NCBI RefSeq assembly: GCF_019024325.1
Contig: NZ_JAFNJS010000004.1
Location: 496,001-560,000, forward strand
DNA: 64,000 nt
DNA from: Falsiroseomonas tokyonensis
GTDB lineage: Bacteria; Pseudomonadota; Alphaproteobacteria; Acetobacterales; Acetobacteraceae
Direction of reading: 5' to 3'
Shown here: in pieces, positions 1 through 64,000 of the stretch
Layout of the letters: the number at the start of each line of letters is the position of its first letter
Position numbering within the stretch: position 1 is the first letter of the stretch
Translations under genes and position numbers: made by a program
The notes under the pieces: model-generated
What the model was told of the DNA's origin: nothing
The model's database searches: none
Seen by the model: only the letters and a program-made list of their open reading frames with translations

Positions 1-156
1 CGCGCCGCGGTCTGGCAGCGGGAGAGGCTGGCGGAGGGCGCGCGCATCGCCGGCCCCGCCATCATCCAGCAGGCGGATGCCACCACGGTGCTGGAGCCGC
101 GATCCGAGGCCGTGGTCGATGCCATCGGCAACCTGCGCATCACGGTGAAGCCATGA
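1..156 (+). CDS. hyuA: Hydantoinase/oxoprolinase A subunit, C-terminal end only
   Basis: Only the last 51 codons are inside the window, reading in frame to TGA. The residues visible (AGPAIIQQADATT, then a VDAIGNLRI-type ending) match the conserved C-terminal beta-rich end of the HyuA/OplA family, where the pattern is GPAII-x-E/Q-x-D-x-T-T. The family binds ATP and, with HyuB, hydrolyses cyclic amides such as hydantoins or 5-oxoproline. The stop overlaps the ATG of the following hyuB (ATGA), so the two are translationally coupled. The assignment rests on this short tail plus the adjacent HyuB; the substrate cannot be read from it. Confidence 0.85.
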   Translation, partial: RAAVWQRERLAEGARIAGPAIIQQADATTVLEPRSEAVVDAIGNLRITVKP

Positions 157-1826
157 TCGATGCCCTGACGCTCGCCGTGATCCAGGCCGGGTTGCAGCAG
201 GTCTGCAACGAGATGGACATCACCTTCTCCCGCGCCGCCTTCTCGCCGGTGATTGCGGAGGCCGATGACCGCTCGGACGGCATCTATGCGGCGGAGGATG
301 GCGCGCTCATCGCGCAGGGCGAGCTCGGCCTTCCGGTCTTCGTCGGCACCATGGCGCATTCGGCCGCGCATCTGGTGCGGCTGATCGGCGAGGGTGCGGT
401 TGCGGCGCCGGAGCCGGGTGACATCTACATCGTCAACGACCCCTATCTCGGCGGCACGCATCTGATGGATGTGCGCTTCTGCCGGCCCTTCTTCGTGGAT
501 GGCGAGCTGTTCTGCTGGCTGCAGAACACCGGCCACTGGCCCGATATCGGCGGCATGGTGCCCGGTGGCTTCTCCGCGCATGCGACCGAGGTGGAACAGG
601 AAGGCCTGCGCCTGCCGCCCGTAAAACTGTTCAAGAAGGGCGCGCTGGATCGGGAGATCCTGTCGATCATCCAGTCCAACATCCGCGTCGCGGACCAGCG
701 CATCGGCGACATCAAGGCGCAGGCGGCGGCGCTGCTGGTGGGCGAGACGCGTCTGGCGGAGATGGTGACGCGCTATGGCCTGCCCACGCTGCGCGAGGCC
801 ATCGCCGGAATCCGCGCGCGCGCGGCGGAGCGCATGCTGGCGGAAATCCAACGCATTCCGGATGGCGTCTATACCTCTGAAACCTTCGTGGATTCGGATG
901 GCGTGGTGGATGCGCCGCTGCGCATCGCGCTGACCGTCACGCGCCAGGGCGACGAGCTTGTCTTCGATCTTTCGGACTCCTCGCCGCCCTGCCAGGGGCC
1001 GATGAATTCCGTCTGGGCCACCACCTGTTCCGCCGTGTATCTGGCGATGAAGCACATCTTCCCGGATGTGCCGATCAATGCCGGCACCTTCGCACCGCTG
1101 CGCGTGATCCGGCCCGAGGGCACCTTCCTCGATGCGCGCTATCCGCGGCCCGTCTCCGGCTGCGCGGCGGAAGTCTCGCAGCGGATTGCGGAGGCGGTGT
1201 TCCTTGCGATCGCGCAGGCGCTGCCGGCGGAAGTCTGGGCCGCGCCCGCCGGCACCTCCGGCAATTTCGCCCTTGGTGGCTTCGATCCGGCGCGCAAGGC
1301 CGGCTATGTGATGTACCAGATCACCGGCGGCGGCTATGGCGGCACGGCGGAGGCGGACGGGCTGACCAATGGCTGCTCCACCATCGGCATCAGCAAGACC
1401 GCGCCGGTGGAGGTGATGGAACAGTACTACCCCGTCCTGTTCCGGCGTTTCGCGATCCATGAGGGTTCGGGTGGCGCCGGCGCGCAGCGCGGCGGCTTTG
1501 GCGTGCATTACGAGGTGGAGCTGCTGCGCGGCGAGGCCAAGGCCAGCTTCGTCATGGATCACGGCCGCTTCGGCCCGCCCGGCGTGCTCGGCGGCGGCGA
1601 GGGCGCGAAGAACGTCGTGAAGCTGCATCGCGGCGGCCAGACCACCATCCCGCTGCATCTGTCGAAGGACCAGGGGCTGCAGCTGCGCGCGGGCGACCGG
1701 GTGGAGGTGATGACGCCCGGCGGCGGCGGCTATGGCGACCCGCGCGCGCGCGATCCCGCGCTCGTCGCGCGGGATGTGCGGCGCGGCTATTATACGCCGG
1801 AGCAGGCAAAGGCAGTGTGGGGATGA
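153..1826 (+). CDS. hyuB: Hydantoinase/oxoprolinase B subunit
   Basis: A 557-residue protein of the HyuB (hydantoinase B/oxoprolinase, PF02538) family, normal length. Visible family marks are NDPYLGGTHLMDV near residue 92, the EGLRLPPVK segment near residue 150, and the glycine-rich C-terminal GGGGYGDP. With HyuA it should carry out ATP-dependent opening of a cyclic amide in the cytoplasm. It overlaps the upstream hyuA and the downstream FAD-subunit gene by ATGA junctions, so it sits inside a single transcription unit with molybdenum hydroxylase genes; this context suggests the ring opened is a hydroxylated and reduced N-heterocycle rather than a simple hydantoin. The substrate is inferred, not shown. 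Confidence 0.9.
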   Translation: MIDALTLAVIQAGLQQVCNEMDITFSRAAFSPVIAEADDRSDGIYAAEDGALIAQGELGLPVFVGTMAHSAAHLVRLIGEGAVAAPEPGDIYIVNDPYLGGTHLMDVRFCRPFFVDGELFCWLQNTGHWPDIGGMVPGGFSAHATEVEQEGLRLPPVKLFKKGALDREILSIIQSNIRVADQRIGDIKAQAAALLVGETRLAEMVTRYGLPTLREAIAGIRARAAERMLAEIQRIPDGVYTSETFVDSDGVVDAPLRIALTVTRQGDELVFDLSDSSPPCQGPMNSVWATTCSAVYLAMKHIFPDVPINAGTFAPLRVIRPEGTFLDARYPRPVSGCAAEVSQRIAEAVFLAIAQALPAEVWAAPAGTSGNFALGGFDPARKAGYVMYQITGGGYGGTAEADGLTNGCSTIGISKTAPVEVMEQYYPVLFRRFAIHEGSGGAGAQRGGFGVHYEVELLRGEAKASFVMDHGRFGPPGVLGGGEGAKNVVKLHRGGQTTIPLHLSKDQGLQLRAGDRVEVMTPGGGGYGDPRARDPALVARDVRRGYYTPEQAKAVWG

Positions 1827-2665
1827 CGGCCTATCACCGCCCGACGAGGCTGGAGGATGCGCTGGCGATCCGCGCCGGCGCGGATGTGGCCGTGCTCGCC
1901 GGCGGCACGGACATCTTTCCCGCCCGCACCGCGCGTGCCGCCTGGGGCGATCCGACGCACAAGGACGTGCTGGATATCAGCGCCCTGCCCGGCCTGCGCG
2001 AGATCTCCGAAACCGACGAAGGCTGGCGCATCGGCTGCCTCGTCACCTGGTCCACGCTGATCGGGGCCGCGCTGCCGCCGCTTTTTGATGGGCTGAAGGC
2101 CGCGGCGCGGGAGGTAGGCGGCCGGCAGGTGCAGAATCGCGCGACGCTGGTAGGCAACATGGTTACCGCCTCGCCGGCCGGCGACGGCATTCCGATCCTG
2201 CTGGCGCTGGACGCGTCCGTGGAGATCATCAGCCGGCGTGGCGCACGCAGGGTGGCGGTGGCGGAATTCCTCACCGGCTATCGCACGACGGCCCTGGCGG
2301 CGGATGAGCTGGTTCTCGCGCTGCACGTGCCGCGGCTGCATGGCGGACAGGGTGGCTTCCGCAAGCTGGGCGCGCGGCATTACCTGGTGATCTCCATCGC
2401 CATGACAGCAGGCGTGATCGCGACCGATTCCGCAGGGCGCATCACAAGCGCCCGCATCGCGCTGGGCGCCTGTTCCGCCGTGGCGCAGCGGCTGCCGGCG
2501 CTGGAGGCGGCGCTGATCGGCGTGGCGCGTGCGCAGGCCACGCAGGTCGTGCAACCGCATCACCTGCAATCCATCTCCCCCATCGACGATATCCGCGCCA
2601 GCGCTGCCTATCGCCGTGACGCCGCGCTGGTGCTGCTGCGGGATCTGCTGGAGGCGCGCGCATGA
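1823..2665 (+). CDS. FAD-binding subunit of a molybdopterin dehydrogenase (CoxM-type)
   Basis: A 280-residue member of the FAD_binding_5/CO dehydrogenase medium-chain family, usual length about 280-300. The N-terminal AVLAGGTDI motif and the QVQNRATLVGNM segment are the two FAD-contacting loops of this family. It passes electrons from the iron-sulfur domain to an acceptor. I use the ATG overlapping the hyuB stop rather than the GTG two codons earlier. The partner is the fused FeS/molybdopterin protein encoded immediately downstream with a 4-base overlap. Confidence 0.9.
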   Translation: MTAYHRPTRLEDALAIRAGADVAVLAGGTDIFPARTARAAWGDPTHKDVLDISALPGLREISETDEGWRIGCLVTWSTLIGAALPPLFDGLKAAAREVGGRQVQNRATLVGNMVTASPAGDGIPILLALDASVEIISRRGARRVAVAEFLTGYRTTALAADELVLALHVPRLHGGQGGFRKLGARHYLVISIAMTAGVIATDSAGRITSARIALGACSAVAQRLPALEAALIGVARAQATQVVQPHHLQSISPIDDIRASAAYRRDAALVLLRDLLEARA

Positions 2666-5349
2666 TCGACATCGCCTTCACTCTGAACGGCACACCCTGC
2701 ACCGTCGCCGCGCCGCCCTTCGCGCCGCTCTCCGACACGCTGCGCGAAAGGCTCGGCCTGACCGGCACCAAGGAAGGCTGCAATGCCGGCGACTGCGGCG
2801 CCTGCACCGTCCTGGTAGATGGCGCCCAGGCCTGCGCCTGCCTCATCCCCTCGGCGCAGGCGCAGGGCGCAGAGGTGCAGACGGTGGAGGCGACGCAGGG
2901 CGAGGTTGGTGCCGTGCTGGCGCGTCTGCGCGCCGCCTTTCTCGCGCATGGCGCGGCGCAATGCGGCATCTGCTCGCCGGGCATGCTGATGGCCGCCACG
3001 GATCTGCTGCTGAGAAATGCGGCACCGGATCGCGCGGCGGTGCGCGATGCCTTGGGCGGTGTGCTGTGCCGCTGCACCGGCTATGCGAAGGTCCTGGATG
3101 CCGTGCTGGATGCGGCGCCGCAGGCTGCTCCCGCGCCAGAGGCGGGGAAGGCGGTCGGTGCCGGCATCGCGCGGCTGGATGGCGTGGCGAAGTTGGATGG
3201 CACGGATCGCTTCGGCGCGGATGAAGCGCCGGCTGATGCGCTCTGGCTGCGCGTGGTGCGATCCCCGCATGCCAGCGCGCGGTTCACTCTTGGTGACCTG
3301 GAAGCCGCACGACGCGAATGGCGGCTGGACGCCATCCTGACCGCCGACGATGTGCCTGGGCTGAACGCCTTCGGCATCATGCCAGCTCTGAAGGACCAGC
3401 CGGTACTGTCCGATGGGCTGGTGCGTTTCCGTGGCGAGGCGGTGCTGGGCCTGGTCGGCACGCGGGAGGCGGTGATGGCGGTGCGCGATTCCGCCCTGCC
3501 GATCACCTGGCACCCTCTGCCCGCGCTGCATGGTACGGCGGAGGCCAGCGCGGCGGAAGCGCCGCAGCTGCACGCGCATGCGCCCGGCAATCTGCTGATC
3601 GAGGGCAAGCTGAATCGCGGGACGCCGGCGCGTGACATCGCCAATGCAGAAGGCCGCTTCACCACCGCCTTCGTCGAACACGCCTATATCGAGCCCGAAG
3701 CCGGCTATGCGCAGCCCGCGCCGGATGGCCTCGGCATGGAGGTCTTTGCCTGCACCCAGGCGCCCTACATGGACCGCGAGGAGACCGCGCGCGTGCTGGG
3801 CGTGGCGGAAGAGCTCGTGCGAATCCGTCCCAGCGCCTGTGGCGGCGGTTTTGGTGGGAAGCTGGATGTCTCGGTGCAGCCGCTGCTCGCGGTGGCCGCG
3901 AGCAAGCTGAACCGGCCGATACGCATCGTCTATTCGCGCGCCGAAAGCATGGCGAGCACGACGAAGCGCCATCCCGCCAGCATCACCGCGCGCATGTCGG
4001 CCGATGCGGAAGGCCGCTTCACCAGCTACGAATTCGACGCAGATTTCAACACCGGCGCCTATGCCAGTTGGGGCGCGACGGTGGCCAATCGCGTGCCGGT
4101 GCATGCCGGCGGTCCCTATCGCATCCCGAACCTGCGCAACCGCGCGCGGGCCATCTATACCAACGACACGCCCGCCGGCGCCTTTCGCGGCTTTGGCGTA
4201 CCGCAGGCGGCGATCGCCACCGAATCGCTGGTGGACGATCTGGCGGAACAGCTCGGCCTGGATCGCTGGGAGATCCGGCGCCGCAATGCCATCGGGCGCG
4301 GCGACACGACGCATAGCGGCCAGGTGCTGCATGCCTCCGCTGGCCTGCCAGAATGCCTGGATGCGCTGAAGCCGGAGTGGGAGGCGATGCTGGCGCGCGT
4401 CGCCGCGCACAATGCCACGTCGCCGCGCGAAAGGCTCGGCGCGGGCATCGCCTGCATGTGGTACGGCTGCGGCAATACCAGCATGTCCAACCCTTCGCGC
4501 ATGAAGCTGACGCTTTCGCGCGACGGCACGCTGACGCTGTTCAACGGCGCGGTGGATATCGGCCAGGGCAGCACGACGGTCATGGCGCAGATCTGCGCCG
4601 ATGCGCTGGGGCTGCCGCTGCAGAACTTCCGATTCGTGCTGGGCGATACGTCGCGCACCTATGACGCCGGCAAGACCAGCGCCTCGCGCCAGACTTTCGT
4701 CAGTGGCCGCGCCGCGATGGAGACGGGGCTGGCGCTGCGGCGGCGCATCCTGGCGCTGGCCAATGCGGGCGAGGATGCGGTGCTGGCGCTCGAGGGCACG
4801 CAGCTGCGCGTCGGGGCTGCGCGCGTGATCGACCTCGCCACGCTCGACGCCGACCTGGAAGCCGAAGGCCGTTACGATCCGCCGACCACGGCGCTCGACG
4901 AGAACGGCCAGGGCACGCCCTATGCCACCTACGGCTTTGCCGCGCAGATCGCGCTCGTCTCCGTGGACACTGCGCTCGGCGTCACCAGGGTGAAGCGCAT
5001 CGTCGCGGCGCAGGATGTGGGGCGCGCGGTGAATCCCACGCTCGTGCTCGGCCAGATCCATGGCGGCATCGCCCAGGGTCTCGGCCTCGCGCTGATGGAG
5101 GAATTCATACCCGGCCGCACCGAGAACCTGCACGACTACCTGATCCCCACCGCAGGCGACGTGCCGGAGATCGCGGTGCATCTGATCGAGGATCCGGAAC
5201 CCGAAGGCCCCTACGGCGCGAAAGGTGTAGGCGAGCCCGCGCTGGTGCCGACGGCGCCGGCCATCCTCTCCGCCATCCGCCACGCCACCGGCGTCACCAT
5301 GCGCCAGGTGCCGGTGCTGCCGCACCGGCTGTGGGAGCAGATGCGATGA
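2662..5349 (+). CDS. Fused [2Fe-2S] and molybdopterin-binding hydroxylase (xanthine dehydrogenase family)
   Basis: An 895-residue fusion. Residues 1-155 are a CoxS-like domain with the plant-type cluster ligands C40, C45, C48, C60 and the second-cluster ligands C101, C104, C136, C138. The remainder is an aldehyde oxidase/xanthine dehydrogenase large domain with GGGFGGK near 395, GAFRGFG near 507 and GVGEPAL, whose Glu (about 858) is the expected catalytic base. Such enzymes insert water-derived oxygen next to a ring nitrogen, or oxidise aldehydes. The small and large chains are usually separate genes in bacteria; here they are one. FAD subunit lies upstream and a 6-hydroxynicotinate-reductase-like gene downstream, both overlapping, which points to an N-heteroaromatic substrate. 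Confidence 0.9.
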   Translation: MIDIAFTLNGTPCTVAAPPFAPLSDTLRERLGLTGTKEGCNAGDCGACTVLVDGAQACACLIPSAQAQGAEVQTVEATQGEVGAVLARLRAAFLAHGAAQCGICSPGMLMAATDLLLRNAAPDRAAVRDALGGVLCRCTGYAKVLDAVLDAAPQAAPAPEAGKAVGAGIARLDGVAKLDGTDRFGADEAPADALWLRVVRSPHASARFTLGDLEAARREWRLDAILTADDVPGLNAFGIMPALKDQPVLSDGLVRFRGEAVLGLVGTREAVMAVRDSALPITWHPLPALHGTAEASAAEAPQLHAHAPGNLLIEGKLNRGTPARDIANAEGRFTTAFVEHAYIEPEAGYAQPAPDGLGMEVFACTQAPYMDREETARVLGVAEELVRIRPSACGGGFGGKLDVSVQPLLAVAASKLNRPIRIVYSRAESMASTTKRHPASITARMSADAEGRFTSYEFDADFNTGAYASWGATVANRVPVHAGGPYRIPNLRNRARAIYTNDTPAGAFRGFGVPQAAIATESLVDDLAEQLGLDRWEIRRRNAIGRGDTTHSGQVLHASAGLPECLDALKPEWEAMLARVAAHNATSPRERLGAGIACMWYGCGNTSMSNPSRMKLTLSRDGTLTLFNGAVDIGQGSTTVMAQICADALGLPLQNFRFVLGDTSRTYDAGKTSASRQTFVSGRAAMETGLALRRRILALANAGEDAVLALEGTQLRVGAARVIDLATLDADLEAEGRYDPPTTALDENGQGTPYATYGFAAQIALVSVDTALGVTRVKRIVAAQDVGRAVNPTLVLGQIHGGIAQGLGLALMEEFIPGRTENLHDYLIPTAGDVPEIAVHLIEDPEPEGPYGAKGVGEPALVPTAPAILSAIRHATGVTMRQVPVLPHRLWEQMR

Positions 5350-6842
5350 GCGACCATGGCAGCCTCGCCGCACGATCCCAGAAGTTCGGCGCGCCGGAGG
5401 GCGACCAGGGCATCGTGCGCTGCGATGCCTGCCCGGTGCTGTGCCGCATCCGCCCCGGCCGCAGCGGCGCCTGTTCGCGCTACGCCAATGAGAATGGCCA
5501 GCTGGTGCGCACCGATCCGGCGGTGACGCTGGCGCGCGCGGTGGAATCGGGCGGCCCCGTCGTCGCCTTCGCGGAGGGCGCCTGGGACGGCCAGCTGCTC
5601 GATCCGTCGCGCGCCTTCGTCACCGGCATCGGCGCCGGCACCACCTATCCGGACTACAAGCCCGCCCCCTTCATCGTCGGCGCCAGCCATGCGGGGGTGG
5701 ATACCGTCACCATCGTGACGGAGGGAATCTTCAGCTATTGCGGCGTGAAGGTGAAGATCGACACGGATCGGCACCTGGGCGCGGAGGCCGCCGCCGTGCG
5801 CGCGAATGGCGAACAGGTGGGCCATGTCACCACGGCCGAATATGGCAGCCAGATGCTCTCCCTCGGCGGCGTACGGCACCTCACCGGTGGCAGCAAGAAG
5901 GAAGGCACCACCACCTGCGACACGCTGCTGAAGCTGTGCGCGGGCGAGGCGGTGGGCCTCACCATCGATGGCGGCCATGCGGTGCGCGTGCAGGCCGGCC
6001 AGGCGCCGGTGGTGGATGGCAAGCCGGAGGTGCGCATGCGCGTCGGCTGCGGCAGCGCCACCATCGGCATCTTCGCCCAGCAGTGGCTTGGGCAGGTGGA
6101 TGAGGTCATCGTGGTGGATGACCACATCACCGGCCTGCTTTCGGAACACCAGGCGGGCAAGGTGCTGGGCATGAAGCCCACCGGCATCCGGCTGCGCGGA
6201 CGGCGCTCCACCCCCGGGCGCTATTTCCAGGTGGCGAATCCGGGCCTCGGCTGGGGCGGGACGGATATCAGCGATCCGCTGGCGATCATCGAGAGCATCG
6301 ACCCAAAGATCGCCTGGCCCGGCCTGCGCCTGCTGCTGACCTCCACCACCGGCGAGGACGCGCTGTGGTGCGTGCTGGATGACACGCTGCGCCCCATCCC
6401 CGGCCCCATGCCTGACGGCGTTGCCAAGGTGGTGGAGCGCATCGGCGAGAATTGCGAACCCTCGCTCTGCACCGTCATCTTCATGGCCGGCGCCGGCGGA
6501 TCGCTGCGCGCGGGCGTCACGGAGAATCCGGTGCTGCTGACGCGCAGCGTGGCCTCCGGCGAAACGCGCGTCACCATGGGCGGCGCGCCCGTCTATCTCT
6601 GGCCCGGCGGCGGCATCACCGTCATGGCCGATGTGCTGCGCCTGCCGAAGAACGCCTTCGGCTATGTGCCGACGCCGGCTTTGGTCGCGCCCATCGAATT
6701 CACGCTGCCGCGCGCGCTGTACGAACGCCTCGGCGGGCATATGTCCGAGATCGTGCCGGTGCAGGATCTGCTGCGGAATCTCGGCCCGTCGCTGCGCATC
6801 GAGGACTGGCAGGCGGGCAATCCCTGGCCCTTCGCCGGCTGA
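5346..6842 (+). CDS. 6-hydroxynicotinate reductase-like iron-sulfur protein
   Basis: A 498-residue protein that I recognise as the family annotated 6-hydroxynicotinate reductase. The N-terminus has a CxxCxxxC...C set (C26, C29, C33, C43) suited to one [4Fe-4S] cluster, and more cysteines follow (C132, C191 and others). The characterised relative, from the Eubacterium barkeri nicotinate fermentation, carries FeS clusters and a covalently bound flavin and reduces 6-hydroxynicotinate to its tetrahydro form. I start at the ATG overlapping the hydroxylase stop; a GTG five codons earlier is possible. Its place between a molybdenum hydroxylase and hydantoinase genes supports reduction of a hydroxylated heterocycle. 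The exact substrate is unknown, and the original enzyme is from an anaerobe while this genome looks aerobic. Confidence 0.75.
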   Translation: MSDHGSLAARSQKFGAPEGDQGIVRCDACPVLCRIRPGRSGACSRYANENGQLVRTDPAVTLARAVESGGPVVAFAEGAWDGQLLDPSRAFVTGIGAGTTYPDYKPAPFIVGASHAGVDTVTIVTEGIFSYCGVKVKIDTDRHLGAEAAAVRANGEQVGHVTTAEYGSQMLSLGGVRHLTGGSKKEGTTTCDTLLKLCAGEAVGLTIDGGHAVRVQAGQAPVVDGKPEVRMRVGCGSATIGIFAQQWLGQVDEVIVVDDHITGLLSEHQAGKVLGMKPTGIRLRGRRSTPGRYFQVANPGLGWGGTDISDPLAIIESIDPKIAWPGLRLLLTSTTGEDALWCVLDDTLRPIPGPMPDGVAKVVERIGENCEPSLCTVIFMAGAGGSLRAGVTENPVLLTRSVASGETRVTMGGAPVYLWPGGGITVMADVLRLPKNAFGYVPTPALVAPIEFTLPRALYERLGGHMSEIVPVQDLLRNLGPSLRIEDWQAGNPWPFAG

Positions 6843-6843
6843 C

Positions 6844-7695
6844 ATGCCGCAGGTGCAGCGCCTGACGCAGGACCGGCTGCATCTGCAGCATGGCCCGATC
6901 GACGTGGTGCTGCGCGCCTGGGGTCCGCCTGCTTCCGTCGCCGCGGCGGAGGCGGCCGCGGTGGCGCGCTTCCAGAGCGTGCTGCCCGAGCTCGTCGCCG
7001 AATTGCCGCTGTTGCGCCGCGCCGCGGACCCCGCCGTGCGGCCGCAGGGCGACATTGCCAGGACCATGCATGCCGCCTGCCTGCCCCATGCCGCGCGCGG
7101 CTTTTTCGTCACGCCCATGGCGGCGGTCGCCGGCGCTGTGGCGGATGCGCTGCTGGCGGCGATGCGCGCCGCGGCGCCGGATCTCGCCCGCGCCTTCGTC
7201 AATGACGGCGGCGATATCGCCGTGCTGCCCGGCGACGGCCTTGATATCGGCCTGGCGATGGATCCGCGCGGCGGCTTCGACGGCGCGCTGCATTTGCGCG
7301 CGGCCGATGGCATCGGCGGCATCGCCACCTCCGGCCGGCACGGCCGGTCCTTCTCCCTCGGCATCGCCGATGCCGTCACGGTGCTGGCGCGCGATGCGGC
7401 TGCGGCGGATGTGGCAGCGACGCTGATCGCCAATGCGGTGGATGTGCAAAGCTCCGCCATCACCCGCCGCCCCGCCGCCACGCTCGATCCGGACAGCGAT
7501 CTGGGCGAGCGTCTGGTGACGATGGCGGTCGGCGCGCTGACCGCGGCCGAGATCGAGGCCGCACTTCACGCCGGCGCCACCTTCGCCGAATCCTGCTGCC
7601 AGGCCGGGCTGATCCGCGCCGCCGCGCTGCGCCTCGGCGGCCAGTTCCGCCTCGTCGGCACCCCCTTCCTCTCGCTGAAGGCCCCAAGCCCATGA
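6844..7695 (+). CDS. UPF0280 family protein (ApbE-like fold)
   Basis: A 283-residue UPF0280 member, recognised from the AGAVADALL stretch, the FVNDGGDIAVL block and the GIATSGRHGRSFSLG block with ATSGR-type spacing as in ApbE flavin transferases (there NxGGD and TSG...). UPF0280 proteins share the ApbE-like fold but their job is not established. It starts one base after the reductase stop and its own stop overlaps the next gene. Because the characterised 6-hydroxynicotinate reductase has covalent flavin, a role in attaching FMN to the upstream protein is an attractive inference. No signal peptide is visible, so it probably acts in the cytoplasm, unlike most ApbE proteins. Confidence 0.8.
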   Translation: MPQVQRLTQDRLHLQHGPIDVVLRAWGPPASVAAAEAAAVARFQSVLPELVAELPLLRRAADPAVRPQGDIARTMHAACLPHAARGFFVTPMAAVAGAVADALLAAMRAAAPDLARAFVNDGGDIAVLPGDGLDIGLAMDPRGGFDGALHLRAADGIGGIATSGRHGRSFSLGIADAVTVLARDAAAADVAATLIANAVDVQSSAITRRPAATLDPDSDLGERLVTMAVGALTAAEIEAALHAGATFAESCCQAGLIRAAALRLGGQFRLVGTPFLSLKAPSP

Positions 7696-8279
7696 CCCAG
7701 ACGCTGGACATCCGGAAGACCGTGCTCTGCGTGGAGGAGATCCACCATGATGGCGGCCCGCGCCTCGCCACCCCGCTGCTGAAGGGCTGGTGCGCCGTGA
7801 TCCTGCGCAACCCCTTCGCCGGGCGGCACGAGCCTGAGCTGATGTGGATGATGGAGGCGATGAAGCCGATCGGGCTGATGGTGGCCCAAAGGCTGCTGGC
7901 GGGCCTCGGCGGCGATCCCGCGCGGATCGAGGCCTATGGCAAGGGCGGCCTGGTCGGCTCGGCCGGGGAGCTGGAGCACGGCGCGCTGTGGCATGTGGCG
8001 GGCGGCTATGCCATGCGCGGCCTGCTTGGCCAGGCGCTGTCCATCGTGCCGTCGATGACCAAGGTGGGGCCGATGGGCGCGGTGCTGGACCTGCCCATCC
8101 ACCATCGCAACGCCGCCTATGTGCGCAGCCATTTCGACGGCATCACCGCGACGGTGCCGGATGCGCCGCGGCCGGAGGAGATTCTTTTCGCGCTCGCCAT
8201 GACCACCGGCGGCCGCCCGCATGCCCGGGTCGGCGGGCTGACGCAGGATGCGATCAGCGCCTGGGACGGTCAGCGCTGA
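7692..8279 (+). CDS. Amino acid synthesis family protein (PF06684 type)
   Basis: A 195-residue protein of the family named amino acid synthesis protein (DUF1185/PF06684). Visible marks are the VEEIHHDGG start, LRNPFAG, the YGKGGLVG and ELEHGALWH segments, and GMTTGGRPHARVGG-like C-terminus. The molecular function is not known; relatives often sit beside hydantoinase or amidase genes, which is also the case here. It ends the operon that begins before base 1 and its 3-prime end overlaps the convergent regulator gene by 10 bases. Probably a ring-cleavage or tautomer-handling step of the same pathway, but that is inference from location only. Confidence 0.8.
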   Translation: MTQTLDIRKTVLCVEEIHHDGGPRLATPLLKGWCAVILRNPFAGRHEPELMWMMEAMKPIGLMVAQRLLAGLGGDPARIEAYGKGGLVGSAGELEHGALWHVAGGYAMRGLLGQALSIVPSMTKVGPMGAVLDLPIHHRNAAYVRSHFDGITATVPDAPRPEEILFALAMTTGGRPHARVGGLTQDAISAWDGQR

Positions 8280-9337
8280 TCCGCGAGCTTTGGCGCGCCG
8301 CCGCGATCCTGCCGCGGCGACCGGCCGAAGCGGGCGCCATAGGCGCGGGAGAAATGCGCGGCGCTAACGAAGCCGCAGGCCATCGCCACCTCCAGCACCG
8401 AAAGCGCCGTCTGCTGCAGCAGGCGGCGCGCATGGTCCAGCCGCAGGCCCAGGTAGTGCGCGCCGATGGTGCGGCCCAGATGGCTGCGGAACAGCCGTTC
8501 CAGCTGCCGGACGGAGATGCCGGCCTGCTCCGCCAGGACCTCGCGCGAGAGCGGCGTCTCAATGGCGCGTTCCATCTGCGCCAGCGCCGCCAGCAGGTTG
8601 GGATGGCCGATGTCGTAGCGTTCCCGCAGGCTCATCCTTTGCGGTTCGTCGCCGGCGCGCGGGCGGGTATGCAGGAACCATTCGGCCACGGCGCGCGCCA
8701 GCGGGCGGCCATGCGCGGCCTCGATCAGTGCCACCATCATGTCCAGCGCCGCGGTGCCGCCGGAGGAGGTGCAGCGGTCGCGATCCACCTCGAACAGCGA
8801 GCGGGTCAGGGTCAGGTTGGGGAAGCGCTCGGCCATCGCCGGGATGTATTCCCAATGCGCCGTGCAGCGGTGCCCGGCCAGCAGCCCGGCCCGCGCCAGG
8901 ATATAGGGTCCGCCCGAAACGCCGCCGATGCGGATGCCGCGCGCCGCTTCCGCCCGCAGCCAGGCCAGCGTCGCCGGATCCTCGAATTCAGCCGGATTGC
9001 CGCCGGCGCAGACGAAAAGCGCATCGACCTGCGCCGGCGCGCCGGTGCCCTGGTCCGCCACGATCGACACGCCGTTGGAGGCGCGCACCGGCTTGCCGTC
9101 CGGCGAGATATGAATCCACTGGTACAATATCACGCCCGCCAGGTCATTGGCGGCGCGGAAAGGCTCCACGGCGCAGGCATAGGCCAGCATCGCGAAGTCC
9201 GGCACCAGGACGAAGCCGATGCGTTGCGGCGCCGCCTCCAGCCGCGCGGCCCCGATCGCCAGACCGTCGCGCCGGATCGGCCCGCGGGGGTCAGGCGGTC
9301 CGGAGGTCGGGAAGCGCGTGGTCGGCGAGGTTGTCAT
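8270..9337 (-). CDS. GlxA family transcriptional regulator (DJ-1/PfpI plus AraC domains)
   Basis: A 355-residue protein from the ATG at 9337. Residues about 35-200 form a DJ-1/PfpI-like domain (IGFVLVPDFAMLAY start, FVCAGG, a GGVSGGPYILARAG region where the nucleophile-elbow Cys is replaced by Ser), and the last 100 residues are an AraC-type double helix-turn-helix (LAEQAGISVRQLERLF, then VAMACGFVSAAHFSRAY). GlxA proteins are cytosolic regulators that often control amino acid or amine catabolism. It converges on the heterocycle operon and is divergent from the transglutaminase gene, so either could be its target. A longer N-terminus starting near 9430 is possible but unusually proline/arginine rich. 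Confidence 0.85.
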   Translation of the reverse strand: MTTSPTTRFPTSGPPDPRGPIRRDGLAIGAARLEAAPQRIGFVLVPDFAMLAYACAVEPFRAANDLAGVILYQWIHISPDGKPVRASNGVSIVADQGTGAPAQVDALFVCAGGNPAEFEDPATLAWLRAEAARGIRIGGVSGGPYILARAGLLAGHRCTAHWEYIPAMAERFPNLTLTRSLFEVDRDRCTSSGGTAALDMMVALIEAAHGRPLARAVAEWFLHTRPRAGDEPQRMSLRERYDIGHPNLLAALAQMERAIETPLSREVLAEQAGISVRQLERLFRSHLGRTIGAHYLGLRLDHARRLLQQTALSVLEVAMACGFVSAAHFSRAYGARFGRSPRQDRGGAPKLADQR

Positions 9338-9403
9338 CGGGACACGCGATGGTGGCGCCAGGACCTTTCGCTGTCCACCGGCGGCTGCGCGGCCTATGCC
9401 AGG

Positions 9404-9419
9404 GAACCAAGCCTGGTTC
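9404..9419. promoter_or_regulatory. Inverted repeat in divergent intergenic region
   Basis: GAACCA-AGCC-TGGTTC is a perfect 6-base inverted repeat with a 4-base spacer. It lies in the 152-base gap between the divergent GlxA-type regulator (start 9337) and the transglutaminase-like gene (start 9490), roughly 70 bases from each start. This is where a self-regulating operator would be expected. I see no strong promoter hexamers around it, so the call is tentative. Confidence 0.35.
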
Positions 9420-9489
9420 GTTCCGTTCACGTGATTGCGTTGCCAAGGGCCGGGCCTTCCCGGCTCATCCCGTCCCCGAGGAGTTCGCC

Positions 9490-10299
9490 ATGCGCATCAG
9501 CGCCGGCTGCCAGATCACCTACGACTGCCCGCAGCCGACCCCGATGCTGCTGATGATCAGCCCGCATCCCTCTCGTACCCCGGACCTGATCGGCCCGCAC
9601 CAGGTCACGTTCGACCCGCCCATCCCCGCGCACCACTACCGGGACGGCTTCGGCAATACCTGCACGCGCATCGTCGCCCCGCCCGGCCGGCTGGTCATCG
9701 GCACGAAGCTGCTGGTGCAGGATAGCGGCCGCCCGGACCCGCTGCTGCCCTATGCGCGCCAGCACAAGGTGGAGGACCTGCCGGACGAGGCGCTGGTCTA
9801 CCTGCTGGGCAGCCGCTACTGCGACACGGACAAGCTGGCCGATTTCGCCTGGGCGCAGTTCGGCCAGGGGCCGGAAGGCTGGGCGCGGGTGCAGGCCATC
9901 TGCGACTATGCACACAACCACATCACCTTCGACTATCAGCGGGCCAGCGCGACCCGCAGCGCGCATGATGCGCATCGCGAACAGGTCGGCGTCTGCCGGG
10001 ATTTCGCGCATCTGGCCGTCACGCTGTGCCGCTGCGTCAATATCCCGGCGCGCTACTGCACCGGCTATCTGGGCGATATCGGCATGCCGCCGCCCTATGG
10101 GCCGATGGATTTCGCCGCCTGGTTCGAGGTGTATCTCGACGGCGCCTGGCACACCTTCGACGCGCGCAACAACACGCCGCGCATCGGCCGCATCCTTATG
10201 GCGCGCGGGCGGGATGCGACGGATGTCGCCATCACCACCACCTTCGGGCCCTGCACCCTCTCCGGCTTCCAGGTCTTTACGGACGAGGCGCCGGCTTGA
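9490..10299 (+). CDS. Transglutaminase-like cysteine protease family protein
   Basis: A 269-residue cytosolic protein with an N-terminal transglutaminase-associated beta domain and a transglutaminase core. The nucleophile is C169 in GVCRDFAH and the third triad residue is probably D224 in TFDAR. The position where most relatives of the fold have the catalytic His (H-A-W) reads A209-A-W, so the triad looks incomplete; I cannot tell whether this is normal for its subfamily. Relatives act as proteases or amidases on peptides. The stop overlaps a TTG start of an N-formylglutamate amidohydrolase gene, which suggests co-translation and a joint role in amide hydrolysis. A long upstream extension of the frame is rejected as shadow of the divergent gene. 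Confidence 0.85.
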   Translation: MRISAGCQITYDCPQPTPMLLMISPHPSRTPDLIGPHQVTFDPPIPAHHYRDGFGNTCTRIVAPPGRLVIGTKLLVQDSGRPDPLLPYARQHKVEDLPDEALVYLLGSRYCDTDKLADFAWAQFGQGPEGWARVQAICDYAHNHITFDYQRASATRSAHDAHREQVGVCRDFAHLAVTLCRCVNIPARYCTGYLGDIGMPPPYGPMDFAAWFEVYLDGAWHTFDARNNTPRIGRILMARGRDATDVAITTTFGPCTLSGFQVFTDEAPA

Positions 10300-11021
10300 G
10301 CGACCCGCCGGCCGTCACCGCGGTGAACGCGGCCGGCGCCTCGCCGCTGGTGCTGGTCTGCGAACACGCCAGCAACCACATTCCGGCACGCCACGCCGCG
10401 CTGGGCCTGCCGCCCGCGGAATTGCAGCGCCACATCGCCTGGGACATCGGCGCGGCGGCGCTGGCGCGGCGGCTGTCCGCGCTGCTGGATGCGCCGCTGT
10501 TCCTCTCGGGCTATTCCCGCCTGCTGATCTACTGCAACCGCCCGCTGGGCGTGCCCAGCAGCATCCCGCTGCGCAGCGAGACGACGGATATCCCGGGCAA
10601 TCACGACCTGACGCCGGCCGAGGTGGCGCAGCGGCAGGACGAATATTTCTGGCCCTTCCAGGACCGCATCTCGCGCTTCCTGGATGCGCGGCCGACCCGC
10701 TTCCTGCTCGGCGTGCACAGCTTCACCCCGGTCTTCCAGGGCGTGCCGCGCCCGTGGCAGGCCGGGTTACTGTATGGCGAGGCCACCGGCTTCGGCGCCG
10801 CGCTGATCGCCGCGCTGCGCGAGGACCCGGCCCTGACGGTGGGCGACAACGAGCCCTACCGGATCGATCTGGCGGAGGACTACACGGTGCCGGTGCATGG
10901 CGATGCCCGGGACATCCCGGCCGCGTTGATCGAGGTGCGGCAGGACCTGCTGGCCGATGATCCCGGGATCGAGGCCTGGGCCCAGCGCCTGGCGGGGGTG
11001 CTTTCCACCGCCATCGCCTGA
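10296..11021 (+). CDS. N-formylglutamate amidohydrolase family protein
   Basis: A 241-residue PF05013 protein. Family signatures are LVLVCEHASNHIP near the N-terminus (metal-binding E-H region), AWDIGAAALARRL, YSRLLIYCNRP and LGVHSFTP. HutG-type enzymes release formate from N-formylglutamate in histidine breakdown, but this subfamily, found away from hut genes, probably cleaves other N-acyl amino acids. I choose TTG at 10296, giving a 4-base overlap (TTGA) with the transglutaminase stop; it is the only start that keeps the conserved N-terminus without a long unrelated extension. Confidence 0.88.
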   Translation: MSDPPAVTAVNAAGASPLVLVCEHASNHIPARHAALGLPPAELQRHIAWDIGAAALARRLSALLDAPLFLSGYSRLLIYCNRPLGVPSSIPLRSETTDIPGNHDLTPAEVAQRQDEYFWPFQDRISRFLDARPTRFLLGVHSFTPVFQGVPRPWQAGLLYGEATGFGAALIAALREDPALTVGDNEPYRIDLAEDYTVPVHGDARDIPAALIEVRQDLLADDPGIEAWAQRLAGVLSTAIA

Positions 11022-11035
11022 GCCCACCCATGCGG

Positions 11036-11079
11036 AAGCCTGGCAGCCGCCCCTTCCCGGCCGCATGGCTGCCAGGCTT
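11036..11079. repeat. 13-base perfect inverted repeat (hairpin)
   Basis: AAGCCTGGCAGCC at 11036-11048 is followed after 18 bases by its exact reverse complement at 11067-11079. It begins 15 bases after the amidohydrolase stop and ends 54 bases before the broken marR start. It could be a terminator without a T-run for the upstream pair, or the leftover operator of the marR/exporter unit. Confidence 0.5.
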
Positions 11080-11132
11080 GGGGATATCGTAAGCGCGCTT
11101 GCCCTCATCATCCTCTATTGCCTGGGGATGAC

Positions 11133-11533
11133 ATGGAAGCGCCCGACCGCAATCTCGGCTTCCTGCTGCACGACACCGCCCGGATGCTGCGCAAGGGCTT
11201 CGAGCAGAATGCGCGGCATCTCGGCCTGACCCGCGCCCAGTGGCAGGTGATGGCCACGCTCGCCCGCAACGAAGGGCTGTACCAGGGCGCGCTGGCGGAG
11301 CTGTTGGAGCTCGAGCCGATCACCCTGGTCCGCATCCTGGACCGGTTGCAGGCCAATGGGCTGATCGAGCGCCGCCTTAACCCAACGACCGCCGCCTGCG
11401 CGTGCTGCATCTGACGGAAACGGCGCACCCCAAGCTGATGATGTTCGTGGCCCTGGCCGCCGTGCCGATGCTGCTGTTGTTGCGGCGCGCCCGGCCGAAG
11501 CCGGGCGCCGCCGCGGAAGCCATTATCGACTAG
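11133..11533 (+). pseudogene. Broken MarR regulator fused to the tail of an exporter
   Basis: From the ATG at 11133 an intact MarR N-terminus reads for about 80 codons (NLGFLLHDTARMLRKGF, LTRAQWQVMATLA, VRILDRLQANGLIERR). It then loses frame in the wing: the expected NDRRLRVLHLTE continues one frame over from base 11384, as after a single-base deletion, and the original frame stops at 11414. In the second frame the sequence changes right after HLTETA to KLMMFVALAAVPMLLLLRR plus a charged tail, which looks like the last transmembrane helix and C-terminus of a DHA2/EmrB drug exporter, ending at TAG 11533. MarR genes often precede emrA-emrB, so an internal deletion has probably joined the first and last genes of such an operon. 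Non-functional. Confidence 0.7.
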
Positions 11534-13242
11534 GCGCGGACCAGCCTGCCGGGACGCGCGCCCGTCTCCTGCCCGCGCTCCATGATCGGCTGGCCGGAGA
11601 CCAGGGTCATGTCGTAACCCTCCACGCGCTGCACCAGGCGGCGGCCGCCGGCGGGCAGGTCGTAGATCATCTCCGGGTGGTGCAGGCGCAGCGCCTCGAA
11701 GTCGATGACGTTCACATCCGCCTTCTTGCCCACCTGCAGCCGGCCGCGATCGGTCATGCCGAAGAAATCCGCCGTCTCGCTGGTCTGCCGCTTCACCGCG
11801 AATTCCAGCGGCACGCGGTCGCCGCGCGCGCGGTCGCGCACCCAATGCGTCAGCATGAAGCTGGGCATGGAGGCATCGCAGATGACGCCGCAATGCGCGC
11901 CGCCATCCGAAAGCCCGTTCACCGTATGCGGGCGCAGCATCATGTCATGCACGACCGACAGATCGCCGCCGACATAGTTCACCACGGGGAAGTACAGCAT
12001 CCGCCCGCCATCATCCGCCGTCAGGTAGTCATAGCAGAAGGCGGCCGGGTCCTGCCCGGCCTTGGCGGCCAGGGCGGCGATGGAACGCTCCGGCGGCGGC
12101 TCGTAATCCGGCGGATCGCCGAGGGCGAACATATTGTCCCAGCGCGTCGCGATCTGACGCGACAGCGGCGGCACCACATGCAGCAGCCGCTCCGAGGCTT
12201 CCTCCGCCAGGATCTTTGCCCGGGTTGCCGGCTCCCGGAGCTTTGCCAGCTGTTCCTTCGGCGGCAGCGCGGCCAGTTCGTGAAAGCCTTCGCGCAGGGC
12301 AAAGGGATTCAGCGAGGTGGTCAGGCCGAGGATCAGGCCCACGGGGCGGCAGGCCACCTGCGCGGACAGCGGCAGGCCATCGGCGCGCGCCGCATCCACA
12401 TTGCTCATCAGCCGGCGCCAGCGCTGCGGGTCGTAGTTGCGGTCCGTCAGCAGGAACCACACGGGACGGCCCGAAATCGTCGAAAGCTCCCGCATCCAGC
12501 GGAAGTCGGCGGCCTCGTCCTCGAAGTCGGACAGCATGCCAAAGGTGCCGCGGCCGGCGCGGCCCATGGCGCGGCCGATGGCCAGCAGTTCCTTCTCCTC
12601 CGCATAGCGGCCGGGCACCAGGTCGCCCGTCGGCGTCTTGTGCTGGTCGGTGCGGGAGGTGGTGAAGCCGAAGGCGCCGGCGCGGAGCGCATGCTCCGTC
12701 AGTGTCGCCATCTCCTCCATATCCTCGGCCGTGGCGGCCTGGCGGTTCAGCCCGCGCTCGCCCATCACATAGACGCGCAGCGGGTGATGCGCGATCTGCG
12801 CGCCAATATCGATGGTGCGCGGCATGCTGCCCAGCACGTCGAGATATTCGGGGAAGCTCTCCCAGTTCCACTTCAGCCCCTCGGTCAGGGTGATGCCGGG
12901 AATATCCTCCACCCCTTCCATCAAATCGATCAGGGCCTTGTGGTCGCGCTTGCGCACCGGGGCGAAGCCCACGCCGCAATTGCCGAAAAGCACGGTGGTG
13001 GCGCCGTGCCAGACGGAAGGCGCCAGCACCGGGTCCCAGGTGGCCTGGCCGTCGTAATGCGTGTGCACATCGACCCAGCCCGGCGTCACCAGACGGCCTT
13101 CCGCCGGCACGTCCCGCTTCGCCGGCCCCGCCTTGCCGCCCACCTGGGTGATGCGGTCGCCATCGATCGCCACGTCGCCGGTGAAGGCGGGCTGGCCGGT
13201 GCCGTCCACGATGGTGCCGCCCCGGATGACCAAATCGTGCAT
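11530..13242 (-). CDS. N-acyl-D-amino acid deacylase-type amidohydrolase
   Basis: A 570-residue amidohydrolase of the D-aminoacylase (COG3653) group. It begins MHDLVIRGGTIVDGTG, has the metal motif HTHYDGQ near residue 65, a GNCGVGFAP segment, and SDGGAHCG near residue 430. These zinc enzymes remove acyl groups from N-acyl-D-amino acids or act on related N-carbamoyl/hydantoin compounds. I start at the ATG at 13242, preceded by a GAGGGGG ribosome site; an upstream extension is arginine/proline rich and unlikely. It is divergent from a peptide-type ABC importer with 110 bases between them, which may bring in its substrate. The stop overlaps the last codon of the marR relic. Confidence 0.88.
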   Translation of the reverse strand: MHDLVIRGGTIVDGTGQPAFTGDVAIDGDRITQVGGKAGPAKRDVPAEGRLVTPGWVDVHTHYDGQATWDPVLAPSVWHGATTVLFGNCGVGFAPVRKRDHKALIDLMEGVEDIPGITLTEGLKWNWESFPEYLDVLGSMPRTIDIGAQIAHHPLRVYVMGERGLNRQAATAEDMEEMATLTEHALRAGAFGFTTSRTDQHKTPTGDLVPGRYAEEKELLAIGRAMGRAGRGTFGMLSDFEDEAADFRWMRELSTISGRPVWFLLTDRNYDPQRWRRLMSNVDAARADGLPLSAQVACRPVGLILGLTTSLNPFALREGFHELAALPPKEQLAKLREPATRAKILAEEASERLLHVVPPLSRQIATRWDNMFALGDPPDYEPPPERSIAALAAKAGQDPAAFCYDYLTADDGGRMLYFPVVNYVGGDLSVVHDMMLRPHTVNGLSDGGAHCGVICDASMPSFMLTHWVRDRARGDRVPLEFAVKRQTSETADFFGMTDRGRLQVGKKADVNVIDFEALRLHHPEMIYDLPAGGRRLVQRVEGYDMTLVSGQPIMERGQETGARPGRLVRA

Positions 13243-13292
13243 GCGAACCCCCTCAACCTGGCGTGCCCCGGAAGAGCACTTGCATCCCAGTC

Positions 13293-13321
13293 TTGAAATC
13301 TCTGCCGGAAGCGGTGTCAAT
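13293..13321 (+). promoter_or_regulatory. Possible sigma-70 promoter for the peptide ABC operon
   Basis: TTGAAA (5 of 6 to consensus) at 13293-13298 and GTCAAT (3 of 6) at 13316-13321, 17 bases apart, lie 32 bases before the receptor start. The -10 half is weak, so this is a candidate only. Confidence 0.3.
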
Positions 13322-13352
13322 GTGCGCGGGGCGAACGAGGGACCATTTTTCC

Positions 13353-14936
13353 ATGAGCATCGAACGGCGCGACCTTCTGCTGGGCACCGCGGCACTCGCG
13401 GCCGGATCATCGCTCGGCGCACCCGCCGTGCTGGCGCAGCGCGGCGGCCGCACCCTGCTGCTGGCCGCCCCCGGCGCACCGGAGGGCTTCGACGGCGATG
13501 CGCTGCGGCCCGGCACGCAGGAGACGGTGGTGCAGGTCTATGAGGGCCTGACCCGCTACGGCCGCACGGAGCGCGACGGCCGCCCCTACCTCAACCCCGA
13601 CGTCATCGAGGGCCATCTGGCGGAAAGCTGGACCAATTCGCCGGACGGCAAGAGCTGGGTCTTCAAGCTGCGGCAAGGCGTGAAAAGCTTCTACGGCAAC
13701 GAGCTGACGGCCACGGATGTGGAGTGGAGCTGGGCCAAATCCTTCGCGCAGCGCCGCACCGGCAATTTCATCGCCAGCGTCTCCAACGTCACCGCCGTGA
13801 AGGCGAAGTCGCGCTACGAGGTGGAGTTCACCCTCTCCGCCCCCAGCCTGATCCTGCTCTCCGCGCTGACGCTCTATGTGCCCGGCATCTACGACAGCAC
13901 CGAGGTGAAGAAGCACGCCACCGCCGAGGACCCCTGGGGGCTAAAGTGGATGGAGACCAATACGGCGGGCTTCGGCGCCTATCACCTCGAATCGGTGCGT
14001 TCGGGCGAGCAGGCGGTCTTCGTCGCCAATCCGAGCTATTTCCGCGAACAGCCGCATTTCAACCGGGTGATCTTCCGCGCCGTGCCCTCCGCGGCGTCCC
14101 GCATCACCCTGCTGCGCAGCGGCCAGGTGCAGTGGATCCACAGGCCGCTGCTGCAGCAGGTGGCGGAGCTGCGCGCCGATCGCCGCGTGAAGACGCAGGA
14201 CAGCTTCGGCCGCACCATCTCCTCGCTGCGCATGAACCTGCGCTTCCCGCCCTTCGACAACAAGCTGGTGCGGCAGGCCTTCAACTATGCGGTGGACAAG
14301 CAGGCGCTGATCCAGGGCGTGTTCTTCGGCCTGGCCGAGCAGGCACGCTCCATCATCCCGCCCATCGTCGCCAGCTACGACCCCAGCGCCTTCAAATACG
14401 ACCACAACCCGGACCGGGCGAAGGCGCTGCTGGCGCAGGCGAATTTCGACTTCAACCAGGATGTAGAGATCCTCTACAGCCAGATCTTCAACTGGGAGGA
14501 GGCGCTGTCCATCCAGGTGGCCTCGCAGCTGCAATCCATCGGCGTGAAGGCGCGCGCCGTGCGGATCAGCGACAGCGACATGCGCGCACGCGGCGCCCCG
14601 GCGCGGCAGGACATGCCCTTCTTCGCCTTCGAGGACGGGCCCATCGTGCTGGACCCGGTCTATACCACCTACCTGCTGGCGCATTCCCAGGGCGTGTCCA
14701 ACCGCGCCCGCTTCGCCGATCCGCGCATGGACGCCTTGATCGACGAGGCGCGCACCAGCCTCGACGTGCCGCGGCGGAACGAGCTGATGCGCCAGGCCCA
14801 GGCGCTGTGGATGGAGGAGGCGCCCTGGATCGCCACCGTCTACCCGAGCGTCTGGGAGGCGATGGCGCCCAATATCTCTGGCTGGTGCCCGCATCCGGAC
14901 GATCATGAACGCTGGTACGACCTGAAGGTGGGCTGA
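13353..14936 (+). CDS. Peptide/nickel-type ABC transporter substrate-binding protein
   Basis: A 527-residue SBP_bac_5 family receptor. It opens with a Tat-like signal (ERRDLLLGTAALAAG, cleavage probably after AVLAQ). The mature part shows the family pattern of LAESWTNSPDGKSWVFKLRQGVK and, later, RQAFNYAVDK. It should bind a peptide or similar oligomer in the periplasm and deliver it to the two permeases that follow. I prefer the ATG at 13353 because it places the signal peptide at the N-terminus. The stop overlaps the next start (TGATG). Its divergence from a D-aminoacylase-like gene suggests D-amino-acid-containing cargo; this is inference. Confidence 0.9.
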   Translation: MSIERRDLLLGTAALAAGSSLGAPAVLAQRGGRTLLLAAPGAPEGFDGDALRPGTQETVVQVYEGLTRYGRTERDGRPYLNPDVIEGHLAESWTNSPDGKSWVFKLRQGVKSFYGNELTATDVEWSWAKSFAQRRTGNFIASVSNVTAVKAKSRYEVEFTLSAPSLILLSALTLYVPGIYDSTEVKKHATAEDPWGLKWMETNTAGFGAYHLESVRSGEQAVFVANPSYFREQPHFNRVIFRAVPSAASRITLLRSGQVQWIHRPLLQQVAELRADRRVKTQDSFGRTISSLRMNLRFPPFDNKLVRQAFNYAVDKQALIQGVFFGLAEQARSIIPPIVASYDPSAFKYDHNPDRAKALLAQANFDFNQDVEILYSQIFNWEEALSIQVASQLQSIGVKARAVRISDSDMRARGAPARQDMPFFAFEDGPIVLDPVYTTYLLAHSQGVSNRARFADPRMDALIDEARTSLDVPRRNELMRQAQALWMEEAPWIATVYPSVWEAMAPNISGWCPHPDDHERWYDLKVG

Positions 14937-15946
14937 TGTCCGGGCTGCTCGCCCGGCGCATCGCGCTGGTGGTGCCGCTGCTGGCAGTGATCCTGCTGTT
15001 CACCTTCCTGCTGGTGCGGCTCAGCGGCAGCGACCCGGTGGGGCTGCTCGCCGGCCCCACCGCGACGACGGAGGAAATCGCGCTGGTCCGCGCCTCGCTC
15101 GCGCTCGACCAGCCCATCTGGGTGCAGTTCGGCGTCTATTTCGGCAAGGTGCTGCAGGGCGATCTCGGCCAGAGCTGGCTGAGCAACCGCCCCGTGCTGG
15201 CCGAGATCCTGGACCGTGCGCCGGCGACGATCGAGCTGATGTTCTGGGGCGTGCTGATCGGCGCCGGCCTCGGCATTCCCGCCGGGCTGCGCGCCGCCTT
15301 CCGACCGGATGGCAGCTTCGACCAGGTCACGCGCTTCCTGTCCCTGCTGGGCTTTTCCGTGCCGACCTACTGGCTCGGCCTGATCATGCTGTTCGTCTTC
15401 TTCTACCTGCTCGGCTGGGCGCCGCCGGGGATGGGCCGCATCGACCTGTTCCTGACGCCACCGGATCGCATCACCGGCAGCTACCTGATCGATGGGCTGC
15501 TGGCCGCGGATTGGGAGGCGGCGGGCTCCGCCTTCAGCCAGCTGGTGCTGCCGGTGCTGTGTGTCGCCATCATCTCCGCCGCGCCGATCATCAAGCAGAC
15601 GCGGGCCATCGCGCTGGAGGTGCTGGCCTCCGACTATATCCGGTATGCCCGCGCCCAGGGCCTGCCGCATGGGCAGATCCGCGCCATGGCACTGCGCAAC
15701 AGCGCCACGCCGGTCGTCACCTTCATCGGCACAGAGATCACCGGCCTGGTCGGCACCACCTCGCTCATCGAATATGTCTTCGCCTGGGGCGGGCTTGGGC
15801 AATACGGCCTGTCCGCGATCATCGCCGGGGATTTCGCCGTGGTGCAGGGCTATGTGCTGGTGCTGGCGCTATTCTCCGTGCTCGTCTTCCTCGCGGTGGA
15901 TGTCTTCGTCATGCTGACCGAGCCGCGCGCGGGGGCGGCACCATGA
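14936..15946 (+). CDS. Peptide-type ABC transporter permease (DppB-like)
   Basis: A 336-residue inner-membrane permease of the DppB/OppB type. An N-terminal helix (IALVVPLLAVILLFTFLLV) is followed by the periplasmic loop and the usual core. The EAA loop reads ALEVLASDYIRYARAQGLP with the invariant G in the helical turn that docks to the ATPases. It pairs with the next permease as a heterodimer. Overlaps on both sides show one operon with the receptor, second permease and two ATPases. Confidence 0.92.
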   Translation: MSGLLARRIALVVPLLAVILLFTFLLVRLSGSDPVGLLAGPTATTEEIALVRASLALDQPIWVQFGVYFGKVLQGDLGQSWLSNRPVLAEILDRAPATIELMFWGVLIGAGLGIPAGLRAAFRPDGSFDQVTRFLSLLGFSVPTYWLGLIMLFVFFYLLGWAPPGMGRIDLFLTPPDRITGSYLIDGLLAADWEAAGSAFSQLVLPVLCVAIISAAPIIKQTRAIALEVLASDYIRYARAQGLPHGQIRAMALRNSATPVVTFIGTEITGLVGTTSLIEYVFAWGGLGQYGLSAIIAGDFAVVQGYVLVLALFSVLVFLAVDVFVMLTEPRAGAAP

Positions 15947-16818
15947 GCACGACCGTCGCCCCCACCCCGCGCTGGGCCCTGCGCATCGCGGGCATCACGC
16001 GGCGGAGCCCGACGCTGGCGATCGGCGCCACCATCCTGCTGGTGTTTGCGCTGGTCGCGATCCTGGCACCCTGGATCGCGCCCTTCGACCCGATCCAGGC
16101 GCAGCCGCGCAACGTGCTGGCGCCGCCGGGCGGGGCGCATCCCTTCGGTACGGATGGCAATGGGATGGATGTGCTGTCCCGCGTCATCGCCGGCGCCGGC
16201 TGGGCCTTTGGCATCGCCATCCCGGCCGTGCTGGTGGGGCTGCTCGCTGGCGTCCCGCTTGGCCTCTACACCGGCTATCGCGGCGGCTGGCCGGACGAGA
16301 TCATGATGCGCGGCTTCGATGCGCTGCGCGTCTTCCCCTCCATCATCCTGGCGCTGGCCGTGGTCGCTGCCGCCGGCCCCTCGCTGCTGAACGTGGTGCT
16401 GGTGATCGGCTTTCTCGACAGCCCGGTTTTTGCACGCGTAGTCCGAGCGGAAGTGATCGCGCTGCGCGGCTCCACCTTCGTGGAATCCGCCGTCGCCGCC
16501 GGCAATCCCACCTGGCGCATCCTCTTCGTGCATATCCTGCCCAATGCCATCCAGGGCGCCATGGCGCAGACCGCGGTGCGCGCGGCCTGGGCGGTGCGCA
16601 TCTCCGCGACGCTCGCCTTCCTTGGCGTCGGCATCCAGCCGCCCACGCCGGAATGGGGGGCGATGATCCGCCAGGGCGCGGAGTATCTCGTCACCGGCCA
16701 ATGGTGGGTCGGTGTCTTCCCGGGCATCGCGCTGATCCTGATGGTGCTGGGGCTGAACATGCTGGGCGATGGAATGCAGGACATGCTCGACCCGCGCCGG
16801 AAGGCGGCCACGCGGTGA
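15943..16818 (+). CDS. Peptide-type ABC transporter permease (DppC-like)
   Basis: A 291-residue DppC/OppC-type permease. The N-terminal cytosolic stretch is followed by the first helix (LAIGATILLVFALVAILAP) and the family motif HPFGTDGNGMDVLSRVI. The EAA loop region is EVIALRGSTFVESAVAAGNPTWRILF. The ATG at 15943 overlaps the upstream stop, giving a protein of standard length. It forms the membrane channel with the DppB-like subunit. Confidence 0.92.
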   Translation: MSTTVAPTPRWALRIAGITRRSPTLAIGATILLVFALVAILAPWIAPFDPIQAQPRNVLAPPGGAHPFGTDGNGMDVLSRVIAGAGWAFGIAIPAVLVGLLAGVPLGLYTGYRGGWPDEIMMRGFDALRVFPSIILALAVVAAAGPSLLNVVLVIGFLDSPVFARVVRAEVIALRGSTFVESAVAAGNPTWRILFVHILPNAIQGAMAQTAVRAAWAVRISATLAFLGVGIQPPTPEWGAMIRQGAEYLVTGQWWVGVFPGIALILMVLGLNMLGDGMQDMLDPRRKAATR

Positions 16819-17786
16819 CATTGCTTTCGGTCGAAGACCTGCACACCCACTTCATCTCGCGCGACCTGGACAACCAGATCCGCGTCGCGCGCGCGCTGAA
16901 CGGCGTGTCCTTCACGCTGGAGGCCGGCCGTATCCTGGGCCTGGTGGGGGAGACCGGCGCGGGCAAGTCGCTGACCGCCACATCGCTCATGGGGCTGCTG
17001 CGCCCGCCGGCGCGCGTCGTGGGCGGGCGTGCGCTGTTCGAGGGCCAGGACCTGCTGGCGATGCCCGAGGCACAGGTGAACGCCCTGCGCGGCCGCGACA
17101 TCTCCCTGGTGGTGCAGAGCCCGAAATCCTCGCTGGACCCGCTGACCCGCATCGGCGACCAACTCATCCGCATCCATCGCGCGCATCGCAAGGTGAGCGA
17201 GGCCGCGGCGCGGGACCGCGCGGTGGAGATGCTGGCCTCGCTCGGCATCCCGGACCCGGCGCGCCGCATGGCCGCGTGGCCGTATGAGCTCTCGGGCGGC
17301 ATGGCGCAGCGCGTGCTGATCGCGCTCGCTTTGATGAACGCACCGCGCCTGCTGATCGCGGACGAGCCGACCACGGGCCTTGATGTGACGGTGCAGGCGC
17401 AGATCCTGGACCTGCTGCGCGACCTGGTGCGGCGGACGGGGATCGGCGCGATGATCATCACCCACGACCTCGGCGTGGTCGCGCATTACTGCGACGAGAT
17501 GGCGGTGATGTATGCCGGCGCCATCGTGGAGAGCGGCCCCGTGCGCGAGGTCTTTGGTCAGCCTTCCCATCCCTACACGGCGAACCTGATTGGCGCGACC
17601 CCGGAACGCCTGCGCCTCGGCGGGCCGCGCACGGTGGGTGGCCCGCCACCGAACCTGTTCCGCCTGCCGGAGGGCTGCGCCTATCGCGACCGCTGCCCGC
17701 AGGCCGGGCCGGACTGCGCGCAGACGCCGCCGGATGTCGCGCTCGGCGCCGGCCATATCGCGCGCTGCCATCGGGTGGCCGCATGA
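16815..17786 (+). CDS. Peptide-type ABC transporter ATPase (DppD-like)
   Basis: A 323-residue ATPase from a GTG start that overlaps the upstream TGA (GTGA). Walker A is GETGAGKSLT, the Q-loop is VVQSPKSSLDPLTRIG, the signature is LSGGMAQR, Walker B is RLLIADEPTTGLDV and the switch His is in ITHDLG. The C-terminal oligopeptide-transporter domain (CAYRDRCPQAGPDC) has the Cys set that in this family can hold an FeS cluster. It powers import together with the DppF-like ATPase. Confidence 0.93.
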   Translation: MTLLSVEDLHTHFISRDLDNQIRVARALNGVSFTLEAGRILGLVGETGAGKSLTATSLMGLLRPPARVVGGRALFEGQDLLAMPEAQVNALRGRDISLVVQSPKSSLDPLTRIGDQLIRIHRAHRKVSEAAARDRAVEMLASLGIPDPARRMAAWPYELSGGMAQRVLIALALMNAPRLLIADEPTTGLDVTVQAQILDLLRDLVRRTGIGAMIITHDLGVVAHYCDEMAVMYAGAIVESGPVREVFGQPSHPYTANLIGATPERLRLGGPRTVGGPPPNLFRLPEGCAYRDRCPQAGPDCAQTPPDVALGAGHIARCHRVAA

Positions 17787-18772
17787 CGCCCATTCTCCAG
17801 GTCGAGAACCTGCAAAAGCATTTCCCGGCGCAGGGCGGCCGCACCGTGCATGCGGTGAATGGCGTCTCCTTCAGCATCAATCCCGGCGAGACGCTGGGCG
17901 TGGTCGGCGAAAGCGGCTCCGGAAAATCCACCATCGGCCGCGCCGTCATCCGCCTGTTGAAGCCGACCGCCGGCCGCATCCGCTTCCAGGGCCGCGACAT
18001 CACCACCCTGCCCGAATCTGCCTGCCGCCCGCTGCGCGCCGAGATGCAGATGGTGTTCCAGGACCCCTGGAGCGCGCTGAACCCGCGCATTCGCATCGGC
18101 GAGCTGATCGCGGAGCCGCTGCTGCTGCACACAAAACTCTCGCGCAGCGAACGCCGCGACCGCGCGGAGCAACTGGCCCGCCGCGTGCGCCTGACCACGG
18201 AGCTGCTGACGCGCTACCCCTCCGAGCTCTCGGGCGGCCAGCTGCAGCGCGTCTGCATCGCCCGCGCCATCGCCACGCAGCCAAAACTGATCGTGCTGGA
18301 CGAACCGACCAGCTCGCTCGACCTCTCGGTGCGCGCCGGCATCCTGGAATTGCTGGCGGAGCTGAAGGCGGAAACGGGCGTGGCGATGATGTTCATCAGC
18401 CACGACCTCGGCACGGTGAAGCTGATCAGCGACCGCATCATGGTGCTCTATCTCGGCGGCGTCGTGGAATATGCGCCGGCGGCCAAGGTCTTCGCCGATC
18501 CCGCGCATCCCTATTCCCAGGCGCTGATCTCCGCGCATCTGCCGGCGGACCCCGAGGCGGTGCTGCGGCGGCATGTGCTGGAAGGCGAGATCCCCTCCCC
18601 CATCGCCCTGCCGCCCGGCTGCCACTTTGCCAGCCGCTGCCCCGTGGCCGTGCCGGACTGCCGCGCCACGGCGCCGGAACTGCGCGCTGTCCACGGCGAC
18701 ACGGCGCACCAGGCCGCCTGCCTGCGCATCGCCGAAGGCGCCAATCGCATCCCGGAGGTCGCCGATGGATGA
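17783..18772 (+). CDS. Peptide-type ABC transporter ATPase (DppF-like)
   Basis: A 329-residue ATPase with Walker A GESGSGKST, Q-loop MVFQDPWSALNPRIRIG, signature LSGGQLQR, Walker B LIVLDEPTSSLD and switch His in ISHDLG. The C-terminal extension carries the Cys-rich CHFASRCPVAVPDC typical of DppF/OppF. It overlaps the DppD-like gene by 4 bases and the following aldolase gene by 8, completing a standard receptor-permease-permease-ATPase-ATPase importer. Confidence 0.93.
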   Translation: MTPILQVENLQKHFPAQGGRTVHAVNGVSFSINPGETLGVVGESGSGKSTIGRAVIRLLKPTAGRIRFQGRDITTLPESACRPLRAEMQMVFQDPWSALNPRIRIGELIAEPLLLHTKLSRSERRDRAEQLARRVRLTTELLTRYPSELSGGQLQRVCIARAIATQPKLIVLDEPTSSLDLSVRAGILELLAELKAETGVAMMFISHDLGTVKLISDRIMVLYLGGVVEYAPAAKVFADPAHPYSQALISAHLPADPEAVLRRHVLEGEIPSPIALPPGCHFASRCPVAVPDCRATAPELRAVHGDTAHQAACLRIAEGANRIPEVADG

Positions 18773-19490
18773 GCTGAAGCAGGAGGTTCTCGCCGCCTTC
18801 CACATCCTCGACAGCCAAGGGCAGAATGCCGGCATCGCCGGCCACCTCACCGCCCGCGTGCCTGGCGGCGACAGCTTCTGGTGCCACGGCTATGGCCAGG
18901 GATTCGAGGAAGTGCGCGCGGCCGACCTTCACCAGGCCGACATGGCGCTACGCGTGCTCTCGGGCCCCGGCCGCATCAACCCCTCGCTGGTCATCCACAC
19001 CGGCCTCTATGCCGCGCGGCCCGATATCGGCTGCGTCATCCACACCCACAGCCCGAGCGCGGTGATGCTGACCGCCACGGGCAGCGATCTGCTGCCCCTG
19101 TTCCAATCCGCCCTGATGTTCGCGGGCGATTGCGCGACGCACACCGAATACGAGGGCATCATCGACACGGAGGAGACCGGCCGCCAGCTCGCCGCCGCCC
19201 TCGGCCCGCGCCGCGCCCTGCTGCTGGCCAATCACGGCACGCTGGTGGTCGGCCGCAATGTGCGAGAGGCGGTGCACTGCGCCATCATGCTGGACGAGGC
19301 CTGCCGCATCCAGCTCGGCGCCATGGCCGCCGCCTGTGGCCGCCCGCTGCGCCGGGTGGAGGGGGCGACGGCGGCGGAGGCGAAGCGCTTCCTGCTATCC
19401 GACAAGGTGCTGGCACTGCGCTGGAACCACTATCTGCACCGCGTCCTGGCCGCCCGCCCCTGGCTGGCGGAGGAGCTGGCGAAGCTGTAG
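18765..19490 (+). CDS. Class II aldolase/adducin family protein
   Basis: A 241-residue class II aldolase-fold protein. The metal-binding HTHS motif (CVIHTHSPSAV) lies near residue 92, preceded by LVIHTGLYAARPDI, and a third ligand is likely the His in LLANHGTLVVG. Relatives include sugar-phosphate aldolases and epimerases as well as decarboxylases; the expected N-terminal substrate-Asn/Gly pattern is seen as GIAGHLTARV. Its 8-base overlap with the ABC ATPase gene makes it part of the import operon, so it probably acts on the imported compound or a breakdown product. The exact reaction cannot be told. Confidence 0.85.
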   Translation: MDELKQEVLAAFHILDSQGQNAGIAGHLTARVPGGDSFWCHGYGQGFEEVRAADLHQADMALRVLSGPGRINPSLVIHTGLYAARPDIGCVIHTHSPSAVMLTATGSDLLPLFQSALMFAGDCATHTEYEGIIDTEETGRQLAAALGPRRALLLANHGTLVVGRNVREAVHCAIMLDEACRIQLGAMAAACGRPLRRVEGATAAEAKRFLLSDKVLALRWNHYLHRVLAARPWLAEELAKL

Positions 19491-19509
19491 CGGCCCCGAC
19501 ATCAAAGCT

Positions 19510-19543
19510 TCACATGACGGCACCGCCCCGCCGCGTCATGTGA
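19510..19543. promoter_or_regulatory. 10-base perfect inverted repeat upstream of orphan ATPase
   Basis: TCACATGACG at 19510-19519 is repeated as its exact reverse complement at 19534-19543 after a 14-base spacer. It fills most of the 61-base gap between the aldolase stop and the start of the degenerate ATPase. There is no T-run, so a protein-binding site is as likely as a terminator hairpin. Confidence 0.4.
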
Positions 19544-19551
19544 CGCGCGAC

Positions 19552-20658
19552 ATGCCCGCATCGCCGCCCGCCACGCGCAGCACGGCGCCCCTCATCTCGC
19601 CGGAAACCCCGCTTCCGGCGCAGCTTCTGCTGGACCAGGTGACGAAGGACAGCGGCGGGCGAAGGCTGCTGGAGCGCGTCAGCCTGCGCCTCGCGCCCGG
19701 CGAGGTGCTTGGCCTGCTCGGCCCCTCCGGCAGCGGCAAGTCCACGCTGCTGCGCGCCATCGCCGGCCTCGATCCACCGAGCAGCGGCCGCATCCTGCTG
19801 CAGGGGCGGGAGATCACGGCGCCCGATCCGCAGATTTCGGTGATGCTCGACGCCGCCGCCGCCAGCCGCCTGACCACGGCCGAAGTCCTCGGCCAGGTGC
19901 TGCGCGGCCGGCTCTGGCCGCGGCCGCGGCGGGCGCAGCGCGTGGCGGAGTTGCTGCAGCTTTTCGCGCTGACGTCGCAGGCCACGCTGCCCGTGGCGCG
20001 CCTGTCCGGCGGGGAGCGCCAGCGCCTGACCCTCGCCCGCGCCGTGGCGCCGGAGCCGGAGCTGCTGCTGCTGGACGAACCGCTTTCGGCCCAAAGCCCC
20101 GCGCTGCGGGCGGCGCTGCGGCAGGAACTGCGGGCGATGCAGCGTCGCCTCGGCAGCACGATGGTGCTGGCGACCCAGGACCAGGCAGAGGCGCTGCTGC
20201 TGGCCGATCGTATCCTGGTGCTGGACCAGGGGCGCGTCGCGCAGCTCGGCACGCCGGAGGCGATTTATCGCCATCCCGCCACCGCCTTCGTCGCCGGATT
20301 CATCGGCCATGGCAGCCTTTTCGCCGCGACGGTGGATGCGCCGCCCGGCACGCTGCGCGCCGGCGGCCTGGCGCTGCCGAGCCTGGCGGCGCGCGGCCTA
20401 ATCTACGGCACGCCGGTGCAGGCTTTCATGCGGCCGGAGGATATCGTGCTCGGCCCCGCCGCGTCGGCGATGGAAGGGCATTTCGCCGCGCGCGTGCTGC
20501 AGCAGGAATTCCGCGGCCCGGTGCAGCGCCTGACGCTGCAGGCCGGCCATCTCCGCCTGCTGGCCGATGCGCATGTCGATGCCGCGCCGGCGATGGAGGA
20601 AGTGCTGCTGGCCGCCATCCCGGCAGACCGGCTGCTGGTCTTCCCCCTGCCGGAGTGA
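19552..20658 (+). CDS. Degenerate orphan ABC ATPase (PotA-like)
   Basis: A 368-residue protein of the spermidine/iron/molybdate importer ATPase type with a C-terminal TOBE-like region. Walker A (GPSGSGKST, K63), signature LSGGERQR (151-158) and Walker B LLLLDE (171-176) are intact. The Q-loop position reads SVMLDAA instead of xVFQDYA, so the Gln is Leu99, and the switch His is Gln209 (ATQDQAEAL instead of THDQEEAL). The D-loop is also altered (SAQSPALR). No receptor or permease gene is adjacent. It may bind ATP without normal turnover, or be a decaying copy. The ATG at 19552 was chosen; a GTG four codons earlier lies inside an inverted repeat. Confidence 0.8.
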   Translation: MPASPPATRSTAPLISPETPLPAQLLLDQVTKDSGGRRLLERVSLRLAPGEVLGLLGPSGSGKSTLLRAIAGLDPPSSGRILLQGREITAPDPQISVMLDAAAASRLTTAEVLGQVLRGRLWPRPRRAQRVAELLQLFALTSQATLPVARLSGGERQRLTLARAVAPEPELLLLDEPLSAQSPALRAALRQELRAMQRRLGSTMVLATQDQAEALLLADRILVLDQGRVAQLGTPEAIYRHPATAFVAGFIGHGSLFAATVDAPPGTLRAGGLALPSLAARGLIYGTPVQAFMRPEDIVLGPAASAMEGHFAARVLQQEFRGPVQRLTLQAGHLRLLADAHVDAAPAMEEVLLAAIPADRLLVFPLPE

Positions 20659-20662
20659 CGCC

Positions 20663-21667
20663 TCAGCGCGGCACGCGGCCTTCCAGCGGATATTGCGGAT
20701 CGTTGTAGCCGGGTGTGGAGGGATGGCCGGCCGCGACCAGCCCATCCACCAGCGCCTCATCCTCCGCCGTGAAGGCGTAGTCCAGCGCGCCCATATAGTC
20801 GGCCCAATGCGCCTCCGTCCGCGGGCCGACCACGGCGCCGGTGACCAGGCGATTGTGCAGCACCCAGGCCAGCGCGAATTGTCCCGCCGAGATGCCGCGC
20901 TCCGCCGCGCGCGCGGCCAGTTCGGCGGCGATGCGCAGGCTTTCCGGGCGCCACTCCGTCTCCATCATGCGCTTGTCCTGCCGCGCGGCGCGCGTGCCTT
21001 CGGGCGGCGGCGCATCCGGCTTGTACTTGCCGGTCAGCACGCCGCGCGCCAGCGGGGAATAGGGGAAGACACCGAGGCCGAGATGCGCGCAGGCGGGGAT
21101 GTGCTCCACCTCCACCATCCGGTTCAGCGCATTGTAGAGCGGCTGGCTGACCACCGGCCGGTCGATGCCCGCCAGGTCGCAGAGCCGGCAGATTTCCGCC
21201 ACGCGCCAGGCGCGGTGGTTCGAGACGCCGAAGTGCCGGATTTTTCCGGCCCGCACCAGGTCGGCCATTGCGTTCACGGCCTCCGCCAGCGGCGTCGCGT
21301 GATCCTCCTTGTGCCAGTAGAGGATATCGATGCAGTCGGTGCCGAGCCGCTTCAGCGAGGCCTCGACCGCCAGCATGATGTGCAGTCGCGACAGGCCGCC
21401 GCCATTCGGGCCGGGCGTCACCGGATTGGCCAGCTTCGTGGCCAGCACCCACCAGGCGCGATCGGCGGCGATGGCGCGGCCCACCACCTCCTCCGACGCG
21501 CCGGCATTGTAGCCATTCGCCGTGTCGATGAAGTTGATGCCCTGGCTGCGCGCCGTGTCGATGATGCGGCGGCTGGTCGGCTCATCCGTCGCGCCGCCGA
21601 ACATCATGGCGCCGAGGCAGAGCGGTGAAACGCGCAGGCCGCTGCGGCCCAGGTTGCGATACTTCAT
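20663..21667 (-). CDS. Aldo/keto reductase
   Basis: A 334-residue NADPH-dependent aldo/keto reductase. The family tetrad is visible: Asp in FIDTANGYN with Tyr four residues on, Lys in VLATKLANP and His in ILYWHKED. The N-terminal MKYRNLGRSGLRVSPLCLGAM is typical of the AKR11-14 (YajO/YghZ-like) group. It sits convergent to the degenerate ATPase with 4 bases between stops and starts 13 bases after the stop of the upstream flavin monooxygenase gene, so it probably belongs to that operon. The carbonyl substrate is unknown. Confidence 0.92.
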   Translation of the reverse strand: MKYRNLGRSGLRVSPLCLGAMMFGGATDEPTSRRIIDTARSQGINFIDTANGYNAGASEEVVGRAIAADRAWWVLATKLANPVTPGPNGGGLSRLHIMLAVEASLKRLGTDCIDILYWHKEDHATPLAEAVNAMADLVRAGKIRHFGVSNHRAWRVAEICRLCDLAGIDRPVVSQPLYNALNRMVEVEHIPACAHLGLGVFPYSPLARGVLTGKYKPDAPPPEGTRAARQDKRMMETEWRPESLRIAAELAARAAERGISAGQFALAWVLHNRLVTGAVVGPRTEAHWADYMGALDYAFTAEDEALVDGLVAAGHPSTPGYNDPQYPLEGRVPR

Positions 21668-21679
21668 CTGGCGTTGTCC

Positions 21680-22981
21680 TCACCCGGGATTATGCAAATT
21701 CTCCCGTAGTGTAGACCCGGCATAGGCGGTGCGGAACAGGCCGCGGCGCTGCAACTCCGGCACCACCATGGTGCCGAATTCCTCGAAGCTCGTGGGCCAG
21801 GTGGTCGGCGGCAGGATGAAGCCGTCGCAGGCGCCGGAGCGGAACCAGTCCTCCATGATATCGGCGATCATCGCCGGCGTGCCGGCCGTCAGGTCGCGCG
21901 GGCGGCGCACCGCTTCCGCAAAGCTGATGCCCTTGGCCTTGGCCACCTGCATCATGCGGTCGCGATGGCCCTGCACACCCTGGTTGCCGCCCTGGCCCTC
22001 GATCGCCTCCGGCGTCTCCAGCAGGCTGAGATCGGCGGCGACGGCCCAGGAGCTGGCGGCCAGCACCAGCTCCGGATCGGCGAGGGAGGCATAGAGCTCC
22101 GCCTTTTCCTTCGCAATCGCCTCCGTCTCCCCGATCACCAGTTGCAGCGTGGGCAGCACGGCGCATTCATCGGGGTTGCGACCGATGGCTTCCATGCGCG
22201 CGCGGATGTCGCTGCGATAGGCGATGGCCGCCTGCTTCGTGGCGGGCGAGCAGAAGATCATCTCCGCCCAGCGCGCCGCGAAGCGACGCCCGCGCTCCGA
22301 CGATCCCGCCTGCATGATGACCGGCCGCCCCTGCGGGCTGCGCGGGATGGAAAGCGGGCCGCGTGAGGAGACGTGCTGGCCGACGTAGTTGGCGTAACGG
22401 ATCTTCGTCGCATCGGCGAAGACGCCGCTGGCCTTGTCCAGCACCAGCGCATCCGCATCCCAGCCATCCCAGAGCGCGCAGCAGGCCTCCAGGATCTCAT
22501 CCGCACGGTCGTAGCGCGTTTCCTTCGGCGGCAGGGATTCGGGGCCGCAATTCTGCGCCTCGAACTCCCGCGCCGTGGTCACCACGTTCCAGGCGACGCG
22601 GCCCTTGCTGAGCAGGTCGAGCGAGCCCAGCGCGCGGGCCAGGTTGTAGGGATTGTGGAAGGTGGTGGACAGTGTGGCGCCGAGGCCGAGATGCTTGGTG
22701 ACCCGCGCCATCAACGGCAGCACCACCATCGGGTCCAGCATGCTGGTCTGCCCGCCGCGCCCGGCGTAATCGGCGAAGTGGTTCTTGTAGTTGTCGGGCA
22801 GGCCGAGCCCATCGGCGAAGAAGCAGGCGTCGAAGCAGGCGGCTTCCAGCACGCGGGCGATGTGCTCGTAGCGCGAGGGTTCGAACAGGTCGTGCAGCGT
22901 CGCGGTGGGGTGGCGCCAGCTGCCGGGATAGCTGGCACTTGGCCCGGTCTTCATATAGGCGACCAGGTGCATCTTCTTCAT
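21680..22981 (-). CDS. LLM-class flavin-dependent monooxygenase (NtaA/DszA type)
   Basis: A 433-residue luciferase-like monooxygenase of the NtaA/SnaA/DszA group, which uses FMNH2 from a separate reductase to oxidise nitrogen or sulfur compounds (nitrilotriacetate, sulfones, EDTA). Typical segments are SWRHP, LGLGATLSTTFHNPYNLARALGSLDLLSKGR-like core, WNVVTT and the QAGSS region. The ATG at 22981 gives the normal start MKKMHLVAY; another ATG six codons earlier overlaps the upstream gene. It follows an amidohydrolase gene by overlap, so the pair may release and then hydrolyse an amine. Confidence 0.88.
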   Translation of the reverse strand: MKKMHLVAYMKTGPSASYPGSWRHPTATLHDLFEPSRYEHIARVLEAACFDACFFADGLGLPDNYKNHFADYAGRGGQTSMLDPMVVLPLMARVTKHLGLGATLSTTFHNPYNLARALGSLDLLSKGRVAWNVVTTAREFEAQNCGPESLPPKETRYDRADEILEACCALWDGWDADALVLDKASGVFADATKIRYANYVGQHVSSRGPLSIPRSPQGRPVIMQAGSSERGRRFAARWAEMIFCSPATKQAAIAYRSDIRARMEAIGRNPDECAVLPTLQLVIGETEAIAKEKAELYASLADPELVLAASSWAVAADLSLLETPEAIEGQGGNQGVQGHRDRMMQVAKAKGISFAEAVRRPRDLTAGTPAMIADIMEDWFRSGACDGFILPPTTWPTSFEEFGTMVVPELQRRGLFRTAYAGSTLRENLHNPG

Positions 22982-22991
22982 AGGCGCGGCC

Positions 22992-24374
22992 TCACACATC
23001 CATCCAGTTCAGCTTGCGCGGCGGCGGCAGGTCCGGGTTGTTTGCCAGCATCCGCGCCCAGACCGCCTTGGTCACCGCCTGCGCTTCCTCCAGCAGGGCC
23101 ATCTCATCCGTCACCAGCACCTTGCCGTCCCGCAGCACGAATTCACCATCCACCATCACCGATTCCACCGTGCCGGGGTGGCCGTAATGCACGATATTGC
23201 CGATCAGGTTCGTCACCGGCCGCAGCGCCGGCGTGTTCAGGTTGAGGAAGGTGAGGTCGGCCTTCTTGCCGATCTCCAGGCTGCCGATGTCGTCCTGCCG
23301 CCCGATGCTGCGTGCGCCGTTGCGGTTGCAACTGTCGAAGATGTCTTCCGGCTGCGGATCGGTGCCCTGCTGGTTCTCGGCGCCGCGATGCACGATCAGG
23401 CCGATCTTCATGGCGTGGAACATGTCCTCCGTCATGTTGTCGGTGCCGAAGCAGATGTTGATCCCGGCGCGGCGGATGGATTTCGCCAGCACCGGATGCG
23501 GGCCGCGGCGGGACCCATTGGCCGGGCAATGCACCATCTGCATGCCGCGCTCACTCAGCAGCGCGATGTCGTGCTCGGTCAGATAGGTCCAATGCGCGCC
23601 GACCACATCGGGTTCCGCCCAGCCGTGGCGGGCGATGTATTCGGCGGGCGTGCAGCCGTACTTCTCTCGGATCACGCGGATCTCTTCCACCGACTGCGCC
23701 AGGTGGATGGTGCGCGGCATGCCGTGCTGGCGCGCTAGGTCGGTCAGCTTCTCCAGATAGTCCGGCGTGCAGTTGTCCGTCGCATGCGCCGCGATCTGGA
23801 TCTGCAGCCGTCCCTCATACGTGTTGTGGAAGCGTTCGATGCCGGCGCGCGTGCGCTCGAGAAACCCCTCGCCGAAGGCCGGGTCCTGCGACCAGTCGCC
23901 GTGGCGGATCTTCAGCGTGTTGACGTCCGCGCAGTTCTCGCTGAGCACCAGCCGCACGCGCAGCGAGGCCATGGCATCGGCGTAGTCCGGCACATGCCGG
24001 AAGGGGTCGACGAAGGTGGTTGTGCCGGAGCGGATGCCCTCGACGATGCCGAGCATGCCCATCACCGCGCGCTCATGCGGCGTCATGGTGTAGGAGACGG
24101 GCGACATATAGCCGTAGACGGCATTGCCCGACCAATCCTCCACCGTCGCGCGCAGCACGGTCAGGATCGTATGCGTATGCGCATTGACGAAGCCTGGAAG
24201 CACCGCCTTGCCGCGCCCCGCCATGCGCGGCAGGTCCGGATGCGCGGCCTCGACCTGCGCCGTCGGTCCGATATCGGCAATGCGGTCACCGCGGATGGCG
24301 ATCGCGCCGCGGTCGAGAATGGTGCGGTCTGCATCCTGGGTGACGATGACTGCATCGGTGACGAGCAAATCCAT
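22992..24374 (-). CDS. Deaminase-type amidohydrolase (ATZ/TRZ-like)
   Basis: A 460-residue amidohydrolase of the cytosine deaminase/atrazine chlorohydrolase group. It shows the metal motif HTHT in PGFVNAHTHT near residue 65, a third ligand in AHATDN (about 200), TIHLAQSVEE and the catalytic Asp in CFGTDNM. The ATG at 24374 has a good GGGGGAAAG ribosome site; longer forms are unlikely. Members deaminate or dechlorinate aromatic N-heterocycles such as guanine, 8-oxoguanine or triazines. It is divergent from an orphan ABC receptor and heads a three-gene operon with a flavin monooxygenase and an aldo/keto reductase. Confidence 0.9.
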   Translation of the reverse strand: MDLLVTDAVIVTQDADRTILDRGAIAIRGDRIADIGPTAQVEAAHPDLPRMAGRGKAVLPGFVNAHTHTILTVLRATVEDWSGNAVYGYMSPVSYTMTPHERAVMGMLGIVEGIRSGTTTFVDPFRHVPDYADAMASLRVRLVLSENCADVNTLKIRHGDWSQDPAFGEGFLERTRAGIERFHNTYEGRLQIQIAAHATDNCTPDYLEKLTDLARQHGMPRTIHLAQSVEEIRVIREKYGCTPAEYIARHGWAEPDVVGAHWTYLTEHDIALLSERGMQMVHCPANGSRRGPHPVLAKSIRRAGINICFGTDNMTEDMFHAMKIGLIVHRGAENQQGTDPQPEDIFDSCNRNGARSIGRQDDIGSLEIGKKADLTFLNLNTPALRPVTNLIGNIVHYGHPGTVESVMVDGEFVLRDGKVLVTDEMALLEEAQAVTKAVWARMLANNPDLPPPRKLNWMDV

Positions 24375-24417
24375 CGAAGACTTTCCCCCGGGCCGGTGAC
24401 AAGGCGGTTGCGGCCGC

Positions 24418-24431
24418 ATTGTACGGACAAT
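24418..24431. promoter_or_regulatory. Inverted repeat in divergent gap
   Basis: ATTGT-ACGG-ACAAT is a perfect 5-base inverted repeat in the 94-base gap between the divergent amidohydrolase (start 24374) and ABC receptor (start 24469). Position fits a shared operator, but the site is short and could occur by chance. Confidence 0.3.
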
Positions 24432-24468
24432 ACCATGCAGCCCGACGAGCATGTCCGGGGAGAGAACC

Positions 24469-26031
24469 ATGCGCAAGACCCTGCTGGCCGCCACCTTCCT
24501 GGCCTTCGCCGCCTCGGGCGGAATGGCGCAGACGCTGAGCATCGGCGTCGGCGGTGCCTTCACCTCGATGGATCCGCACTACCACACGCTGACGCCCAAC
24601 AATGCGCTGAACAAGCACATCTTCGACCGGCTGGTCGGCACGGACGAGGATTTCCGCCTGCGCCCGGGCCTGGCGGAAAGCTGGACCTCGATCAGCCCAA
24701 CCGTCTGGGAATTCAAGCTGCGGCAGGGCGTCACCTGGCATGACGGCAAGCCCTTCACGGCCGAGGATATCGTCTCGACCTTCGCGCGCGTGCCGAATGT
24801 GCGCAACAGCCCGGGCAGCTTCACCATCTACACCCGCCAGGTGCAGCGGCTGGAGGTGGTGGATGCGCATACCATCCGCATGCACACCGCGGCGCCCAAC
24901 CCGCTGGTGCCGAACTGGATGAGCGGCATCTCCATCATCAGCGCGCAATTCGGCACGGATATCGACACCGCGGATTTCAACAATGGCCGCGCCGCCATCG
25001 GCACCGGCCCCTATCGCCTGGTCTCCTACAATCCGGGGACGGAGGCGGTGATGGAGCGCAACCCGAACTGGTGGGGCCCGGCGCAGCCCTGGGCGCGGGT
25101 GAACTACCGCATCATCGCCAACGACGCCTCCCGCATCGCGGCGCTGCGCGCCGGCGACGTGCAGGCTATCGACGCCGTCTCCACGCGCGACGTGCCGACG
25201 CTGCGCAGCGACAGCAATATCCGCATCGCCAGCCGCGCCGCGCTGCGCAACATCTACCTCTATCTCGACCATGAGCGCGACGATCCGCCGGGCCTTTCCG
25301 GTCCCAATGGCGAAAGGCTGGAGCGCAGCCCGCTGCGCGACAACCGCGTGCGCCAGGCGCTGTCCATCGCCATCAACCGCGATGCCATCGTCAGCCGCGT
25401 GATGGGTGGCTTCGCCTCCCCCTCCGGCCAGTTCCTCGCGGAAGGCGTGATGGGCCACGACCCGACGCTGAAGCCCGCCCCCTACGACCCGGCCCGCGCG
25501 CAGCAACTGCTGCTGGAAGCCGGCTACCCCAACGGCTTCCGCGCGCTGCTGGCCGGCCCCAACAACCGCTACGTGAACGACGAGCAGATCATCCAGGCGG
25601 TGGCGCAGATGTGGGCGCGCATCGGCGTGCGGGCGGATGTGCAGGCCATGCCGTCAAACGTCTATTTCAGCCGCTCCGCTCGCAATGAGTTCCCCATCGG
25701 CCTGTCCGGCTGGGGCACTGGCACGGGCGAGCCCGACAGCCCCATGGTCGGCCTGATCGCGACCCCCAACCGCGAGCGCGGCCGCGGCACTTCCAACCGC
25801 TCGCTCTATTCCAATCCGGAATTCGACGCGCTGCTGGAACGCGCGCTGACCACCATCGACGTGGCGCAGCGCGAGGAGCTGTACCGCCAGGCGACGCGCA
25901 TCGCCATGGCCGACCACGCCATCATCCCGCTGCACCACCAGGTGAATATCTGGGCCTCTCGCCGCAACATCGAGGTGATCGCGCGCAATGACGAGGAGAC
26001 CTATGCCATGTCGATGAAGCCGGCGAACTAA
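24469..26031 (+). CDS. Orphan ABC transporter substrate-binding protein (SBP_bac_5)
   Basis: A 520-residue peptide/nickel-type receptor. A Sec signal (MRKTLLAATFLAFAASGG, cleavage after GMAQ) is followed by the family motifs LAESWTSISPTVWEFKLRQGV and RQALSIAINRDAI. The ribosome site GGGGAGAG precedes the chosen ATG. No permease or ATPase gene follows: the next gene is convergent and overlaps by 4 bases. It may feed the peptide-type importer at 13353-18772 or permeases outside the window. Its divergence from the deaminase-type amidohydrolase suggests that it binds the substrate of that operon. Confidence 0.9.
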   Translation: MRKTLLAATFLAFAASGGMAQTLSIGVGGAFTSMDPHYHTLTPNNALNKHIFDRLVGTDEDFRLRPGLAESWTSISPTVWEFKLRQGVTWHDGKPFTAEDIVSTFARVPNVRNSPGSFTIYTRQVQRLEVVDAHTIRMHTAAPNPLVPNWMSGISIISAQFGTDIDTADFNNGRAAIGTGPYRLVSYNPGTEAVMERNPNWWGPAQPWARVNYRIIANDASRIAALRAGDVQAIDAVSTRDVPTLRSDSNIRIASRAALRNIYLYLDHERDDPPGLSGPNGERLERSPLRDNRVRQALSIAINRDAIVSRVMGGFASPSGQFLAEGVMGHDPTLKPAPYDPARAQQLLLEAGYPNGFRALLAGPNNRYVNDEQIIQAVAQMWARIGVRADVQAMPSNVYFSRSARNEFPIGLSGWGTGTGEPDSPMVGLIATPNRERGRGTSNRSLYSNPEFDALLERALTTIDVAQREELYRQATRIAMADHAIIPLHHQVNIWASRRNIEVIARNDEETYAMSMKPAN

Positions 26032-27476
26032 CCCACCACGGCCTCGGCCTCGATCTCCACGAGATAGGGGCCGACCAGACGGGCCACTTCCACCAGCGTA
26101 TTGGCCGGGCGCGCTTCCGCGAAAACCCGGCCATGCACGCGGCCCACGCCTTCCCAGTCCTGCGCGTCGCGCAGCCAGATGCGGGTCTGCACCACATCCT
26201 CCATCGCACCGCCCAGCGCCTCGATCGCCGCGGCGATCTTGTCGAGGATATAGACCGCCTGCCCCGCCGCATCGCCGGGGCAGACCACACTGCCATCGGT
26301 ATGCGTCGCGGTGGTGCCGCTGACCAGGATCCGGTCGCCGACGCGGACGGCGCGGCTATAGCCGCAATTCGTCTCCCACACGCTGCCGCTGTCGACGCGG
26401 CTTCGCCCCGGGCGGAATTCCGTGGCCATGAAGGCCTTGGGCAGGCTGTCCAGGTGGTGGCTGAGATCGCCGGAGGCGGTCAGGAAGGGCGGCTTGCGGT
26501 ATTCGTCGCCGCAATCGCCGGGGATCGGCCGCAGCGTCGCGAAGACCTGGTCGAGCCGCGCGTGATCCTCCGCATCCAGCGCGAAGCCGAACAGGCGCAG
26601 ATTGTCCGCGCGGTGCTCCGCCTCCGTCAGCCGCGCGCCCAAAATCACGGCGCCGACCGCGGGCTGCTCCAGCACCCATCGCGTCGCGACATTGCTGATG
26701 GAAACGCCATGCTTGCGCGCAATCTCCGCCACTGCGCGCAGCAGATGCTGGAAGGCATCCCAGCCGCCCAGTGCCTCGATGAAGCGGCGATACTTCATCT
26801 TGGACCAGTCGCTGATCCCGGCGGATTCCTCGCGCCCCAGCCAGCGCTCCGAGAGGAAGCCGCCGCCGAGCGTGCCATAGGCCAGCAGCTTCACGCCATG
26901 GGCGAGGCAGAAGGCGCTCATCGCCCCCGCCGCCCGCCTGTCGAGCAGCGAGAAGGAGAGCTGGTTGGTGATGACCGGAATGCCCTGCTTGACGGCGACG
27001 CGCAGATGGTCGGTATCAAAGTTCGTCACGCCGATATGGCGCAGCGCGCCTTCCGCCCGCATCGCCGCCAGCTCGCGCAGCGCATCGAGCCAGGCGGGGT
27101 GGCGGAAGGACCACCAGTGGAACTGCATGAGGTCGGGCACGCAGCCCAGCCGTTCCATCGAACGGCCGACACCCTCGCGCACCACCTCCCGCGTCATCGG
27201 CCCCGGCGTCGGCACCCATTTCGTGAAAACCTGGCCGGTGCCGTCGGCGTCGCGGAACCGCGAGAAGATCTGCTCGGCGCCGCCGTAGTGGTCGGCCATG
27301 TCGAAACTGTCGAAGCCCGCTTCGGCATAGTCCGCCATGGCGGCGGCCGCGGCGGCGTGGTCCAGCACGCGGCCGTCGCGTTCCTGGTCCGCCACCTGCC
27401 ACAGGCCGGTGACGATGCGGCTGGCCTCCAGCCCCGGGGCCAGCAGCACGCGGGGCGGGCGTGGACGGTGCGGCAT
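26028..27476 (-). CDS. Aldo/keto reductase fused to a RidA-like domain
   Basis: A 482-residue two-domain protein. Residues about 15-320 are an aldo/keto reductase with Asp/Tyr in SFDMADHYGG, Lys in VFTKWVP and His in MQFHWWSF. Residues about 350-482 are a YjgF/RidA domain (ILVSGTTATHTDG, then VEVARLVGPYLVEIEAEAV). In RidA enzymes the imine-hydrolysing Arg sits in PAR(S/T)xVEV; here that position is Asn (about 459, PANTLVEV), so imine deaminase activity is doubtful. It overlaps the upstream receptor gene by ATGA, so it belongs to the branched-chain-type receptor transcription unit. The fusion suggests handling of a keto or imine product formed from an amine. Confidence 0.88.
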   Translation of the reverse strand: MPHRPRPPRVLLAPGLEASRIVTGLWQVADQERDGRVLDHAAAAAAMADYAEAGFDSFDMADHYGGAEQIFSRFRDADGTGQVFTKWVPTPGPMTREVVREGVGRSMERLGCVPDLMQFHWWSFRHPAWLDALRELAAMRAEGALRHIGVTNFDTDHLRVAVKQGIPVITNQLSFSLLDRRAAGAMSAFCLAHGVKLLAYGTLGGGFLSERWLGREESAGISDWSKMKYRRFIEALGGWDAFQHLLRAVAEIARKHGVSISNVATRWVLEQPAVGAVILGARLTEAEHRADNLRLFGFALDAEDHARLDQVFATLRPIPGDCGDEYRKPPFLTASGDLSHHLDSLPKAFMATEFRPGRSRVDSGSVWETNCGYSRAVRVGDRILVSGTTATHTDGSVVCPGDAAGQAVYILDKIAAAIEALGGAMEDVVQTRIWLRDAQDWEGVGRVHGRVFAEARPANTLVEVARLVGPYLVEIEAEAVVG

Positions 27477-28759
27477 CAGCGCGGCGGCAGCTGGCGTTGC
27501 ACGGCCTGCACTTCGTCCACCGTCATCTGGCCGACGGTGACGATCTCGCCGTTCTGGATGCGCCACTTGCGGAAGGGGCCAGTGATATCGCCGTTCGCGT
27601 CGAATTCCACAGCGCCGATCACGCCGACATAGCGGATGGCGCGCCCGGCGCGCAGCTCGGCGAGGCCCCGTGCGAAGCCTTCTGGCCCCGCATGAATCTC
27701 GGTGCCGCCGGGCGCGGTCACGGCGCGGATCGCATCACGGATCGCCGCGGCCTCGAAGCTGCCCGCCTTGGCGATGGCCAGCCCCAGGATCGCCGCCGCA
27801 TCGAAGGCGCGGTCCGCCGCCGGCGCGCCCGCGCCGAAGCCGCCCGACATGGCGGGATAGGCGCGGGAAAAATACTCGGTGGAGGGCGTGGTGACGGTGC
27901 CGGAGGAGGTACCGAAAGCATTGTTCAGGAAGCGCGGCCCGACATCGCGGATGAAGTCGGCGCTGTTCATGCCGTCATTCAGCAGGAAGGTCGCGGGGCC
28001 GCCCTGCTGGATCCAGGTGCGGGCGATGGTGGTGCCATCGCCGGGATAGCTTACCAGGTACAGCGCCGGCGGATCGCCGCGCAGCGCATTGGTAACCTCC
28101 GGCGCGTAGCTCGCCTGGCCCTGGTTGTAGGGCGTGGCGGAGACGATGGTGCCGCCGAGCGCTACATAGGCGCGGCGGAACTCGTTCACCATGTTCACGC
28201 CGAAATCGTTGTTCACATGGATGATGGCCAGCCGCCGCAGCCCCTGGTCCATCGCGTAGCGCGCCGCCGCCGTGCCCTGCAGCGCGTCCGAGGTGATGGT
28301 GCGGAAGAACCAGCCGCGCGTCTGCCCCTCCACCGCCATGCGCGTCAGCGTGGGCGAGGAGGAGGCGGGCGAGATCTGCACCACGCCGGCCGGCCCCGTC
28401 ACGCTGGTGACGATGGGGATGGAGACGCTGCTGATGATGCCGCCGAGGATGGCCGGCACGCGCCGCAGATCCACAAGCTGCCGCGCCTGGTCCACCGCCA
28501 CGCTGCCCTGGGATTGCGCATCGCGCAGGTCGAAGGCCAGCCGGCAGCCGGCGATGCCCTGCGCGCCGGCGGCCGCGTTCAATTCGTTGAAGGCGAGCTC
28601 GACGGATTTCGCCGCCGCCTGGCCGAACCGCCCGGCCGGGCCGGTGAGCGAGACGACCATGCCGACATTGTGGGTGCAGGCGGGGGCCTGCGCCGCGGCG
28701 GGCGTGCCCCCCCAGGCGGCGGCGGCAAGGGCGGCGAGCGCCACGCGGCGGAGGGTCAT
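27476..28759 (-). CDS. Branched-chain amino acid-type ABC receptor (LivK-like)
   Basis: A 427-residue Peripla_BP_6 receptor with a Sec signal (MTLRRVALAALAAAAWGG, cleavage after PAAAQA). The N-terminal GMVVSLTGPAGRFGQ and the VAILGGIISSVSIPI-like pocket are family marks. It should capture an amino acid, amide or aromatic acid. The matching permease and ATPase genes (30699-34022) are 2 kb away on the other strand, separated by small genes and an aldo/keto reductase, so receptor and channel are made from divergent units. The ATG at 28759 has a GGGAG ribosome site. Confidence 0.88.
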   Translation of the reverse strand: MTLRRVALAALAAAAWGGTPAAAQAPACTHNVGMVVSLTGPAGRFGQAAAKSVELAFNELNAAAGAQGIAGCRLAFDLRDAQSQGSVAVDQARQLVDLRRVPAILGGIISSVSIPIVTSVTGPAGVVQISPASSSPTLTRMAVEGQTRGWFFRTITSDALQGTAAARYAMDQGLRRLAIIHVNNDFGVNMVNEFRRAYVALGGTIVSATPYNQGQASYAPEVTNALRGDPPALYLVSYPGDGTTIARTWIQQGGPATFLLNDGMNSADFIRDVGPRFLNNAFGTSSGTVTTPSTEYFSRAYPAMSGGFGAGAPAADRAFDAAAILGLAIAKAGSFEAAAIRDAIRAVTAPGGTEIHAGPEGFARGLAELRAGRAIRYVGVIGAVEFDANGDITGPFRKWRIQNGEIVTVGQMTVDEVQAVQRQLPPR

Positions 28760-28821
28760 TCCCGAATCTCCCATTCGTCTTGTGGCTGGAATGTCCTGAA
28801 GCCAGGGCCGGCTGTCCAGCA

Positions 28822-29232
28822 TCAAACCGGCGGCGTCACCCAGGTTTCCTGCACGAAGAGCCAGCGCGGCCCGGCCGGCGTCATCTGCAGCAGGGCCGCG
28901 GCGCGGCGGGCGGTTTCGCCGCCGCGCAGCCACTGCCGCTCGATGTAGTGCATCAGCACGAGGCCCGGCGCCTGGTGCAGCGGCGCGCCCTCCTCGACCG
29001 CGATGCGGAAGCCCTCGCCGCGGCTGCCCTTGGCGCGCAGCAGGAAGGACAGCGTGCCGGCGCGGTCCATCCGCGTGCCGCCGGGGCCGACCATGGTGAA
29101 GCCGGGCGCGAAAGCCTGCTCGAACCGGCTGAAATCGCCATGGCCGGGCGCGCCCAGCCAGCTTTCGAACAGCGCGTGCAGCGCCACCACTTCGGCCAGG
29201 CAGGCCTCGGCGTCAGTCACGGTTGAGGTCAT
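28822..29232 (-). CDS. NTF2-like (DUF4440/SnoaL-type) small protein
   Basis: A 136-residue protein with the NTF2-like pattern: an N-terminal helix pair (EVVALHALFESWLG), FAPGFTMVGPGGTRMDRAG, and a C-terminal strand RWLFVQETWV. Such cone-shaped folds bind small hydrophobic ligands and act as isomerases, dehydratases or unknown helpers. It overlaps the aldo/keto reductase gene upstream by 20 bases and precedes the receptor gene by 62. No catalytic residues can be assigned. Confidence 0.7.
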   Translation of the reverse strand: MTSTVTDAEACLAEVVALHALFESWLGAPGHGDFSRFEQAFAPGFTMVGPGGTRMDRAGTLSFLLRAKGSRGEGFRIAVEEGAPLHQAPGLVLMHYIERQWLRGGETARRAAALLQMTPAGPRWLFVQETWVTPPV

Positions 29233-30250
29233 ATTTCATGATCCGCCCATGCGGCCCGTCCCGGTCGCGTTCCAGCGTATAGGTATCGCCCGCCGGCCCC
29301 GGCGCCTGCGCCAGCACAGCCTCCAGCGCCGCGACATCCGCTGCATCCAGCGCGAAGCGGAAGACGGTGAGATTGTCCGCCAGGTGTTCCGCGTAGCGCG
29401 CGCCCACGATCGCGCCGGCGACATGCGGCTGGTCCAGCACCCAGCGCGTGGCGACGGCCGTGATCGAGACGCCATGCTTCCGCGCGATCGCCTCCATCGC
29501 GCGCAGCAGCGCCTGGAAGGCGTCCCAGCCGCCGAACTCCTCGATGATCAGCCTGTATTTCACCAGGCTTCGATTGGCGAGGGGTTCCGCCGGCGCCGGC
29601 TGGCCGAGCCAGCGGGCGGAGAGGAAGCCGCCCGCCACCGTGCCGTAGCACAGCAGTTTCATGCCGAGTTCGGCGCACAAACCGGACAGCGCCCCGGCCG
29701 GCCGCCGATCCAGCAGCGAATACTGCACCTGCATGGAGACCAGCGGCACGCCCGCCTCGATCATCGCGGAAGCATGCGGCGTGTCGAAGTTGGTGCCGGC
29801 CACATGCCGGATCTTGCCCTGCTGCCGCAGCCGGTCCAGGTGCTGCGCCGCGTCCACCCATCCGGGCGTCGCATAGTTCCACCAATGGAACTGCACCAGG
29901 TCCAGCCGATCGGTCCGCAGCCGTTGGAGCGACCGGTCGATGATACGCGTGACATAGGCGAGGTCCACGCGCGGCAGGTCCGACCAGTCCGGCACGAATT
30001 TGGTGTGCACCTGCATGCCCGCGCGTTCGGCCGACGAGAGGGTCGCGCGAAAGTCGCCGATCATCTCCTCGACGCCGGTGTAGATATCCGCGCAGTCAAA
30101 GGTGGTGACGCCCGCCTCGACGAAGGCGCGCATCTCCGCAATCGCGCGATCCCTGGCAATGTCGCCATGGCCACCCGCCAGCTGCCAGCCGCCGCGCAGG
30201 ATGCGGGAGATGGCATAGCCCGGCGCGAGCTCGAACCGCTCCACGCTCAT
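29213..30250 (-). CDS. Aldo/keto reductase
   Basis: A 345-residue aldo/keto reductase closely similar in key blocks to the reductase half of the fusion at 26028-27476: both share QFHWW, RxxAGA, and KHGVSI. The tetrad is Asp/Tyr in TFDCADIYTG, Lys in VHTKFVPDW and His in VQFHWWNY. The ATG at 30250 overlaps the stop of a TIGR04076-like gene (ATGA). The pair of related reductases in one divergent unit with an ABC receptor suggests successive reductions in one pathway; substrate unknown. Confidence 0.9.
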   Translation of the reverse strand: MSVERFELAPGYAISRILRGGWQLAGGHGDIARDRAIAEMRAFVEAGVTTFDCADIYTGVEEMIGDFRATLSSAERAGMQVHTKFVPDWSDLPRVDLAYVTRIIDRSLQRLRTDRLDLVQFHWWNYATPGWVDAAQHLDRLRQQGKIRHVAGTNFDTPHASAMIEAGVPLVSMQVQYSLLDRRPAGALSGLCAELGMKLLCYGTVAGGFLSARWLGQPAPAEPLANRSLVKYRLIIEEFGGWDAFQALLRAMEAIARKHGVSITAVATRWVLDQPHVAGAIVGARYAEHLADNLTVFRFALDAADVAALEAVLAQAPGPAGDTYTLERDRDGPHGRIMKYDLNRD

Positions 30251-30582
30251 GGCGCCGGCACAGCGGTGGTCTCGCCATGGCGGAAGCGGCGCAGCGCCGT
30301 GCGGGTGATGCGGAAGCGGGAGGGGCAGTTGGGATCGGGGCAGGCCACCTCCGCATCCGTGCTCATCCAGTCCTGCGGATGCGTCGGCCGCTGCTTGGCC
30401 GGCAGCAGGGGCAGCAGGGCGGCGAGGGAATACATGGAAAAGCCCTGGCCCGGCGGCATGTGCAGCATCTCGCCCCGCACCTCGAAATGGTCGCCCGGCA
30501 CGGCGCCGCACCACAGCTTCGCCCCGGGCGGGGCCACCACCTCGACCCGCAGGTCCCACAATTCGAAAACGTCCGACTCCAT
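30247..30582 (-). CDS. TIGR04076 family small protein
   Basis: A 111-residue protein matching the pattern of the TIGR04076 family: an N-terminal VEVVAPPG strand, GDHFEVRG, PPGQGFSMYSLAALLPLLPA, and CPDPNCPSRFRI near the end, with Cys residues that could bind a metal. Function is unknown; relatives frequently accompany aldo/keto reductases, and here it is translationally coupled to one. It heads the minus-strand unit that runs to 26028. A ribosome site GGGGGTGG precedes the ATG at 30582. Confidence 0.75.
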   Translation of the reverse strand: MESDVFELWDLRVEVVAPPGAKLWCGAVPGDHFEVRGEMLHMPPGQGFSMYSLAALLPLLPAKQRPTHPQDWMSTDAEVACPDPNCPSRFRITRTALRRFRHGETTAVPAP

Positions 30583-30698
30583 CGCCGCGCCACCCCCAGG
30601 CCCCCCATATCAGGCGGAAGATGACAAAGCTGCAAGACGGGCCTTGACCGGGGCGCGGCCGGACGTTTCATGGCCGGTGGATCGGGGATGGCCGCGGG

Positions 30699-31448
30699 AT
30701 GCTGGTGGCGGAGGGGGTTTCCAAAAGTTTTGGCGGGCCGCCGGTGGTGCAGGACGTGTCCTTCACCCTGACCCGCGGCGCCATCACCGGGCTGATCGGC
30801 CCGAACGGCGCCGGCAAGACCACCCTGTTCAACTGCCTGGCCGGCAGCCTGAAGCCCAGCGCCGGCCGCATCACCCTGGACGGCGTCCGCATCGACGGCC
30901 TGCGCCCCGACCAGGTTTTCGGCCACGGCCTGGCGCGGACCTTCCAGATCCCAAAGCCCTTCCCGGCGATGACGGTGCTGGAGAATGTGATGCTGGCGCC
31001 GCCGGGCCAGCTCGGCGAGCGCTTCTGGACCAATTGGCTGCGCCCCGGCGCCGTGGCGGCGGAGGAACGGCGCATCCGCGACCGGGCGCGGCACTGGCTG
31101 GATTTCGTCGGCCTCACGCGGCTGGCGCAGGAACCGGCGCGGGTCCTGTCGGGCGGCCAGCGCAAGCTGCTGGAACTGGCCCGCGTGCTGGTGGCCGAAC
31201 CGCGCCTGATCCTGCTGGACGAACCCGGCGCCGGCGTCGCGCCGCCGCTGCTCGAAACCATCATGGAGAAGATCGAGGTGCTGAACGCCCAGGGCACCAG
31301 CTTCCTCATCATCGAGCACAATATGGAGCTGGTCACGCGCCTCTGCCGCCCCGTGCTGGTGCTGGCGCAGGGCCGCCTGCTGCTGGAAGGCGCGCCGGAG
31401 GAGGTGAAGCGCGACCCCCGCGTGATCGAAGCCTATCTCGGCGCATGA
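30699..31448 (+). CDS. Branched-chain-type ABC transporter ATPase (LivG-like)
   Basis: A 249-residue ATPase with Walker A GPNGAGKTT, Q-loop ARTFQIPKPF, signature LSGGQRKLLELAR, Walker B RLILLDEPGAGV and the switch His in IIEHNME. The longer loop after the Q-loop is typical of LivG. It starts a four-gene plus-strand operon encoding both ATPases and both permeases; the receptor is encoded on the opposite strand at 27476-28759. The 116-base gap to the divergent TIGR04076-like gene must contain both promoters, but I see no convincing hexamers. Confidence 0.92.
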   Translation: MLVAEGVSKSFGGPPVVQDVSFTLTRGAITGLIGPNGAGKTTLFNCLAGSLKPSAGRITLDGVRIDGLRPDQVFGHGLARTFQIPKPFPAMTVLENVMLAPPGQLGERFWTNWLRPGAVAAEERRIRDRARHWLDFVGLTRLAQEPARVLSGGQRKLLELARVLVAEPRLILLDEPGAGVAPPLLETIMEKIEVLNAQGTSFLIIEHNMELVTRLCRPVLVLAQGRLLLEGAPEEVKRDPRVIEAYLGA

Positions 31449-32170
31449 CCCCGGCCTTGGAACTTTCCTCCATTGAGGGCGGCTATGAGCCAGGCCTGCC
31501 CATCCTGCGCGGCGCCTCGCTGGCCGTGGCGCCGGGCGAGATCGTGGCGCTGCTCGGCCCCAATGGCGCCGGCAAGTCCACGCTGGTGAAGGCGGCGGCA
31601 GGGCTGGTGCCGATCTGGTCCGGCCAGGTTTTTCTCAACGGCCGCGACATCACCCGCACCCCCGCGCATCGCATGGTGCAGGAAGGCCTCGGCTTCGTGC
31701 CGCAGACCGAGAACATCTTTGCCAATCTATCCGTGCTGGAAAACCTGCAACTCGCCGCTGCCCTGGTGCCGAAGGACCGGCGCGGGGAACTGTCAAAAAT
31801 GTTCGCGCTGTTTCCGGATCTGGAGCGGCTGCGAAAGCTGCCGGCCGGGCGGCTCTCCGGGGGCCAGCGGCAGATGCTCGCCGTGGCGCGCGCGCTGGTC
31901 GCCTCGCCCAGCGTGCTGATGCTGGACGAACCCTCGGCCGGGCTGTCGCCGAAGCTAATCGGCGTAGTCTTCGAGCGGTTGCAGGCGGTGCGCGAGGCCG
32001 GCGTCACCATCCTGCTGGTGGAGCAGAATGTGAAGGCGGCGCTGGCCATCGCCGACCGGGCCGCGGTGCTGGTGGAGGGGCGCGAGAGGCTGGTCGGCGC
32101 GGCCGCCGATCTCGCGCAGGACCCACGCCTGGCGGGGCTGTATCTCGGTGCGGGGTTGGAGGCCGCGTGA
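31445..32170 (+). CDS. Branched-chain-type ABC transporter ATPase (LivF-like)
   Basis: A 241-residue ATPase with Walker A GPNGAGKST, the VPQTENIFANLSVLENL Q-loop, signature LSGGQRQML, Walker B VLMLDEPSAGLSP and the LivF-type LLVEQNVK in place of a THD switch segment, as usual for LivF. Its ATG overlaps the livG-like stop by 4 bases. Confidence 0.92.
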   Translation: MTPALELSSIEGGYEPGLPILRGASLAVAPGEIVALLGPNGAGKSTLVKAAAGLVPIWSGQVFLNGRDITRTPAHRMVQEGLGFVPQTENIFANLSVLENLQLAAALVPKDRRGELSKMFALFPDLERLRKLPAGRLSGGQRQMLAVARALVASPSVLMLDEPSAGLSPKLIGVVFERLQAVREAGVTILLVEQNVKAALAIADRAAVLVEGRERLVGAAADLAQDPRLAGLYLGAGLEAA

Positions 32171-33093
32171 TGCTGCAATTGCTGGCGGATGGGCTGGTGG
32201 TGGGATCCGTCATCGCGCTCGGCGCGGTCGGGCTGACGCTGACCTATTCCATCCTGCGCTTCGCCAATTTCGGCCAGGGCGAGTTCCTGACCTGGGGCGC
32301 CTATCTCGCCGTGACGGCGCTTGGCTTCGTCGTGGCGGTGACGGGCGGCGGCGTGATGCAGCCGATCGGGCCCTTCTCCTTCGGCTGGGAACTGCTGGTG
32401 GCCATGGTCATCGCGGCCGCGCTGACGGCGGGGCTGGCGCTGTTGGTCGACTGGCTGCTGTTCCAGCGGCTGCGCGCGCGGGGTGCGGCCATCACGCTGG
32501 TGATCGCGAGCTTCGGCGCCGCGCTGGCGCTGCGCAACCTGCTGCAGTTCCTCTACGGCACGCTGCCCGAATACTACACGCGGGAAATCCAGATCGCGAT
32601 CCGGCTGGTGCCGCGCGATGTGCTCGGCGGACTGCGCATCACGCCGGACCAGCTGCTGGTCATCGGCATGACGGGCGCGGTGGTGCTCGGCCTGCATCTG
32701 CTGCTGACGCGCACCACGCTCGGCCGCGCCATGCGCGCCACGGCGATGAACCCGGCGCTAGCCCGCGTGGCCGGCGTGGATGTGGCGGCGGTGATCCGCG
32801 CCACCTGGATCATCGGCGCGGCGCTGGCGGCAGTGGCCGGCGTGTTTGCCGGGCTGGTCGGGCAGATCCGCCCGGGCCTCGGCTTCGAATTGCTGCTGCC
32901 GCTATTTGCCGCAGCCATCCTCGGCGGTATCGGCAGCGTCTGGGGAGCCGTGCTCGGCGGCTTCATCGTCGGCCTGGCTGAGAGTTTCTCCGTGCCGATC
33001 TTCGGCGCCGAATACCGTGCCGCCACCGCCTTCCTGGTGCTGATCGCCATCCTGCTGCTGCGGCCGAATGGGCTGTTCGGGGAGAAGCCCTGA
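32170..33093 (+). CDS. Branched-chain-type ABC transporter permease (LivH-like)
   Basis: A 307-residue inner-membrane permease. It begins MLQLLADGLVVGSVIALGAVGL and has FANFGQGEFLTWGAY, which is the LivH family signature, followed by eight or so helices and a conserved cytosolic segment GRAMRATAMNPALARVAGVD that contacts the ATPase. The start is ATG at 32170 in a TGATG junction; GTG one codon earlier is also possible. It pairs with the LivM-like protein. Confidence 0.92.
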   Translation: MLQLLADGLVVGSVIALGAVGLTLTYSILRFANFGQGEFLTWGAYLAVTALGFVVAVTGGGVMQPIGPFSFGWELLVAMVIAAALTAGLALLVDWLLFQRLRARGAAITLVIASFGAALALRNLLQFLYGTLPEYYTREIQIAIRLVPRDVLGGLRITPDQLLVIGMTGAVVLGLHLLLTRTTLGRAMRATAMNPALARVAGVDVAAVIRATWIIGAALAAVAGVFAGLVGQIRPGLGFELLLPLFAAAILGGIGSVWGAVLGGFIVGLAESFSVPIFGAEYRAATAFLVLIAILLLRPNGLFGEKP

Positions 33094-34022
33094 TGGAGCT
33101 CCTCGCCTATGGCAGTTTTTTTCTGTGCTTCGCCAGCATCTTCGCCGTCATGGCGCTGGGCCTCAACCTGCAATGGGGCTTTGCGGGGCTGTTCAATGTG
33201 GGCGTCGCGGGCTTCGTCGCGATCGGGGCCTATGCCTCCGCCTTGCTCACCACCTCGCTCGGCTGGCCCGTGGCGCTGGGCTGGATTGGCGCCATGGCGG
33301 CGGCCGGCATCGCGGCCTTCATCGTCGGCCTGGCGGCGCTGCGGTTGCGGGAGGACTACCTGGCCATCACCACCTTCGGCATCGCGGTGGTGATCCAGCT
33401 GGTCGCCCTGAACGCCCAGGCGCTGACCGGCGGCCCCTTCGGCATCCAGTCCATCCCGAAGCCGCTGTCCGCCTGGCTGGGCGCGGGGCTGGCCTGGAAC
33501 CTGGCCTATCTCGCGCTGGTGCTGGGCGTCGTGGGCCTCGCCTGGTGGGGGCTGGAACGGCTGGTGGCGGGCCCCTGGGGCCGCGTGCTGCGCGCGATCC
33601 GGGAGGATGAGGCGGCGGCGGCCTCGCTCGGCAAGCCGGCGCGGCGCTATCGGCTGCAGGCCTTCGTGCTCGGCTGCATGCTGATGGGGCTGGGCGGCGC
33701 GCTCTATGCGCATTTCGTCGGCTATATCGCGCCCGAGGACTTCCTGCCGGTCCTCACCTTCCAGGTCTGGGCCATGCTCATCGTCGGTGGGTCCGGCCGC
33801 AACCTCGGCGCCGTGGCGGGCGCAGTGCTGGTCTGGGGCATCTGGACCGTCTCCGGCGGGCTGCTGCGGGACCTGCTGCCGCAGGCGGAACAGGCGCGCG
33901 GCGCGGCGCTGCAGGTGGTGCTCATCGGCGTGCTGATCGCGGCCATCCTGGTGGCGCGGCCGCGCGGGCTGTTCGGAGAACGCGCCACCGTCTCTCGCCA
34001 CGCCGCCGAGGATGCGACGTGA
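33093..34022 (+). CDS. Branched-chain-type ABC transporter permease (LivM-like)
   Basis: A 309-residue permease. LivM features are MALGLNLQWGFAGLFNVGVAGFVAIGAY near the N-terminus, RLREDYLAITTFG and the ATPase-contact loop GRVLRAIREDEAAAASLGK. It overlaps livH-like by TGATG and ends the operon; the next gene is convergent, 7 bases away. With LivF, LivG, LivH and the remote receptor it makes a complete importer. Confidence 0.92.
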   Translation: MELLAYGSFFLCFASIFAVMALGLNLQWGFAGLFNVGVAGFVAIGAYASALLTTSLGWPVALGWIGAMAAAGIAAFIVGLAALRLREDYLAITTFGIAVVIQLVALNAQALTGGPFGIQSIPKPLSAWLGAGLAWNLAYLALVLGVVGLAWWGLERLVAGPWGRVLRAIREDEAAAASLGKPARRYRLQAFVLGCMLMGLGGALYAHFVGYIAPEDFLPVLTFQVWAMLIVGGSGRNLGAVAGAVLVWGIWTVSGGLLRDLLPQAEQARGAALQVVLIGVLIAAILVARPRGLFGERATVSRHAAEDAT

Positions 34023-34029
34023 CGCGGCC

Positions 34030-34785
34030 TCAGCGCCCCATCGCGAACCACCAGCGGATCGCGCGGTGTTCCAGCGCGACGAAGCCGCGGTTCAGCGCAT
34101 AGCCGAGCGCGGCCAGCAGCAACACCGTCGCATACATCTCCGGCGCACGACCGGCGAACTGCATCACGACCAGGTAATTGCCCACGCCCTGCTCGCCCGC
34201 GATCATCTCCGCCACCACCGTCACCACCAGCGCCAGGCCGAGCGCCACGCGAAGACCCGCGAGGATATAGGGCAGGCAGGCGGGCAGCACGATGAAGACC
34301 GCGCGGCGCCAGGCACCGATGCCGAAGGTGCGGCCCATGGCCAGCGCCTCCGCCTCCACCGCGCGCACGCCCTGCAGCGTATTGGTCAGCACCGGAAAGA
34401 AGACGGTCAGCGCCACCACGGTGATCTTCATCGGATCGTCGAGGCCGAGGAACAGCACCAGCGGCGGAATCACCGCCGGAACCGGGATCGGCCGCAACAG
34501 CTCCACCACCACGCCGAACAGCCGCGCCAGCATCGGCACCAGCGCGAAGCCGAGCCCCACCACAACGCCGGCCAGGCCGCCCGCGAGCAGTCCCGCGAAC
34601 ATGCGGTAGAGCGAGCCGCCGACGCGCAGCGGCAGTTCGCCCGTTACGCTGTCGCGGACCAGCGCACCAACCACCTCCGTCACCGGCGGCCAGTTCGTGC
34701 TGTCCACCCAGCCCAGCCGCGCCGAGGCTTCCCAAAGCGCGAGCAGGCCCAGCACCAGCCAGACACCGGAGGACGGCCGCCGCAT
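34030..34785 (-). CDS. Sulfonate/taurine-type ABC transporter permease, second copy
   Basis: A 251-residue SsuC/TauC-type permease with LWEASARLGWV at the N-terminus, RPIPVPAVIPPLVLFLGL and the EAA loop RTFGIGAWRRAVFIVLPACLPYILAGLR. It is translationally coupled to the receptor gene upstream (ATGA at 34785). A second, related permease gene lies on the other side of the receptor, so the channel may be a heterodimer; importers of this class normally use two copies of one permease. Confidence 0.9.
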   Translation of the reverse strand: MRRPSSGVWLVLGLLALWEASARLGWVDSTNWPPVTEVVGALVRDSVTGELPLRVGGSLYRMFAGLLAGGLAGVVVGLGFALVPMLARLFGVVVELLRPIPVPAVIPPLVLFLGLDDPMKITVVALTVFFPVLTNTLQGVRAVEAEALAMGRTFGIGAWRRAVFIVLPACLPYILAGLRVALGLALVVTVVAEMIAGEQGVGNYLVVMQFAGRAPEMYATVLLLAALGYALNRGFVALEHRAIRWWFAMGR

Positions 34786-35744
34786 CAGACGCGTGCGGTG
34801 CGGTGGATGAGGCTGGCGCTGGCGGGGTAGCGGCCGGTCAGCCCGTAGCGCTGCATGGTGGCCACCAGCGTATCCAGTTCCGCCGGCGTCACACCCTTCG
34901 GATAGGCGGGCAGCGCCGTGTTCTGCAGCCGCGCGAGCGGGACACGGGAGAAGGCGGAGATCAGCTCCAGCAGCGCCGGCTGGCCGGCCCACTCATTCAC
35001 CCAGTCCACGCCCTTGTGCAGTGCGCGGGCGAAGCGATCGAAGAGCTCGCCGTTCCGCGCGAGATCATCGGCCATCGCCACATATTGCGCATTGGTGCCG
35101 CCCGGCTCGGTCTCGCTGATCGGCCAGCCGATGCGCTCCAGCCTGTCGCCATGCGTCTCCAGCGCCGCGGCGACGAAAGGCTCGGAGAAGATCGCGGCAT
35201 CCACCTGTCCGCCGGCCAGCGCATCCGCCATCTGCGGGAAGGGCACTTCGACGGTAGTGACGCGGCGCCAGTCGCCGCCGGTCTTCTCCACCCAGGCCAT
35301 GCCGCGCAGCCAAACGATGTTGTTGCGGGTGTTGGAGGCCATGCGCTTGCCCTCCAGGTCCTTGCCCGTGCGCAGGCCCGATCCCTTGCGCACCAGCAGC
35401 GCCAGGATATCCGGCGGCCCGTCCTTGCCCTTGCTGGCGCCGGAGACAAAACGGAAATCCAGCCCCTCCCGCGCGCCCAGCATGATGGAGACGACGTTAG
35501 AGAAGACGACGCGGAACTGACCAGCGACCAGCCCCGGCAGGCCGGTGGCGCCGCCGGCGGTGGTGGAGGTGTCGATCTCGATTCCCTCCGCCGCGAAATA
35601 GCCTTCGCGGATCGCGGCATGCAGCGGCGCCACATCCAGCACGGGAATCACGCTGACGCGCATCTTCGTCAGACTCTGCGCGCGCAGCGCAGGCGCGGCC
35701 AGCGCGGCGGGGATGGCCAGGGCAGTACGACGGGTGATGTCCAC
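34785..35744 (-). CDS. NMT1/SsuA-type ABC transporter substrate-binding protein
   Basis: A 319-residue periplasmic receptor of the NMT1/THI5-like group. The start is GTG at 35744, five bases after a perfect AGGAGG that overlaps the stop of the upstream permease gene. A short Tat-like signal (ITRRTALAIPAALAAPALRAQ) leads into the mature fold (EGYFAAEGIEID, then FSNVVSIMLGAREGLDFRFV). Family members bind sulfonates, pyrimidine precursors of thiamine, or aromatic acids; the ligand is not predictable here. Confidence 0.9.
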   Translation of the reverse strand: MDITRRTALAIPAALAAPALRAQSLTKMRVSVIPVLDVAPLHAAIREGYFAAEGIEIDTSTTAGGATGLPGLVAGQFRVVFSNVVSIMLGAREGLDFRFVSGASKGKDGPPDILALLVRKGSGLRTGKDLEGKRMASNTRNNIVWLRGMAWVEKTGGDWRRVTTVEVPFPQMADALAGGQVDAAIFSEPFVAAALETHGDRLERIGWPISETEPGGTNAQYVAMADDLARNGELFDRFARALHKGVDWVNEWAGQPALLELISAFSRVPLARLQNTALPAYPKGVTPAELDTLVATMQRYGLTGRYPASASLIHRTARV

Positions 35745-35754
35745 GAAGACCTCC

Positions 35755-36519
35755 TCAGGGGTTGCGGTTCTGCCAATGCAGCGCGCGACGTTCCAACGCA
35801 ACGAAGACGCCGTTCAGCACCAGGCCGAGCAGCGCGAGAATGACCAGCCAGGCATACATCTGCCGGATCAGAAAACTGCGCTGCATGTCGAGGATCAGGA
35901 AGCCGAGCCCGCCCTGCCCCGCCAGCATCTCGGCCAGCACCGCCAGCACCAGCGCCAGGCCGAGGCTGATGCGCATTCCCGCCAGGATGAAGGGCAGCGC
36001 CGCCGGCAGCACCAGGTGCCACAGCGTATGCGCCGTGCCCCAGCCATGCGTGCGCGCCGCATCCAGCATCACGCGATCCACGCCGCGCACGCCCTGCAGC
36101 GTATTCAGCAGCACGGGAAAGATCACCACCAGCGTGACGGAGGTGATCTTCATGGTGTCGCCGATACCGAGGAACAGCATCAGCGGCGGCACCAGCGCGG
36201 ATTTCGGGATCGGCCGCAGCAGTTCCACCAGCGGTTCGAACAGGCGAAAAGCCGCCGGCCACCAGCCCATCGCGGTGCCGAGCACGACGCCAATGACGCT
36301 GCCTATGGCGAAGCCGGCAAAGACCAGCCGCAGCGTCGCCAGCAGCGGCGCGATGAATTCGCCCGATGCCAGCAGGTCCCAGAGCGTGGTGCCGATGACC
36401 GAAGGCGGCGGCAGCAGCACGCGGCGGATCAGCCCCGCCTCCACCGCCCATTCCAGCCCCGCCAGCAGCAGCGCCAGCACGGCCAAGCCGGGCAGGATGG
36501 CACGCAGCCGCTCAGCCAT
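35755..36519 (-). CDS. Sulfonate/taurine-type ABC transporter permease
   Basis: A 254-residue SsuC/TauC-type permease. Residues RPIPKSALVPPLMLFLGIGDTMKI and DAARTHGWGTAHTLWHLVLPAALPFILAGMR (EAA loop) closely parallel the second permease at 34030-34785, so the two look like an old duplication flanking the receptor. It overlaps the ATPase gene upstream by 8 bases. The strong ribosome site for the receptor is embedded in its last codons. Confidence 0.91.
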   Translation of the reverse strand: MAERLRAILPGLAVLALLLAGLEWAVEAGLIRRVLLPPPSVIGTTLWDLLASGEFIAPLLATLRLVFAGFAIGSVIGVVLGTAMGWWPAAFRLFEPLVELLRPIPKSALVPPLMLFLGIGDTMKITSVTLVVIFPVLLNTLQGVRGVDRVMLDAARTHGWGTAHTLWHLVLPAALPFILAGMRISLGLALVLAVLAEMLAGQGGLGFLILDMQRSFLIRQMYAWLVILALLGLVLNGVFVALERRALHWQNRNP

Positions 36520-37285
36520 GACGGGTCATCAACCGGTCCAGCAGCGCATGGCGCAGTTCGAGGAAGCGCGGCAGCTCGCGTGTCGCCACCGGATCCCGCG
36601 GCCGGTCGATGCCGACCTCGATCACTTCGGCCACCGTGGTCGGCCGCGGCGTCAGCACGGCGATGCGATCGGCCAGGGTGATCGCCTCCTCCACGTCATG
36701 CGTCACCAGCAGCACGGTCAGGCTGCGGCGCGCGCAGATCTCGAGAACCAGCGCATGCAGGTCGAGCCGCGTCAGCGCATCCACCGCGCTGAAGGGCTCG
36801 TCCATGAGCAGCATCGCCGGTTCCGCCGCCAGTGCGCGGGCGATCGCCACGCGCTGCTGCATGCCGCCCGAGAGCTGCCAGGGGAAGTGGTCGCCGAAGC
36901 CGCCCAGGCCCACCTGCGCCAGCGGCTCCTCTGCCGCCGCGCGTGCGCGCTTACGTCCCACGCGGTGCTCTGTCGCGAAGGCCACATTGTCCCGCACCGT
37001 GCGCCAGGGCAGCAGGGACCGGCTGTATTGCTGGAAGACATAGACCGCCTCCGGTGGCGGCGCGGTGACGGGCCGCCCCGCCAGCCGCACCGTGCCCGAA
37101 GTCACCGGCAGCAGCCCCGCCGCCATCTGCAGCAGCGTGGACTTGCCGCAGCCGGAGGGGCCGAGCACCGCCATGAACTCGCCCGCGCGCACGTCCAGCG
37201 AGACGCGATCCATCACCCGCGCGGGCGGACCGCCGCGCGTCGGAAATTCCTTGCTGACCGCATCGAGCTCGAGGAGCATCTGCAT
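36512..37285 (-). CDS. Sulfonate/taurine-type ABC transporter ATPase (SsuB-like)
   Basis: A 257-residue ATPase with Walker A GPSGCGKST, the Q-loop VFQQYSRSLLPWRTVRDN typical of SsuB/TauB, signature LSGGMQQR, Walker B MLLMDEPFSAVDA and switch His in VTHDVEEA. It is the first gene of the four-gene minus-strand importer unit. The ATG at 37285 has a GGGAAAGG ribosome site. The 59-base gap to the upstream glutamine-synthetase-like gene has no clear terminator, so readthrough from that unit is possible. Confidence 0.92.
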   Translation of the reverse strand: MQMLLELDAVSKEFPTRGGPPARVMDRVSLDVRAGEFMAVLGPSGCGKSTLLQMAAGLLPVTSGTVRLAGRPVTAPPPEAVYVFQQYSRSLLPWRTVRDNVAFATEHRVGRKRARAAAEEPLAQVGLGGFGDHFPWQLSGGMQQRVAIARALAAEPAMLLMDEPFSAVDALTRLDLHALVLEICARRSLTVLLVTHDVEEAITLADRIAVLTPRPTTVAEVIEVGIDRPRDPVATRELPRFLELRHALLDRLMTRHG

Positions 37286-37344
37286 CCTTTCCCTGGAGCC
37301 GTGCGGCGTTTCCGAAGACGGGGTCGTTGCCCCTCCCGATCCCG

Positions 37345-38760
37345 TCAGAAGAGTTCGAAATACTCGCGATGTTCCCAGTCCGAGACCTCGGCCTCGAAGC
37401 GGGCGATCTCCGCGCGCTTCAGCCGCGCGTAATAGTCCACGAAGATGTCGCCGAAGGCAGCGCGCGCCGTGGCGCTCTCCTCCAGCGCCGTCACAGCCTC
37501 CGCCAGGCTGCGCGGCAGCAGCGGCGCCTCGGTCTCATAGGGCGTGTCCGCCGGCGGCCCGGGGTCGCGCTGCGCCACAATACCCTCCAGCCCATAGGCG
37601 AGCTGGGAGGCCAGGTAGAGATAGGGGTTCGCCGCCGGCTCGCCGACGCGATTTTCCAGCCGCGTCGCCGCGTCGCCCGGCGCGCCCAGCGCGCGCACCA
37701 TCACGCCGCGATTGTCGATGCCCCAGATGGCGCGATCCGGCGCCAGCGAATGGCTGCGATAGCGGCGGTAGCCGTTGATGGTCGGCGTGGCGAAGACCGC
37801 CGCCGCACGCGCATGCGACAGCAGGCCGCCGAGAAAGTGCCGCGCCGTCTCCGACAGCAGCGTGCCCTCCCCCGCAAATATGTTGCGGCCGTCCCGCACA
37901 AGCGACTGGTGCAGGTGCCAGCCGCTCGACATCACATTGGGGATGCGCGGGCGGCACATGAAGGTGGCGTGGTAGCCATGCCGCCGCGCCACCTGCTTCA
38001 CCGCGCTGCGGAACAGCACCATGGCATCGGCGCTCGCCAGGCCCTTCTGCGGGCCGAAGGTGAACTCCACCTGGCTCGGCCCGTATTCCACCTCCATCGA
38101 GCGCAGCGGCAGGCCGAGCGCCTGGATCTCGCGGCGCAGGATTTCGAGGATCGGGTCGAGCTGGTCGTAGCGCAGCTCGGTCAGGTAGTTGTAGCCCTGC
38201 GTCAGCAGCGCCACCTCCGGCGGCGTGCCCGGCTGCCCCGCATCACCAGGCGCCAGCTTCGGATCGGTCAGCCGGAAGAGATGAAACTCCACCTCCAGCC
38301 CGGTGCAGAACTCGAAGCCCAGCTCGCCAGCCCGCAAAACCTGTTGCCGCAACAGGTGGCGCGTGCCGAGCGGAACCGGGCGGCCATCGGCAAAATAGGC
38401 GTCGCAGAGAATCCAGCCGGTATGCGGCGCCCAGGGCAGGGTGCGGAAGGTGGCGGGGTCCGGCACCAGCAGCGCATCCGCCGCGCCCTCCATCGCCTTC
38501 TCCCCCAGCGCGCCACCGGCGGACCAGACGGGGAAGACGGTGCGATGCGAGGAATCCTTCAGCAGCAGCGTCGTGGTCATCGCCACGCCATTGGCCAGCG
38601 CGCCTGTGGCCTCGCTGGCCATGATGGTCTTGCCGCGCAGGATGCCGTGCTGGTCGGGGAAGGCGAGCCGCAGCACACCGAGGCCGGCCGCCTCGATCTG
38701 CTTCAGGACCTCGGCACGCAGCCCGGGCTGATCCAGCCCGTGTCGCTGAACAAAACTCAT
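37345..38760 (-). CDS. Glutamine synthetase-like gamma-glutamyl ligase
   Basis: A 471-residue glutamine-synthetase fold protein, recognised by GLEVEFHLF and EVEYGPSQVEF (metal-binding Glu residues), the SGWHLHQSL ATP-site His, NGYRRYR and the C-terminal RLENRVGEPAANPYLYL. It is not the housekeeping enzyme: it lacks the usual N-terminal and adenylylation context and is coupled by ATGA to a Rieske oxygenase gene. Relatives such as PuuA and the aniline/isopropylamine enzymes join glutamate to amines ahead of oxidation. I therefore expect it to gamma-glutamylate an amine. Intact active-site residues suggest it is functional. Confidence 0.88.
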   Translation of the reverse strand: MSFVQRHGLDQPGLRAEVLKQIEAAGLGVLRLAFPDQHGILRGKTIMASEATGALANGVAMTTTLLLKDSSHRTVFPVWSAGGALGEKAMEGAADALLVPDPATFRTLPWAPHTGWILCDAYFADGRPVPLGTRHLLRQQVLRAGELGFEFCTGLEVEFHLFRLTDPKLAPGDAGQPGTPPEVALLTQGYNYLTELRYDQLDPILEILRREIQALGLPLRSMEVEYGPSQVEFTFGPQKGLASADAMVLFRSAVKQVARRHGYHATFMCRPRIPNVMSSGWHLHQSLVRDGRNIFAGEGTLLSETARHFLGGLLSHARAAAVFATPTINGYRRYRSHSLAPDRAIWGIDNRGVMVRALGAPGDAATRLENRVGEPAANPYLYLASQLAYGLEGIVAQRDPGPPADTPYETEAPLLPRSLAEAVTALEESATARAAFGDIFVDYYARLKRAEIARFEAEVSDWEHREYFELF

Positions 38761-40082
38761 TCGGCGGCGAGCGCCGGCGGGGCCCAGGGGGCGGCGCCGC
38801 GGCGGCGTGCCACGGCCTCGCGCCAGCGGCTTTCCCATTCCGCGGTCGGCGCCATGGTGTCGATGGTAGCGGGGCCGATGATGCGCGGCGTCGCCTCCGC
38901 ATCCTGCATCAGCGCCGGCGCGCGGCCTTCCTCCATCGCCGCCATGGCGCGCAGCAGCAGGCGGCGATTGGCGGCGATCGCCTTGTCGCTGCTGGCCAGA
39001 TTCTCCCGAGTCCGGTCCTGGATGGCGCCCTGCGATTCCACGGCCCATTGGTCGTGGACATTGATGTCCTCGCCCATGCCTGTGTAGGTCTCGGTCGCCT
39101 GCTCCTCCGGGTCGAAGCCGTAGTCGTTGTGGCGGCCGAGTTTCGGCAGGTAGTCCGGCAGGCTGTAGGATTCCAGCCGCTGCGCCCGCATCTGCGCCTT
39201 GTCCACGGGCTTCGAAAAGCTGGTGAAGATCGCCACCCAATAGGTATGCGTATCATCCACCGGCATGTGCCACTGGGTGATGGTCATCTCCGCGCTCATC
39301 GGAATGACGAAGGCCTGCGGGAAAACCAGGTTCGTCACGCGCACATGCGTCGTCGCGTCGTTGATGGTGCGCAGCGCGGTCACGCGCAGGCCGAAGTCGG
39401 TGTTCTCCACCTCGATCCGCGGCCGCGCATATTCGCGCAGCACATAGGTCATCGGCAGGTCGGAACCGTCGGAGGTGGCGCGGAACTGCTTGCCATAGGC
39501 CTCGGACGCGTCACCATCCTCGAAGAAGCGGTGCAGGAAGCTGGCATGGGCGGGGTCGATGCCGACCTCCAGCGCCTGCAGCCAGTTGCAGGAGATCAGG
39601 CCCTTGAAGGCGAAGACATGCGTATCGGGCGCCGTGAAGCAATCCAGCGCCGGGAAAGGCGGCGCCGCGCCCTCGCCCAGGAAGGCGAAGACGATGCCGC
39701 TGCGCAGCTCCACCGGATAGGATCGCTGCCGGATGCGGGTGCAGAGCGTGCTGCCCTCGGGCTCCGCCGGTGTATCCAGGCACTTGCCCTGCGTGTCGAA
39801 CAGCCAGCCATGGAAGGGGCAGCGCAGCCCGCCATCCTCCAGCCGCCCGAAGGCGAGATCGGCGTTGCGGTGCGGGCAGTCGCGATCCAGCAGGCCGAGC
39901 CGCCCCTGCTCGTCGCGGAACAGCACGAAATCCTGCCCCAGCGCGCGCACGGCGCGCACCGGGCGCTTCTCCTCGAGTTCGTCGACCAGCGCGATCGGCT
40001 GCCAGTACTGCCGGAGCACGCGCCCACCCGGCGTGCCGGGCCCCACGCGCGTCAGGCGTTCGTTCATCTCGGCGGAGATCAT
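38757..40082 (-). CDS. Rieske non-heme iron oxygenase, alpha subunit (phthalate dioxygenase group)
   Basis: A 441-residue oxygenase. The Rieske cluster ligands are C69 and H71 (CPHRN) and C88 and H91 (CPFHGW), with the family spacing CxH-x16-CxxH. The mononuclear iron site is seen as DPAHASFLHRF (D176, H179, H184). The N-terminal RQYWQPI and length fit one-component alpha-only oxygenases fed by a phthalate-type reductase, which is not encoded nearby. Its stop overlaps the start of the glutamine-synthetase-like gene, suggesting attack on a glutamylated amine or on the free aromatic before it. The promoter region contains a perfect palindrome expected to bind the divergent IclR regulator. Confidence 0.9.
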   Translation of the reverse strand: MISAEMNERLTRVGPGTPGGRVLRQYWQPIALVDELEEKRPVRAVRALGQDFVLFRDEQGRLGLLDRDCPHRNADLAFGRLEDGGLRCPFHGWLFDTQGKCLDTPAEPEGSTLCTRIRQRSYPVELRSGIVFAFLGEGAAPPFPALDCFTAPDTHVFAFKGLISCNWLQALEVGIDPAHASFLHRFFEDGDASEAYGKQFRATSDGSDLPMTYVLREYARPRIEVENTDFGLRVTALRTINDATTHVRVTNLVFPQAFVIPMSAEMTITQWHMPVDDTHTYWVAIFTSFSKPVDKAQMRAQRLESYSLPDYLPKLGRHNDYGFDPEEQATETYTGMGEDINVHDQWAVESQGAIQDRTRENLASSDKAIAANRRLLLRAMAAMEEGRAPALMQDAEATPRIIGPATIDTMAPTAEWESRWREAVARRRGAAPWAPPALAAE

Positions 40083-40101
40083 GGCGGCTGCAGCTCCGGC
40101 A

Positions 40102-40128
40102 ACAAGTGTTCACTGACCGAACACTTGT
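40102..40128. promoter_or_regulatory. Probable IclR operator between oxygenase and iclR-type gene
   Basis: A perfect 10-base inverted repeat, ACAAGTGTTC (40102-40111) and GAACACTTGT (40119-40128), spaced by 7 bases. Its core GTTC-N7-GAAC (40108-40122) is a 15-base palindrome of the kind bound by IclR-family regulators, and it lies in the 103-base gap between divergent starts at 40082 and 40186. A second copy of the same core occurs at 41035-41049. Confidence 0.7.
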
Positions 40129-40185
40129 GCGATAGTAGCGAAGGCCCAGCTTTCCGCACAAGCCGCTTTTGGAAGGTTCTTCACC

Positions 40186-40986
40186 ATGCCGCGCCTGAAT
40201 GCCGAGGATGCGGGCCGTCGCGAGGCCGCCGGCCACGGCCCGGATTTTCTCGAAGCCCTCGCGCGCGGCCTCGCCGTGCTGCAGGCTTTTGGGCCGGAGC
40301 GCCGGCAGATGACGCTGGCCGAGGCCGCACGCGCCGTGGACCTGCCGCGCGCCACCGTGCGCCGCGCGCTGCACACGCTGGTCGTGCTTGGCCATGTCGA
40401 GGTCGAGGGCAAGCTGTTCCGCCTCACGCCGCGCGTGCTGCGGCTGGCCGCCGGCTATCTCGGCGCCAATGGCCTGTCGCAGATCCTGCAGCCACGCTGC
40501 GAGAAGCTGAGCGCGGAGGTCGGCGCGCCGTGTTCCGCTGCGGTGCTGGACGGGGCGGAGATCGTCTTCATCGCCTACGGCCAGCCGGCGCGTCTGCTCA
40601 ATCTCACCACCATGGTGGGCCTGCGCCTGCCCGCCTTCTGCACCGCGCTTGGGCGCGTGCTGCTGGCGGGTCTGCCTGAGGATGCGCTGGACTCCTTGCT
40701 CACACAGCACCCGCCCTTCGCCGTGACGCCGCAGACGGAGCTCGACCCTGCCCGCATCCGCAAGCGCATCGCCAAGGCGCGCGCGGATGGCTTTGCCCTT
40801 GTGGACCAGGAAGCCGAGCAAGGCTTTCGCTCCCTCGCCGTGCCGCTGCGGCGGCATGACGGGCGCGTGGTCGCGGCGCTCAACGTCGGCATGCATACCG
40901 AACGCGGTACGGCCACTGCCCTGCGCGAAGGCTACCTGCCTCTGCTGCGCGCACAGGCGGCCGACCTCGCGCCGCAATTGTTGTGA
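40186..40986 (+). CDS. IclR family transcriptional regulator (PcaR-like)
   Basis: A 266-residue IclR-type regulator. The N-terminal winged helix-turn-helix reads FLEALARGLAVLQAF, MTLAEAARAVDLPRATVRRALHTL and the wing LFRLTPRVLRLAAGYL; the C-terminal ligand domain includes PAFCTALGRVLLA and GFALVDQEAEQGFRSLAVPL. The LGxxYL/LQP pattern is that of the PcaR/PobR aromatic-acid group. It stands divergent from the Rieske/glutamine-synthetase unit and upstream of the amine oxidase/hydantoinase unit, with matching palindromes in both promoter regions, so it likely controls both and itself. Confidence 0.92.
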   Translation: MPRLNAEDAGRREAAGHGPDFLEALARGLAVLQAFGPERRQMTLAEAARAVDLPRATVRRALHTLVVLGHVEVEGKLFRLTPRVLRLAAGYLGANGLSQILQPRCEKLSAEVGAPCSAAVLDGAEIVFIAYGQPARLLNLTTMVGLRLPAFCTALGRVLLAGLPEDALDSLLTQHPPFAVTPQTELDPARIRKRIAKARADGFALVDQEAEQGFRSLAVPLRRHDGRVVAALNVGMHTERGTATALREGYLPLLRAQAADLAPQLL

Positions 40987-41034
40987 CCTATCCGTTGCGC
41001 TCCGCGCGGAACGCAAGCTAGCATTCGCACAGAC

Positions 41035-41049
41035 GTTCGGTCTCCGAAC
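41035..41049. promoter_or_regulatory. Second IclR-type palindrome upstream of the amine oxidase operon
   Basis: GTTCGG-TCT-CCGAAC is a perfect 15-base palindrome whose half-sites and spacing (GTTC-N7-GAAC) equal those of the core at 40108-40122. It lies 25 bases before the ATG of the FAD oxidoreductase gene and 49 bases after the iclR-type stop. Confidence 0.65.
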
Positions 41050-41073
41050 AGCAGCCAGGTGCAGGACCCCAGC

Positions 41074-42315
41074 ATGCGCATCGCGGTGATCGGCAATGGT
41101 ATCGTCGGCACCGCCACCGCCGCCTGGCTGCAGCGCGATGGCCACCAGGTCACCTTCGTCGATCCGCTGGGCCCGGCCGAGGCCACCTCCTTCGGCAATG
41201 CCGGCTCGCTCTCGCCCTCCGCCTGCCTGCCCGTTGGCATGCCGGGCATGTGGAAGAAGGTTCCCGGCTGGCTGCTCGATCCGCTCGGCCCGCTCGCCGT
41301 GCGCTGGTGGTACGCGCCCGTCGTCGCGCCCTGGCTCACGCGCTTCCTCAGGCATTCCTCGCGGGAGGAGGTGGTGCGCATCGCCACCGCCCTGCGCGGG
41401 CTGCTGGCGCCGATCTTTGATTGCTACGAGCCGCTGCTGCAGCGTGCCAATGGCAGCGGGCTGATGCGCCGCAGCGGCTGCCTCTATGTCTATTCGGGGC
41501 CGGAGGCCGCGCGGCAATGGGCCTGGGGCATGAACCTGCGCCGCTCGCTCGGCGTCGAGATGCGCGACGTGGCCGAGGATGAGCTGGTTGCGCTGGAGCC
41601 CGACCTGAAGGGCCGCTTCCGCTTCGGCATCCTGGCGCCGGAGAATGGCAGCACGCTCGACCCCGCTGCGATGACGCGCGCGCTCTTCGAGCAATGCGAA
41701 CGCGACGGCGCTCAGGTGCATCGCGCCCGCGTCACCGGCTTCCGCGTCAAGGGCGGCTCCGTCCATGCGCTGGAACTCGAAGGCGACGCGACGCTGGAGA
41801 CGGAGGGCGTGGTGCTTGCCGGCGGCGCCTGGTCCGCGCGCCTCGCCAACCAGCTCGGCCCGCGCATCCCGCTGGAGACGCAGCGCGGCTATCACGTGAC
41901 GGTCGGCAGCAACAACCTGGCGCTGCGCCACACGGTTATGGCGGTGGAACACAACCTCATGGTGAACCCCATGCGGATGGGCCTGCGCCTCGCCGGCTCC
42001 GTCGAATTCGCCGGCCTCAACGCCGCGCCGGACTTTCGGCGCGCCGCGATGCTGCTGGCACGTGGGAAGGAGATGTTCCCGCATCTCGATACCAGCGTCA
42101 CCAGCGAATGGATGGGCCACAGGCCCTGCCTGCCGGACAGCCTGCCCGTCATCGGCCGCGCGCCGCGCGTGGACAATGCCTGGTTCGCCTTCGGCCATGG
42201 CCATATCGGCATGTGCGGCGCCGCCAGCACGGGGCGGGAGATTGCGCATCTCGTCGCCGGCCGCGATCCGGAGATCGATCTTTCCGCTTTCGCCCCCACG
42301 CGCTGGGCGGCCTGA
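41074..42315 (+). CDS. FAD-dependent D-amino acid dehydrogenase-like oxidoreductase
   Basis: A 413-residue DAO-superfamily flavoprotein. The dinucleotide-binding motif is IAVIGNGIVGTATAAWLQ at the N-terminus; a second FAD contact is GVVLAGGAWSARLANQLG, and the C-terminal MGHRPCLPDSLPVIGRAP followed by GHGHIGMCGAASTGR is typical of DadA-type enzymes. It should oxidise the C-N bond of a D-amino acid or secondary amine, passing electrons to the respiratory chain. The ATG at 41074 is preferred over a GTG five codons earlier because AGGA lies at ribosome-site distance. It starts the operon with HyuA, HyuB and a receptor. Confidence 0.88.
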   Translation: MRIAVIGNGIVGTATAAWLQRDGHQVTFVDPLGPAEATSFGNAGSLSPSACLPVGMPGMWKKVPGWLLDPLGPLAVRWWYAPVVAPWLTRFLRHSSREEVVRIATALRGLLAPIFDCYEPLLQRANGSGLMRRSGCLYVYSGPEAARQWAWGMNLRRSLGVEMRDVAEDELVALEPDLKGRFRFGILAPENGSTLDPAAMTRALFEQCERDGAQVHRARVTGFRVKGGSVHALELEGDATLETEGVVLAGGAWSARLANQLGPRIPLETQRGYHVTVGSNNLALRHTVMAVEHNLMVNPMRMGLRLAGSVEFAGLNAAPDFRRAAMLLARGKEMFPHLDTSVTSEWMGHRPCLPDSLPVIGRAPRVDNAWFAFGHGHIGMCGAASTGREIAHLVAGRDPEIDLSAFAPTRWAA

Positions 42316-42317
42316 GC

Positions 42318-44156
42318 ATGCCGCGCCGCCTCGACGTCGCCATCGATGTCGGCGGCGATTTTGTCGACCTTGTCGCCCATGGCGCGGACCAGCCAACGAT
42401 CCTGCTGAAGCGGCCGCGCGATCCCGAAGCCGCGCTGGGCGCCACGGTGGCCGCGTTGCTGGCGCAGGCCGGCATCGCGCCGGCGGAGGTCGCGCGGCTG
42501 CGCCTGGCCACCACGCTGGCGACCAATGCGCTGGTGAATGGCACGGCCGGCCCGGTGGCGCTGGTCGCCACGCGCGGCTTTGCCGATGTGCCCGATCTCG
42601 GCCGCCAGTCGAAGCGCGACCCGATGGACGAGGCGCCGCCGCCGCCCACGCCGCACTGGCTCTCGCCGCCCGATCTGCGCTGCGAGATCGGCGGCCGCAT
42701 CGATGCGCGTGGCGAGGAGGTCGAGCCGCTGGAGGGGCTGGACGCCGTGCTGGCGCATCTGGCCAGGCTGCCGCCCGGCGCTTCCGCTGCCATCTGCCTG
42801 CTCTTCGCGCCGCTGAACCCGGCGCATGAGCTGGCCGTGGCGCAGGCCATCGCCGCGGCCCGCCCCGACCTGCGCCTGTCCCTCTCGCACCAGGTCGATC
42901 CCGGCCCGCGCGAATTCGAACGCACCCTCGCCACGCTGGCCGATGCGGCGCTGAAACCGCTTGCCGCCGCGCGCCTCTCCGGCCTCACCCCCGCGCCCTG
43001 GGTGCTGCGGGCGGAGGGCGGCCTGGCGCCGCTGGCGGAGGCGCTGGACCATCCGCTCGGCCTCGCCCTCTCCGGCCCCGCCGCCGGCGCCCGTGCGGTG
43101 GCCTTCTGGGCCCAGGGCGAGAACGCCATCGGCCTCGACATGGGCGGCACCACGACGGAGGTCAGCCTGGTGCGCGCCGGCCAGCCGCTGACGGCGCGGG
43201 AGATCGGCCTCGGCGCGCTGCGCCTGCGCTGCCCGGCGCTGGATGTGGAAAGCCTCGCCATGGGCGGCGGCACCACGCTGGCGCTGCAGGAGGGGCGCCT
43301 TCGCTTCGGTCCCGCGGCGCGCCCCGCCGGCCGCGGCGGCGCCCAGGCCACGCTGACCGATGCGGCGCTTTGCGCCGGCTGGCTGCCCGGTGCCGCGCCC
43401 GGCCTGGCGCTGGACCGCGCGGCGGCGGCCGCGGCGCTGGTCGCGGCGCTCGGCACCGCGGAGGCCGCGCCTGCACTGGAACTGGCGGAGGCCGTCATTG
43501 CGAACGCCCTGCGCCGCATCGCCTTGCGCCGCGGGCTGGACCCAACGCGCGCGCTGCTGGTGGCCGGCGGCGGCGCCGGGCCGCTGCATGCGGCGGCCAT
43601 CGCGCAGCGCATCGGCGCGCGGCGCGTGCTGTTGCCGCCCACGCCCGGCCTGCTCTCCGCCTTCGGCGTGGCGCTGGCCCCGGCCGCGGCGAGCCTGGAG
43701 GCGTCCTGCGACCTGGCGCTGGAGTATGTGGCGCAGCTCGCCCCGCAGGCTGCCGCCCAGGCCGCGGCGCTCACCGCGCGGCTGGCGGCCTGGGGCTGCA
43801 CCGCCCGGCCCGCCCATAGCCTCGCCATGGCCTATGGCGGCCAGGCGGAGACGCTCGCCGTGCCCTTCCAGCCCGGCGAGGCGCCGCAGGACCTCGCCAC
43901 CCGCTTCGATGCCCTGCACGCCGCCACGCGCGGCCATGACCCCGGCGGCGCGCGGCGCATGTTGGCGCTGCGCTGCGTCGCGGAGGCGCCGCTCGGCCCG
44001 CCGCCGCCCCCGCCCAGCCCCGGCACGCTGGCGCATCGCACGCTGCCCGATGGCACGCAGCTGCGCGACGGCGCCGATGCCACGCTGCGCATCCCCCCCG
44101 GCTGGCAGGCCATGCCCCGCGCCGATGGTGCCCTGCTGCTGGAGCGCGCGGCATGA
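42318..44156 (+). CDS. hyuA: Hydantoinase/oxoprolinase A subunit
   Basis: A 612-residue HyuA-family protein, slightly short for the family (about 650-700). The actin-like ATPase motifs are DVAIDVGGDFVDL at the N-terminus (the usual GGTFTD has Asp in place of the first Thr), LDMGGTTTEVSLV near 280 and VAGGGAGPLHA near 420. It follows the FAD oxidoreductase stop by 2 bases. With the HyuB encoded next it should open a cyclic amide using ATP; an oxidised cyclic amine from the FAD enzyme would fit. The altered phosphate-loop Thr could weaken ATP hydrolysis. Confidence 0.88.
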   Translation: MPRRLDVAIDVGGDFVDLVAHGADQPTILLKRPRDPEAALGATVAALLAQAGIAPAEVARLRLATTLATNALVNGTAGPVALVATRGFADVPDLGRQSKRDPMDEAPPPPTPHWLSPPDLRCEIGGRIDARGEEVEPLEGLDAVLAHLARLPPGASAAICLLFAPLNPAHELAVAQAIAAARPDLRLSLSHQVDPGPREFERTLATLADAALKPLAAARLSGLTPAPWVLRAEGGLAPLAEALDHPLGLALSGPAAGARAVAFWAQGENAIGLDMGGTTTEVSLVRAGQPLTAREIGLGALRLRCPALDVESLAMGGGTTLALQEGRLRFGPAARPAGRGGAQATLTDAALCAGWLPGAAPGLALDRAAAAAALVAALGTAEAAPALELAEAVIANALRRIALRRGLDPTRALLVAGGGAGPLHAAAIAQRIGARRVLLPPTPGLLSAFGVALAPAAASLEASCDLALEYVAQLAPQAAAQAAALTARLAAWGCTARPAHSLAMAYGGQAETLAVPFQPGEAPQDLATRFDALHAATRGHDPGGARRMLALRCVAEAPLGPPPPPPSPGTLAHRTLPDGTQLRDGADATLRIPPGWQAMPRADGALLLERAA

Positions 44157-44193
44157 GCCTCGCCGGGGCCCCGGCATGAGCCTCGCCGAGGCC
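44151..44193 (+). repeat. 23-base tandem duplication spanning the hyuB start
   Basis: GCATGAGCCTCGCCG occurs at 44151 and again at 44174; the 20-base units match at 19 positions with a 23-base period. The first ATG overlaps the hyuA stop (ATGA) but runs into TGA after eight codons, exactly overlapping the second ATG, which is the real hyuB start. The ancestral overlap appears to have been copied, creating a mini reading frame that restarts into hyuB. Confidence 0.75.
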
Positions 44194-45771
44194 GCGGCCC
44201 GGGACATCCTGCGCCTGGCGCTGGAGGGGCTGGCCGATCGCATGCAGGACAGCCTGCTCGCCACCGCGCTCTCCCCCGTGGCGCGGGAGGGGATGGATTG
44301 CGCCGCCGCGCTCTTCCTGCCGGATGGCCGTGTGCTGGCCCAGGCACGCTCGCTGCCGCTGCTGCTCGGCGGCATGATCCCGGCCATCGCCGGCCTGCTC
44401 CGCGCCTTCCCGGCGGCGAGCCTGGCGGAGGGCGACGGGCTGCTGATGAACGACCCCTGGACCGGCGGCACGCATCTGCCGGACCTGATCCTGGCGCGGC
44501 CGGTCTTCGCCGAGGGCGCGCTGGTGGCGATCGCCGCCACCATCCTGCACCACCAGGATGTCGGCGGCATCGCTCCCGGCTCCGTGCCGCCCGATGCCCA
44601 TAATATCTTCCAGGAGGGGCTGCGCCTGCCGCCCGTGAAATGGCGGCATGCGGGGGTCGAGGATGCCGGCATCGCCGCGATCCTGGCCGCCAATACGCGC
44701 ACGCCGGCCATGCTGGCGGGCGACCTCGCCGCGCAATGGGCGGCCGTGTCGCTGGCGGCGCGGGAGGTCGCGGCGCTCGCCACGAGCATGGGTGCCGCCG
44801 CCTTCGCCGCAGGCTGCGCCGGGCTGCTCGCCGAGGCGCGGGAGACGCTGGCGCAGGCGCTGGCGGCGCTGCCGGAAGGCGCGGCCGTGGCGGAGGATGC
44901 GCTGGAAGGCGATGGCCGCAGCCCGGCCGCCGTGCCCATCCGCGTCACGCTGCGCCGATTGCCGGGCCCGCGGCTGGCGGTGGATTTCACCGGCTCCGCG
45001 CCGCAGACCGAGGGGCCGGTGAATGCCGCGCCCTCCGGCCTGCTCGCCGCCTGCTTCTGCCTGCTGCAGCGCATCGCGCCGCAGGCGCCGGCCAATCACG
45101 GCTTGCTCGAATTGCTGGACCTGCATCTGCCGGAGGGCAGCGTGGTGAATCCGCGCTTTCCGGCCGCGGTGAATGCGCGCACGGCCACGGTGAAGCTGGC
45201 CTGCAATGCGCTGTTCGCGGCGCTGGCGCGGCTCTCGCCCAGGCCTGCGGCCGCGCCCAATGCCGGGGTCGCCGTGGTGCTCTCCATCGGCGGCACCGAT
45301 GGCGACGGCCGGCGCTGGATCTTTACGGAGATCGTGGCCGGCGGGTCCGGTGGGCGGCCGGATGGGCCGGGGCTGCCGGGGCTCTCCGCCGATGTCTCGA
45401 ATGCGCGCAACCTGCCGGCCGAGATGCTGGAAGGCCTGGCGCCGATCCGCGTCGAATCCATCGCGCGCCGCCGCAACTCCGGCGGCGCCGGCCAGCATCC
45501 CGGCGGCGATGGTGTCCGCCGAATCTATCGATTGCTGTCGGGCACAGCCGAGATCTCCTATCGCGGGGAGCGGCACCTGGCCGGCGCGCCGGGCGCGCAG
45601 GGCGGTGGCGCCGGCGCGCCTGCCACGGCCATCATCCTGCGCACTGATGGCACGGCGCAAACACTTCCCTCCAAGGCGCGCATCGCCTGGGCGGCAGGCG
45701 AGCGCTTCATCCTGGAGACCGCGGGCGGGGGCGGCTGGGGCCCCGCACAACAACAGGGAGATTCTGCGTGA
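44176..45771 (+). CDS. hyuB: Hydantoinase/oxoprolinase B subunit
   Basis: A 531-residue HyuB-family protein with LMNDPWTGGTHLPDL near residue 90, HHQDVGGIAPGSVPPDA, FQEGLRLPPVK and the glycine-rich C-terminal TAGGGGWG. It is the partner of the upstream HyuA. The start is fixed by the second of two duplicated ATG contexts; the first opens a frame of only eight codons. It is the second HyuA/HyuB pair in the window, unlike the first in not being linked to a molybdenum hydroxylase. The stop overlaps the receptor gene (GTGA). Confidence 0.9.
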   Translation: MSLAEAAARDILRLALEGLADRMQDSLLATALSPVAREGMDCAAALFLPDGRVLAQARSLPLLLGGMIPAIAGLLRAFPAASLAEGDGLLMNDPWTGGTHLPDLILARPVFAEGALVAIAATILHHQDVGGIAPGSVPPDAHNIFQEGLRLPPVKWRHAGVEDAGIAAILAANTRTPAMLAGDLAAQWAAVSLAAREVAALATSMGAAAFAAGCAGLLAEARETLAQALAALPEGAAVAEDALEGDGRSPAAVPIRVTLRRLPGPRLAVDFTGSAPQTEGPVNAAPSGLLAACFCLLQRIAPQAPANHGLLELLDLHLPEGSVVNPRFPAAVNARTATVKLACNALFAALARLSPRPAAAPNAGVAVVLSIGGTDGDGRRWIFTEIVAGGSGGRPDGPGLPGLSADVSNARNLPAEMLEGLAPIRVESIARRRNSGGAGQHPGGDGVRRIYRLLSGTAEISYRGERHLAGAPGAQGGGAGAPATAIILRTDGTAQTLPSKARIAWAAGERFILETAGGGGWGPAQQQGDSA

Positions 45772-46739
45772 CCCATCTCACCCGCCGCGGCCTCGGCGCC
45801 GCCCTCGCCATGGTCCTGGCCGCCCCCGCCTTCGCACAGACCTGGCCGACGCGGCCGATCCGCATCGTCGTCCCCTTCCCGCCCGGCGGCAGCACGGATG
45901 TGCTCGCGCGGCGCCTGGCGGAAAAGCTGACCGTGGCGCTGGGCCACACCGTGGTGGTGGAGAACCGGCCGGGCGCCGGCGGCACGGTGGGCGCGGATGC
46001 GGTGGCGAAGTCGCCGCCGGATGGCCACACCCTGCTGATGGGCGTCACCGGCAGCAATGCCATTGCCGGCAGCCTGTTCCGCAACCTGCCCTATGATCCC
46101 GCCACCGCCTTCGCGCCGGTCTCCCGCCTGGTTTCCGCGCCGCTGATCCTGGTGGTGAACAAGGACGTGCCGGCGACCGATGTGCAGGGCTACATCGCCG
46201 CGGCGCGCGCCGCGAATGGCGGCATGACCTATGCGACGCCGGGCAACGGCACCTCCATGCATCTCACCGGCGTGATGTTCGGCCAGGCCGCGCGCGTCGA
46301 CCTGACGCATGTGCCCTATCGCGGCTCCGCCCAGGCACTGACGGATCTCATCGCCGGCCAGGTGAAGTCGAGCTTCGCGGATTTCCTCGTGGTGCTGCCA
46401 CAGGTGCGCGCCGGCGCGATCCGCCCCATCGCCGTCACCTCGCTGGAACGCCACCCGCTGCTGCCGGAGGTGCCGACCATGGCGGAAGCCGGGCTGCGCG
46501 GCTTCAACGCGGCCTCCTGGCAGGGCCTCTTCGCGCCCGCCGGCACGCCGGCCGAGGTGCTGGGGAAGCTGCATGCGGAGGTGGCGCGCGCCATGCAGTC
46601 CCCCGAGATCAAGGACAGCTTTGCGAGCCAGGGCTTCCTGGTCGAAGCCACCACGCCGGCGGAGTTCGATGCCTTCGTGAAGGCGGAAGTCGCGAAATGG
46701 GCCGTGGTGGTGCGCGAGGGCCGCGTCAGCCTGGATTGA
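45768..46739 (+). CDS. Bug-family (tripartite tricarboxylate-type) receptor
   Basis: A 323-residue Bug receptor with a Tat-like signal (LTRRGLGAALAMVLAAPAFAQ) and the hallmark WPTRPIRIVVPFPPGGSTDVLAR. Later blocks, VENRPGAGGTVGAD and VPYRGSAQALTDLIAGQV, are the ligand-binding loops. Such proteins bind carboxylates or amides in the periplasm; the TctA/TctB membrane partners are not encoded nearby, as is common. It starts at GTG overlapping the hyuB stop and is the last gene of the IclR-linked operon, so its ligand is probably the substrate of that pathway. Confidence 0.92.
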   Translation: MTHLTRRGLGAALAMVLAAPAFAQTWPTRPIRIVVPFPPGGSTDVLARRLAEKLTVALGHTVVVENRPGAGGTVGADAVAKSPPDGHTLLMGVTGSNAIAGSLFRNLPYDPATAFAPVSRLVSAPLILVVNKDVPATDVQGYIAAARAANGGMTYATPGNGTSMHLTGVMFGQAARVDLTHVPYRGSAQALTDLIAGQVKSSFADFLVVLPQVRAGAIRPIAVTSLERHPLLPEVPTMAEAGLRGFNAASWQGLFAPAGTPAEVLGKLHAEVARAMQSPEIKDSFASQGFLVEATTPAEFDAFVKAEVAKWAVVVREGRVSLD

Positions 46740-46747
46740 CCGAATCC

Positions 46748-46764
46748 CTGGCACGGGAGTTGCC
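46748..46764 (+). promoter_or_regulatory. Sigma-54 (RpoN) promoter
   Basis: CTGGCACGGGAGTTGCC matches the -24/-12 consensus (YTGGCACG-N4-TTGCW) at every position except the final W. The GG and GC elements are exactly 10 bases apart. The start of transcription would fall near 46775, about 45 bases before the ATG of the 2-oxoglutarate oxygenase gene. Implies activation by an NtrC-type enhancer-binding protein, probably under nitrogen control. Confidence 0.75.
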
Positions 46765-46780
46765 TGGATCATCCCAACAG

Positions 46781-46805
46781 GTGCCGCGGCGCGCGACCGC
46801 GGCAC
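46781..46805 (+). promoter_or_regulatory. Leader hairpin next to the ribosome site
   Basis: GTGCCGCGG and CCGCGGCAC form a perfect 9-base stem with a 7-base loop. The stem ends directly before GGAGG (46806-46810), the ribosome site of the next gene. It could limit translation, protect the mRNA 5-prime end, or stop upstream transcripts. Confidence 0.5.
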
Positions 46806-46818
46806 GGAGGTTTGTACG

Positions 46819-47802
46819 ATGAGCGCCGCCGAATCCGCTTTGCTTCCCGAGACGCTGCCGATCATCGACCTCGGCGCCCTCGGCACCGAGGCCGGCGATG
46901 CCGCAATCGCCCGCCAGCTGGACGCCGCCTTCGGCGGCATCGGCTTCGCCTATTTCGCCAATACCCCCGTCACCGCAGCGCAGCAGGCCGCGATCTTCGC
47001 CGCCTCCCGCCGCTTCCACGCCCTGCCGGAGGCCGAGAAGCGCGCCATCGACATGAATGGCTTCCATCGCGGCTATATGGCGCCGAAGACTTCGGTGATC
47101 GCCACCTCCTCCGTCGCCCGCGTCACCAAGCCGAACTACTCCGAATCCTTCATGTTCATGCATGAGGTGCCGCCCGAGGATCCGCGCTTCGGCCTGCCGC
47201 TGCAGGGGCCGAACCAGTGGCCCGAGCCCCTGCCCGATTTCCGGGCGGAGGTGCTCGCCTACCAGGCGGCGATGGAAGACTTCTGCCGGCGGCTGCTGCG
47301 GCCCATCGCGCTCGCGCTGAACCTGCCGGGGGACTACCTGCTGCCCTGGTTCGAAAAACCCACCACCTTCCTGCGCCTGCTGCACTACCCGCCGCAGCCG
47401 CCGGATTCGGCGGATGATGAATTCGGCTCCGCCCCGCATACCGACTACGGCTTCATCACCGTGCTGGTGCAGGACATGTCCGGCGGGCTGGAGGTGCGGC
47501 GCGCCGATGGCGTCTGGCTGAAGGCGACGCCGATTCCCGGCAGCTTCGTGGTGAATGTCGGCGACATGCTGGCGCGCTGGACCAATGGCCGCTGGCAGTC
47601 CACGCCGCACCGCGTGAAGAACCTCTCGGGCGGGGACCGCTATTCCTGCCCCTATTTCTTCGACATGGACATGGGCAGCGAAGTGGCCTGCCTGCCGAGC
47701 TGCACCGACGCCGCCAATCCGCCGAGGCACCCGCCGGTGCTCTATGGCGACTACCTGCTGGAACGGCTGAACAAGAACTACGCGTACCGCCAAGAGGCCT
47801 GA
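46819..47802 (+). CDS. 2-oxoglutarate/Fe(II)-dependent oxygenase (isopenicillin N synthase-like)
   Basis: A 327-residue protein with the N-terminal DIOX_N pattern (LPIIDLGAL, ARQLDAAFGGIGFAYFANT) and the catalytic domain. Iron ligands are H207 and D209 (APHTDYGF) and H264 (STPHRVKN); the 2-oxoglutarate clamp is R274-x-S276. Enzymes of this type hydroxylate or oxidatively cleave small molecules, including amines and nucleobases. It leads the operon of a polyamine-type importer and is placed behind a sigma-54 promoter, so it probably attacks the imported nitrogen compound. A gap of only 17 bases precedes the receptor gene. Confidence 0.9.
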   Translation: MSAAESALLPETLPIIDLGALGTEAGDAAIARQLDAAFGGIGFAYFANTPVTAAQQAAIFAASRRFHALPEAEKRAIDMNGFHRGYMAPKTSVIATSSVARVTKPNYSESFMFMHEVPPEDPRFGLPLQGPNQWPEPLPDFRAEVLAYQAAMEDFCRRLLRPIALALNLPGDYLLPWFEKPTTFLRLLHYPPQPPDSADDEFGSAPHTDYGFITVLVQDMSGGLEVRRADGVWLKATPIPGSFVVNVGDMLARWTNGRWQSTPHRVKNLSGGDRYSCPYFFDMDMGSEVACLPSCTDAANPPRHPPVLYGDYLLERLNKNYAYRQEA

Positions 47803-47819
47803 CCGAAGGACCCCACGCC

Positions 47820-48854
47820 ATGCCCGCCACACGACGCGCCGCGCTCACCGGCCTCGCCACGCTGCTCGCCGCCCAGGGTGGCGCGCGGCCCGCGCAGGCG
47901 CAGAGCGGCCCTTTCATCGCCAATACCTATGGCGGGCGATGGGAGGCCTTCTGGCGCAACCAGCTTTCGCCGCGGCTGCAGACGCTGCTCGGCCGGCCGG
48001 TGCGGCTGGATATCGGCGTCGGCAATGGCTGGGTGACGAATTTCCGCGCCGCCGGCGCCGCCAACCCGCCCTTCACCAGCCTGATGACAAACGAACGCTT
48101 CGCCGTGCTGCTGCGCAACGAAGGCTTCTTCGAGAAGCTGCCGGTGGCCGGCATGCCGAACATGGCCAATGTCATCCCCACCGCGCGCACGGCCGGCGAC
48201 ATGGGCGTGATCGGCATGATCTCCCCCATCGGCATCGCCTATCGCACTGACATGGTCCGCGTGCCGCCGAAATCCTGGCGCGAACTGCTGAGCACGCGCT
48301 ACCGCGACCAGCTTGGCCTCTATGCCATCGGCAACTCCGCCTCGATCATGCTGCTGATGCATGCGGGGGCCATGTTCGGCCGCGGGCATGACGACCTGGA
48401 TGCCGCCATCGCCAAGTTCGTCGAGCTGAAGCCCTTCCCGCAGGTCGGCTTCAGCGGCCAGATGGTGCCGCTGCTGACCCAGGGCCAGGTCGCCATCGCG
48501 CCGCTCGACTATGGCGAGGTGATCCCGCTGAAGCGCCGCGGCGTGCCGATCGAGATCATCCAGCCGGAGGACGGGCTGATGATGTTCGACCAGACCTTCA
48601 GCATCGCCGCCAACGGCCCGGACAAGGCGGCGGCCGCGAAATACATCGACTTCATGCTGAGCCCCGAGGTGCAGCTGCTGCTGGCGCGGGAATTTTTCGT
48701 GGCCCCGGTGAACGGCACGGTGGCGATCCCGCCCGACCTGGCCGATGCCCTGCCGATCACGCAGGAGGCGCTGGCCCGCACGCTGCGCTTCGACTGGGCG
48801 CTGGCGGCGCGGCTGGCCAGCCAGATCAACGAACGCTGGACGCGCGCCATTTGA
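47820..48854 (+). CDS. Polyamine-type ABC transporter substrate-binding protein (PotD-like)
   Basis: A 344-residue periplasmic receptor with a signal peptide containing an RR pair (TRRAALTGLATLLAAQGG, cleavage near AQAQ). The mature start FIANTYGGRWEAFWRNQLSP and the hinge segment IGMISPIGIAYRTDMV fit the PotD/extracellular solute-binding group 1 fold. It likely captures a polyamine, betaine or iron chelate; the adjacent oxygenase suggests a nitrogenous ligand. The stop overlaps the TTG start of the ATPase. Confidence 0.85.
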   Translation: MPATRRAALTGLATLLAAQGGARPAQAQSGPFIANTYGGRWEAFWRNQLSPRLQTLLGRPVRLDIGVGNGWVTNFRAAGAANPPFTSLMTNERFAVLLRNEGFFEKLPVAGMPNMANVIPTARTAGDMGVIGMISPIGIAYRTDMVRVPPKSWRELLSTRYRDQLGLYAIGNSASIMLLMHAGAMFGRGHDDLDAAIAKFVELKPFPQVGFSGQMVPLLTQGQVAIAPLDYGEVIPLKRRGVPIEIIQPEDGLMMFDQTFSIAANGPDKAAAAKYIDFMLSPEVQLLLAREFFVAPVNGTVAIPPDLADALPITQEALARTLRFDWALAARLASQINERWTRAI

Positions 48855-49906
48855 CACAGGTCGATATCGCGGGCCTGACCAAGCGCTATGGCGGCACGCT
48901 GGCGCTGGATGGCGTGGCCCTGCAGGCACGGGACGGGGAGCTGGTGTCGCTCCTCGGCCCCTCCGGCTGCGGCAAGACCACCACGCTGCGCTGCATCGCC
49001 GGATTCCTGACGCCGGATGGCGGGGAGATCCGCGTCGATGGCCAGGACATCGTGGCGCTGCCGCCGCAGAAGCGGGATTTCGGCGTGGTCTTCCAGAACT
49101 ACGCGCTGTTCCCGCATCTCACCGTCTTCCAGAACGTCGCCTATGGGCTGCAGGTGCGGCGCATCGCACCGGCCGAGCAGCAGAAGCGGGTGGCGGAGGC
49201 GCTGGCGCTGGTGCGGCTGACGGGGCTCGAATCCCGCCTGCCGCGCGCATTGTCCGGCGGCCAGCAGCAGCGCGTGGCGCTGGCCCGCGCGCTGGTGATC
49301 CGCCCGCGCCTGCTGCTGCTGGACGAGCCGCTGGCCAATCTGGACGCCCGGCTGCGCGACGAGGTGCGCTGGCTGATCCGCGAGGTGCAGCAGCAGGCCG
49401 GCATCACCGCCTTCTACGTCACCCACGACCAGGCGGAGGCCATGGCGCTGTCCGACCGCGTCGCCGTGATGAAGGGCGGCCGCGTGGTGCAGTTCGCCAC
49501 GCCGCGCGAGATCTACCAGCGCCCGGCCGAGGCCTATGTCGCGCGCTTCACCGGCGAGGCGAATATGCTGCCGGCCCGCCCGGCGCAGCGCCTGGCCGAG
49601 GGCCTCTGGCGCGTGGCGATCGGCGAGACGGTGCTGGAGGTGCCGGGCGCGACCACGCTGGCCGAGGGCGCCTCCGCCCTGCTGATGCTGCGGCCGGAGG
49701 CGCTGTCCCTGGCGCCCACCGGCGTGCCGGCGCGTGTGTTGGCGGCGGCCTTCCTCGGCGCCTCCCAGCAATGCGACGTGGCCCTGGCGGATGGCACGCG
49801 GCTGCGGCTGCAGGCCTCGCCCCATCTCGCCGTCGCGCCGGGGGATGCGGTGCATCTGGCGGTGGATGCGGCGCATGCCTGGCTGATGCCGGATATCGCG
49901 CCGTGA
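48851..49906 (+). CDS. Polyamine-type ABC transporter ATPase (PotA-like)
   Basis: A 351-residue ATPase starting at TTG, which overlaps the receptor stop (TTGA). Walker A GPSGCGKTT, Q-loop VVFQNYALFPHLTVFQNV, signature LSGGQQQR, Walker B LLLLDEPLANLDA and switch His in VTHDQAEA are all intact, followed by a TOBE domain after residue 240. Compare with the degenerate orphan relative at 19552. It energises the two permeases encoded next. Confidence 0.93.
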   Translation: MTQVDIAGLTKRYGGTLALDGVALQARDGELVSLLGPSGCGKTTTLRCIAGFLTPDGGEIRVDGQDIVALPPQKRDFGVVFQNYALFPHLTVFQNVAYGLQVRRIAPAEQQKRVAEALALVRLTGLESRLPRALSGGQQQRVALARALVIRPRLLLLDEPLANLDARLRDEVRWLIREVQQQAGITAFYVTHDQAEAMALSDRVAVMKGGRVVQFATPREIYQRPAEAYVARFTGEANMLPARPAQRLAEGLWRVAIGETVLEVPGATTLAEGASALLMLRPEALSLAPTGVPARVLAAAFLGASQQCDVALADGTRLRLQASPHLAVAPGDAVHLAVDAAHAWLMPDIAP

Positions 49907-50748
49907 AGACACGCCTGCTGCTCGGCCTGCCGGCGGTGGCGCTGCTGCTGCTGTTCTTCGTGCTGCCCTATGTCGAGATGGTGGCAATGAGTTTTCGTGC
50001 GCCGGCCAGCGGCCTGCCTTTCGGCGAGGGCCATACGCTGCTGCACTACCAGCGGGCGCTGGGCGATACGCTCTATCTCGGCGCGCTGGGCCGCAGCCTG
50101 CTGATGGGCGGCGTAGTGACGCTGCTGTGTCTGCTGCTCTCCTTCCCGCTGGCGCTGCACCTGTCCCGCACCCAGGGGCGCTGGCATGTGGTCTTCTTCG
50201 CCTGCATCGTCTCGCCGCTGCTGATCGGCGTGCTGGTGCGCAATTTCGGCTGGATGCTGCTGCTGACGGTGGATGGCCCGGCCAATCGCTGGCTGCTGGC
50301 CGCCGGCCTCATCGAGCGTCCGCTGCGCGTGCTCTTCACGCCGGGGCTGGTGGTGCTGGCGCTGGTGCATGTCTTCACGCCCTTCATGGTGCTGCCCATC
50401 GCCACCGCGCTGCGCAATATCAGCCCGGCGCTGCGCGAAGCCTCCACCTCGCTCGGAGCCGGCCGCTTCGAGACCTTCTGGCGCGTCACGCTGCCGCTGG
50501 CCTTCCCGGGCGTGCAGGCGGGGGTGGTGCTGGTCTTCGTGCTCTCGGTCGCCGCCTATGTCACGCCGGCGCTGCTCGGCGGGCAGGGCGTGGCGCTGAT
50601 GCCGGCCATCGTGGTGCGGGAGCTGATCGGCTCCTTCGCCTGGCCCTTCGGCGCGGCGCTGGCGGTGGTGATGGCGGTGGCGACGCTGTCCGTCGTCGCG
50701 GTCTTCACCCTGCTGACGCAGGGCCTGGCGGAGCGCACCCGGGCATGA
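49903..50748 (+). CDS. Polyamine-type ABC transporter permease (PotB-like)
   Basis: A 281-residue permease from GTG at 49903 (GTGA overlap). First helix LLGLPAVALLLLFFVLPYV, then ALGRSLLMGGVVTLLCLLLSFPLAL; the EAA loop is ALREASTSLGAGRFETFWRVTLPLAFPG. Standard length and topology (about six helices). Confidence 0.92.
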   Translation: MKTRLLLGLPAVALLLLFFVLPYVEMVAMSFRAPASGLPFGEGHTLLHYQRALGDTLYLGALGRSLLMGGVVTLLCLLLSFPLALHLSRTQGRWHVVFFACIVSPLLIGVLVRNFGWMLLLTVDGPANRWLLAAGLIERPLRVLFTPGLVVLALVHVFTPFMVLPIATALRNISPALREASTSLGAGRFETFWRVTLPLAFPGVQAGVVLVFVLSVAAYVTPALLGGQGVALMPAIVVRELIGSFAWPFGAALAVVMAVATLSVVAVFTLLTQGLAERTRA

Positions 50749-51530
50749 CCGCCTTTCTGCGCAGCCTCTCGGCCATCGGCCTCGGCCTGATCTACGCTTT
50801 CCTGCTGCTGCCGCTGGTCGCGGTGGTCGGCGCCTCCCTCACGGCGGGGGAGATGATGCGCCTGCCGCCGCAGGGGCTTTCGCTCAAATGGTTCGGCCGC
50901 TTCCTGGGCAGCGAGACCTTCCGGGAGGCTCTGGCCCTGTCGCTGCAGGTGGCGGGCACCACCGTGCTGGTGGTGGTCACGGTCGCGACGTTGGCCGCGC
51001 TCTGCCACCGCGCGCTGACGCGCCGGCTGGGTGCCGCTTTCCGCGTGGCCATGCTGCTGCCCCTGCTGCTGCCGGAGCTGCTGACCGCCATCGGCCTGCT
51101 GTTCTTCCTGAACCATCTGGGCCTGGGCAAGACGCTGCCCGGGCTGCAGATCGGCCATGTGGTGATCGCCTTCCCCTTCGCCTTCCTGGCCATCGTCGCG
51201 GCGCTGGAGCAGGTGGACCCGGCGCTGGAGGAAGCCTCCGCCTCGCTCGGCGCCTCGGGCTTCGAGACCTTCCGCCGGGTCGTGCTGCCGCTGGTGAAGT
51301 CGGGGATGCTGACGGGCGGGCTCTTCGCCTTCATCGTCTCCTTCGACATGTTCACCATCTCGCTGCTGCTGAAGCCGATCGGCGGCAATACCCTGCCCTT
51401 GGCGCTCTTCGACTTCCTCACCTACGATTTCGACCCGACGGCGGCGGCAGCCGCCACGCTTTCCGTCATCTTCGCCTTCTGCGGCGTGGTGCTGATCGAG
51501 CGCCTGGTGGGGCTGCGTCGGGCCTTTTGA
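50745..51530 (+). CDS. Polyamine-type ABC transporter permease (PotC-like)
   Basis: A 261-residue permease, coupled by ATGA to the PotB-like gene. First helix IGLGLIYAFLLLPLVAVVGASL, a WFGRFL segment typical of PotC, and EAA loop ALEEASASLGASGFETFRRVVLPLVKSG. It ends the sigma-54-driven operon, 4 bases from a convergent gene. Confidence 0.92.
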   Translation: MTAFLRSLSAIGLGLIYAFLLLPLVAVVGASLTAGEMMRLPPQGLSLKWFGRFLGSETFREALALSLQVAGTTVLVVVTVATLAALCHRALTRRLGAAFRVAMLLPLLLPELLTAIGLLFFLNHLGLGKTLPGLQIGHVVIAFPFAFLAIVAALEQVDPALEEASASLGASGFETFRRVVLPLVKSGMLTGGLFAFIVSFDMFTISLLLKPIGGNTLPLALFDFLTYDFDPTAAAAATLSVIFAFCGVVLIERLVGLRRAF

Positions 51531-51534
51531 GGCG

Positions 51535-51846
51535 CTATGCGGCCGGGCTCAGCACATGGATGACGCGGCTCGCCACCATGTCCCGCACCTTGGCGCCATA
51601 GGCCTTCATATGCGGCGCGGCGCCATGGGCGGCGAGCGTCGCGGCGCTGGACCACTTCTCCACCACGACAAAACTGTCCGGGCCGAGCGGCGTCTGGATG
51701 GCGCCGATGCCCTCCGCATCGATGGTGGGGCCGTATTCGAGGCAGCCCTCCTCCGCCAGCACGGCGGGGATATTGGCGCGCATCTCGGCCAGCACGGCCT
51801 CCCGCATCCCGGGCTTGGTGGTGATGAAGGCGAGCACATGGATCAT
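51535..51846 (-). CDS. ABM-fold (YgiN-like) putative monooxygenase
   Basis: A 103-residue antibiotic-biosynthesis-monooxygenase fold protein: MIHVLAFITTKPG, the EEGCLEYGPTID block and VVVEKWSSAATLAAHGAAPHMKAY, which gives the conserved W and AH.xxPH pattern. Cofactor-free quinol monooxygenases and degradative helpers have this fold. It lies 52 bases after the GntR regulator stop on the same strand and may be co-transcribed with it; divergent from that regulator lies the aromatic cleavage operon, to which it could contribute. Confidence 0.85.
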   Translation of the reverse strand: MIHVLAFITTKPGMREAVLAEMRANIPAVLAEEGCLEYGPTIDAEGIGAIQTPLGPDSFVVVEKWSSAATLAAHGAAPHMKAYGAKVRDMVASRVIHVLSPAA

Positions 51847-51898
51847 TCGGGCGTTTCCTCTCCGGTCCCGGCAGCCTCGGCCGTGGGCGGGGGCGCCG

Positions 51899-52573
51899 TC
51901 AACCGGGCGGGAAGACCGCCGCATCCTCCAGGATGATTTCCGCCGTCCGCGTGTAATGCGCGGTCAGCAGCGCCACCGCGCGGTCCGCATCCCGCTTCAG
52001 CACCGCATCCAGGATCGCCTGGTGCTCCGCCTCCACATCCCGGCGCGGAAAGGCGCGGCGGGCGGCGAGCTTGCGGTAGCGCTGGTGGCGGTCGGTCAGC
52101 TGGTCGCAGAAGCCGATGAGCCAGGAGGAGCCGCAGCCGCCCACCAGCAGGCGATGGAAGTCGCGGTGCCGTGCCTCCCAGGTCGCATCCTCGGCCGCGG
52201 CCTCGCCATCCGGGCCACGCGGCGTGCGGGCCAGGCGGTGGCCGGCGACCAGCAGGCGCTCCTCCCATTCCACCGTGGCGGCGGCCATGGATTCGCGCAG
52301 GCCGCGCTCCTCCAGCCAGCAGCGCGTTTTTGTCAGTTCCAGCAGCTCGGCGGCGCTGATGCCGGGGACGGTGAAGCCGCGCTGGTCGGTGCACAGCACC
52401 AGGCCATCGGCGCTCAGGCGATTCAGCGCCTCCCGCAAGGGCGTCTGGCCGATCTGGTAGCTCTCCATCATCGCCTTGATCTGCAGCCGCCGCCCGGGCG
52501 CCAGGCGGCCGGCCAGGATATCGGCGCGGATGCGCTCGAAGACGGAGGAGGCGTGGGTGGCGGGGCTGCTCAT
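51899..52573 (-). CDS. GntR family transcriptional regulator (FadR/FCD group)
   Basis: A 224-residue regulator. The N-terminal winged helix reads VFERIRADILAGRLAPGRRLQIKAMMESYQIGQTPLREALNRLSADGLV with the GntR-specific PLREAL. The C-terminal FCD domain carries the His/Asp metal-ligand pattern (RHRDFHRLL, EHQAIL, and LLTAHYTRT). It is divergent from the aromatic ring-cleavage operon by 106 bases and should control it in response to an acid intermediate. Confidence 0.92.
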   Translation of the reverse strand: MSSPATHASSVFERIRADILAGRLAPGRRLQIKAMMESYQIGQTPLREALNRLSADGLVLCTDQRGFTVPGISAAELLELTKTRCWLEERGLRESMAAATVEWEERLLVAGHRLARTPRGPDGEAAAEDATWEARHRDFHRLLVGGCGSSWLIGFCDQLTDRHQRYRKLAARRAFPRRDVEAEHQAILDAVLKRDADRAVALLTAHYTRTAEIILEDAAVFPPG

Positions 52574-52584
52574 GGCGGGACCAG

Positions 52585-52622
52585 ATATACACAGGGATCG
52601 GCCGCCCGCAAAATATATACAT
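52585..52622. promoter_or_regulatory. Candidate GntR operator repeats
   Basis: ATATACAC at 52585-52592 and ATATACAT at 52615-52622 are direct repeats 30 bases apart (about three helical turns), in an AT-rich island unlike the surrounding GC-rich DNA. They lie between the divergent gntR-type gene and the cleavage operon. GntR/FCD sites often contain GTAT/ATAC steps, which fits, but no perfect palindrome is seen. Confidence 0.4.
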
Positions 52623-52679
52623 TCCCCTTTACAGCTGCCCGCTTATCCATCATCCATGGGCCAGACGCGAGGAAACACC

Positions 52680-53678
52680 ATGGCCCAACCGGCCGGCCCC
52701 ATCGATATCCACGCCCATGTGGTGCCCGGCGCCTTCCCGGCGCGCGACCTGCCCGGCTGGCCGAGCATGGCGCCCGCGGAAGGCGGCCAGCGGCATGTGA
52801 TGATCGACGGCAAGCCGTACCGCACCGTCGCCGCGCGCTGCTGGGACGTGGCACTGCGGCTGGCTGATCTGGATGCCAAGGGCCTGGCGCGGCAGGCGAT
52901 CTCGCCCATGCCGGAACTGTTCTCGTACTGGATGCCGGCCGAGGCCGCGGTGCCGCTGCTGCGCCATGTGAACGACTGCACGGCGGAGATGGTCGCGGCC
53001 TCCGGCGGCCGCCTCATCGGCCTCGCCGCCCTGCCCATGCAGGACCTGGACGCGGCATTGACGGAGATGCGGCGGGCGAAGGAGGAGCTGGGCTTCGCCG
53101 GCGTCGAGATCGGCAGCAACATCAACGGCACGGTGATCGGCGACGCCGCGCTGCGGCCCTTCTTCGCCGCCGCCGAGCAGCTCGGCATGGCCGTGCTGGT
53201 GCATCCGGTGCGGCCCGCGGGCATGGACCGGCTGGTGGGCCCCAAGAACCTGCAGCAGGCTCTGGGCTATCCGAGCGAGATCGGCCTGGCCGCGGCTTCC
53301 GTCATCACCTCCAACCTCATGCTGCGCCACCCGGCGCTGCGGCTCTGCTTCAGCCATGGCGGCGGCACGCTGGCCAGCCTGCTGCCGCGGCTGGAACAGG
53401 CCTGGCACACCTTTCCCGCCCTGCGCGACAGCATCGAGGAAGCGCCGAGCGCGCAGGCGCGGCGCTTCTTCGTCGATGCGCTGGTCTTCGACGCGCCGAT
53501 GCTGCGCCACCTGCTGGGCGTGATGGGGCCCGAGCGACTTCTGCTCGGCACCGACGACCCCTTCGCCTTCCGCGAGAACGATCCCGTCGGCCGCATCGCC
53601 GAAGTGCTGGAACCCGGCACGGCGCGCGAGGCGGTGCTGCGGGACAATGCATTGAGCTTCCTGGGACTGCCGGCATGA
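52680..53678 (+). CDS. ACMSD-type amidohydrolase/decarboxylase
   Basis: A 332-residue Amidohydrolase_2 protein. Metal ligands are expected from DIHAHVV at the N-terminus (HxH), LVHPVRP near 180, CFSHGGG near 225 and the Asp in LLGTDDPF near 288. Close families decarboxylate aminocarboxymuconate semialdehyde or hydroxybenzoates, or hydrolyse ring-fission products. The chosen ATG has GAGGAAA just upstream; an in-frame ATG eight codons earlier is possible. It heads the five-gene ring-cleavage operon and overlaps the extradiol dioxygenase gene by 4 bases. Confidence 0.88.
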   Translation: MAQPAGPIDIHAHVVPGAFPARDLPGWPSMAPAEGGQRHVMIDGKPYRTVAARCWDVALRLADLDAKGLARQAISPMPELFSYWMPAEAAVPLLRHVNDCTAEMVAASGGRLIGLAALPMQDLDAALTEMRRAKEELGFAGVEIGSNINGTVIGDAALRPFFAAAEQLGMAVLVHPVRPAGMDRLVGPKNLQQALGYPSEIGLAAASVITSNLMLRHPALRLCFSHGGGTLASLLPRLEQAWHTFPALRDSIEEAPSAQARRFFVDALVFDAPMLRHLLGVMGPERLLLGTDDPFAFRENDPVGRIAEVLEPGTAREAVLRDNALSFLGLPA

Positions 53679-54571
53679 CACGCTTCCCCCTCACCGCGCT
53701 GCGCAGCGTCGATCTGCTGGTGCCGGACCTCGCTGTGGCCGAGCGATTCTACACCGCGACCTGGGGCCTGACGGTCGTGGCGCGCGAGCCTTCCTCGCTG
53801 TGGCTGCGCGCCACCGGGGCGGATCACCATGTGCTGGCGCTGCATGCGGCGCCGCAGCCGGCCATCCGCAGCGTGACCTTCCGGGCGGCGGACGCCGATG
53901 CGCTGCACCGCGTGCTGGCCAGCGCCCAGGCGGCGGGCGCCTCGCTGCTGGCGCCGCCCGCGCCCCTCGCCGAGCCCGCCGGCGGCTTCGGCGCCACGCT
54001 GCGCGACCCCTTCGGCTCCCTGTTCCGCCTCGTCGTCGATGACGAGCGGCGTGCAGCGGATGCGGCTTCGCCGGACCGGCCGGAGCGGCTGGCGCATGTC
54101 AACCTGAACTGCGCCGATGTCGATGCCACCGCACGCTTCTTCGAATCCGGCCTCGGCTTCCAGCTCACCGACCGTTCGAAACTCATGGCCTTCGAACGCT
54201 GCAACAGCGACCACCACGCGGTGGTGCTGGCAGAGGCCCCGCATGACGGGCTGAACCATGTCGCCTTCCAGATGGCGGGGTGGGAGGCGGTGATGCGCGG
54301 CGCCGGCCGCGTGATCGATGGCGGCCATCCCATGGCCTGGGGTCCCGGGCGCCACGGGCCGGGCGACAACGTCTTTGCCTATTTCATCGACCCCTTCGGC
54401 ATCGTGGTGGAATACACGGCGGAGGTGCAGCAGGTGGATGACAGCCACGTGGTGCGCGGCCCCAGCGAATGGGTCTGGCCGCCCGGCCGCACGGACCAAT
54501 GGGGCATCGCGCCGCCGAAGCCGGAGGCCACGAAGCGCGCCCAGCTCGCCATCCGGTTCGCCGCGCCATGA
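53675..54571 (+). CDS. Extradiol (VOC-fold) ring-cleavage dioxygenase
   Basis: A 298-residue two-domain VOC protein of the 2,3-dihydroxybiphenyl/catechol dioxygenase type. The catalytic C-terminal half keeps the facial triad H141 (LAHVNLNC), H195 (LNHVAFQM) and E246 (VVEYTAE), while the N-terminal half (LRSVDLLVPDLAVAERFY) lacks it, as normal. It should cleave a catechol next to the hydroxyls using Fe(II) or Mn(II). A FAD hydroxylase and FAH hydrolase follow with 4-base overlaps, giving hydroxylation, cleavage and hydrolysis steps in one unit. Confidence 0.9.
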   Translation: MTRFPLTALRSVDLLVPDLAVAERFYTATWGLTVVAREPSSLWLRATGADHHVLALHAAPQPAIRSVTFRAADADALHRVLASAQAAGASLLAPPAPLAEPAGGFGATLRDPFGSLFRLVVDDERRAADAASPDRPERLAHVNLNCADVDATARFFESGLGFQLTDRSKLMAFERCNSDHHAVVLAEAPHDGLNHVAFQMAGWEAVMRGAGRVIDGGHPMAWGPGRHGPGDNVFAYFIDPFGIVVEYTAEVQQVDDSHVVRGPSEWVWPPGRTDQWGIAPPKPEATKRAQLAIRFAAP

Positions 54572-56064
54572 GCACGGATTATGATGTGGTGGTGGCAGGC
54601 TTCGGCCCCTCGGGCGCCGTCGCCACCGCGCTGCTCGGCCAGGCCGGCTTCCGCACGCTCGCCATCGATCGCAGCGCGGAGATCTATCCGAAGCCGCGCG
54701 CCATCGCGATCGACCACGAGATCCTTCGCCTGTTCGACAATATGGGCATCGCGGAGCAGGTGCTGCCGCATACCGCGCCCTTCCCCGCCTCCGAGCATTT
54801 TGGCGTCGACGGCCAGCTAATCCGCCGCATCGATATGGTGCCGCCGCCCTATCCGCTCGGCTACACGCCCACCATGGTCTTCACCCAGCCGCCGGTGGAG
54901 GCGGTGCTGCGCGCCCATGCCGCGGCGCAGCCGGGCGTGACGGTGGAACTGGGCACGGAGCTTGTGGGCATCGCGCAGGATGCAGAGCGCGCAACGCTGA
55001 CGCTGCGCAGCGCCGCGGGCACGCGGGCCGTCACCGTGCGGACGGTCATCGCCTGCGACGGCGCCTCCTCCTTCACCCGCCAGGCGCTCGGCATCGGCTT
55101 CACCGATCTCGTCTTCGACGAGCCCTGGCTGGTAGTGGATATGCTGGTGGGGGAGGAGGCGCTGGCCCGCCTGCCCGCCACCGCCGCGCAGCATTGCGAC
55201 CCGGCGCGCCCCATCACCGCCATTGTCGGCCCCGGCAACCATCGCCGCTGGGAGATCATGCTGCTGCCCGGCGAGGATCCGGCGCGGATGCAGACCGAGC
55301 CCGAGGTCTGGCGCCTGCTCTCCCGCTGGGTGAAGCCGGGGGAGGCGACGCTCTGGCGCGCCGCCAGCTACCGCTTCCACGCGCTGGTGGCGGAACGCTG
55401 GCGCCAGGGCCGCATCTTCCTGGCCGGCGATGCCGCGCACCAGCAGCCGCCCTTCATCGGCCAGGGCATGTGCCAGGGTCTGCGGGACGTTTCCAATCTT
55501 CTCTGGAAATTGTCCGCGGTGCGCGACGGCGCGCCGGATGCGCTGCTCGACAGCTACGAGGTGGAGCGCGCGGAACATGTCCGAACGCTGACCGCGCGCA
55601 TCAAGGCGATCGGCCGGCAGATCTGCGAGCGTGATCCCGCCGCCGCCCGCGCGCGCGATGCCGCGCTGCTGGCGCAGGGCGGCGGCCGCGCGCCGGTGGT
55701 GACGCGGCAGGAAATCGTGCCGCCGCTGGCCGGTGGATTTTTGGCGACACCCGCGCATCCCGCCCAGGGCACGCTGTTTCCGCAGCCACGCCTGCGCCAG
55801 GGGAAGGACTGGGTGCTGATGGACCGCATCCTCGGCCATGGCTGGCGCCTGGTGCTGGGCGCCAAGACGCCGCGCATCACAGCACCCTTCGCCACCCTGC
55901 ATCTCGACGATGTCGAGGAACAGGACGGCCTGCTCGCCGCCTGGTTCTCGCGCCATGCCGTGCAGGCCGCGATCGTCCGGCCTGACCACTATGTCTATGG
56001 CGTCGCCGCGGATGCCGCGTCGCTGGAACACATGCTGCAAGCGCTTCAAGGGGAATACGCATGA
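54568..56064 (+). CDS. FAD-dependent aromatic hydroxylase (MhpA-like)
   Basis: A 498-residue class A flavin monooxygenase. The FAD fold starts at VVVAGFGPSGAVATALL; the DG motif is ACDGASSFTRQALG, the GD motif is IFLAGDAAHQQPPFIGQGMCQGLRD, and a thioredoxin-like C-terminal domain follows. Its resemblance to the 3-(3-hydroxyphenyl)propionate hydroxylase group suggests ring hydroxylation of a phenolic acid to the catechol cleaved by the upstream enzyme. ATGA overlaps on both sides. Confidence 0.9.
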   Translation: MSTDYDVVVAGFGPSGAVATALLGQAGFRTLAIDRSAEIYPKPRAIAIDHEILRLFDNMGIAEQVLPHTAPFPASEHFGVDGQLIRRIDMVPPPYPLGYTPTMVFTQPPVEAVLRAHAAAQPGVTVELGTELVGIAQDAERATLTLRSAAGTRAVTVRTVIACDGASSFTRQALGIGFTDLVFDEPWLVVDMLVGEEALARLPATAAQHCDPARPITAIVGPGNHRRWEIMLLPGEDPARMQTEPEVWRLLSRWVKPGEATLWRAASYRFHALVAERWRQGRIFLAGDAAHQQPPFIGQGMCQGLRDVSNLLWKLSAVRDGAPDALLDSYEVERAEHVRTLTARIKAIGRQICERDPAAARARDAALLAQGGGRAPVVTRQEIVPPLAGGFLATPAHPAQGTLFPQPRLRQGKDWVLMDRILGHGWRLVLGAKTPRITAPFATLHLDDVEEQDGLLAAWFSRHAVQAAIVRPDHYVYGVAADAASLEHMLQALQGEYA

Positions 56065-56900
56065 AACTCGCAAGCTTCTCTCATGCCGGCACGGCGACAT
56101 GGGGCCTGGTCGGCGACGGCTTCGTCACCGAGGCCGGCACGCTGCGCGCCCGCTTCCCAGACCTGAAGTCGCTGATCGCCGCCGGCGCCGTGGCACAGGC
56201 CGCGCAGGCCGATGGCGCGCGCATTCCCTTCGCGGAGATCACCTGGCTGCCGGTGATCCCGAACCCCGACAAGATCCTCTGCATCGGCCTGAACTACGAG
56301 ACCCATCGCAAGGAGACGGGACGCTCCGAGGTCGAGAATCCCACCGTCTTCACGCGCTTCCCGAACAGCCAGACCGGCCATCTCGCCCCGCTGCTGCGCC
56401 CGAAGGTCTCGACGGATTTCGACTTCGAGGGCGAGCTGGCCGTCATCATCGGCACCTCCTGCCGCCACGTTTCCCGGGATGACGCCTTCGCACAGGTCGC
56501 AGGCTATGCCTGCTACAATGACGGCAGCGTGCGCGACTGGCAGCGCCACACGCATCAGTTCACGCCGGGCAAGAATTTCCCGGAGACCGGCCCCTTCGGC
56601 CCCTGGATGGTGACGCCGGACGAGGTCGGCGCGCTCGATGACCTGCGCCTGCAGACTCGGGTGAACGGCCAGGTGGTGCAGGATGCGCGGCTCGGCCAGA
56701 TGATCTTCGATATCCCGCGCCAGATCGAATACTGCTCCACCTTCACGCGGCTGGAGCCGGGCGATGTCATCGCCACCGGCACGCCGGGCGGTGTCGGCGC
56801 CAAGCGCACGCCGCCGCTGTGGCTGAAGCCCGGCGATGTGGTGGAGGTGGAGATCGACCGCGTCGGCCTGCTGCGCAACCCGGTCGCCGACGAAAGCTGA
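56061..56900 (+). CDS. Fumarylacetoacetate hydrolase family protein
   Basis: A 279-residue FAH-fold enzyme. The metal and substrate site is visible as ILCIGLNYETHRKETG, DFEGELAVIIG (the paired Glu), AGYACYNDGSVRDWQ and ATGTPGGVGAKR. Members hydrolyse or decarboxylate diketoacids from ring cleavage. It overlaps the hydroxylase gene by 4 bases and precedes the receptor by 28, completing a lower-pathway step. Confidence 0.92.
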   Translation: MKLASFSHAGTATWGLVGDGFVTEAGTLRARFPDLKSLIAAGAVAQAAQADGARIPFAEITWLPVIPNPDKILCIGLNYETHRKETGRSEVENPTVFTRFPNSQTGHLAPLLRPKVSTDFDFEGELAVIIGTSCRHVSRDDAFAQVAGYACYNDGSVRDWQRHTHQFTPGKNFPETGPFGPWMVTPDEVGALDDLRLQTRVNGQVVQDARLGQMIFDIPRQIEYCSTFTRLEPGDVIATGTPGGVGAKRTPPLWLKPGDVVEVEIDRVGLLRNPVADES

Positions 56901-56928
56901 GACGAGCCAAGCCAGGGAGGAAACAACA

Positions 56929-57906
56929 ATGAACAACATCAGCCGCCGCGGGCTTTTGGCGGGCGCCACCGCGCTGCTCGCGGCCCCCGCACTCGGACAA
57001 GCGCCGGAGTGGCCGCGCCGCCCCATGCGCATCATCGTGCCGCAGCCGCCGGGCGGGAACCTGGACATTTTGGTCCGCGCGGTGGCGGAGGGGCTGCGCC
57101 AGGATCTCGGCCAGCCCGTGATCGTGGAGAATCGCCCCGGCGGCAACAGCGTCATCGGCCTGGAAGCCTGCGCCCTGGCCGCGCCCGATGGCACCACCTT
57201 CTGCGCGGTGAACATCGAATCCATGGCGACCATGCCGCATGCGGAGCCGGAGCTGTTTGCCCGCTTCGCCTCGCTGCTGCCGGTGACGCAACTCGCCTCC
57301 GCCCCCAGCGTGCTGGTCGGCAGCCCGGAAGTGCCGCAAGGCGACCTGCGCGCCTTCATCGCCTGGGCGAAGGGCCAGCGCGAGATCAACTACGGCTCCT
57401 CCGGCGTCGGCTCCGCGCAGCAACTGCTCTTCGAATGGCTGAAGGCGAAGGAGGGTTTCGCCATGGAGCACGTGCCCTTCCGCGGCATCGGCGACGCCTT
57501 CCGCGAATTGGTCGCCGGCCGCGTGCAGGCCAGCTACGGCGCCATGGCACTGTCCATGCCGCTGATCCGCGGCGGGCGCATCCGGCCGCTGGCGGTGCTG
57601 GGATCGCGACGGCTGGCGGAGCTGCCGGACACGCCCTCGATGGCCGAGCTCGGCTTCAACTTCCCCTATGGCGGCGCCTGGTGGGGCCTGGCCGCGCCCG
57701 GCGCGCTGCCGCCCGCGATCGCGGAGGCGATGGCCGCCGCGGTGCGCCGCGTGGTGACCAACGAGGAATTCGTGGGCCGCGCCCTGGCGCCGAACTTCTT
57801 CAACGGCATCGGCAACACCCTCGCCGAATTCGCCGCCATCATCGCGCGGGAACGCGCGGCGGGCGCGGAGCTGGTGCGGCTCGCCGGCGTAGGCCCTTCC
57901 CGCTAG
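56929..57906 (+). CDS. Bug-family receptor of the ring-cleavage operon
   Basis: A 325-residue Bug receptor with a Tat-like signal (ISRRGLLAGATALLAAPALGQ), WPRRPMRIIVPQPPGGNLDILVR, VENRPGGNSVIG and VPFRGIGDAFRELVAGRV. A strong GGGAGG ribosome site lies 9 bases before the ATG. Unlike most Bug proteins the first loop has QPPGGNLD rather than FPPGGxxD. No membrane partners are nearby. It presumably binds the aromatic acid degraded by this operon. The stop overlaps the convergent SDR gene by 4 bases. Confidence 0.92.
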   Translation: MNNISRRGLLAGATALLAAPALGQAPEWPRRPMRIIVPQPPGGNLDILVRAVAEGLRQDLGQPVIVENRPGGNSVIGLEACALAAPDGTTFCAVNIESMATMPHAEPELFARFASLLPVTQLASAPSVLVGSPEVPQGDLRAFIAWAKGQREINYGSSGVGSAQQLLFEWLKAKEGFAMEHVPFRGIGDAFRELVAGRVQASYGAMALSMPLIRGGRIRPLAVLGSRRLAELPDTPSMAELGFNFPYGGAWWGLAAPGALPPAIAEAMAAAVRRVVTNEEFVGRALAPNFFNGIGNTLAEFAAIIARERAAGAELVRLAGVGPSR

Positions 57907-58655
57907 ATCAGCCCGCCATTCACATGCAGCACCTGGCCGGTGACATAGCCCGCGCCAGGTGAAGCGAGATAGGCCACCGCCTGCGCGACATCGGCCGGCG
58001 TGCCCAGCCGGCCGAGCGGGATGCGGGCCCGCACCGCATCCCACTGCGCCGGCGTCATGGCGCTGTGGCCGGTTGCGTCCTTCTGGGTGAAACCCGGCGC
58101 CACCGCATTCACCGTGGTGCCGCTGGCGGCCGCCTCCACCGCCAGCGCCCGCACCAGCGCCTCCACCCCCGCCTTGGCTGCGGCGGTGGCCGGAAAGATC
58201 GTCGCATCGGTGCGGAAAACATGCGCGACGAAGGAGGAGATGGCGACCAGCCGCGTCGCCTCCCCCCGCGCCAGCACCGGCATCGCCGCCTGCGCCAGGC
58301 GCAGGAAGGCCCAGAGCACCGTGTCCATCGACTGCGCAAAGCCGGCCTCGGTCAGCGCCGCCACCGGCGTGCGATCGGCGAAGCCCGCATTGGCCACCAC
58401 CACATCCAGCCCGCCGAAGCGCGCCTGTGCACGCGCCACCAGCGCCGCCGGCAGCGCGGGGTCCGCGATGTCGCCCAGCATCACCTCGGCCAGGCCGCCC
58501 GCTGCGCGCACCGCTTCCGCCACGGCCTCCGCCCCTGCCGCGTTCTTCCGCGTATGTACGAGGATCGCCGTGCCGGGCCCTGCCAGCGCGCGGCAGCAGG
58601 CGGCACCGATCCCGCTGGCGGCGCCGGTGACGAGGATGGTGCGTGGGCGGGGCAT
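57903..58655 (-). CDS. SDR family oxidoreductase lacking the catalytic tyrosine
   Basis: A 250-residue short-chain dehydrogenase fold with TGAASGIGAAC (cofactor), VVVANAGFADR and the Ser of VAISSFVAH. The YxxxK site is not there: by spacing from Lys161 the residue is Thr157, and by spacing from Ser140/141 it is Phe154 (ATIFPATAAAKAG). C-terminal PLGRLGTPADVAQAVAYLAS and GQVLHVNGG are normal. The enzyme may be inactive as a standard reductase or use another mechanism. It is convergent with the ring-cleavage operon. Confidence 0.88.
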   Translation of the reverse strand: MPRPRTILVTGAASGIGAACCRALAGPGTAILVHTRKNAAGAEAVAEAVRAAGGLAEVMLGDIADPALPAALVARAQARFGGLDVVVANAGFADRTPVAALTEAGFAQSMDTVLWAFLRLAQAAMPVLARGEATRLVAISSFVAHVFRTDATIFPATAAAKAGVEALVRALAVEAAASGTTVNAVAPGFTQKDATGHSAMTPAQWDAVRARIPLGRLGTPADVAQAVAYLASPGAGYVTGQVLHVNGGLI

Positions 58656-58791
58656 GCGGGGGATCTCCGGCGGCGTGCGTCACGCCAAAAGGCCATATCG
58701 CGCAGCGGATGGAAACACTGTGACAGCCGCGCCGCTATCGCCCGGCGGTCGCGCGCGCCATTCTACGCAGGGCATTGCGACGGATGATGAG

Positions 58792-59778
58792 ATGAGCGGC
58801 TGGGATATCGCCTTCGGCCATCCCGTGACTCGCGGGCTGGTGGCCGCCACGCTGGGCATCCTGGCGCTGGCCGCGGCGGTGATCGGCGCACTCTCCGCCA
58901 CCGGTCGCGCCACCCCCGCCTTCCGCCGCGAATTGTGGCTGCGGCTGGGGTCCTGGGCGGTGCTGCTACCGCTGATCATGGGGCCCATTCTTCTGGGCCG
59001 GGAATGGGTGATCGGCGCCGTCACGCTGCTGGGCCTGGCCTGCCTGCGCGAGTATGACCGCGCCACCGGCCTGTTCCGCGAATATGCGCTGGTGGCCGTC
59101 GTGGTGCTGGGCGTCGTGCTGGTGAATTTCGCCGCGCTCGATCACTGGTACGGCTTCTTCGTCGCGCTCTGGCCGCTGACCGTCACGGTGATCGCCATCG
59201 CCTCCATCCCGCTGGACCGGCCCTCCGGCTATATCCAGCGCACCGGCCTCGCCATCTTCGGCTATATGCTGTTCGGCGCCGGCCTCGCCCATCTCGGCTA
59301 TATGGCGAACGAGCCGGGCTACCGGCCGCTGCTGCTGCTGCTGGTGCTCGCCGTGGGGCTGAACGATGTCGCAGCTTTCACCAGCGGCAAGCTGATCGGC
59401 GGCCCCAAACTGCTGCCGGCGACCAGCCCGAACAAGACCATCTCAGGCGCCCTCGGCGCGCTGGTCTGCACCACCACGGTGGTCGCCTTCGTCGCCGGGA
59501 TGATCTTCGAGGGCACGCCGATGGACAGCACCTGGAAGCTGGTGCTGCTCGGCGCGCTGGTCAGCATCGGCGGGCAGGCGGGGGACCTGATGCTGTCCTC
59601 GATCAAGCGCGACATCGGCATCAAGGACATGGGCGTGCTGCTGCCCGGCCATGGCGGCATCCTGGACCGCTTCAACAGCCTGCTGCTGGTGGCCCCCGCC
59701 GCCTTCCACCTGATCGGCTATTTCAACGGCTGGGGCCTTTCGGCGCCGACGCGGCTGATGACGGGTGGCGCCGGATGA
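58792..59778 (+). CDS. Phosphatidate cytidylyltransferase (CdsA family)
   Basis: A 328-residue membrane protein with about eight hydrophobic helices. The C-terminal signature SSIKRDIGIKDMGVLLPGHG, followed by GILDR, fits the CDP-diglyceride synthetase pattern completely. It makes CDP-diacylglycerol from CTP and phosphatidate. It is not in the usual frr-uppS-dxr setting; instead an acyltransferase gene follows, as in auxiliary cdsA-plsC pairs. The only in-frame ATG close to the start is at 58792; an upstream open stretch is non-coding. Confidence 0.92.
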   Translation: MSGWDIAFGHPVTRGLVAATLGILALAAAVIGALSATGRATPAFRRELWLRLGSWAVLLPLIMGPILLGREWVIGAVTLLGLACLREYDRATGLFREYALVAVVVLGVVLVNFAALDHWYGFFVALWPLTVTVIAIASIPLDRPSGYIQRTGLAIFGYMLFGAGLAHLGYMANEPGYRPLLLLLVLAVGLNDVAAFTSGKLIGGPKLLPATSPNKTISGALGALVCTTTVVAFVAGMIFEGTPMDSTWKLVLLGALVSIGGQAGDLMLSSIKRDIGIKDMGVLLPGHGGILDRFNSLLLVAPAAFHLIGYFNGWGLSAPTRLMTGGAG

Positions 59779-59803
59779 TACCAGATCTCCTTGATGGAAC
59801 CTG

Positions 59804-59899
59804 CGCCCGCCGCAGGCGGGCGAGCGGCCAAATGGCCGCCGCGCCCAGTGGCGCGGAGTCACGTGGCGCGCAGCCAAGCCGGCGGATGCCGGCGCCGGC
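59804..59899 (+). repeat. Array of back-to-back hairpins between cdsA and plsC genes
   Basis: Four strong stem-loops follow each other: 59804-59822 (8-base stem, loop GCA), 59824-59839 (6-base stem GCGGCC, loop AAAT), 59840-59855 (6-base stem CGCGCC, loop CAGT) and 59878-59893 (6-base stem GCCGGC, loop GGAT). A weaker 4-base stem (59864-59876) lies in the gap and GCCGGCGCCGGC is itself a palindrome at the end. No T-run. It looks like a REP-type extragenic palindromic element or an mRNA processing/stability region. Confidence 0.6.
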
Positions 59900-59938
59900 G
59901 ACTGAGGCGGTGATCGGTCACGCTCACCGGGATCTGGC

Positions 59939-60661
59939 GTGACCGGCTGGAAGCTGAAGCCCGCCCGCGACCTCGGCCTGCCGCCGGCGGAGCGGCTGCG
60001 CAGCCATGGGCGGGAGGCAGGCCTGGTCGGCACGCTGCTGCAGGGCAGCTGGCGCCGCCTGGTGCGCCTGTATATGGCCGCGATGCACCGCCTCACGGTC
60101 TCAGGCCGCGAGAATCTGCCCGCGCCGCCCTTCGTCATCGTGGCGAACCATGCCAGCCACCTGGATGCGCTGGCGGTCGGCGCCGCGTTGCGCGGCCCGG
60201 CGGCGCGGCGCGCTCATGCGCTGGCGGCCGGCGACACCTTCTTCACCTCCCACGCCATGGCCGCCTTCGCGGCCTATGCGATCAACGCCCTGCCCGTCTG
60301 GCGGCGCCGCACGCGCCCGAAGGACCTGGTGACGCTGCGCGCAAGGCTGGAGGAGGACGGGCTGGTCTTCATCCTGTTCCCGGAGGGCACGCGGTCCCGC
60401 GACGGCAGCATGGCCGCCTTCCAGCCCGGACTTGGCGCCTTCGTCGCGGGCTCCGCCGTGCCGGTGGTGCCCTGCTGGCTGGAGGGGGCGCATGAAGCCT
60501 GGCCGCCGCAGCGCCGCTGGCCGCGGCCGGGCCGGCTGCACCTGCATATCGGCCCGCCGCTCACCTTCGCCGACACGCCGCAGGACCGCGAGGGCTGGAC
60601 CCAGGTGGCGCAGCGCTGCGAGGCCGCGGTGCGCGCCCTGGCGCCGCCCCCTGCCTCTTAA
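59939..60661 (+). CDS. Lysophospholipid acyltransferase (PlsC family)
   Basis: A 240-residue acyltransferase from GTG at 59939. The catalytic motif is NHASHLD (HxxxxD) and the acceptor-binding motif is FPEGTRS; a WLEGAHEA segment is the third block. It should acylate lysophosphatidate or a related lipid, feeding the CdsA-like enzyme upstream. The gap of 160 bases to cdsA is filled by the hairpin array. The stop overlaps that of the convergent sensor kinase gene. Confidence 0.9.
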   Translation: MTGWKLKPARDLGLPPAERLRSHGREAGLVGTLLQGSWRRLVRLYMAAMHRLTVSGRENLPAPPFVIVANHASHLDALAVGAALRGPAARRAHALAAGDTFFTSHAMAAFAAYAINALPVWRRRTRPKDLVTLRARLEEDGLVFILFPEGTRSRDGSMAAFQPGLGAFVAGSAVPVVPCWLEGAHEAWPPQRRWPRPGRLHLHIGPPLTFADTPQDREGWTQVAQRCEAAVRALAPPPAS

Positions 60662-61827
60662 GCGGCAGGGGGCGGCGCCGGCGAGAGCGTGGCGACGAAG
60701 CGGAAGCGGCCGTCCGTGGGGCGTTCCGCCACCAGCCCGCCACCGCGCAGCAGGGTGTTGAGGATCCGCATGCCGAGGCCCCGGCCCTTCACCTGGTCGT
60801 AGCCCTCCGGCGGCCCATCGCCGCCATCCTCCACCACCAGCACGCCGGCGCCATCCAGCGCGGCGATATCCAGCCGCACCACCACGCCGTCCCGGCCGTA
60901 TTTGAAGGCATTGGTCACCAGCTCGGTCACCACCAGGCCCAGCGTGGTCACCCGGTCGCCGTCCCAGATCGCCGTCTCGCTGGCCGGCGTCACCTCCAGC
61001 GCCAGCGGCCGGCCGCCCTCGCCGACACCGAGCGAGCTGCGCAGATCCTCGATTAGCCCGCGCAGATAGGTGGCCACCGCCACCTGGCCGATGGCGGGGC
61101 CGGAGAACAGCCGCTCATGCACCGCGCCGATGGTCATGATGCGCCGCGCGGCCTGTTCCAGCTGCACGCGGGCCTCCGGATCCTCCACCTCACGCAGCTG
61201 CAGGCGCAGAAGGGTCTGGGCGATCTGCAGGCTGTTCTTGACGCGATGATGCGCCTCCCGCGTCAGCAGGTCGCGGTCGCGGCGGTCGCGGTCCCGGTCG
61301 ATGGCAAGGCCCACAACATTGGCCAGGGCCTGCAGGAAATCCACGTCGCTGTCGGAGAATTCCTCCCCCTCGTCGCGGCTGTCCACTTCCAGCACGCCAA
61401 AGGCGGGCGCGCCGGCCTCGCCGCGGATCAGCACATTCACCGCGCGCCGCACGCCGTGGTCCACCATCAGCTGCGGCGTGCGGAAGCGGCCCTCCCCGCC
61501 CAAGTGGTTCGAGATCACCGGCGCGCCGGTACGCAGCGCGAAGCCGGCCGGGGAGGCGAGGTCGGTGCCGAAGCGCACCACGCCCACCACATCCTCCCCC
61601 CAGCCGACGCCGGCGACGATCAGCAGGCAATTCTCCGCCGGGATATGCTGCAGCACCTTGGCGAGCGAGGTGCCGAGCCCATCGGAGGCCGCCTGCGCCG
61701 CATCCTGCAGCAGGCCATCGAGGTCCGGGCCACGCAGGGCTTCGCGCCCGAAGGCGGAGATCAGCTGCTGCTGGCGCAGGCGGCGGCGCAATTCCCCGCC
61801 GTTCTCCGGCCGGCCGATATCCGACAT
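60658..61827 (-). CDS. GAF-domain sensor histidine kinase (HisKA_2 type)
   Basis: A 389-residue soluble kinase without membrane segments. Residues about 20-175 form a GAF domain (ending FGVLEVDSRDEGEEFSDSDVDFLQALANVVGLAID); the phospho-acceptor is H194 in EAHHRVKNSLQIAQTLLRLQ; residues 270-385 are the HATPase (ELVTNAFKYG, GLGMRIL). This architecture is typical of alphaproteobacterial HisKA_2/HWE kinases that feed the general stress response or light/redox pathways. No response regulator is adjacent, so it is an orphan here. I use the ATG at 61827; TTG one codon earlier is possible. Confidence 0.9.
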   Translation of the reverse strand: MSDIGRPENGGELRRRLRQQQLISAFGREALRGPDLDGLLQDAAQAASDGLGTSLAKVLQHIPAENCLLIVAGVGWGEDVVGVVRFGTDLASPAGFALRTGAPVISNHLGGEGRFRTPQLMVDHGVRRAVNVLIRGEAGAPAFGVLEVDSRDEGEEFSDSDVDFLQALANVVGLAIDRDRDRRDRDLLTREAHHRVKNSLQIAQTLLRLQLREVEDPEARVQLEQAARRIMTIGAVHERLFSGPAIGQVAVATYLRGLIEDLRSSLGVGEGGRPLALEVTPASETAIWDGDRVTTLGLVVTELVTNAFKYGRDGVVVRLDIAALDGAGVLVVEDGGDGPPEGYDQVKGRGLGMRILNTLLRGGGLVAERPTDGRFRFVATLSPAPPPAA

Positions 61828-61864
61828 CAACGACTATCCATTGCGTGAAAGATTCGATCCCACA

Positions 61865-61934
61865 TCGCAACCCCGTGTTGCGAGGGTCACGGGATGTTCC
61901 TTCCCATGCGGCGACCGCGGCATGCAAGCCGCGG
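61865..61934. promoter_or_regulatory. Two hairpins upstream of the sensor kinase
   Basis: TCGCAAC-CCCGT-GTTGCGA at 61865-61883 (7-base stem) and CCGCGGC-ATGCAA-GCCGCGG at 61915-61934 (7-base stem) lie 38 to 107 bases upstream of the kinase start on the minus strand. Either could be an operator or leader structure. I looked for an EcfG-type GGAAC...CGTT promoter here and did not find a good one. Confidence 0.4.
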
Positions 61935-61991
61935 CCGCGTCACGGTTCCCGCGCCGCACAAAACATTCAAGGATGGCAGCAGGATGGCGGC

Positions 61992-62012
61992 CCCGGCGCC
62001 GCATGCGCCGGG
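61992..62012 (-). terminator. Possible terminator of the GST-phosphatase unit
   Basis: CCCGGCGC-CGCAT-GCGCCGGG is a perfect 8-base stem with a 5-base loop, 17 bases beyond the phosphatase stop on the minus strand. No T-run follows, so it would be a Rho-dependent or non-canonical end. Confidence 0.4.
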
Positions 62013-62028
62013 ACCTGGGATCGGGTCG

Positions 62029-62601
62029 TCAGGCCTCCGGCGCCAGCTGCGCCGGGGTGATGCGCCAGGCGGCGTCACCGGCGCCCGGCGGCTCCATCCA
62101 GAGCGGCAGCGCATTGGGGGTGCGCACATTCGCCTCCAGCCCCGCCGCCTGGCGCAGCGCGCGGAACAGCGCCCCATGCGCCACCACCAGCACCGGGCCC
62201 GGCAGCGCCAAGGCGCGGTTCACGCCGCGCACCGCACGGTCGCGCAGTTCCGCGAAGGTCTCGGCGCCATCGGGCGTGTAGTCGCCGGCGATCCAGTCAT
62301 CGTACCAGTCGCCCATCGGCAGGCCTTCCTGGCTGCCGAAATTCACCTCCGCCAGATCCGCATCCAGCGTCACCGGCAGGCCGAGCGCCGCCGCCGCCAC
62401 CTCCGCCGTCCGGTGCGCGCGCACGAGGGGCGAGGCGACGATGCTGGCGATGGCAATGCCCGCCAGGGTGCGCGCGGCCCGCGCGGCCTGGGCCTCTCCC
62501 ACATGGTTCAGCGGGATATCGGTGCGGCCCTGCGACAGGCCCTGGGCATTCCAGTCCGTCTCGCCATGGCGCAGGAACCAGAAGGCGGTGGGGTGCAGCA
62601 T
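62029..62601 (-). CDS. Histidine phosphatase family protein
   Basis: A 190-residue phosphoglycerate-mutase-like phosphatase. The phospho-His motif is FLRHGETDWN near residue 10, followed by RTDIPLNHVGEAQA, SPLVRAHRTAE, the acid Glu in EVNFGSQEG and the second His in VVAHGALFRAL. It removes phosphate from small metabolites; the substrate is not evident. It overlaps the GST gene upstream by one base (stop and start share base 62601). Confidence 0.9.
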   Translation of the reverse strand: MLHPTAFWFLRHGETDWNAQGLSQGRTDIPLNHVGEAQAARAARTLAGIAIASIVASPLVRAHRTAEVAAAALGLPVTLDADLAEVNFGSQEGLPMGDWYDDWIAGDYTPDGAETFAELRDRAVRGVNRALALPGPVLVVAHGALFRALRQAAGLEANVRTPNALPLWMEPPGAGDAAWRITPAQLAPEA

Positions 62602-63224
62602 CAGGCCGGGAGACCTTCCTGCTGCAGCGCCCGCTGCACCGCCGGCCGCGCCAGCATGGCGTCCAGGTGCTTGGCGAGGTGCGAAGGCAGGGTCATGCCG
62701 GACCGCCGCGTCGCCCAGTATTCCACGAAGAACAGCGCCGCATCGGCCACCGAATAGCCGGAGGCCAGCACATAGGTGCCGCCGGTCCAGTTCTTCTCCA
62801 GCGTCTCGAAGTACTTGGCGGCCAGCGCCTTGCCCTGCTCCACCACCTTGGGCTGGTCGGCCTCGGTCGGCGTGAAGTTGGCGGCGCGGAACTGCCGGGT
62901 GAAGCCCTGCGGGTGGATGGTGCCGCAGACATAGTCGAGCATTTCCAGGCAGCGGGTCTCGGCCTCGAAATCCGTCGGCATCAGCCCGGCCTCGGGGTTC
63001 GACTTGCCCAGCCACCAGGCGATCACCGGGAATTCCGTCAGCACCCGCCCATCGCCGCGATCCAGCGCCGGCACCTTGGACTTCGGGTTCACCGCCTGGA
63101 ATTCCGGCTTGTGCTGCGCGCCTTCCTTCAGCGCCACCAGCGACAGCTCATAGGGCTTGCCGATCTCCTCCAGGATGATGTGGATGCCGAGCGAGCAGGC
63201 GCCGGGGGAATAGTACAGCTTCAT
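62601..63224 (-). CDS. Glutathione S-transferase
   Basis: A 207-residue GST of the beta/BphK-like bacterial group. The N-terminal MKLYYSPGACSLGIHIILEE contains the conserved Cys (C10) used for glutathione contact in beta-class GSTs, then NPKSKVPALDRGDG (cis-Pro) and the all-helical C-terminal half with SVADAALFFVEYW. Cytosolic detoxification is expected. It heads a two-gene unit with the phosphatase. An N-terminal extension of about 60 codons is rejected because it breaks the family start. Confidence 0.92.
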   Translation of the reverse strand: MKLYYSPGACSLGIHIILEEIGKPYELSLVALKEGAQHKPEFQAVNPKSKVPALDRGDGRVLTEFPVIAWWLGKSNPEAGLMPTDFEAETRCLEMLDYVCGTIHPQGFTRQFRAANFTPTEADQPKVVEQGKALAAKYFETLEKNWTGGTYVLASGYSVADAALFFVEYWATRRSGMTLPSHLAKHLDAMLARPAVQRALQQEGLPA

Positions 63225-63391
63225 CGAGGACGCTCCGGGGGTAGGGTTTGCCGGGATGCTAGGCTGCGCCGCCGGGTGCGTCACCCCCTTGCCATCCCCG
63301 GGCGGCGAAGGCAGCGATGACGCCCGCGCATCGCCTCGCCATGCCGCAGCGGCTTGCCTAGGCTCGCCCCGCAAGACGGAGGGAGCGAGCC

Positions 63392-64000
63392 ATGTCCGAG
63401 ACACTGCTGATCGTGAACGGCCTGGTGGTCACCATGGACCCCGACCGCCGCGTGATCGAGGGCGGCGCGGTGCTGGTGGCCGATGGGCGCATCGCCGCGG
63501 TCGGGGATACCGCCGCGCTGCGTGCCGCGCATCCCGGCACGGCGGAGTTGGATGCCAGCGGCAAGGCCGTGCTGCCCGGGCTGATCGATGCGCATGCCCA
63601 TGCCGGCCATACGCTGGTGAAGACGCTGGGCGGCGGCGATGGGGCGCGCTGGACGGAAGCGGTGGAGGCCATCTATCCGCGCGGCGCGACGCCCGATTTC
63701 TGGGGCGCGGATGGCGCGCTCGCCGCGCTGGAACGGCTGAAGGCCGGCGTCACCACGGGGCTTTCCATCTTCGGCGCCTACGGCTCCCGCACCGACGATG
63801 CCGCGCATGCGGAGGCGCATGCGGCGGGCTATCGCCGCATCGGCGTGCGCAGCGTGCTCTGCCCCGGCGTCTCCCCGCCGCCCTATCCGAACCGCTTTTT
63901 CGAATGGCAGGGCACGACGCATCGCGAGCGGCAGATCGGGCTGGAGGACCAGCTCGCCGTCTGCACCACGCTGATCGAGCGGCTGCACGATACGCGGGAC
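63392..64000 (+). CDS. Amidohydrolase, N-terminal part (runs off the window)
   Basis: 203 codons of an amidohydrolase-family gene, open to the window end. After GGAGGGAG it begins MSETLLIVNGLVVTMDPDRRVIEGG and has the first metal site DAHAHAGHT near residue 70 and a GVTTGLSIFGAYGSR segment. The beta-strand N-terminal domain plus HxH is typical of deaminase/chlorohydrolase-type enzymes (ATZ/TRZ group), like the one at 22992-24374. The third and fourth metal ligands lie outside the window, so substrate class cannot be set. A 167-base gap with no clear promoter hexamers separates it from the divergent GST gene. Confidence 0.85.
   Translation, partial: MSETLLIVNGLVVTMDPDRRVIEGGAVLVADGRIAAVGDTAALRAAHPGTAELDASGKAVLPGLIDAHAHAGHTLVKTLGGGDGARWTEAVEAIYPRGATPDFWGADGALAALERLKAGVTTGLSIFGAYGSRTDDAAHAEAHAAGYRRIGVRSVLCPGVSPPPYPNRFFEWQGTTHRERQIGLEDQLAVCTTLIERLHDTRD

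Follow-up and report, generated by a model that had tools for sequence, protein, structure and literature searches.

Eubacterium barkeri reportedly (in work attributed to Alhapel, 2006) ferments nicotinate by way of a molybdenum hydroxylase, 6-hydroxynicotinate reductase (HNR) and a ring opening to 2-formylglutarate. The ring-opening enamidase of this organism works without ATP, and its later anaerobic steps use a B12 mutase. To our knowledge, the reductive nicotinate route has so far had one ring-opening enzyme. The nicotinate hydroxylase of Pseudomonas putida is NicAB. For aerobic alphaproteobacteria, a nicotinate cluster of Azorhizobium caulinodans, Bradyrhizobium, Rhodopseudomonas and strain SG-6C was described in 2012 and, according to the accessible portion of that paper, covers the first three degradation steps (PMC3511419). 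The cluster studied here, called undescribed in a preliminary description, is thus already in print in outline in that portion. The same holds for the aerobic route, which had been offered as a variant, while its form with HyuA and HyuB was not found in print: among the matches listed in a search of the open-licence literature, no paper placed HyuA/HyuB in a nicotinate cluster. The one listed candidate that joins terms of both sides, PMC6346535, was rejected, as the portion available concerns 5-oxoprolinase in fungal glutathione metabolism.

The window, the whole 64,000-nucleotide stretch of Falsiroseomonas tokyonensis DNA analysed, begins inside a tightly packed operon with the order HyuA-HyuB-FAD-FeS/Mo-HNR-UPF0280-PF06684 (Table 1). 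The gene identities given earlier were borne out, as were the mostly 4-base overlaps, which occur at five of the six junctions (HNR and UPF0280 are separated by a 1-base gap); the number of genes came to seven, not eight. In the same genome, HyuA is preceded by operonic Liv-type transporter genes with spacings or overlaps below 10 bases. At the other end, an AraC-family gene on the opposite strand overlaps the operon by 10 bases, and this position makes its product a possible regulator of the operon.

Table 1 Features of the operon and its flanks, in window coordinates (negative positions lie upstream of the window and come from locus L009 of the same genome).
Feature	Position	Strand	Remark
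Substrate-binding protein, Liv-type transporter	-6451..-5228		L009
Fused permease, Liv-type transporter	-5218..-3365		L009
Two transporter ATPases	-3368..-2586 and -2593..-1880		L009
hyuA, whole, 676 aa	-1874 to 156		L009:14126-16156; start lies upstream of the window
hyuA, 3' end	1..156	+	only the last 51 residues lie within the window
hyuB, metal-bearing B subunit	153..1826	+	PF02538, E 2e-159
FAD-binding subunit, molybdenum hydroxylase	1823..2665	+	PF00941, PF03450
Fused [2Fe-2S]/molybdopterin subunit, xanthine-dehydrogenase-family hydroxylase, proposed nicotinate 6-hydroxylase	2662..5349	+	PF00111, PF01799, PF01315, PF02738, PF20256 (Fer2, Fer2_2, Ald_Xan_dh_C, MoCoBD_1, MoCoBD_2)
hnr, 6-hydroxynicotinate reductase homologue, 498 aa	5346..6842	+	by homology
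UPF0280 protein, ApbE-like fold, proposed HNR flavin transferase	6844..7695	+	
PF06684 (AA_synth/DUF1185) protein	7692..8279	+	PF06684, E 9e-64; PDB 3byq, 2qtp
AraC-family regulator with DJ-1/PfpI domain	8270..9337	-	GbdR-like, below cut-off

Of 80 loci fetched around HNR from the 115 HNR-positive genomes, 79 contain UPF0280, 63 the FAD subunit and 63 the FeS/Mo subunit, so this clustering is not due to chance. The PF06684 protein is also a recurrent companion of HNR (60 of the 80 loci); the context given for this family in the accessible part of PMC2954203 is branched-chain amino acid transport and metabolism, not nicotinate.

It is quite probable, as judged from sequence, that the locus is a nicotinate-degradation operon of the 6-hydroxynicotinate reductase type, with a different enzyme substituted at the ring-opening step. 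In the proposed route, the Liv-type ABC transporter would import the substrate, and the FAD and FeS/Mo hydroxylase, to go by its family and context, would yield 6-hydroxynicotinate. The HNR homologue would convert this to 6-oxo-1,4,5,6-tetrahydronicotinate, probably with ferredoxin as the donor. The ATP site of HyuA, the motifs of which are present, may then turn the lactam into a phosphorylated lactim, and the metal site of HyuB, likewise recognized by its motifs, may hydrolyse the activated lactam to 2-(aminomethylene)glutarate. The latter would give ammonia and 2-formylglutarate, the same product as from enamidase, and its carbon would pass onward to glutarate, as printed work on Azorhizobium suggests. 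The analysis supports the hydroxylate-reduce-hydrolyse logic put forward at the outset and the kinship proposed there with the E. barkeri route.

The exchange is most evident in the distribution of the two ring openers. Among 44 HNR-positive genomes of the class sample, 27 encode a HyuB of the window's clade and 17 an enamidase, with none encoding both and none neither (cut-offs of at least 66% identity for HyuB and at least 67% for enamidase). At E 0.001 there were HNR matches in 46 genomes; the 44 are those with strong matches, G059 and G182 having been dropped as short and weak. A further 71 HNR-positive genomes, a number that excludes G337 (an HNR-negative control of the same genus, without either opener), divide into 28 with HyuB only, 40 with enamidase only (at least 51% identity in this set), two with both (G591 and G658) and one, G390, with neither. 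HyuB is thus found in 57 of the 115 sampled HNR-positive genomes, 55 of which lack enamidase. The identity cut-offs were set after the scores were known, and the HyuB value of 66% lies close to the 63-64% of the HNR-negative genomes G114 and G217. At this cut-off, HyuB occurs in none of 245 HNR-negative class genomes (best four candidates scored per genome) and in none of 156 HNR-negative order genomes (best seven scored), three genomes being common to both samples; enamidase occurs in one of the 245, as a copy with an in-frame stop. No enamidase match at E 1e-30 was found among 27 candidates scored in the window's own genome. Rare co-occurrence of the genes, which would have spoken against the initial proposal, was not seen: in the genomes sampled, every HyuB of this clade came together with HNR. 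Several sequences were incomplete: the HyuB match in G064 is partial and lies at the end of a contig, the enamidases of G277 (first set) and of G304, G796, G463 and G464 (second set) contain in-frame stops, and HNR is split in G028 and cut at a contig end in G231.

In many genomes, HyuB of this clade is not adjacent to HNR.

On the HNR tree and the hydroxylase tree alike, HyuAB forms are interspersed with enamidase forms. On the HNR tree, which omitted HNR pieces below 400 residues and the named loci L080-L130 save for a few outgroups (having been retrieved by way of enamidase, the named loci add to the enamidase side only), the HyuB/enamidase label changes at least nine times, with four changes forced by starred branches; the FeS/Mo tree shows six changes, three of them forced. 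In one sister pair, the same slot beside the same hydroxylase gene holds enamidase in G210 and HyuB-HyuA in G104. The label is also clustered on the HNR tree (none of 500 shuffles gave a value as low), so raw genome counts overstate independence, and Fisher tests, which ignore kinship, were set aside. Adjusted for kinship, four independent pairs on well-supported branches remain, with the opposite opener found in 3.8 of the four on average; the sign test gave a median p of 0.125, four pairs being too few to reach 0.05. Together, distribution and trees lend good support, at the level of sequence, to the earlier suggestion that HyuA/HyuB stand in place of enamidase.

The cluster amidohydrolase of the enamidase form is an enamidase homologue (2VUN, E 2e-109, its sole PDB match at E 1e-5). 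More distant enamidase-like proteins (36-46% identity, n = 10) were considered as enamidases and rejected. They were placed outside the 33 enamidase rows on the tree (a split with a support of only 53, and with two starred groups), and Glu162 of 2VUN, present in the enamidases checked, is Lys or Phe in nine of them and also Lys in the partial tenth. Because of this placement and substitution they were not counted as enamidase, and G390 was therefore scored as having neither opener. At the cut-offs used, three of the 57 HyuB genomes (G104, G064 and G428) carry a protein of this kind (36-42%), and conceivably these distant proteins open the ring.

HyuA contains the Hydant_A_N, Hydantoinase_A and Hydant_A_C domains, and the best NCBIfam matches of the pair are the caprolactamase subunits CapA (HyuA, 499.6 bits) and CapB (HyuB, 306.1 bits), with both proteins missing the curated cut-offs of 1000 for the equivalogs NF050156/NF050157. 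The HyuA ATP motifs DxGGT, DxGGT and GxxPGP, at positions 9, 282 and 346, are preserved across 30 aligned HyuA proteins, one gap aside. The HyuB metal tetrad D42/H103/D106/H128 is found in 25 of 25 aligned HyuB proteins; H103, D106 and H128 are spaced as in CapB (D41 H99 D102 H124), while D42 was paired with D41 by motif and lies three residues further apart. According to the accessible text of two papers, members of the HyuA/HyuB family act on lactams and hydantoins and carboxylase members on ketones (PMC8453981), and one oxoprolinase pair spends ATP to open a lactam with a six-membered ring (PMC11033972). We propose, on this sequence evidence, that HyuAB is an ATP-dependent 6-oxo-tetrahydronicotinate lactamase.

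The presumed spending of ATP by HyuAB, where the E. barkeri enamidase works without it, counts against the proposed replacement.

The window HNR is 66% identical to the HNR of Azorhizobium doebereinerae, 40-49% identical to HNR proteins near enamidase in the non-alphaproteobacterial loci L080-L129, and 42% identical to that of Acetobacterium bakii, whose locus encodes an enamidase 82% identical to 2VUN. Several plasmid records give homologues the label hnr or 6-hydroxynicotinate reductase; the Pfam search placed the protein in no family above cut-off. Its cysteines C26, C29, C33, C43, C235 and C370 are each conserved in 96 or more of 98 sequences. The FeS/Mo subunit matches E. barkeri nicotinate dehydrogenase (3hrd) in all three corresponding chains, with 229.5, 195.6 and 103.7 bits, a sum that in this rough comparison exceeds every other enzyme among the PDB matches listed. 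It is the context that points to nicotinate as the compound hydroxylated in the first step, since the NCBIfam matches of the hydroxylase subunits all fall below cut-offs and, for the FAD subunit, xanthine dehydrogenase (first PDB match, 91 bits) scores above the FAD subunit of nicotinate dehydrogenase (3hrd_C, sixth, 77 bits). Such context comes from NicA/NicB-type hydroxylases, which adjoin both HyuAB and enamidase forms; HyuAB-type clusters with this hydroxylase occur on a Paracoccaceae plasmid, in Neorhizobium and in genome G837, and NicB-type proteins with MoCoBD and cytochrome c domains adjoin some HyuAB-type HNR clusters. Because this hydroxylase lies beside both forms and the forms are intermixed on the trees, nicotinate is the likely substrate of the operon, and the same two observations disfavour the earlier caution that it may not be.

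Three other readings deserve weighing. The same operon logic could serve another carboxylated pyridine or N-heterocycle, with HyuAB opening its reduced lactam. The single-chain best PDB and NCBIfam matches of the fused FeS/Mo subunit, aldehyde oxidoreductase and selenium-dependent xanthine dehydrogenase, would fit such a substrate, and a VanA-type Rieske oxygenase in nine of the 80 loci could mean that it is decorated. Against this stand the intermixing of the two forms on both trees, where loci from Azorhizobium and Afipia, close to the organisms treated in the accessible part of PMC3511419, fall among the intermixed forms, the NicA/NicB-type hydroxylase beside HyuAB-type HNR, and the summed chains of E. 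barkeri nicotinate dehydrogenase as best FeS/Mo match; we regard this reading as unlikely.

HyuAB might instead catalyse some other step further down the route, such as one on an amide derived from glutarate, with an unrelated enzyme elsewhere opening the ring. The HyuAB substrate is read indirectly from operon context, the family has the range of lactam, hydantoin and ketone substrates outlined in the available text of PMC8453981, and a few HyuB genomes do carry distant enamidase-like proteins. At the cut-offs used, such proteins are however confined to the three of 57 HyuB genomes noted above, enamidase genomes would need the later step too, and the near-perfect either/or pattern with a same-slot swap is what replacement predicts, so we hold a later step to be very improbable. 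Least probable of all, and barely credible, is that HyuAB is tied to HNR by shared descent or gene-block transfer alone and plays no role in the route. The clustering of the label and the sign test above 0.05 are in keeping with it; the at least four forced switches and the absence of the clade from all 245 HNR-negative class genomes argue otherwise, as does the retention of HyuB at a distance from hnr, 52 kb away in G105 and 1.4 Mb away in G066, whose cluster keeps a HyuA. Replacement of enamidase by HyuAB remains our preferred reading.

The UPF0280 protein matches NCBIfam NF003322 / PRK04334 'hypothetical protein' with 332 bits, above the cut-off of 290, which we take to be the family named UPF0280, and it has the ApbE fold. 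Given this fold and the linkage to HNR, we propose from sequence that it would attach the flavin of HNR covalently. No acceptor site was found on HNR, where T239 of a GSAT motif is not invariant among 98 sequences, and no paper under the name UPF0280, or joining it with hydantoinase, was found in the open-licence literature. We would give about an even chance to the broader proposition that roughly half of HNR-carrying alphaproteobacteria repeatedly swapped enamidase for a HyuAB lactamase and, in addition, that UPF0280 is a dedicated HNR flavin transferase. If so, the HyuAB lactamase would be a new oxoprolinase-family activity and the UPF0280 family would gain its first function. If HyuAB opens the ring, enamidase-based searches would miss the route in many genomes (55 of the 115 HNR-positive), genes of this clade annotated as N-methylhydantoinase or acetophenone carboxylase would gain a substrate, and the trading of an enzyme that works without ATP for one that consumes it would become directly testable. 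The UPF0280 link would also make HNR maturation and UPF0280 function testable.

ApbE proteins have an Nqr/Rnf subunit as client. The proposed client of UPF0280 is HNR, and the sequence similarity of UPF0280 to ApbE / FAD:protein FMN transferases is close to noise level (E about 0.1). Caprolactamase CapAB of Pseudomonas jessenii is, in the accessible part of PMC8453981, a two-subunit ATP-dependent lactam hydrolase like that proposed for HyuAB, with ATP motifs and the D-H-D-H metal tetrad in common. HyuA reaches about half of the CapA curated cut-off and HyuB about a third of that for CapB, and the seven-membered lactam of CapAB contrasts with the carboxylated six-membered enamide-lactam proposed here. 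NicAB of Pseudomonas putida carries out the same first step as that proposed for the window hydroxylase, which, unlike NicAB, consists of FAD and fused FeS/Mo subunits. Set beside the cluster described in the accessible portion of PMC3511419, near relatives from Azorhizobium doebereinerae (L153) and Afipia (L150, L159) encode enamidase and were found through it, whereas the window has HyuAB in a genome where no enamidase was matched at E 1e-30. The E. barkeri route and the proposed window route have in common a molybdenum hydroxylase, HNR and an opening to 2-formylglutarate, and differ in that E. barkeri uses enamidase and separate molybdenum subunits, the window HyuAB and a fused FeS/Mo subunit.

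Gene calling with Pfam and NCBIfam scans recovered the predicted gene families, showing that the observation behind the preliminary description was real. The window spans bases 496001-560000 of contig C34. The 6.16 Mb genome encodes HyuA (most of it preceding the window), HyuB, a FAD subunit and a fused FeS/Mo subunit of a hydroxylase, a 6-hydroxynicotinate reductase (HNR)-like protein, UPF0280 and a PF06684 protein. The tight packing was also borne out, five of the six operon junctions overlapping by 4 bases, but the genes number seven and not the eight first counted. A complete Liv-type ABC transporter lies upstream in the same direction and an AraC-family regulator downstream on the other strand.

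Coordinates of features in the window and in HNR loci of other genomes (L, locus; G, sampled genome)
Position	Feature	Remarks
window:5346-6842	HNR homologue	
window:8270-11021	AraC regulator, transglutaminase-like and N-formylglutamate-amidohydrolase-like genes	trail operon; likewise in G428 (L160) and G403 (L161)
window:11530-18772	minus-strand amidohydrolase (Amidohydro_3) facing family 5 solute-binding protein	apparent remaining dipeptide-type ABC transporter genes beside binding protein; domain scan covered binding protein only
L057:12221-13267	VanA-type Rieske oxygenase	between PF06684 and transporter
L054:4094-4843	cyclase/kynurenine-formamidase kind, by eye	near HNR, enamidase-type genome; no match in NCBIfam scan
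L076:479-1270	related to L054 gene	near HNR, HyuAB-type genome

Strong HNR matches were present in 44 of 289 class genomes sampled (46 at E 0.001, two being short and weak), 44 of 200 order genomes and 32 of 398 phylum genomes, these samples overlapping one another. In 80 fetched loci around HNR, UPF0280 was encoded in 79, the sole exception being L078, where the contig stops after HNR. The FAD and FeS/Mo subunits were each found in 63, PF06684 in 60, MarR in 42, a fused Liv permease in 38, and HyuB and enamidase in 25 each. A VanA-type Rieske oxygenase, which may act on a related pyridine by demethylation or hydroxylation, occurs in nine. HNR or its enamidase has a 2-oxoacid:ferredoxin oxidoreductase close by in L059, L060, L061, L063, L132 (only KorA seen) and L154, joined in L059-L061 by an NAD(P)/FAD reductase, and L202 carries a ferredoxin-NADP reductase; these genes likely supply electrons to HNR. 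The cyclase/kynurenine-formamidase-like genes of L054 and L076 perhaps encode a deformylase for 2-formylglutarate.

The window HNR yielded a confident structure model (pLDDT 91.5) that had no Foldseek match in the PDB at E 0.001 or better; its one resemblance, to the glycine cleavage T-protein, is confined to a small barrel. Cys132 and Cys191 are conserved in 57 of 58 rows comprising the window, the sampled genomes and named loci from L131 upward (nearly all alpha/beta). In L080-L130, loci mostly of Clostridia and Desulfobacterota, all 40 rows have Ser or a gap at 132 and Ala at 191. The mostly aerobic lineage perhaps uses the two cysteines to hold another cluster or as a disulfide.

Many HNR clusters have a conserved amidohydrolase nearby, whose only PDB match at E 1e-5 or below was enamidase 2VUN (E 2e-109). 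Three such proteins aligned with 2VUN at 46-47% identity, and the cluster amidohydrolases conserve His65, His67, Glu162, His191, His218 and Asp274 (2VUN alignment positions), the metal ligands of the enzyme. A named-genome scan built from this alignment retained 80 loci. The enamidase of Acetobacterium bakii is 82% identical to 2VUN, and its locus also holds homologues of the window's HNR (42% identity), UPF0280 (38%) and PF06684 (39%), along with hydroxylase subunits. These companions recur in Clostridia, Desulfobacteraceae and alpha-/betaproteobacteria, and partly in an Archaeoglobi archaeon.

More distant enamidase-like proteins (including those of L205-L212, L218 and L219), 36-46% identical to the alphaproteobacterial enamidase, occur among others in three HyuB genomes (G104, G064, G428), in G390, as a second copy in several enamidase genomes and in some HNR-negative genomes (G060, G202). 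They were not counted as enamidase, since the ten fetched fall outside 33 enamidase rows in a tree (split support only 53) and all ten have Lys or Phe in place of Glu162.

Because the window's own genome is abundant in both the HyuB and MoCoBD families (12 HyuB-family matches at E 1e-60; 17 MoCoBD_1 matches), HyuAB linkage was judged by clade and not by family. In whole-genome searches, the 44 HNR-positive class genomes divided into 27 with window-clade HyuB (66% identity or more) and 17 with enamidase (67% or more), with none carrying both or neither. A further 71 HNR-positive genomes comprised 28 with HyuB only, 40 with enamidase only (51% or more), two with both (G591, G658) and one with neither (G390). 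Window-clade HyuB was found in none of 245 HNR-negative class genomes (best four candidates per genome scored) and none of 156 HNR-negative order genomes (best seven scored), three genomes being common to both sets. Enamidase was present in one of the 245, as a copy with an internal stop. The nearest outsider HyuB proteins (HNR-negative G114 and G217) are 63-64% identical, so the 66% cut-off lies close to them. Five of the six other sampled genomes of the window genus have HNR and HyuB (85-96%); the sixth, G337, has no HNR, window-clade HyuB or enamidase. Across the family, the 16 sampled genera with HNR include two with HyuAB, 13 with enamidase and one (G390) with neither.

A quick maximum-likelihood tree built from 102 HNR proteins requires at least nine changes of the opener label, HyuAB or enamidase, four of them forced by starred branches; a tree of 68 FeS/Mo subunits needs six, three of them forced. 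In the sister pair L061 (G210) and L063 (G104), from two genera of one family, the same slot adjoining the same hydroxylase gene is occupied by enamidase in L061 and by HyuB-HyuA in L063. Counting against replacement, only four independent pairs stand on starred branches (sign test p 0.125). The proposal in the preliminary description that HyuA/HyuB takes the place of enamidase is well supported by the comparisons across genomes.

Enamidase spends no ATP. HyuA and HyuB most resemble the caprolactamase subunits CapA and CapB, with scores under curated cut-offs. The two phosphate motifs of HyuA and its adenosine motif are conserved in the 30 sequences aligned, and the HyuB metal tetrad in 25 (reference residues from PMC8453981). 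ATP-dependent opening of the six-membered delta-valerolactam by an oxoprolinase pair is described in PMC11033972. On the basis of this likeness, these motifs and this precedent, we propose that HyuAB would catalyze the ATP-dependent opening of 6-oxo-1,4,5,6-tetrahydronicotinate.

Regarding the substrate, the best single PDB chain for the window FeS/Mo subunit is an aldehyde oxidoreductase (390 bits), while E. barkeri nicotinate dehydrogenase reaches 529 bits when its three matching chains are added together, more than any other sum among the matches listed; the FAD subunit is nearer xanthine dehydrogenase. Taken with the published cluster and the NicA/NicB-type neighbours described below, nicotinate specificity of the window hydroxylase is likely. 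A CoA-transferase and an acyl-CoA dehydrogenase are further encoded in L061 and L063; those of L063 come closest to succinate-glutarate CoA-transferase and to the FadE and glutaryl-CoA dehydrogenase models, respectively, all under cut-off. This fits a glutarate outcome.

The operon had been called possibly undescribed, but the cluster family was already published: according to PMC3511419, the HNR of strain SG-6C shares 42% identity with its E. barkeri counterpart and belongs to a cluster, also conserved in Azorhizobium caulinodans and other bacteria, that takes nicotinate via tetrahydro-oxonicotinate to glutarate. The new, testable parts are the HyuAB form of the cluster and a putative UPF0280 role. 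The annotation of HyuAB-type clusters names nicA, nicB and hnr on a Paracoccaceae plasmid (CP031593) as well as in Neorhizobium (CP030828), and the NicB proteins there have molybdopterin and cytochrome c domains. NicB-like proteins occur in HNR loci of both the HyuAB type (L190, L201, L202) and the enamidase type (L153, L180, L191, L197 and, partial, L195 and L196). The hydroxylase of the window itself is of the FAD plus fused FeS/Mo form.
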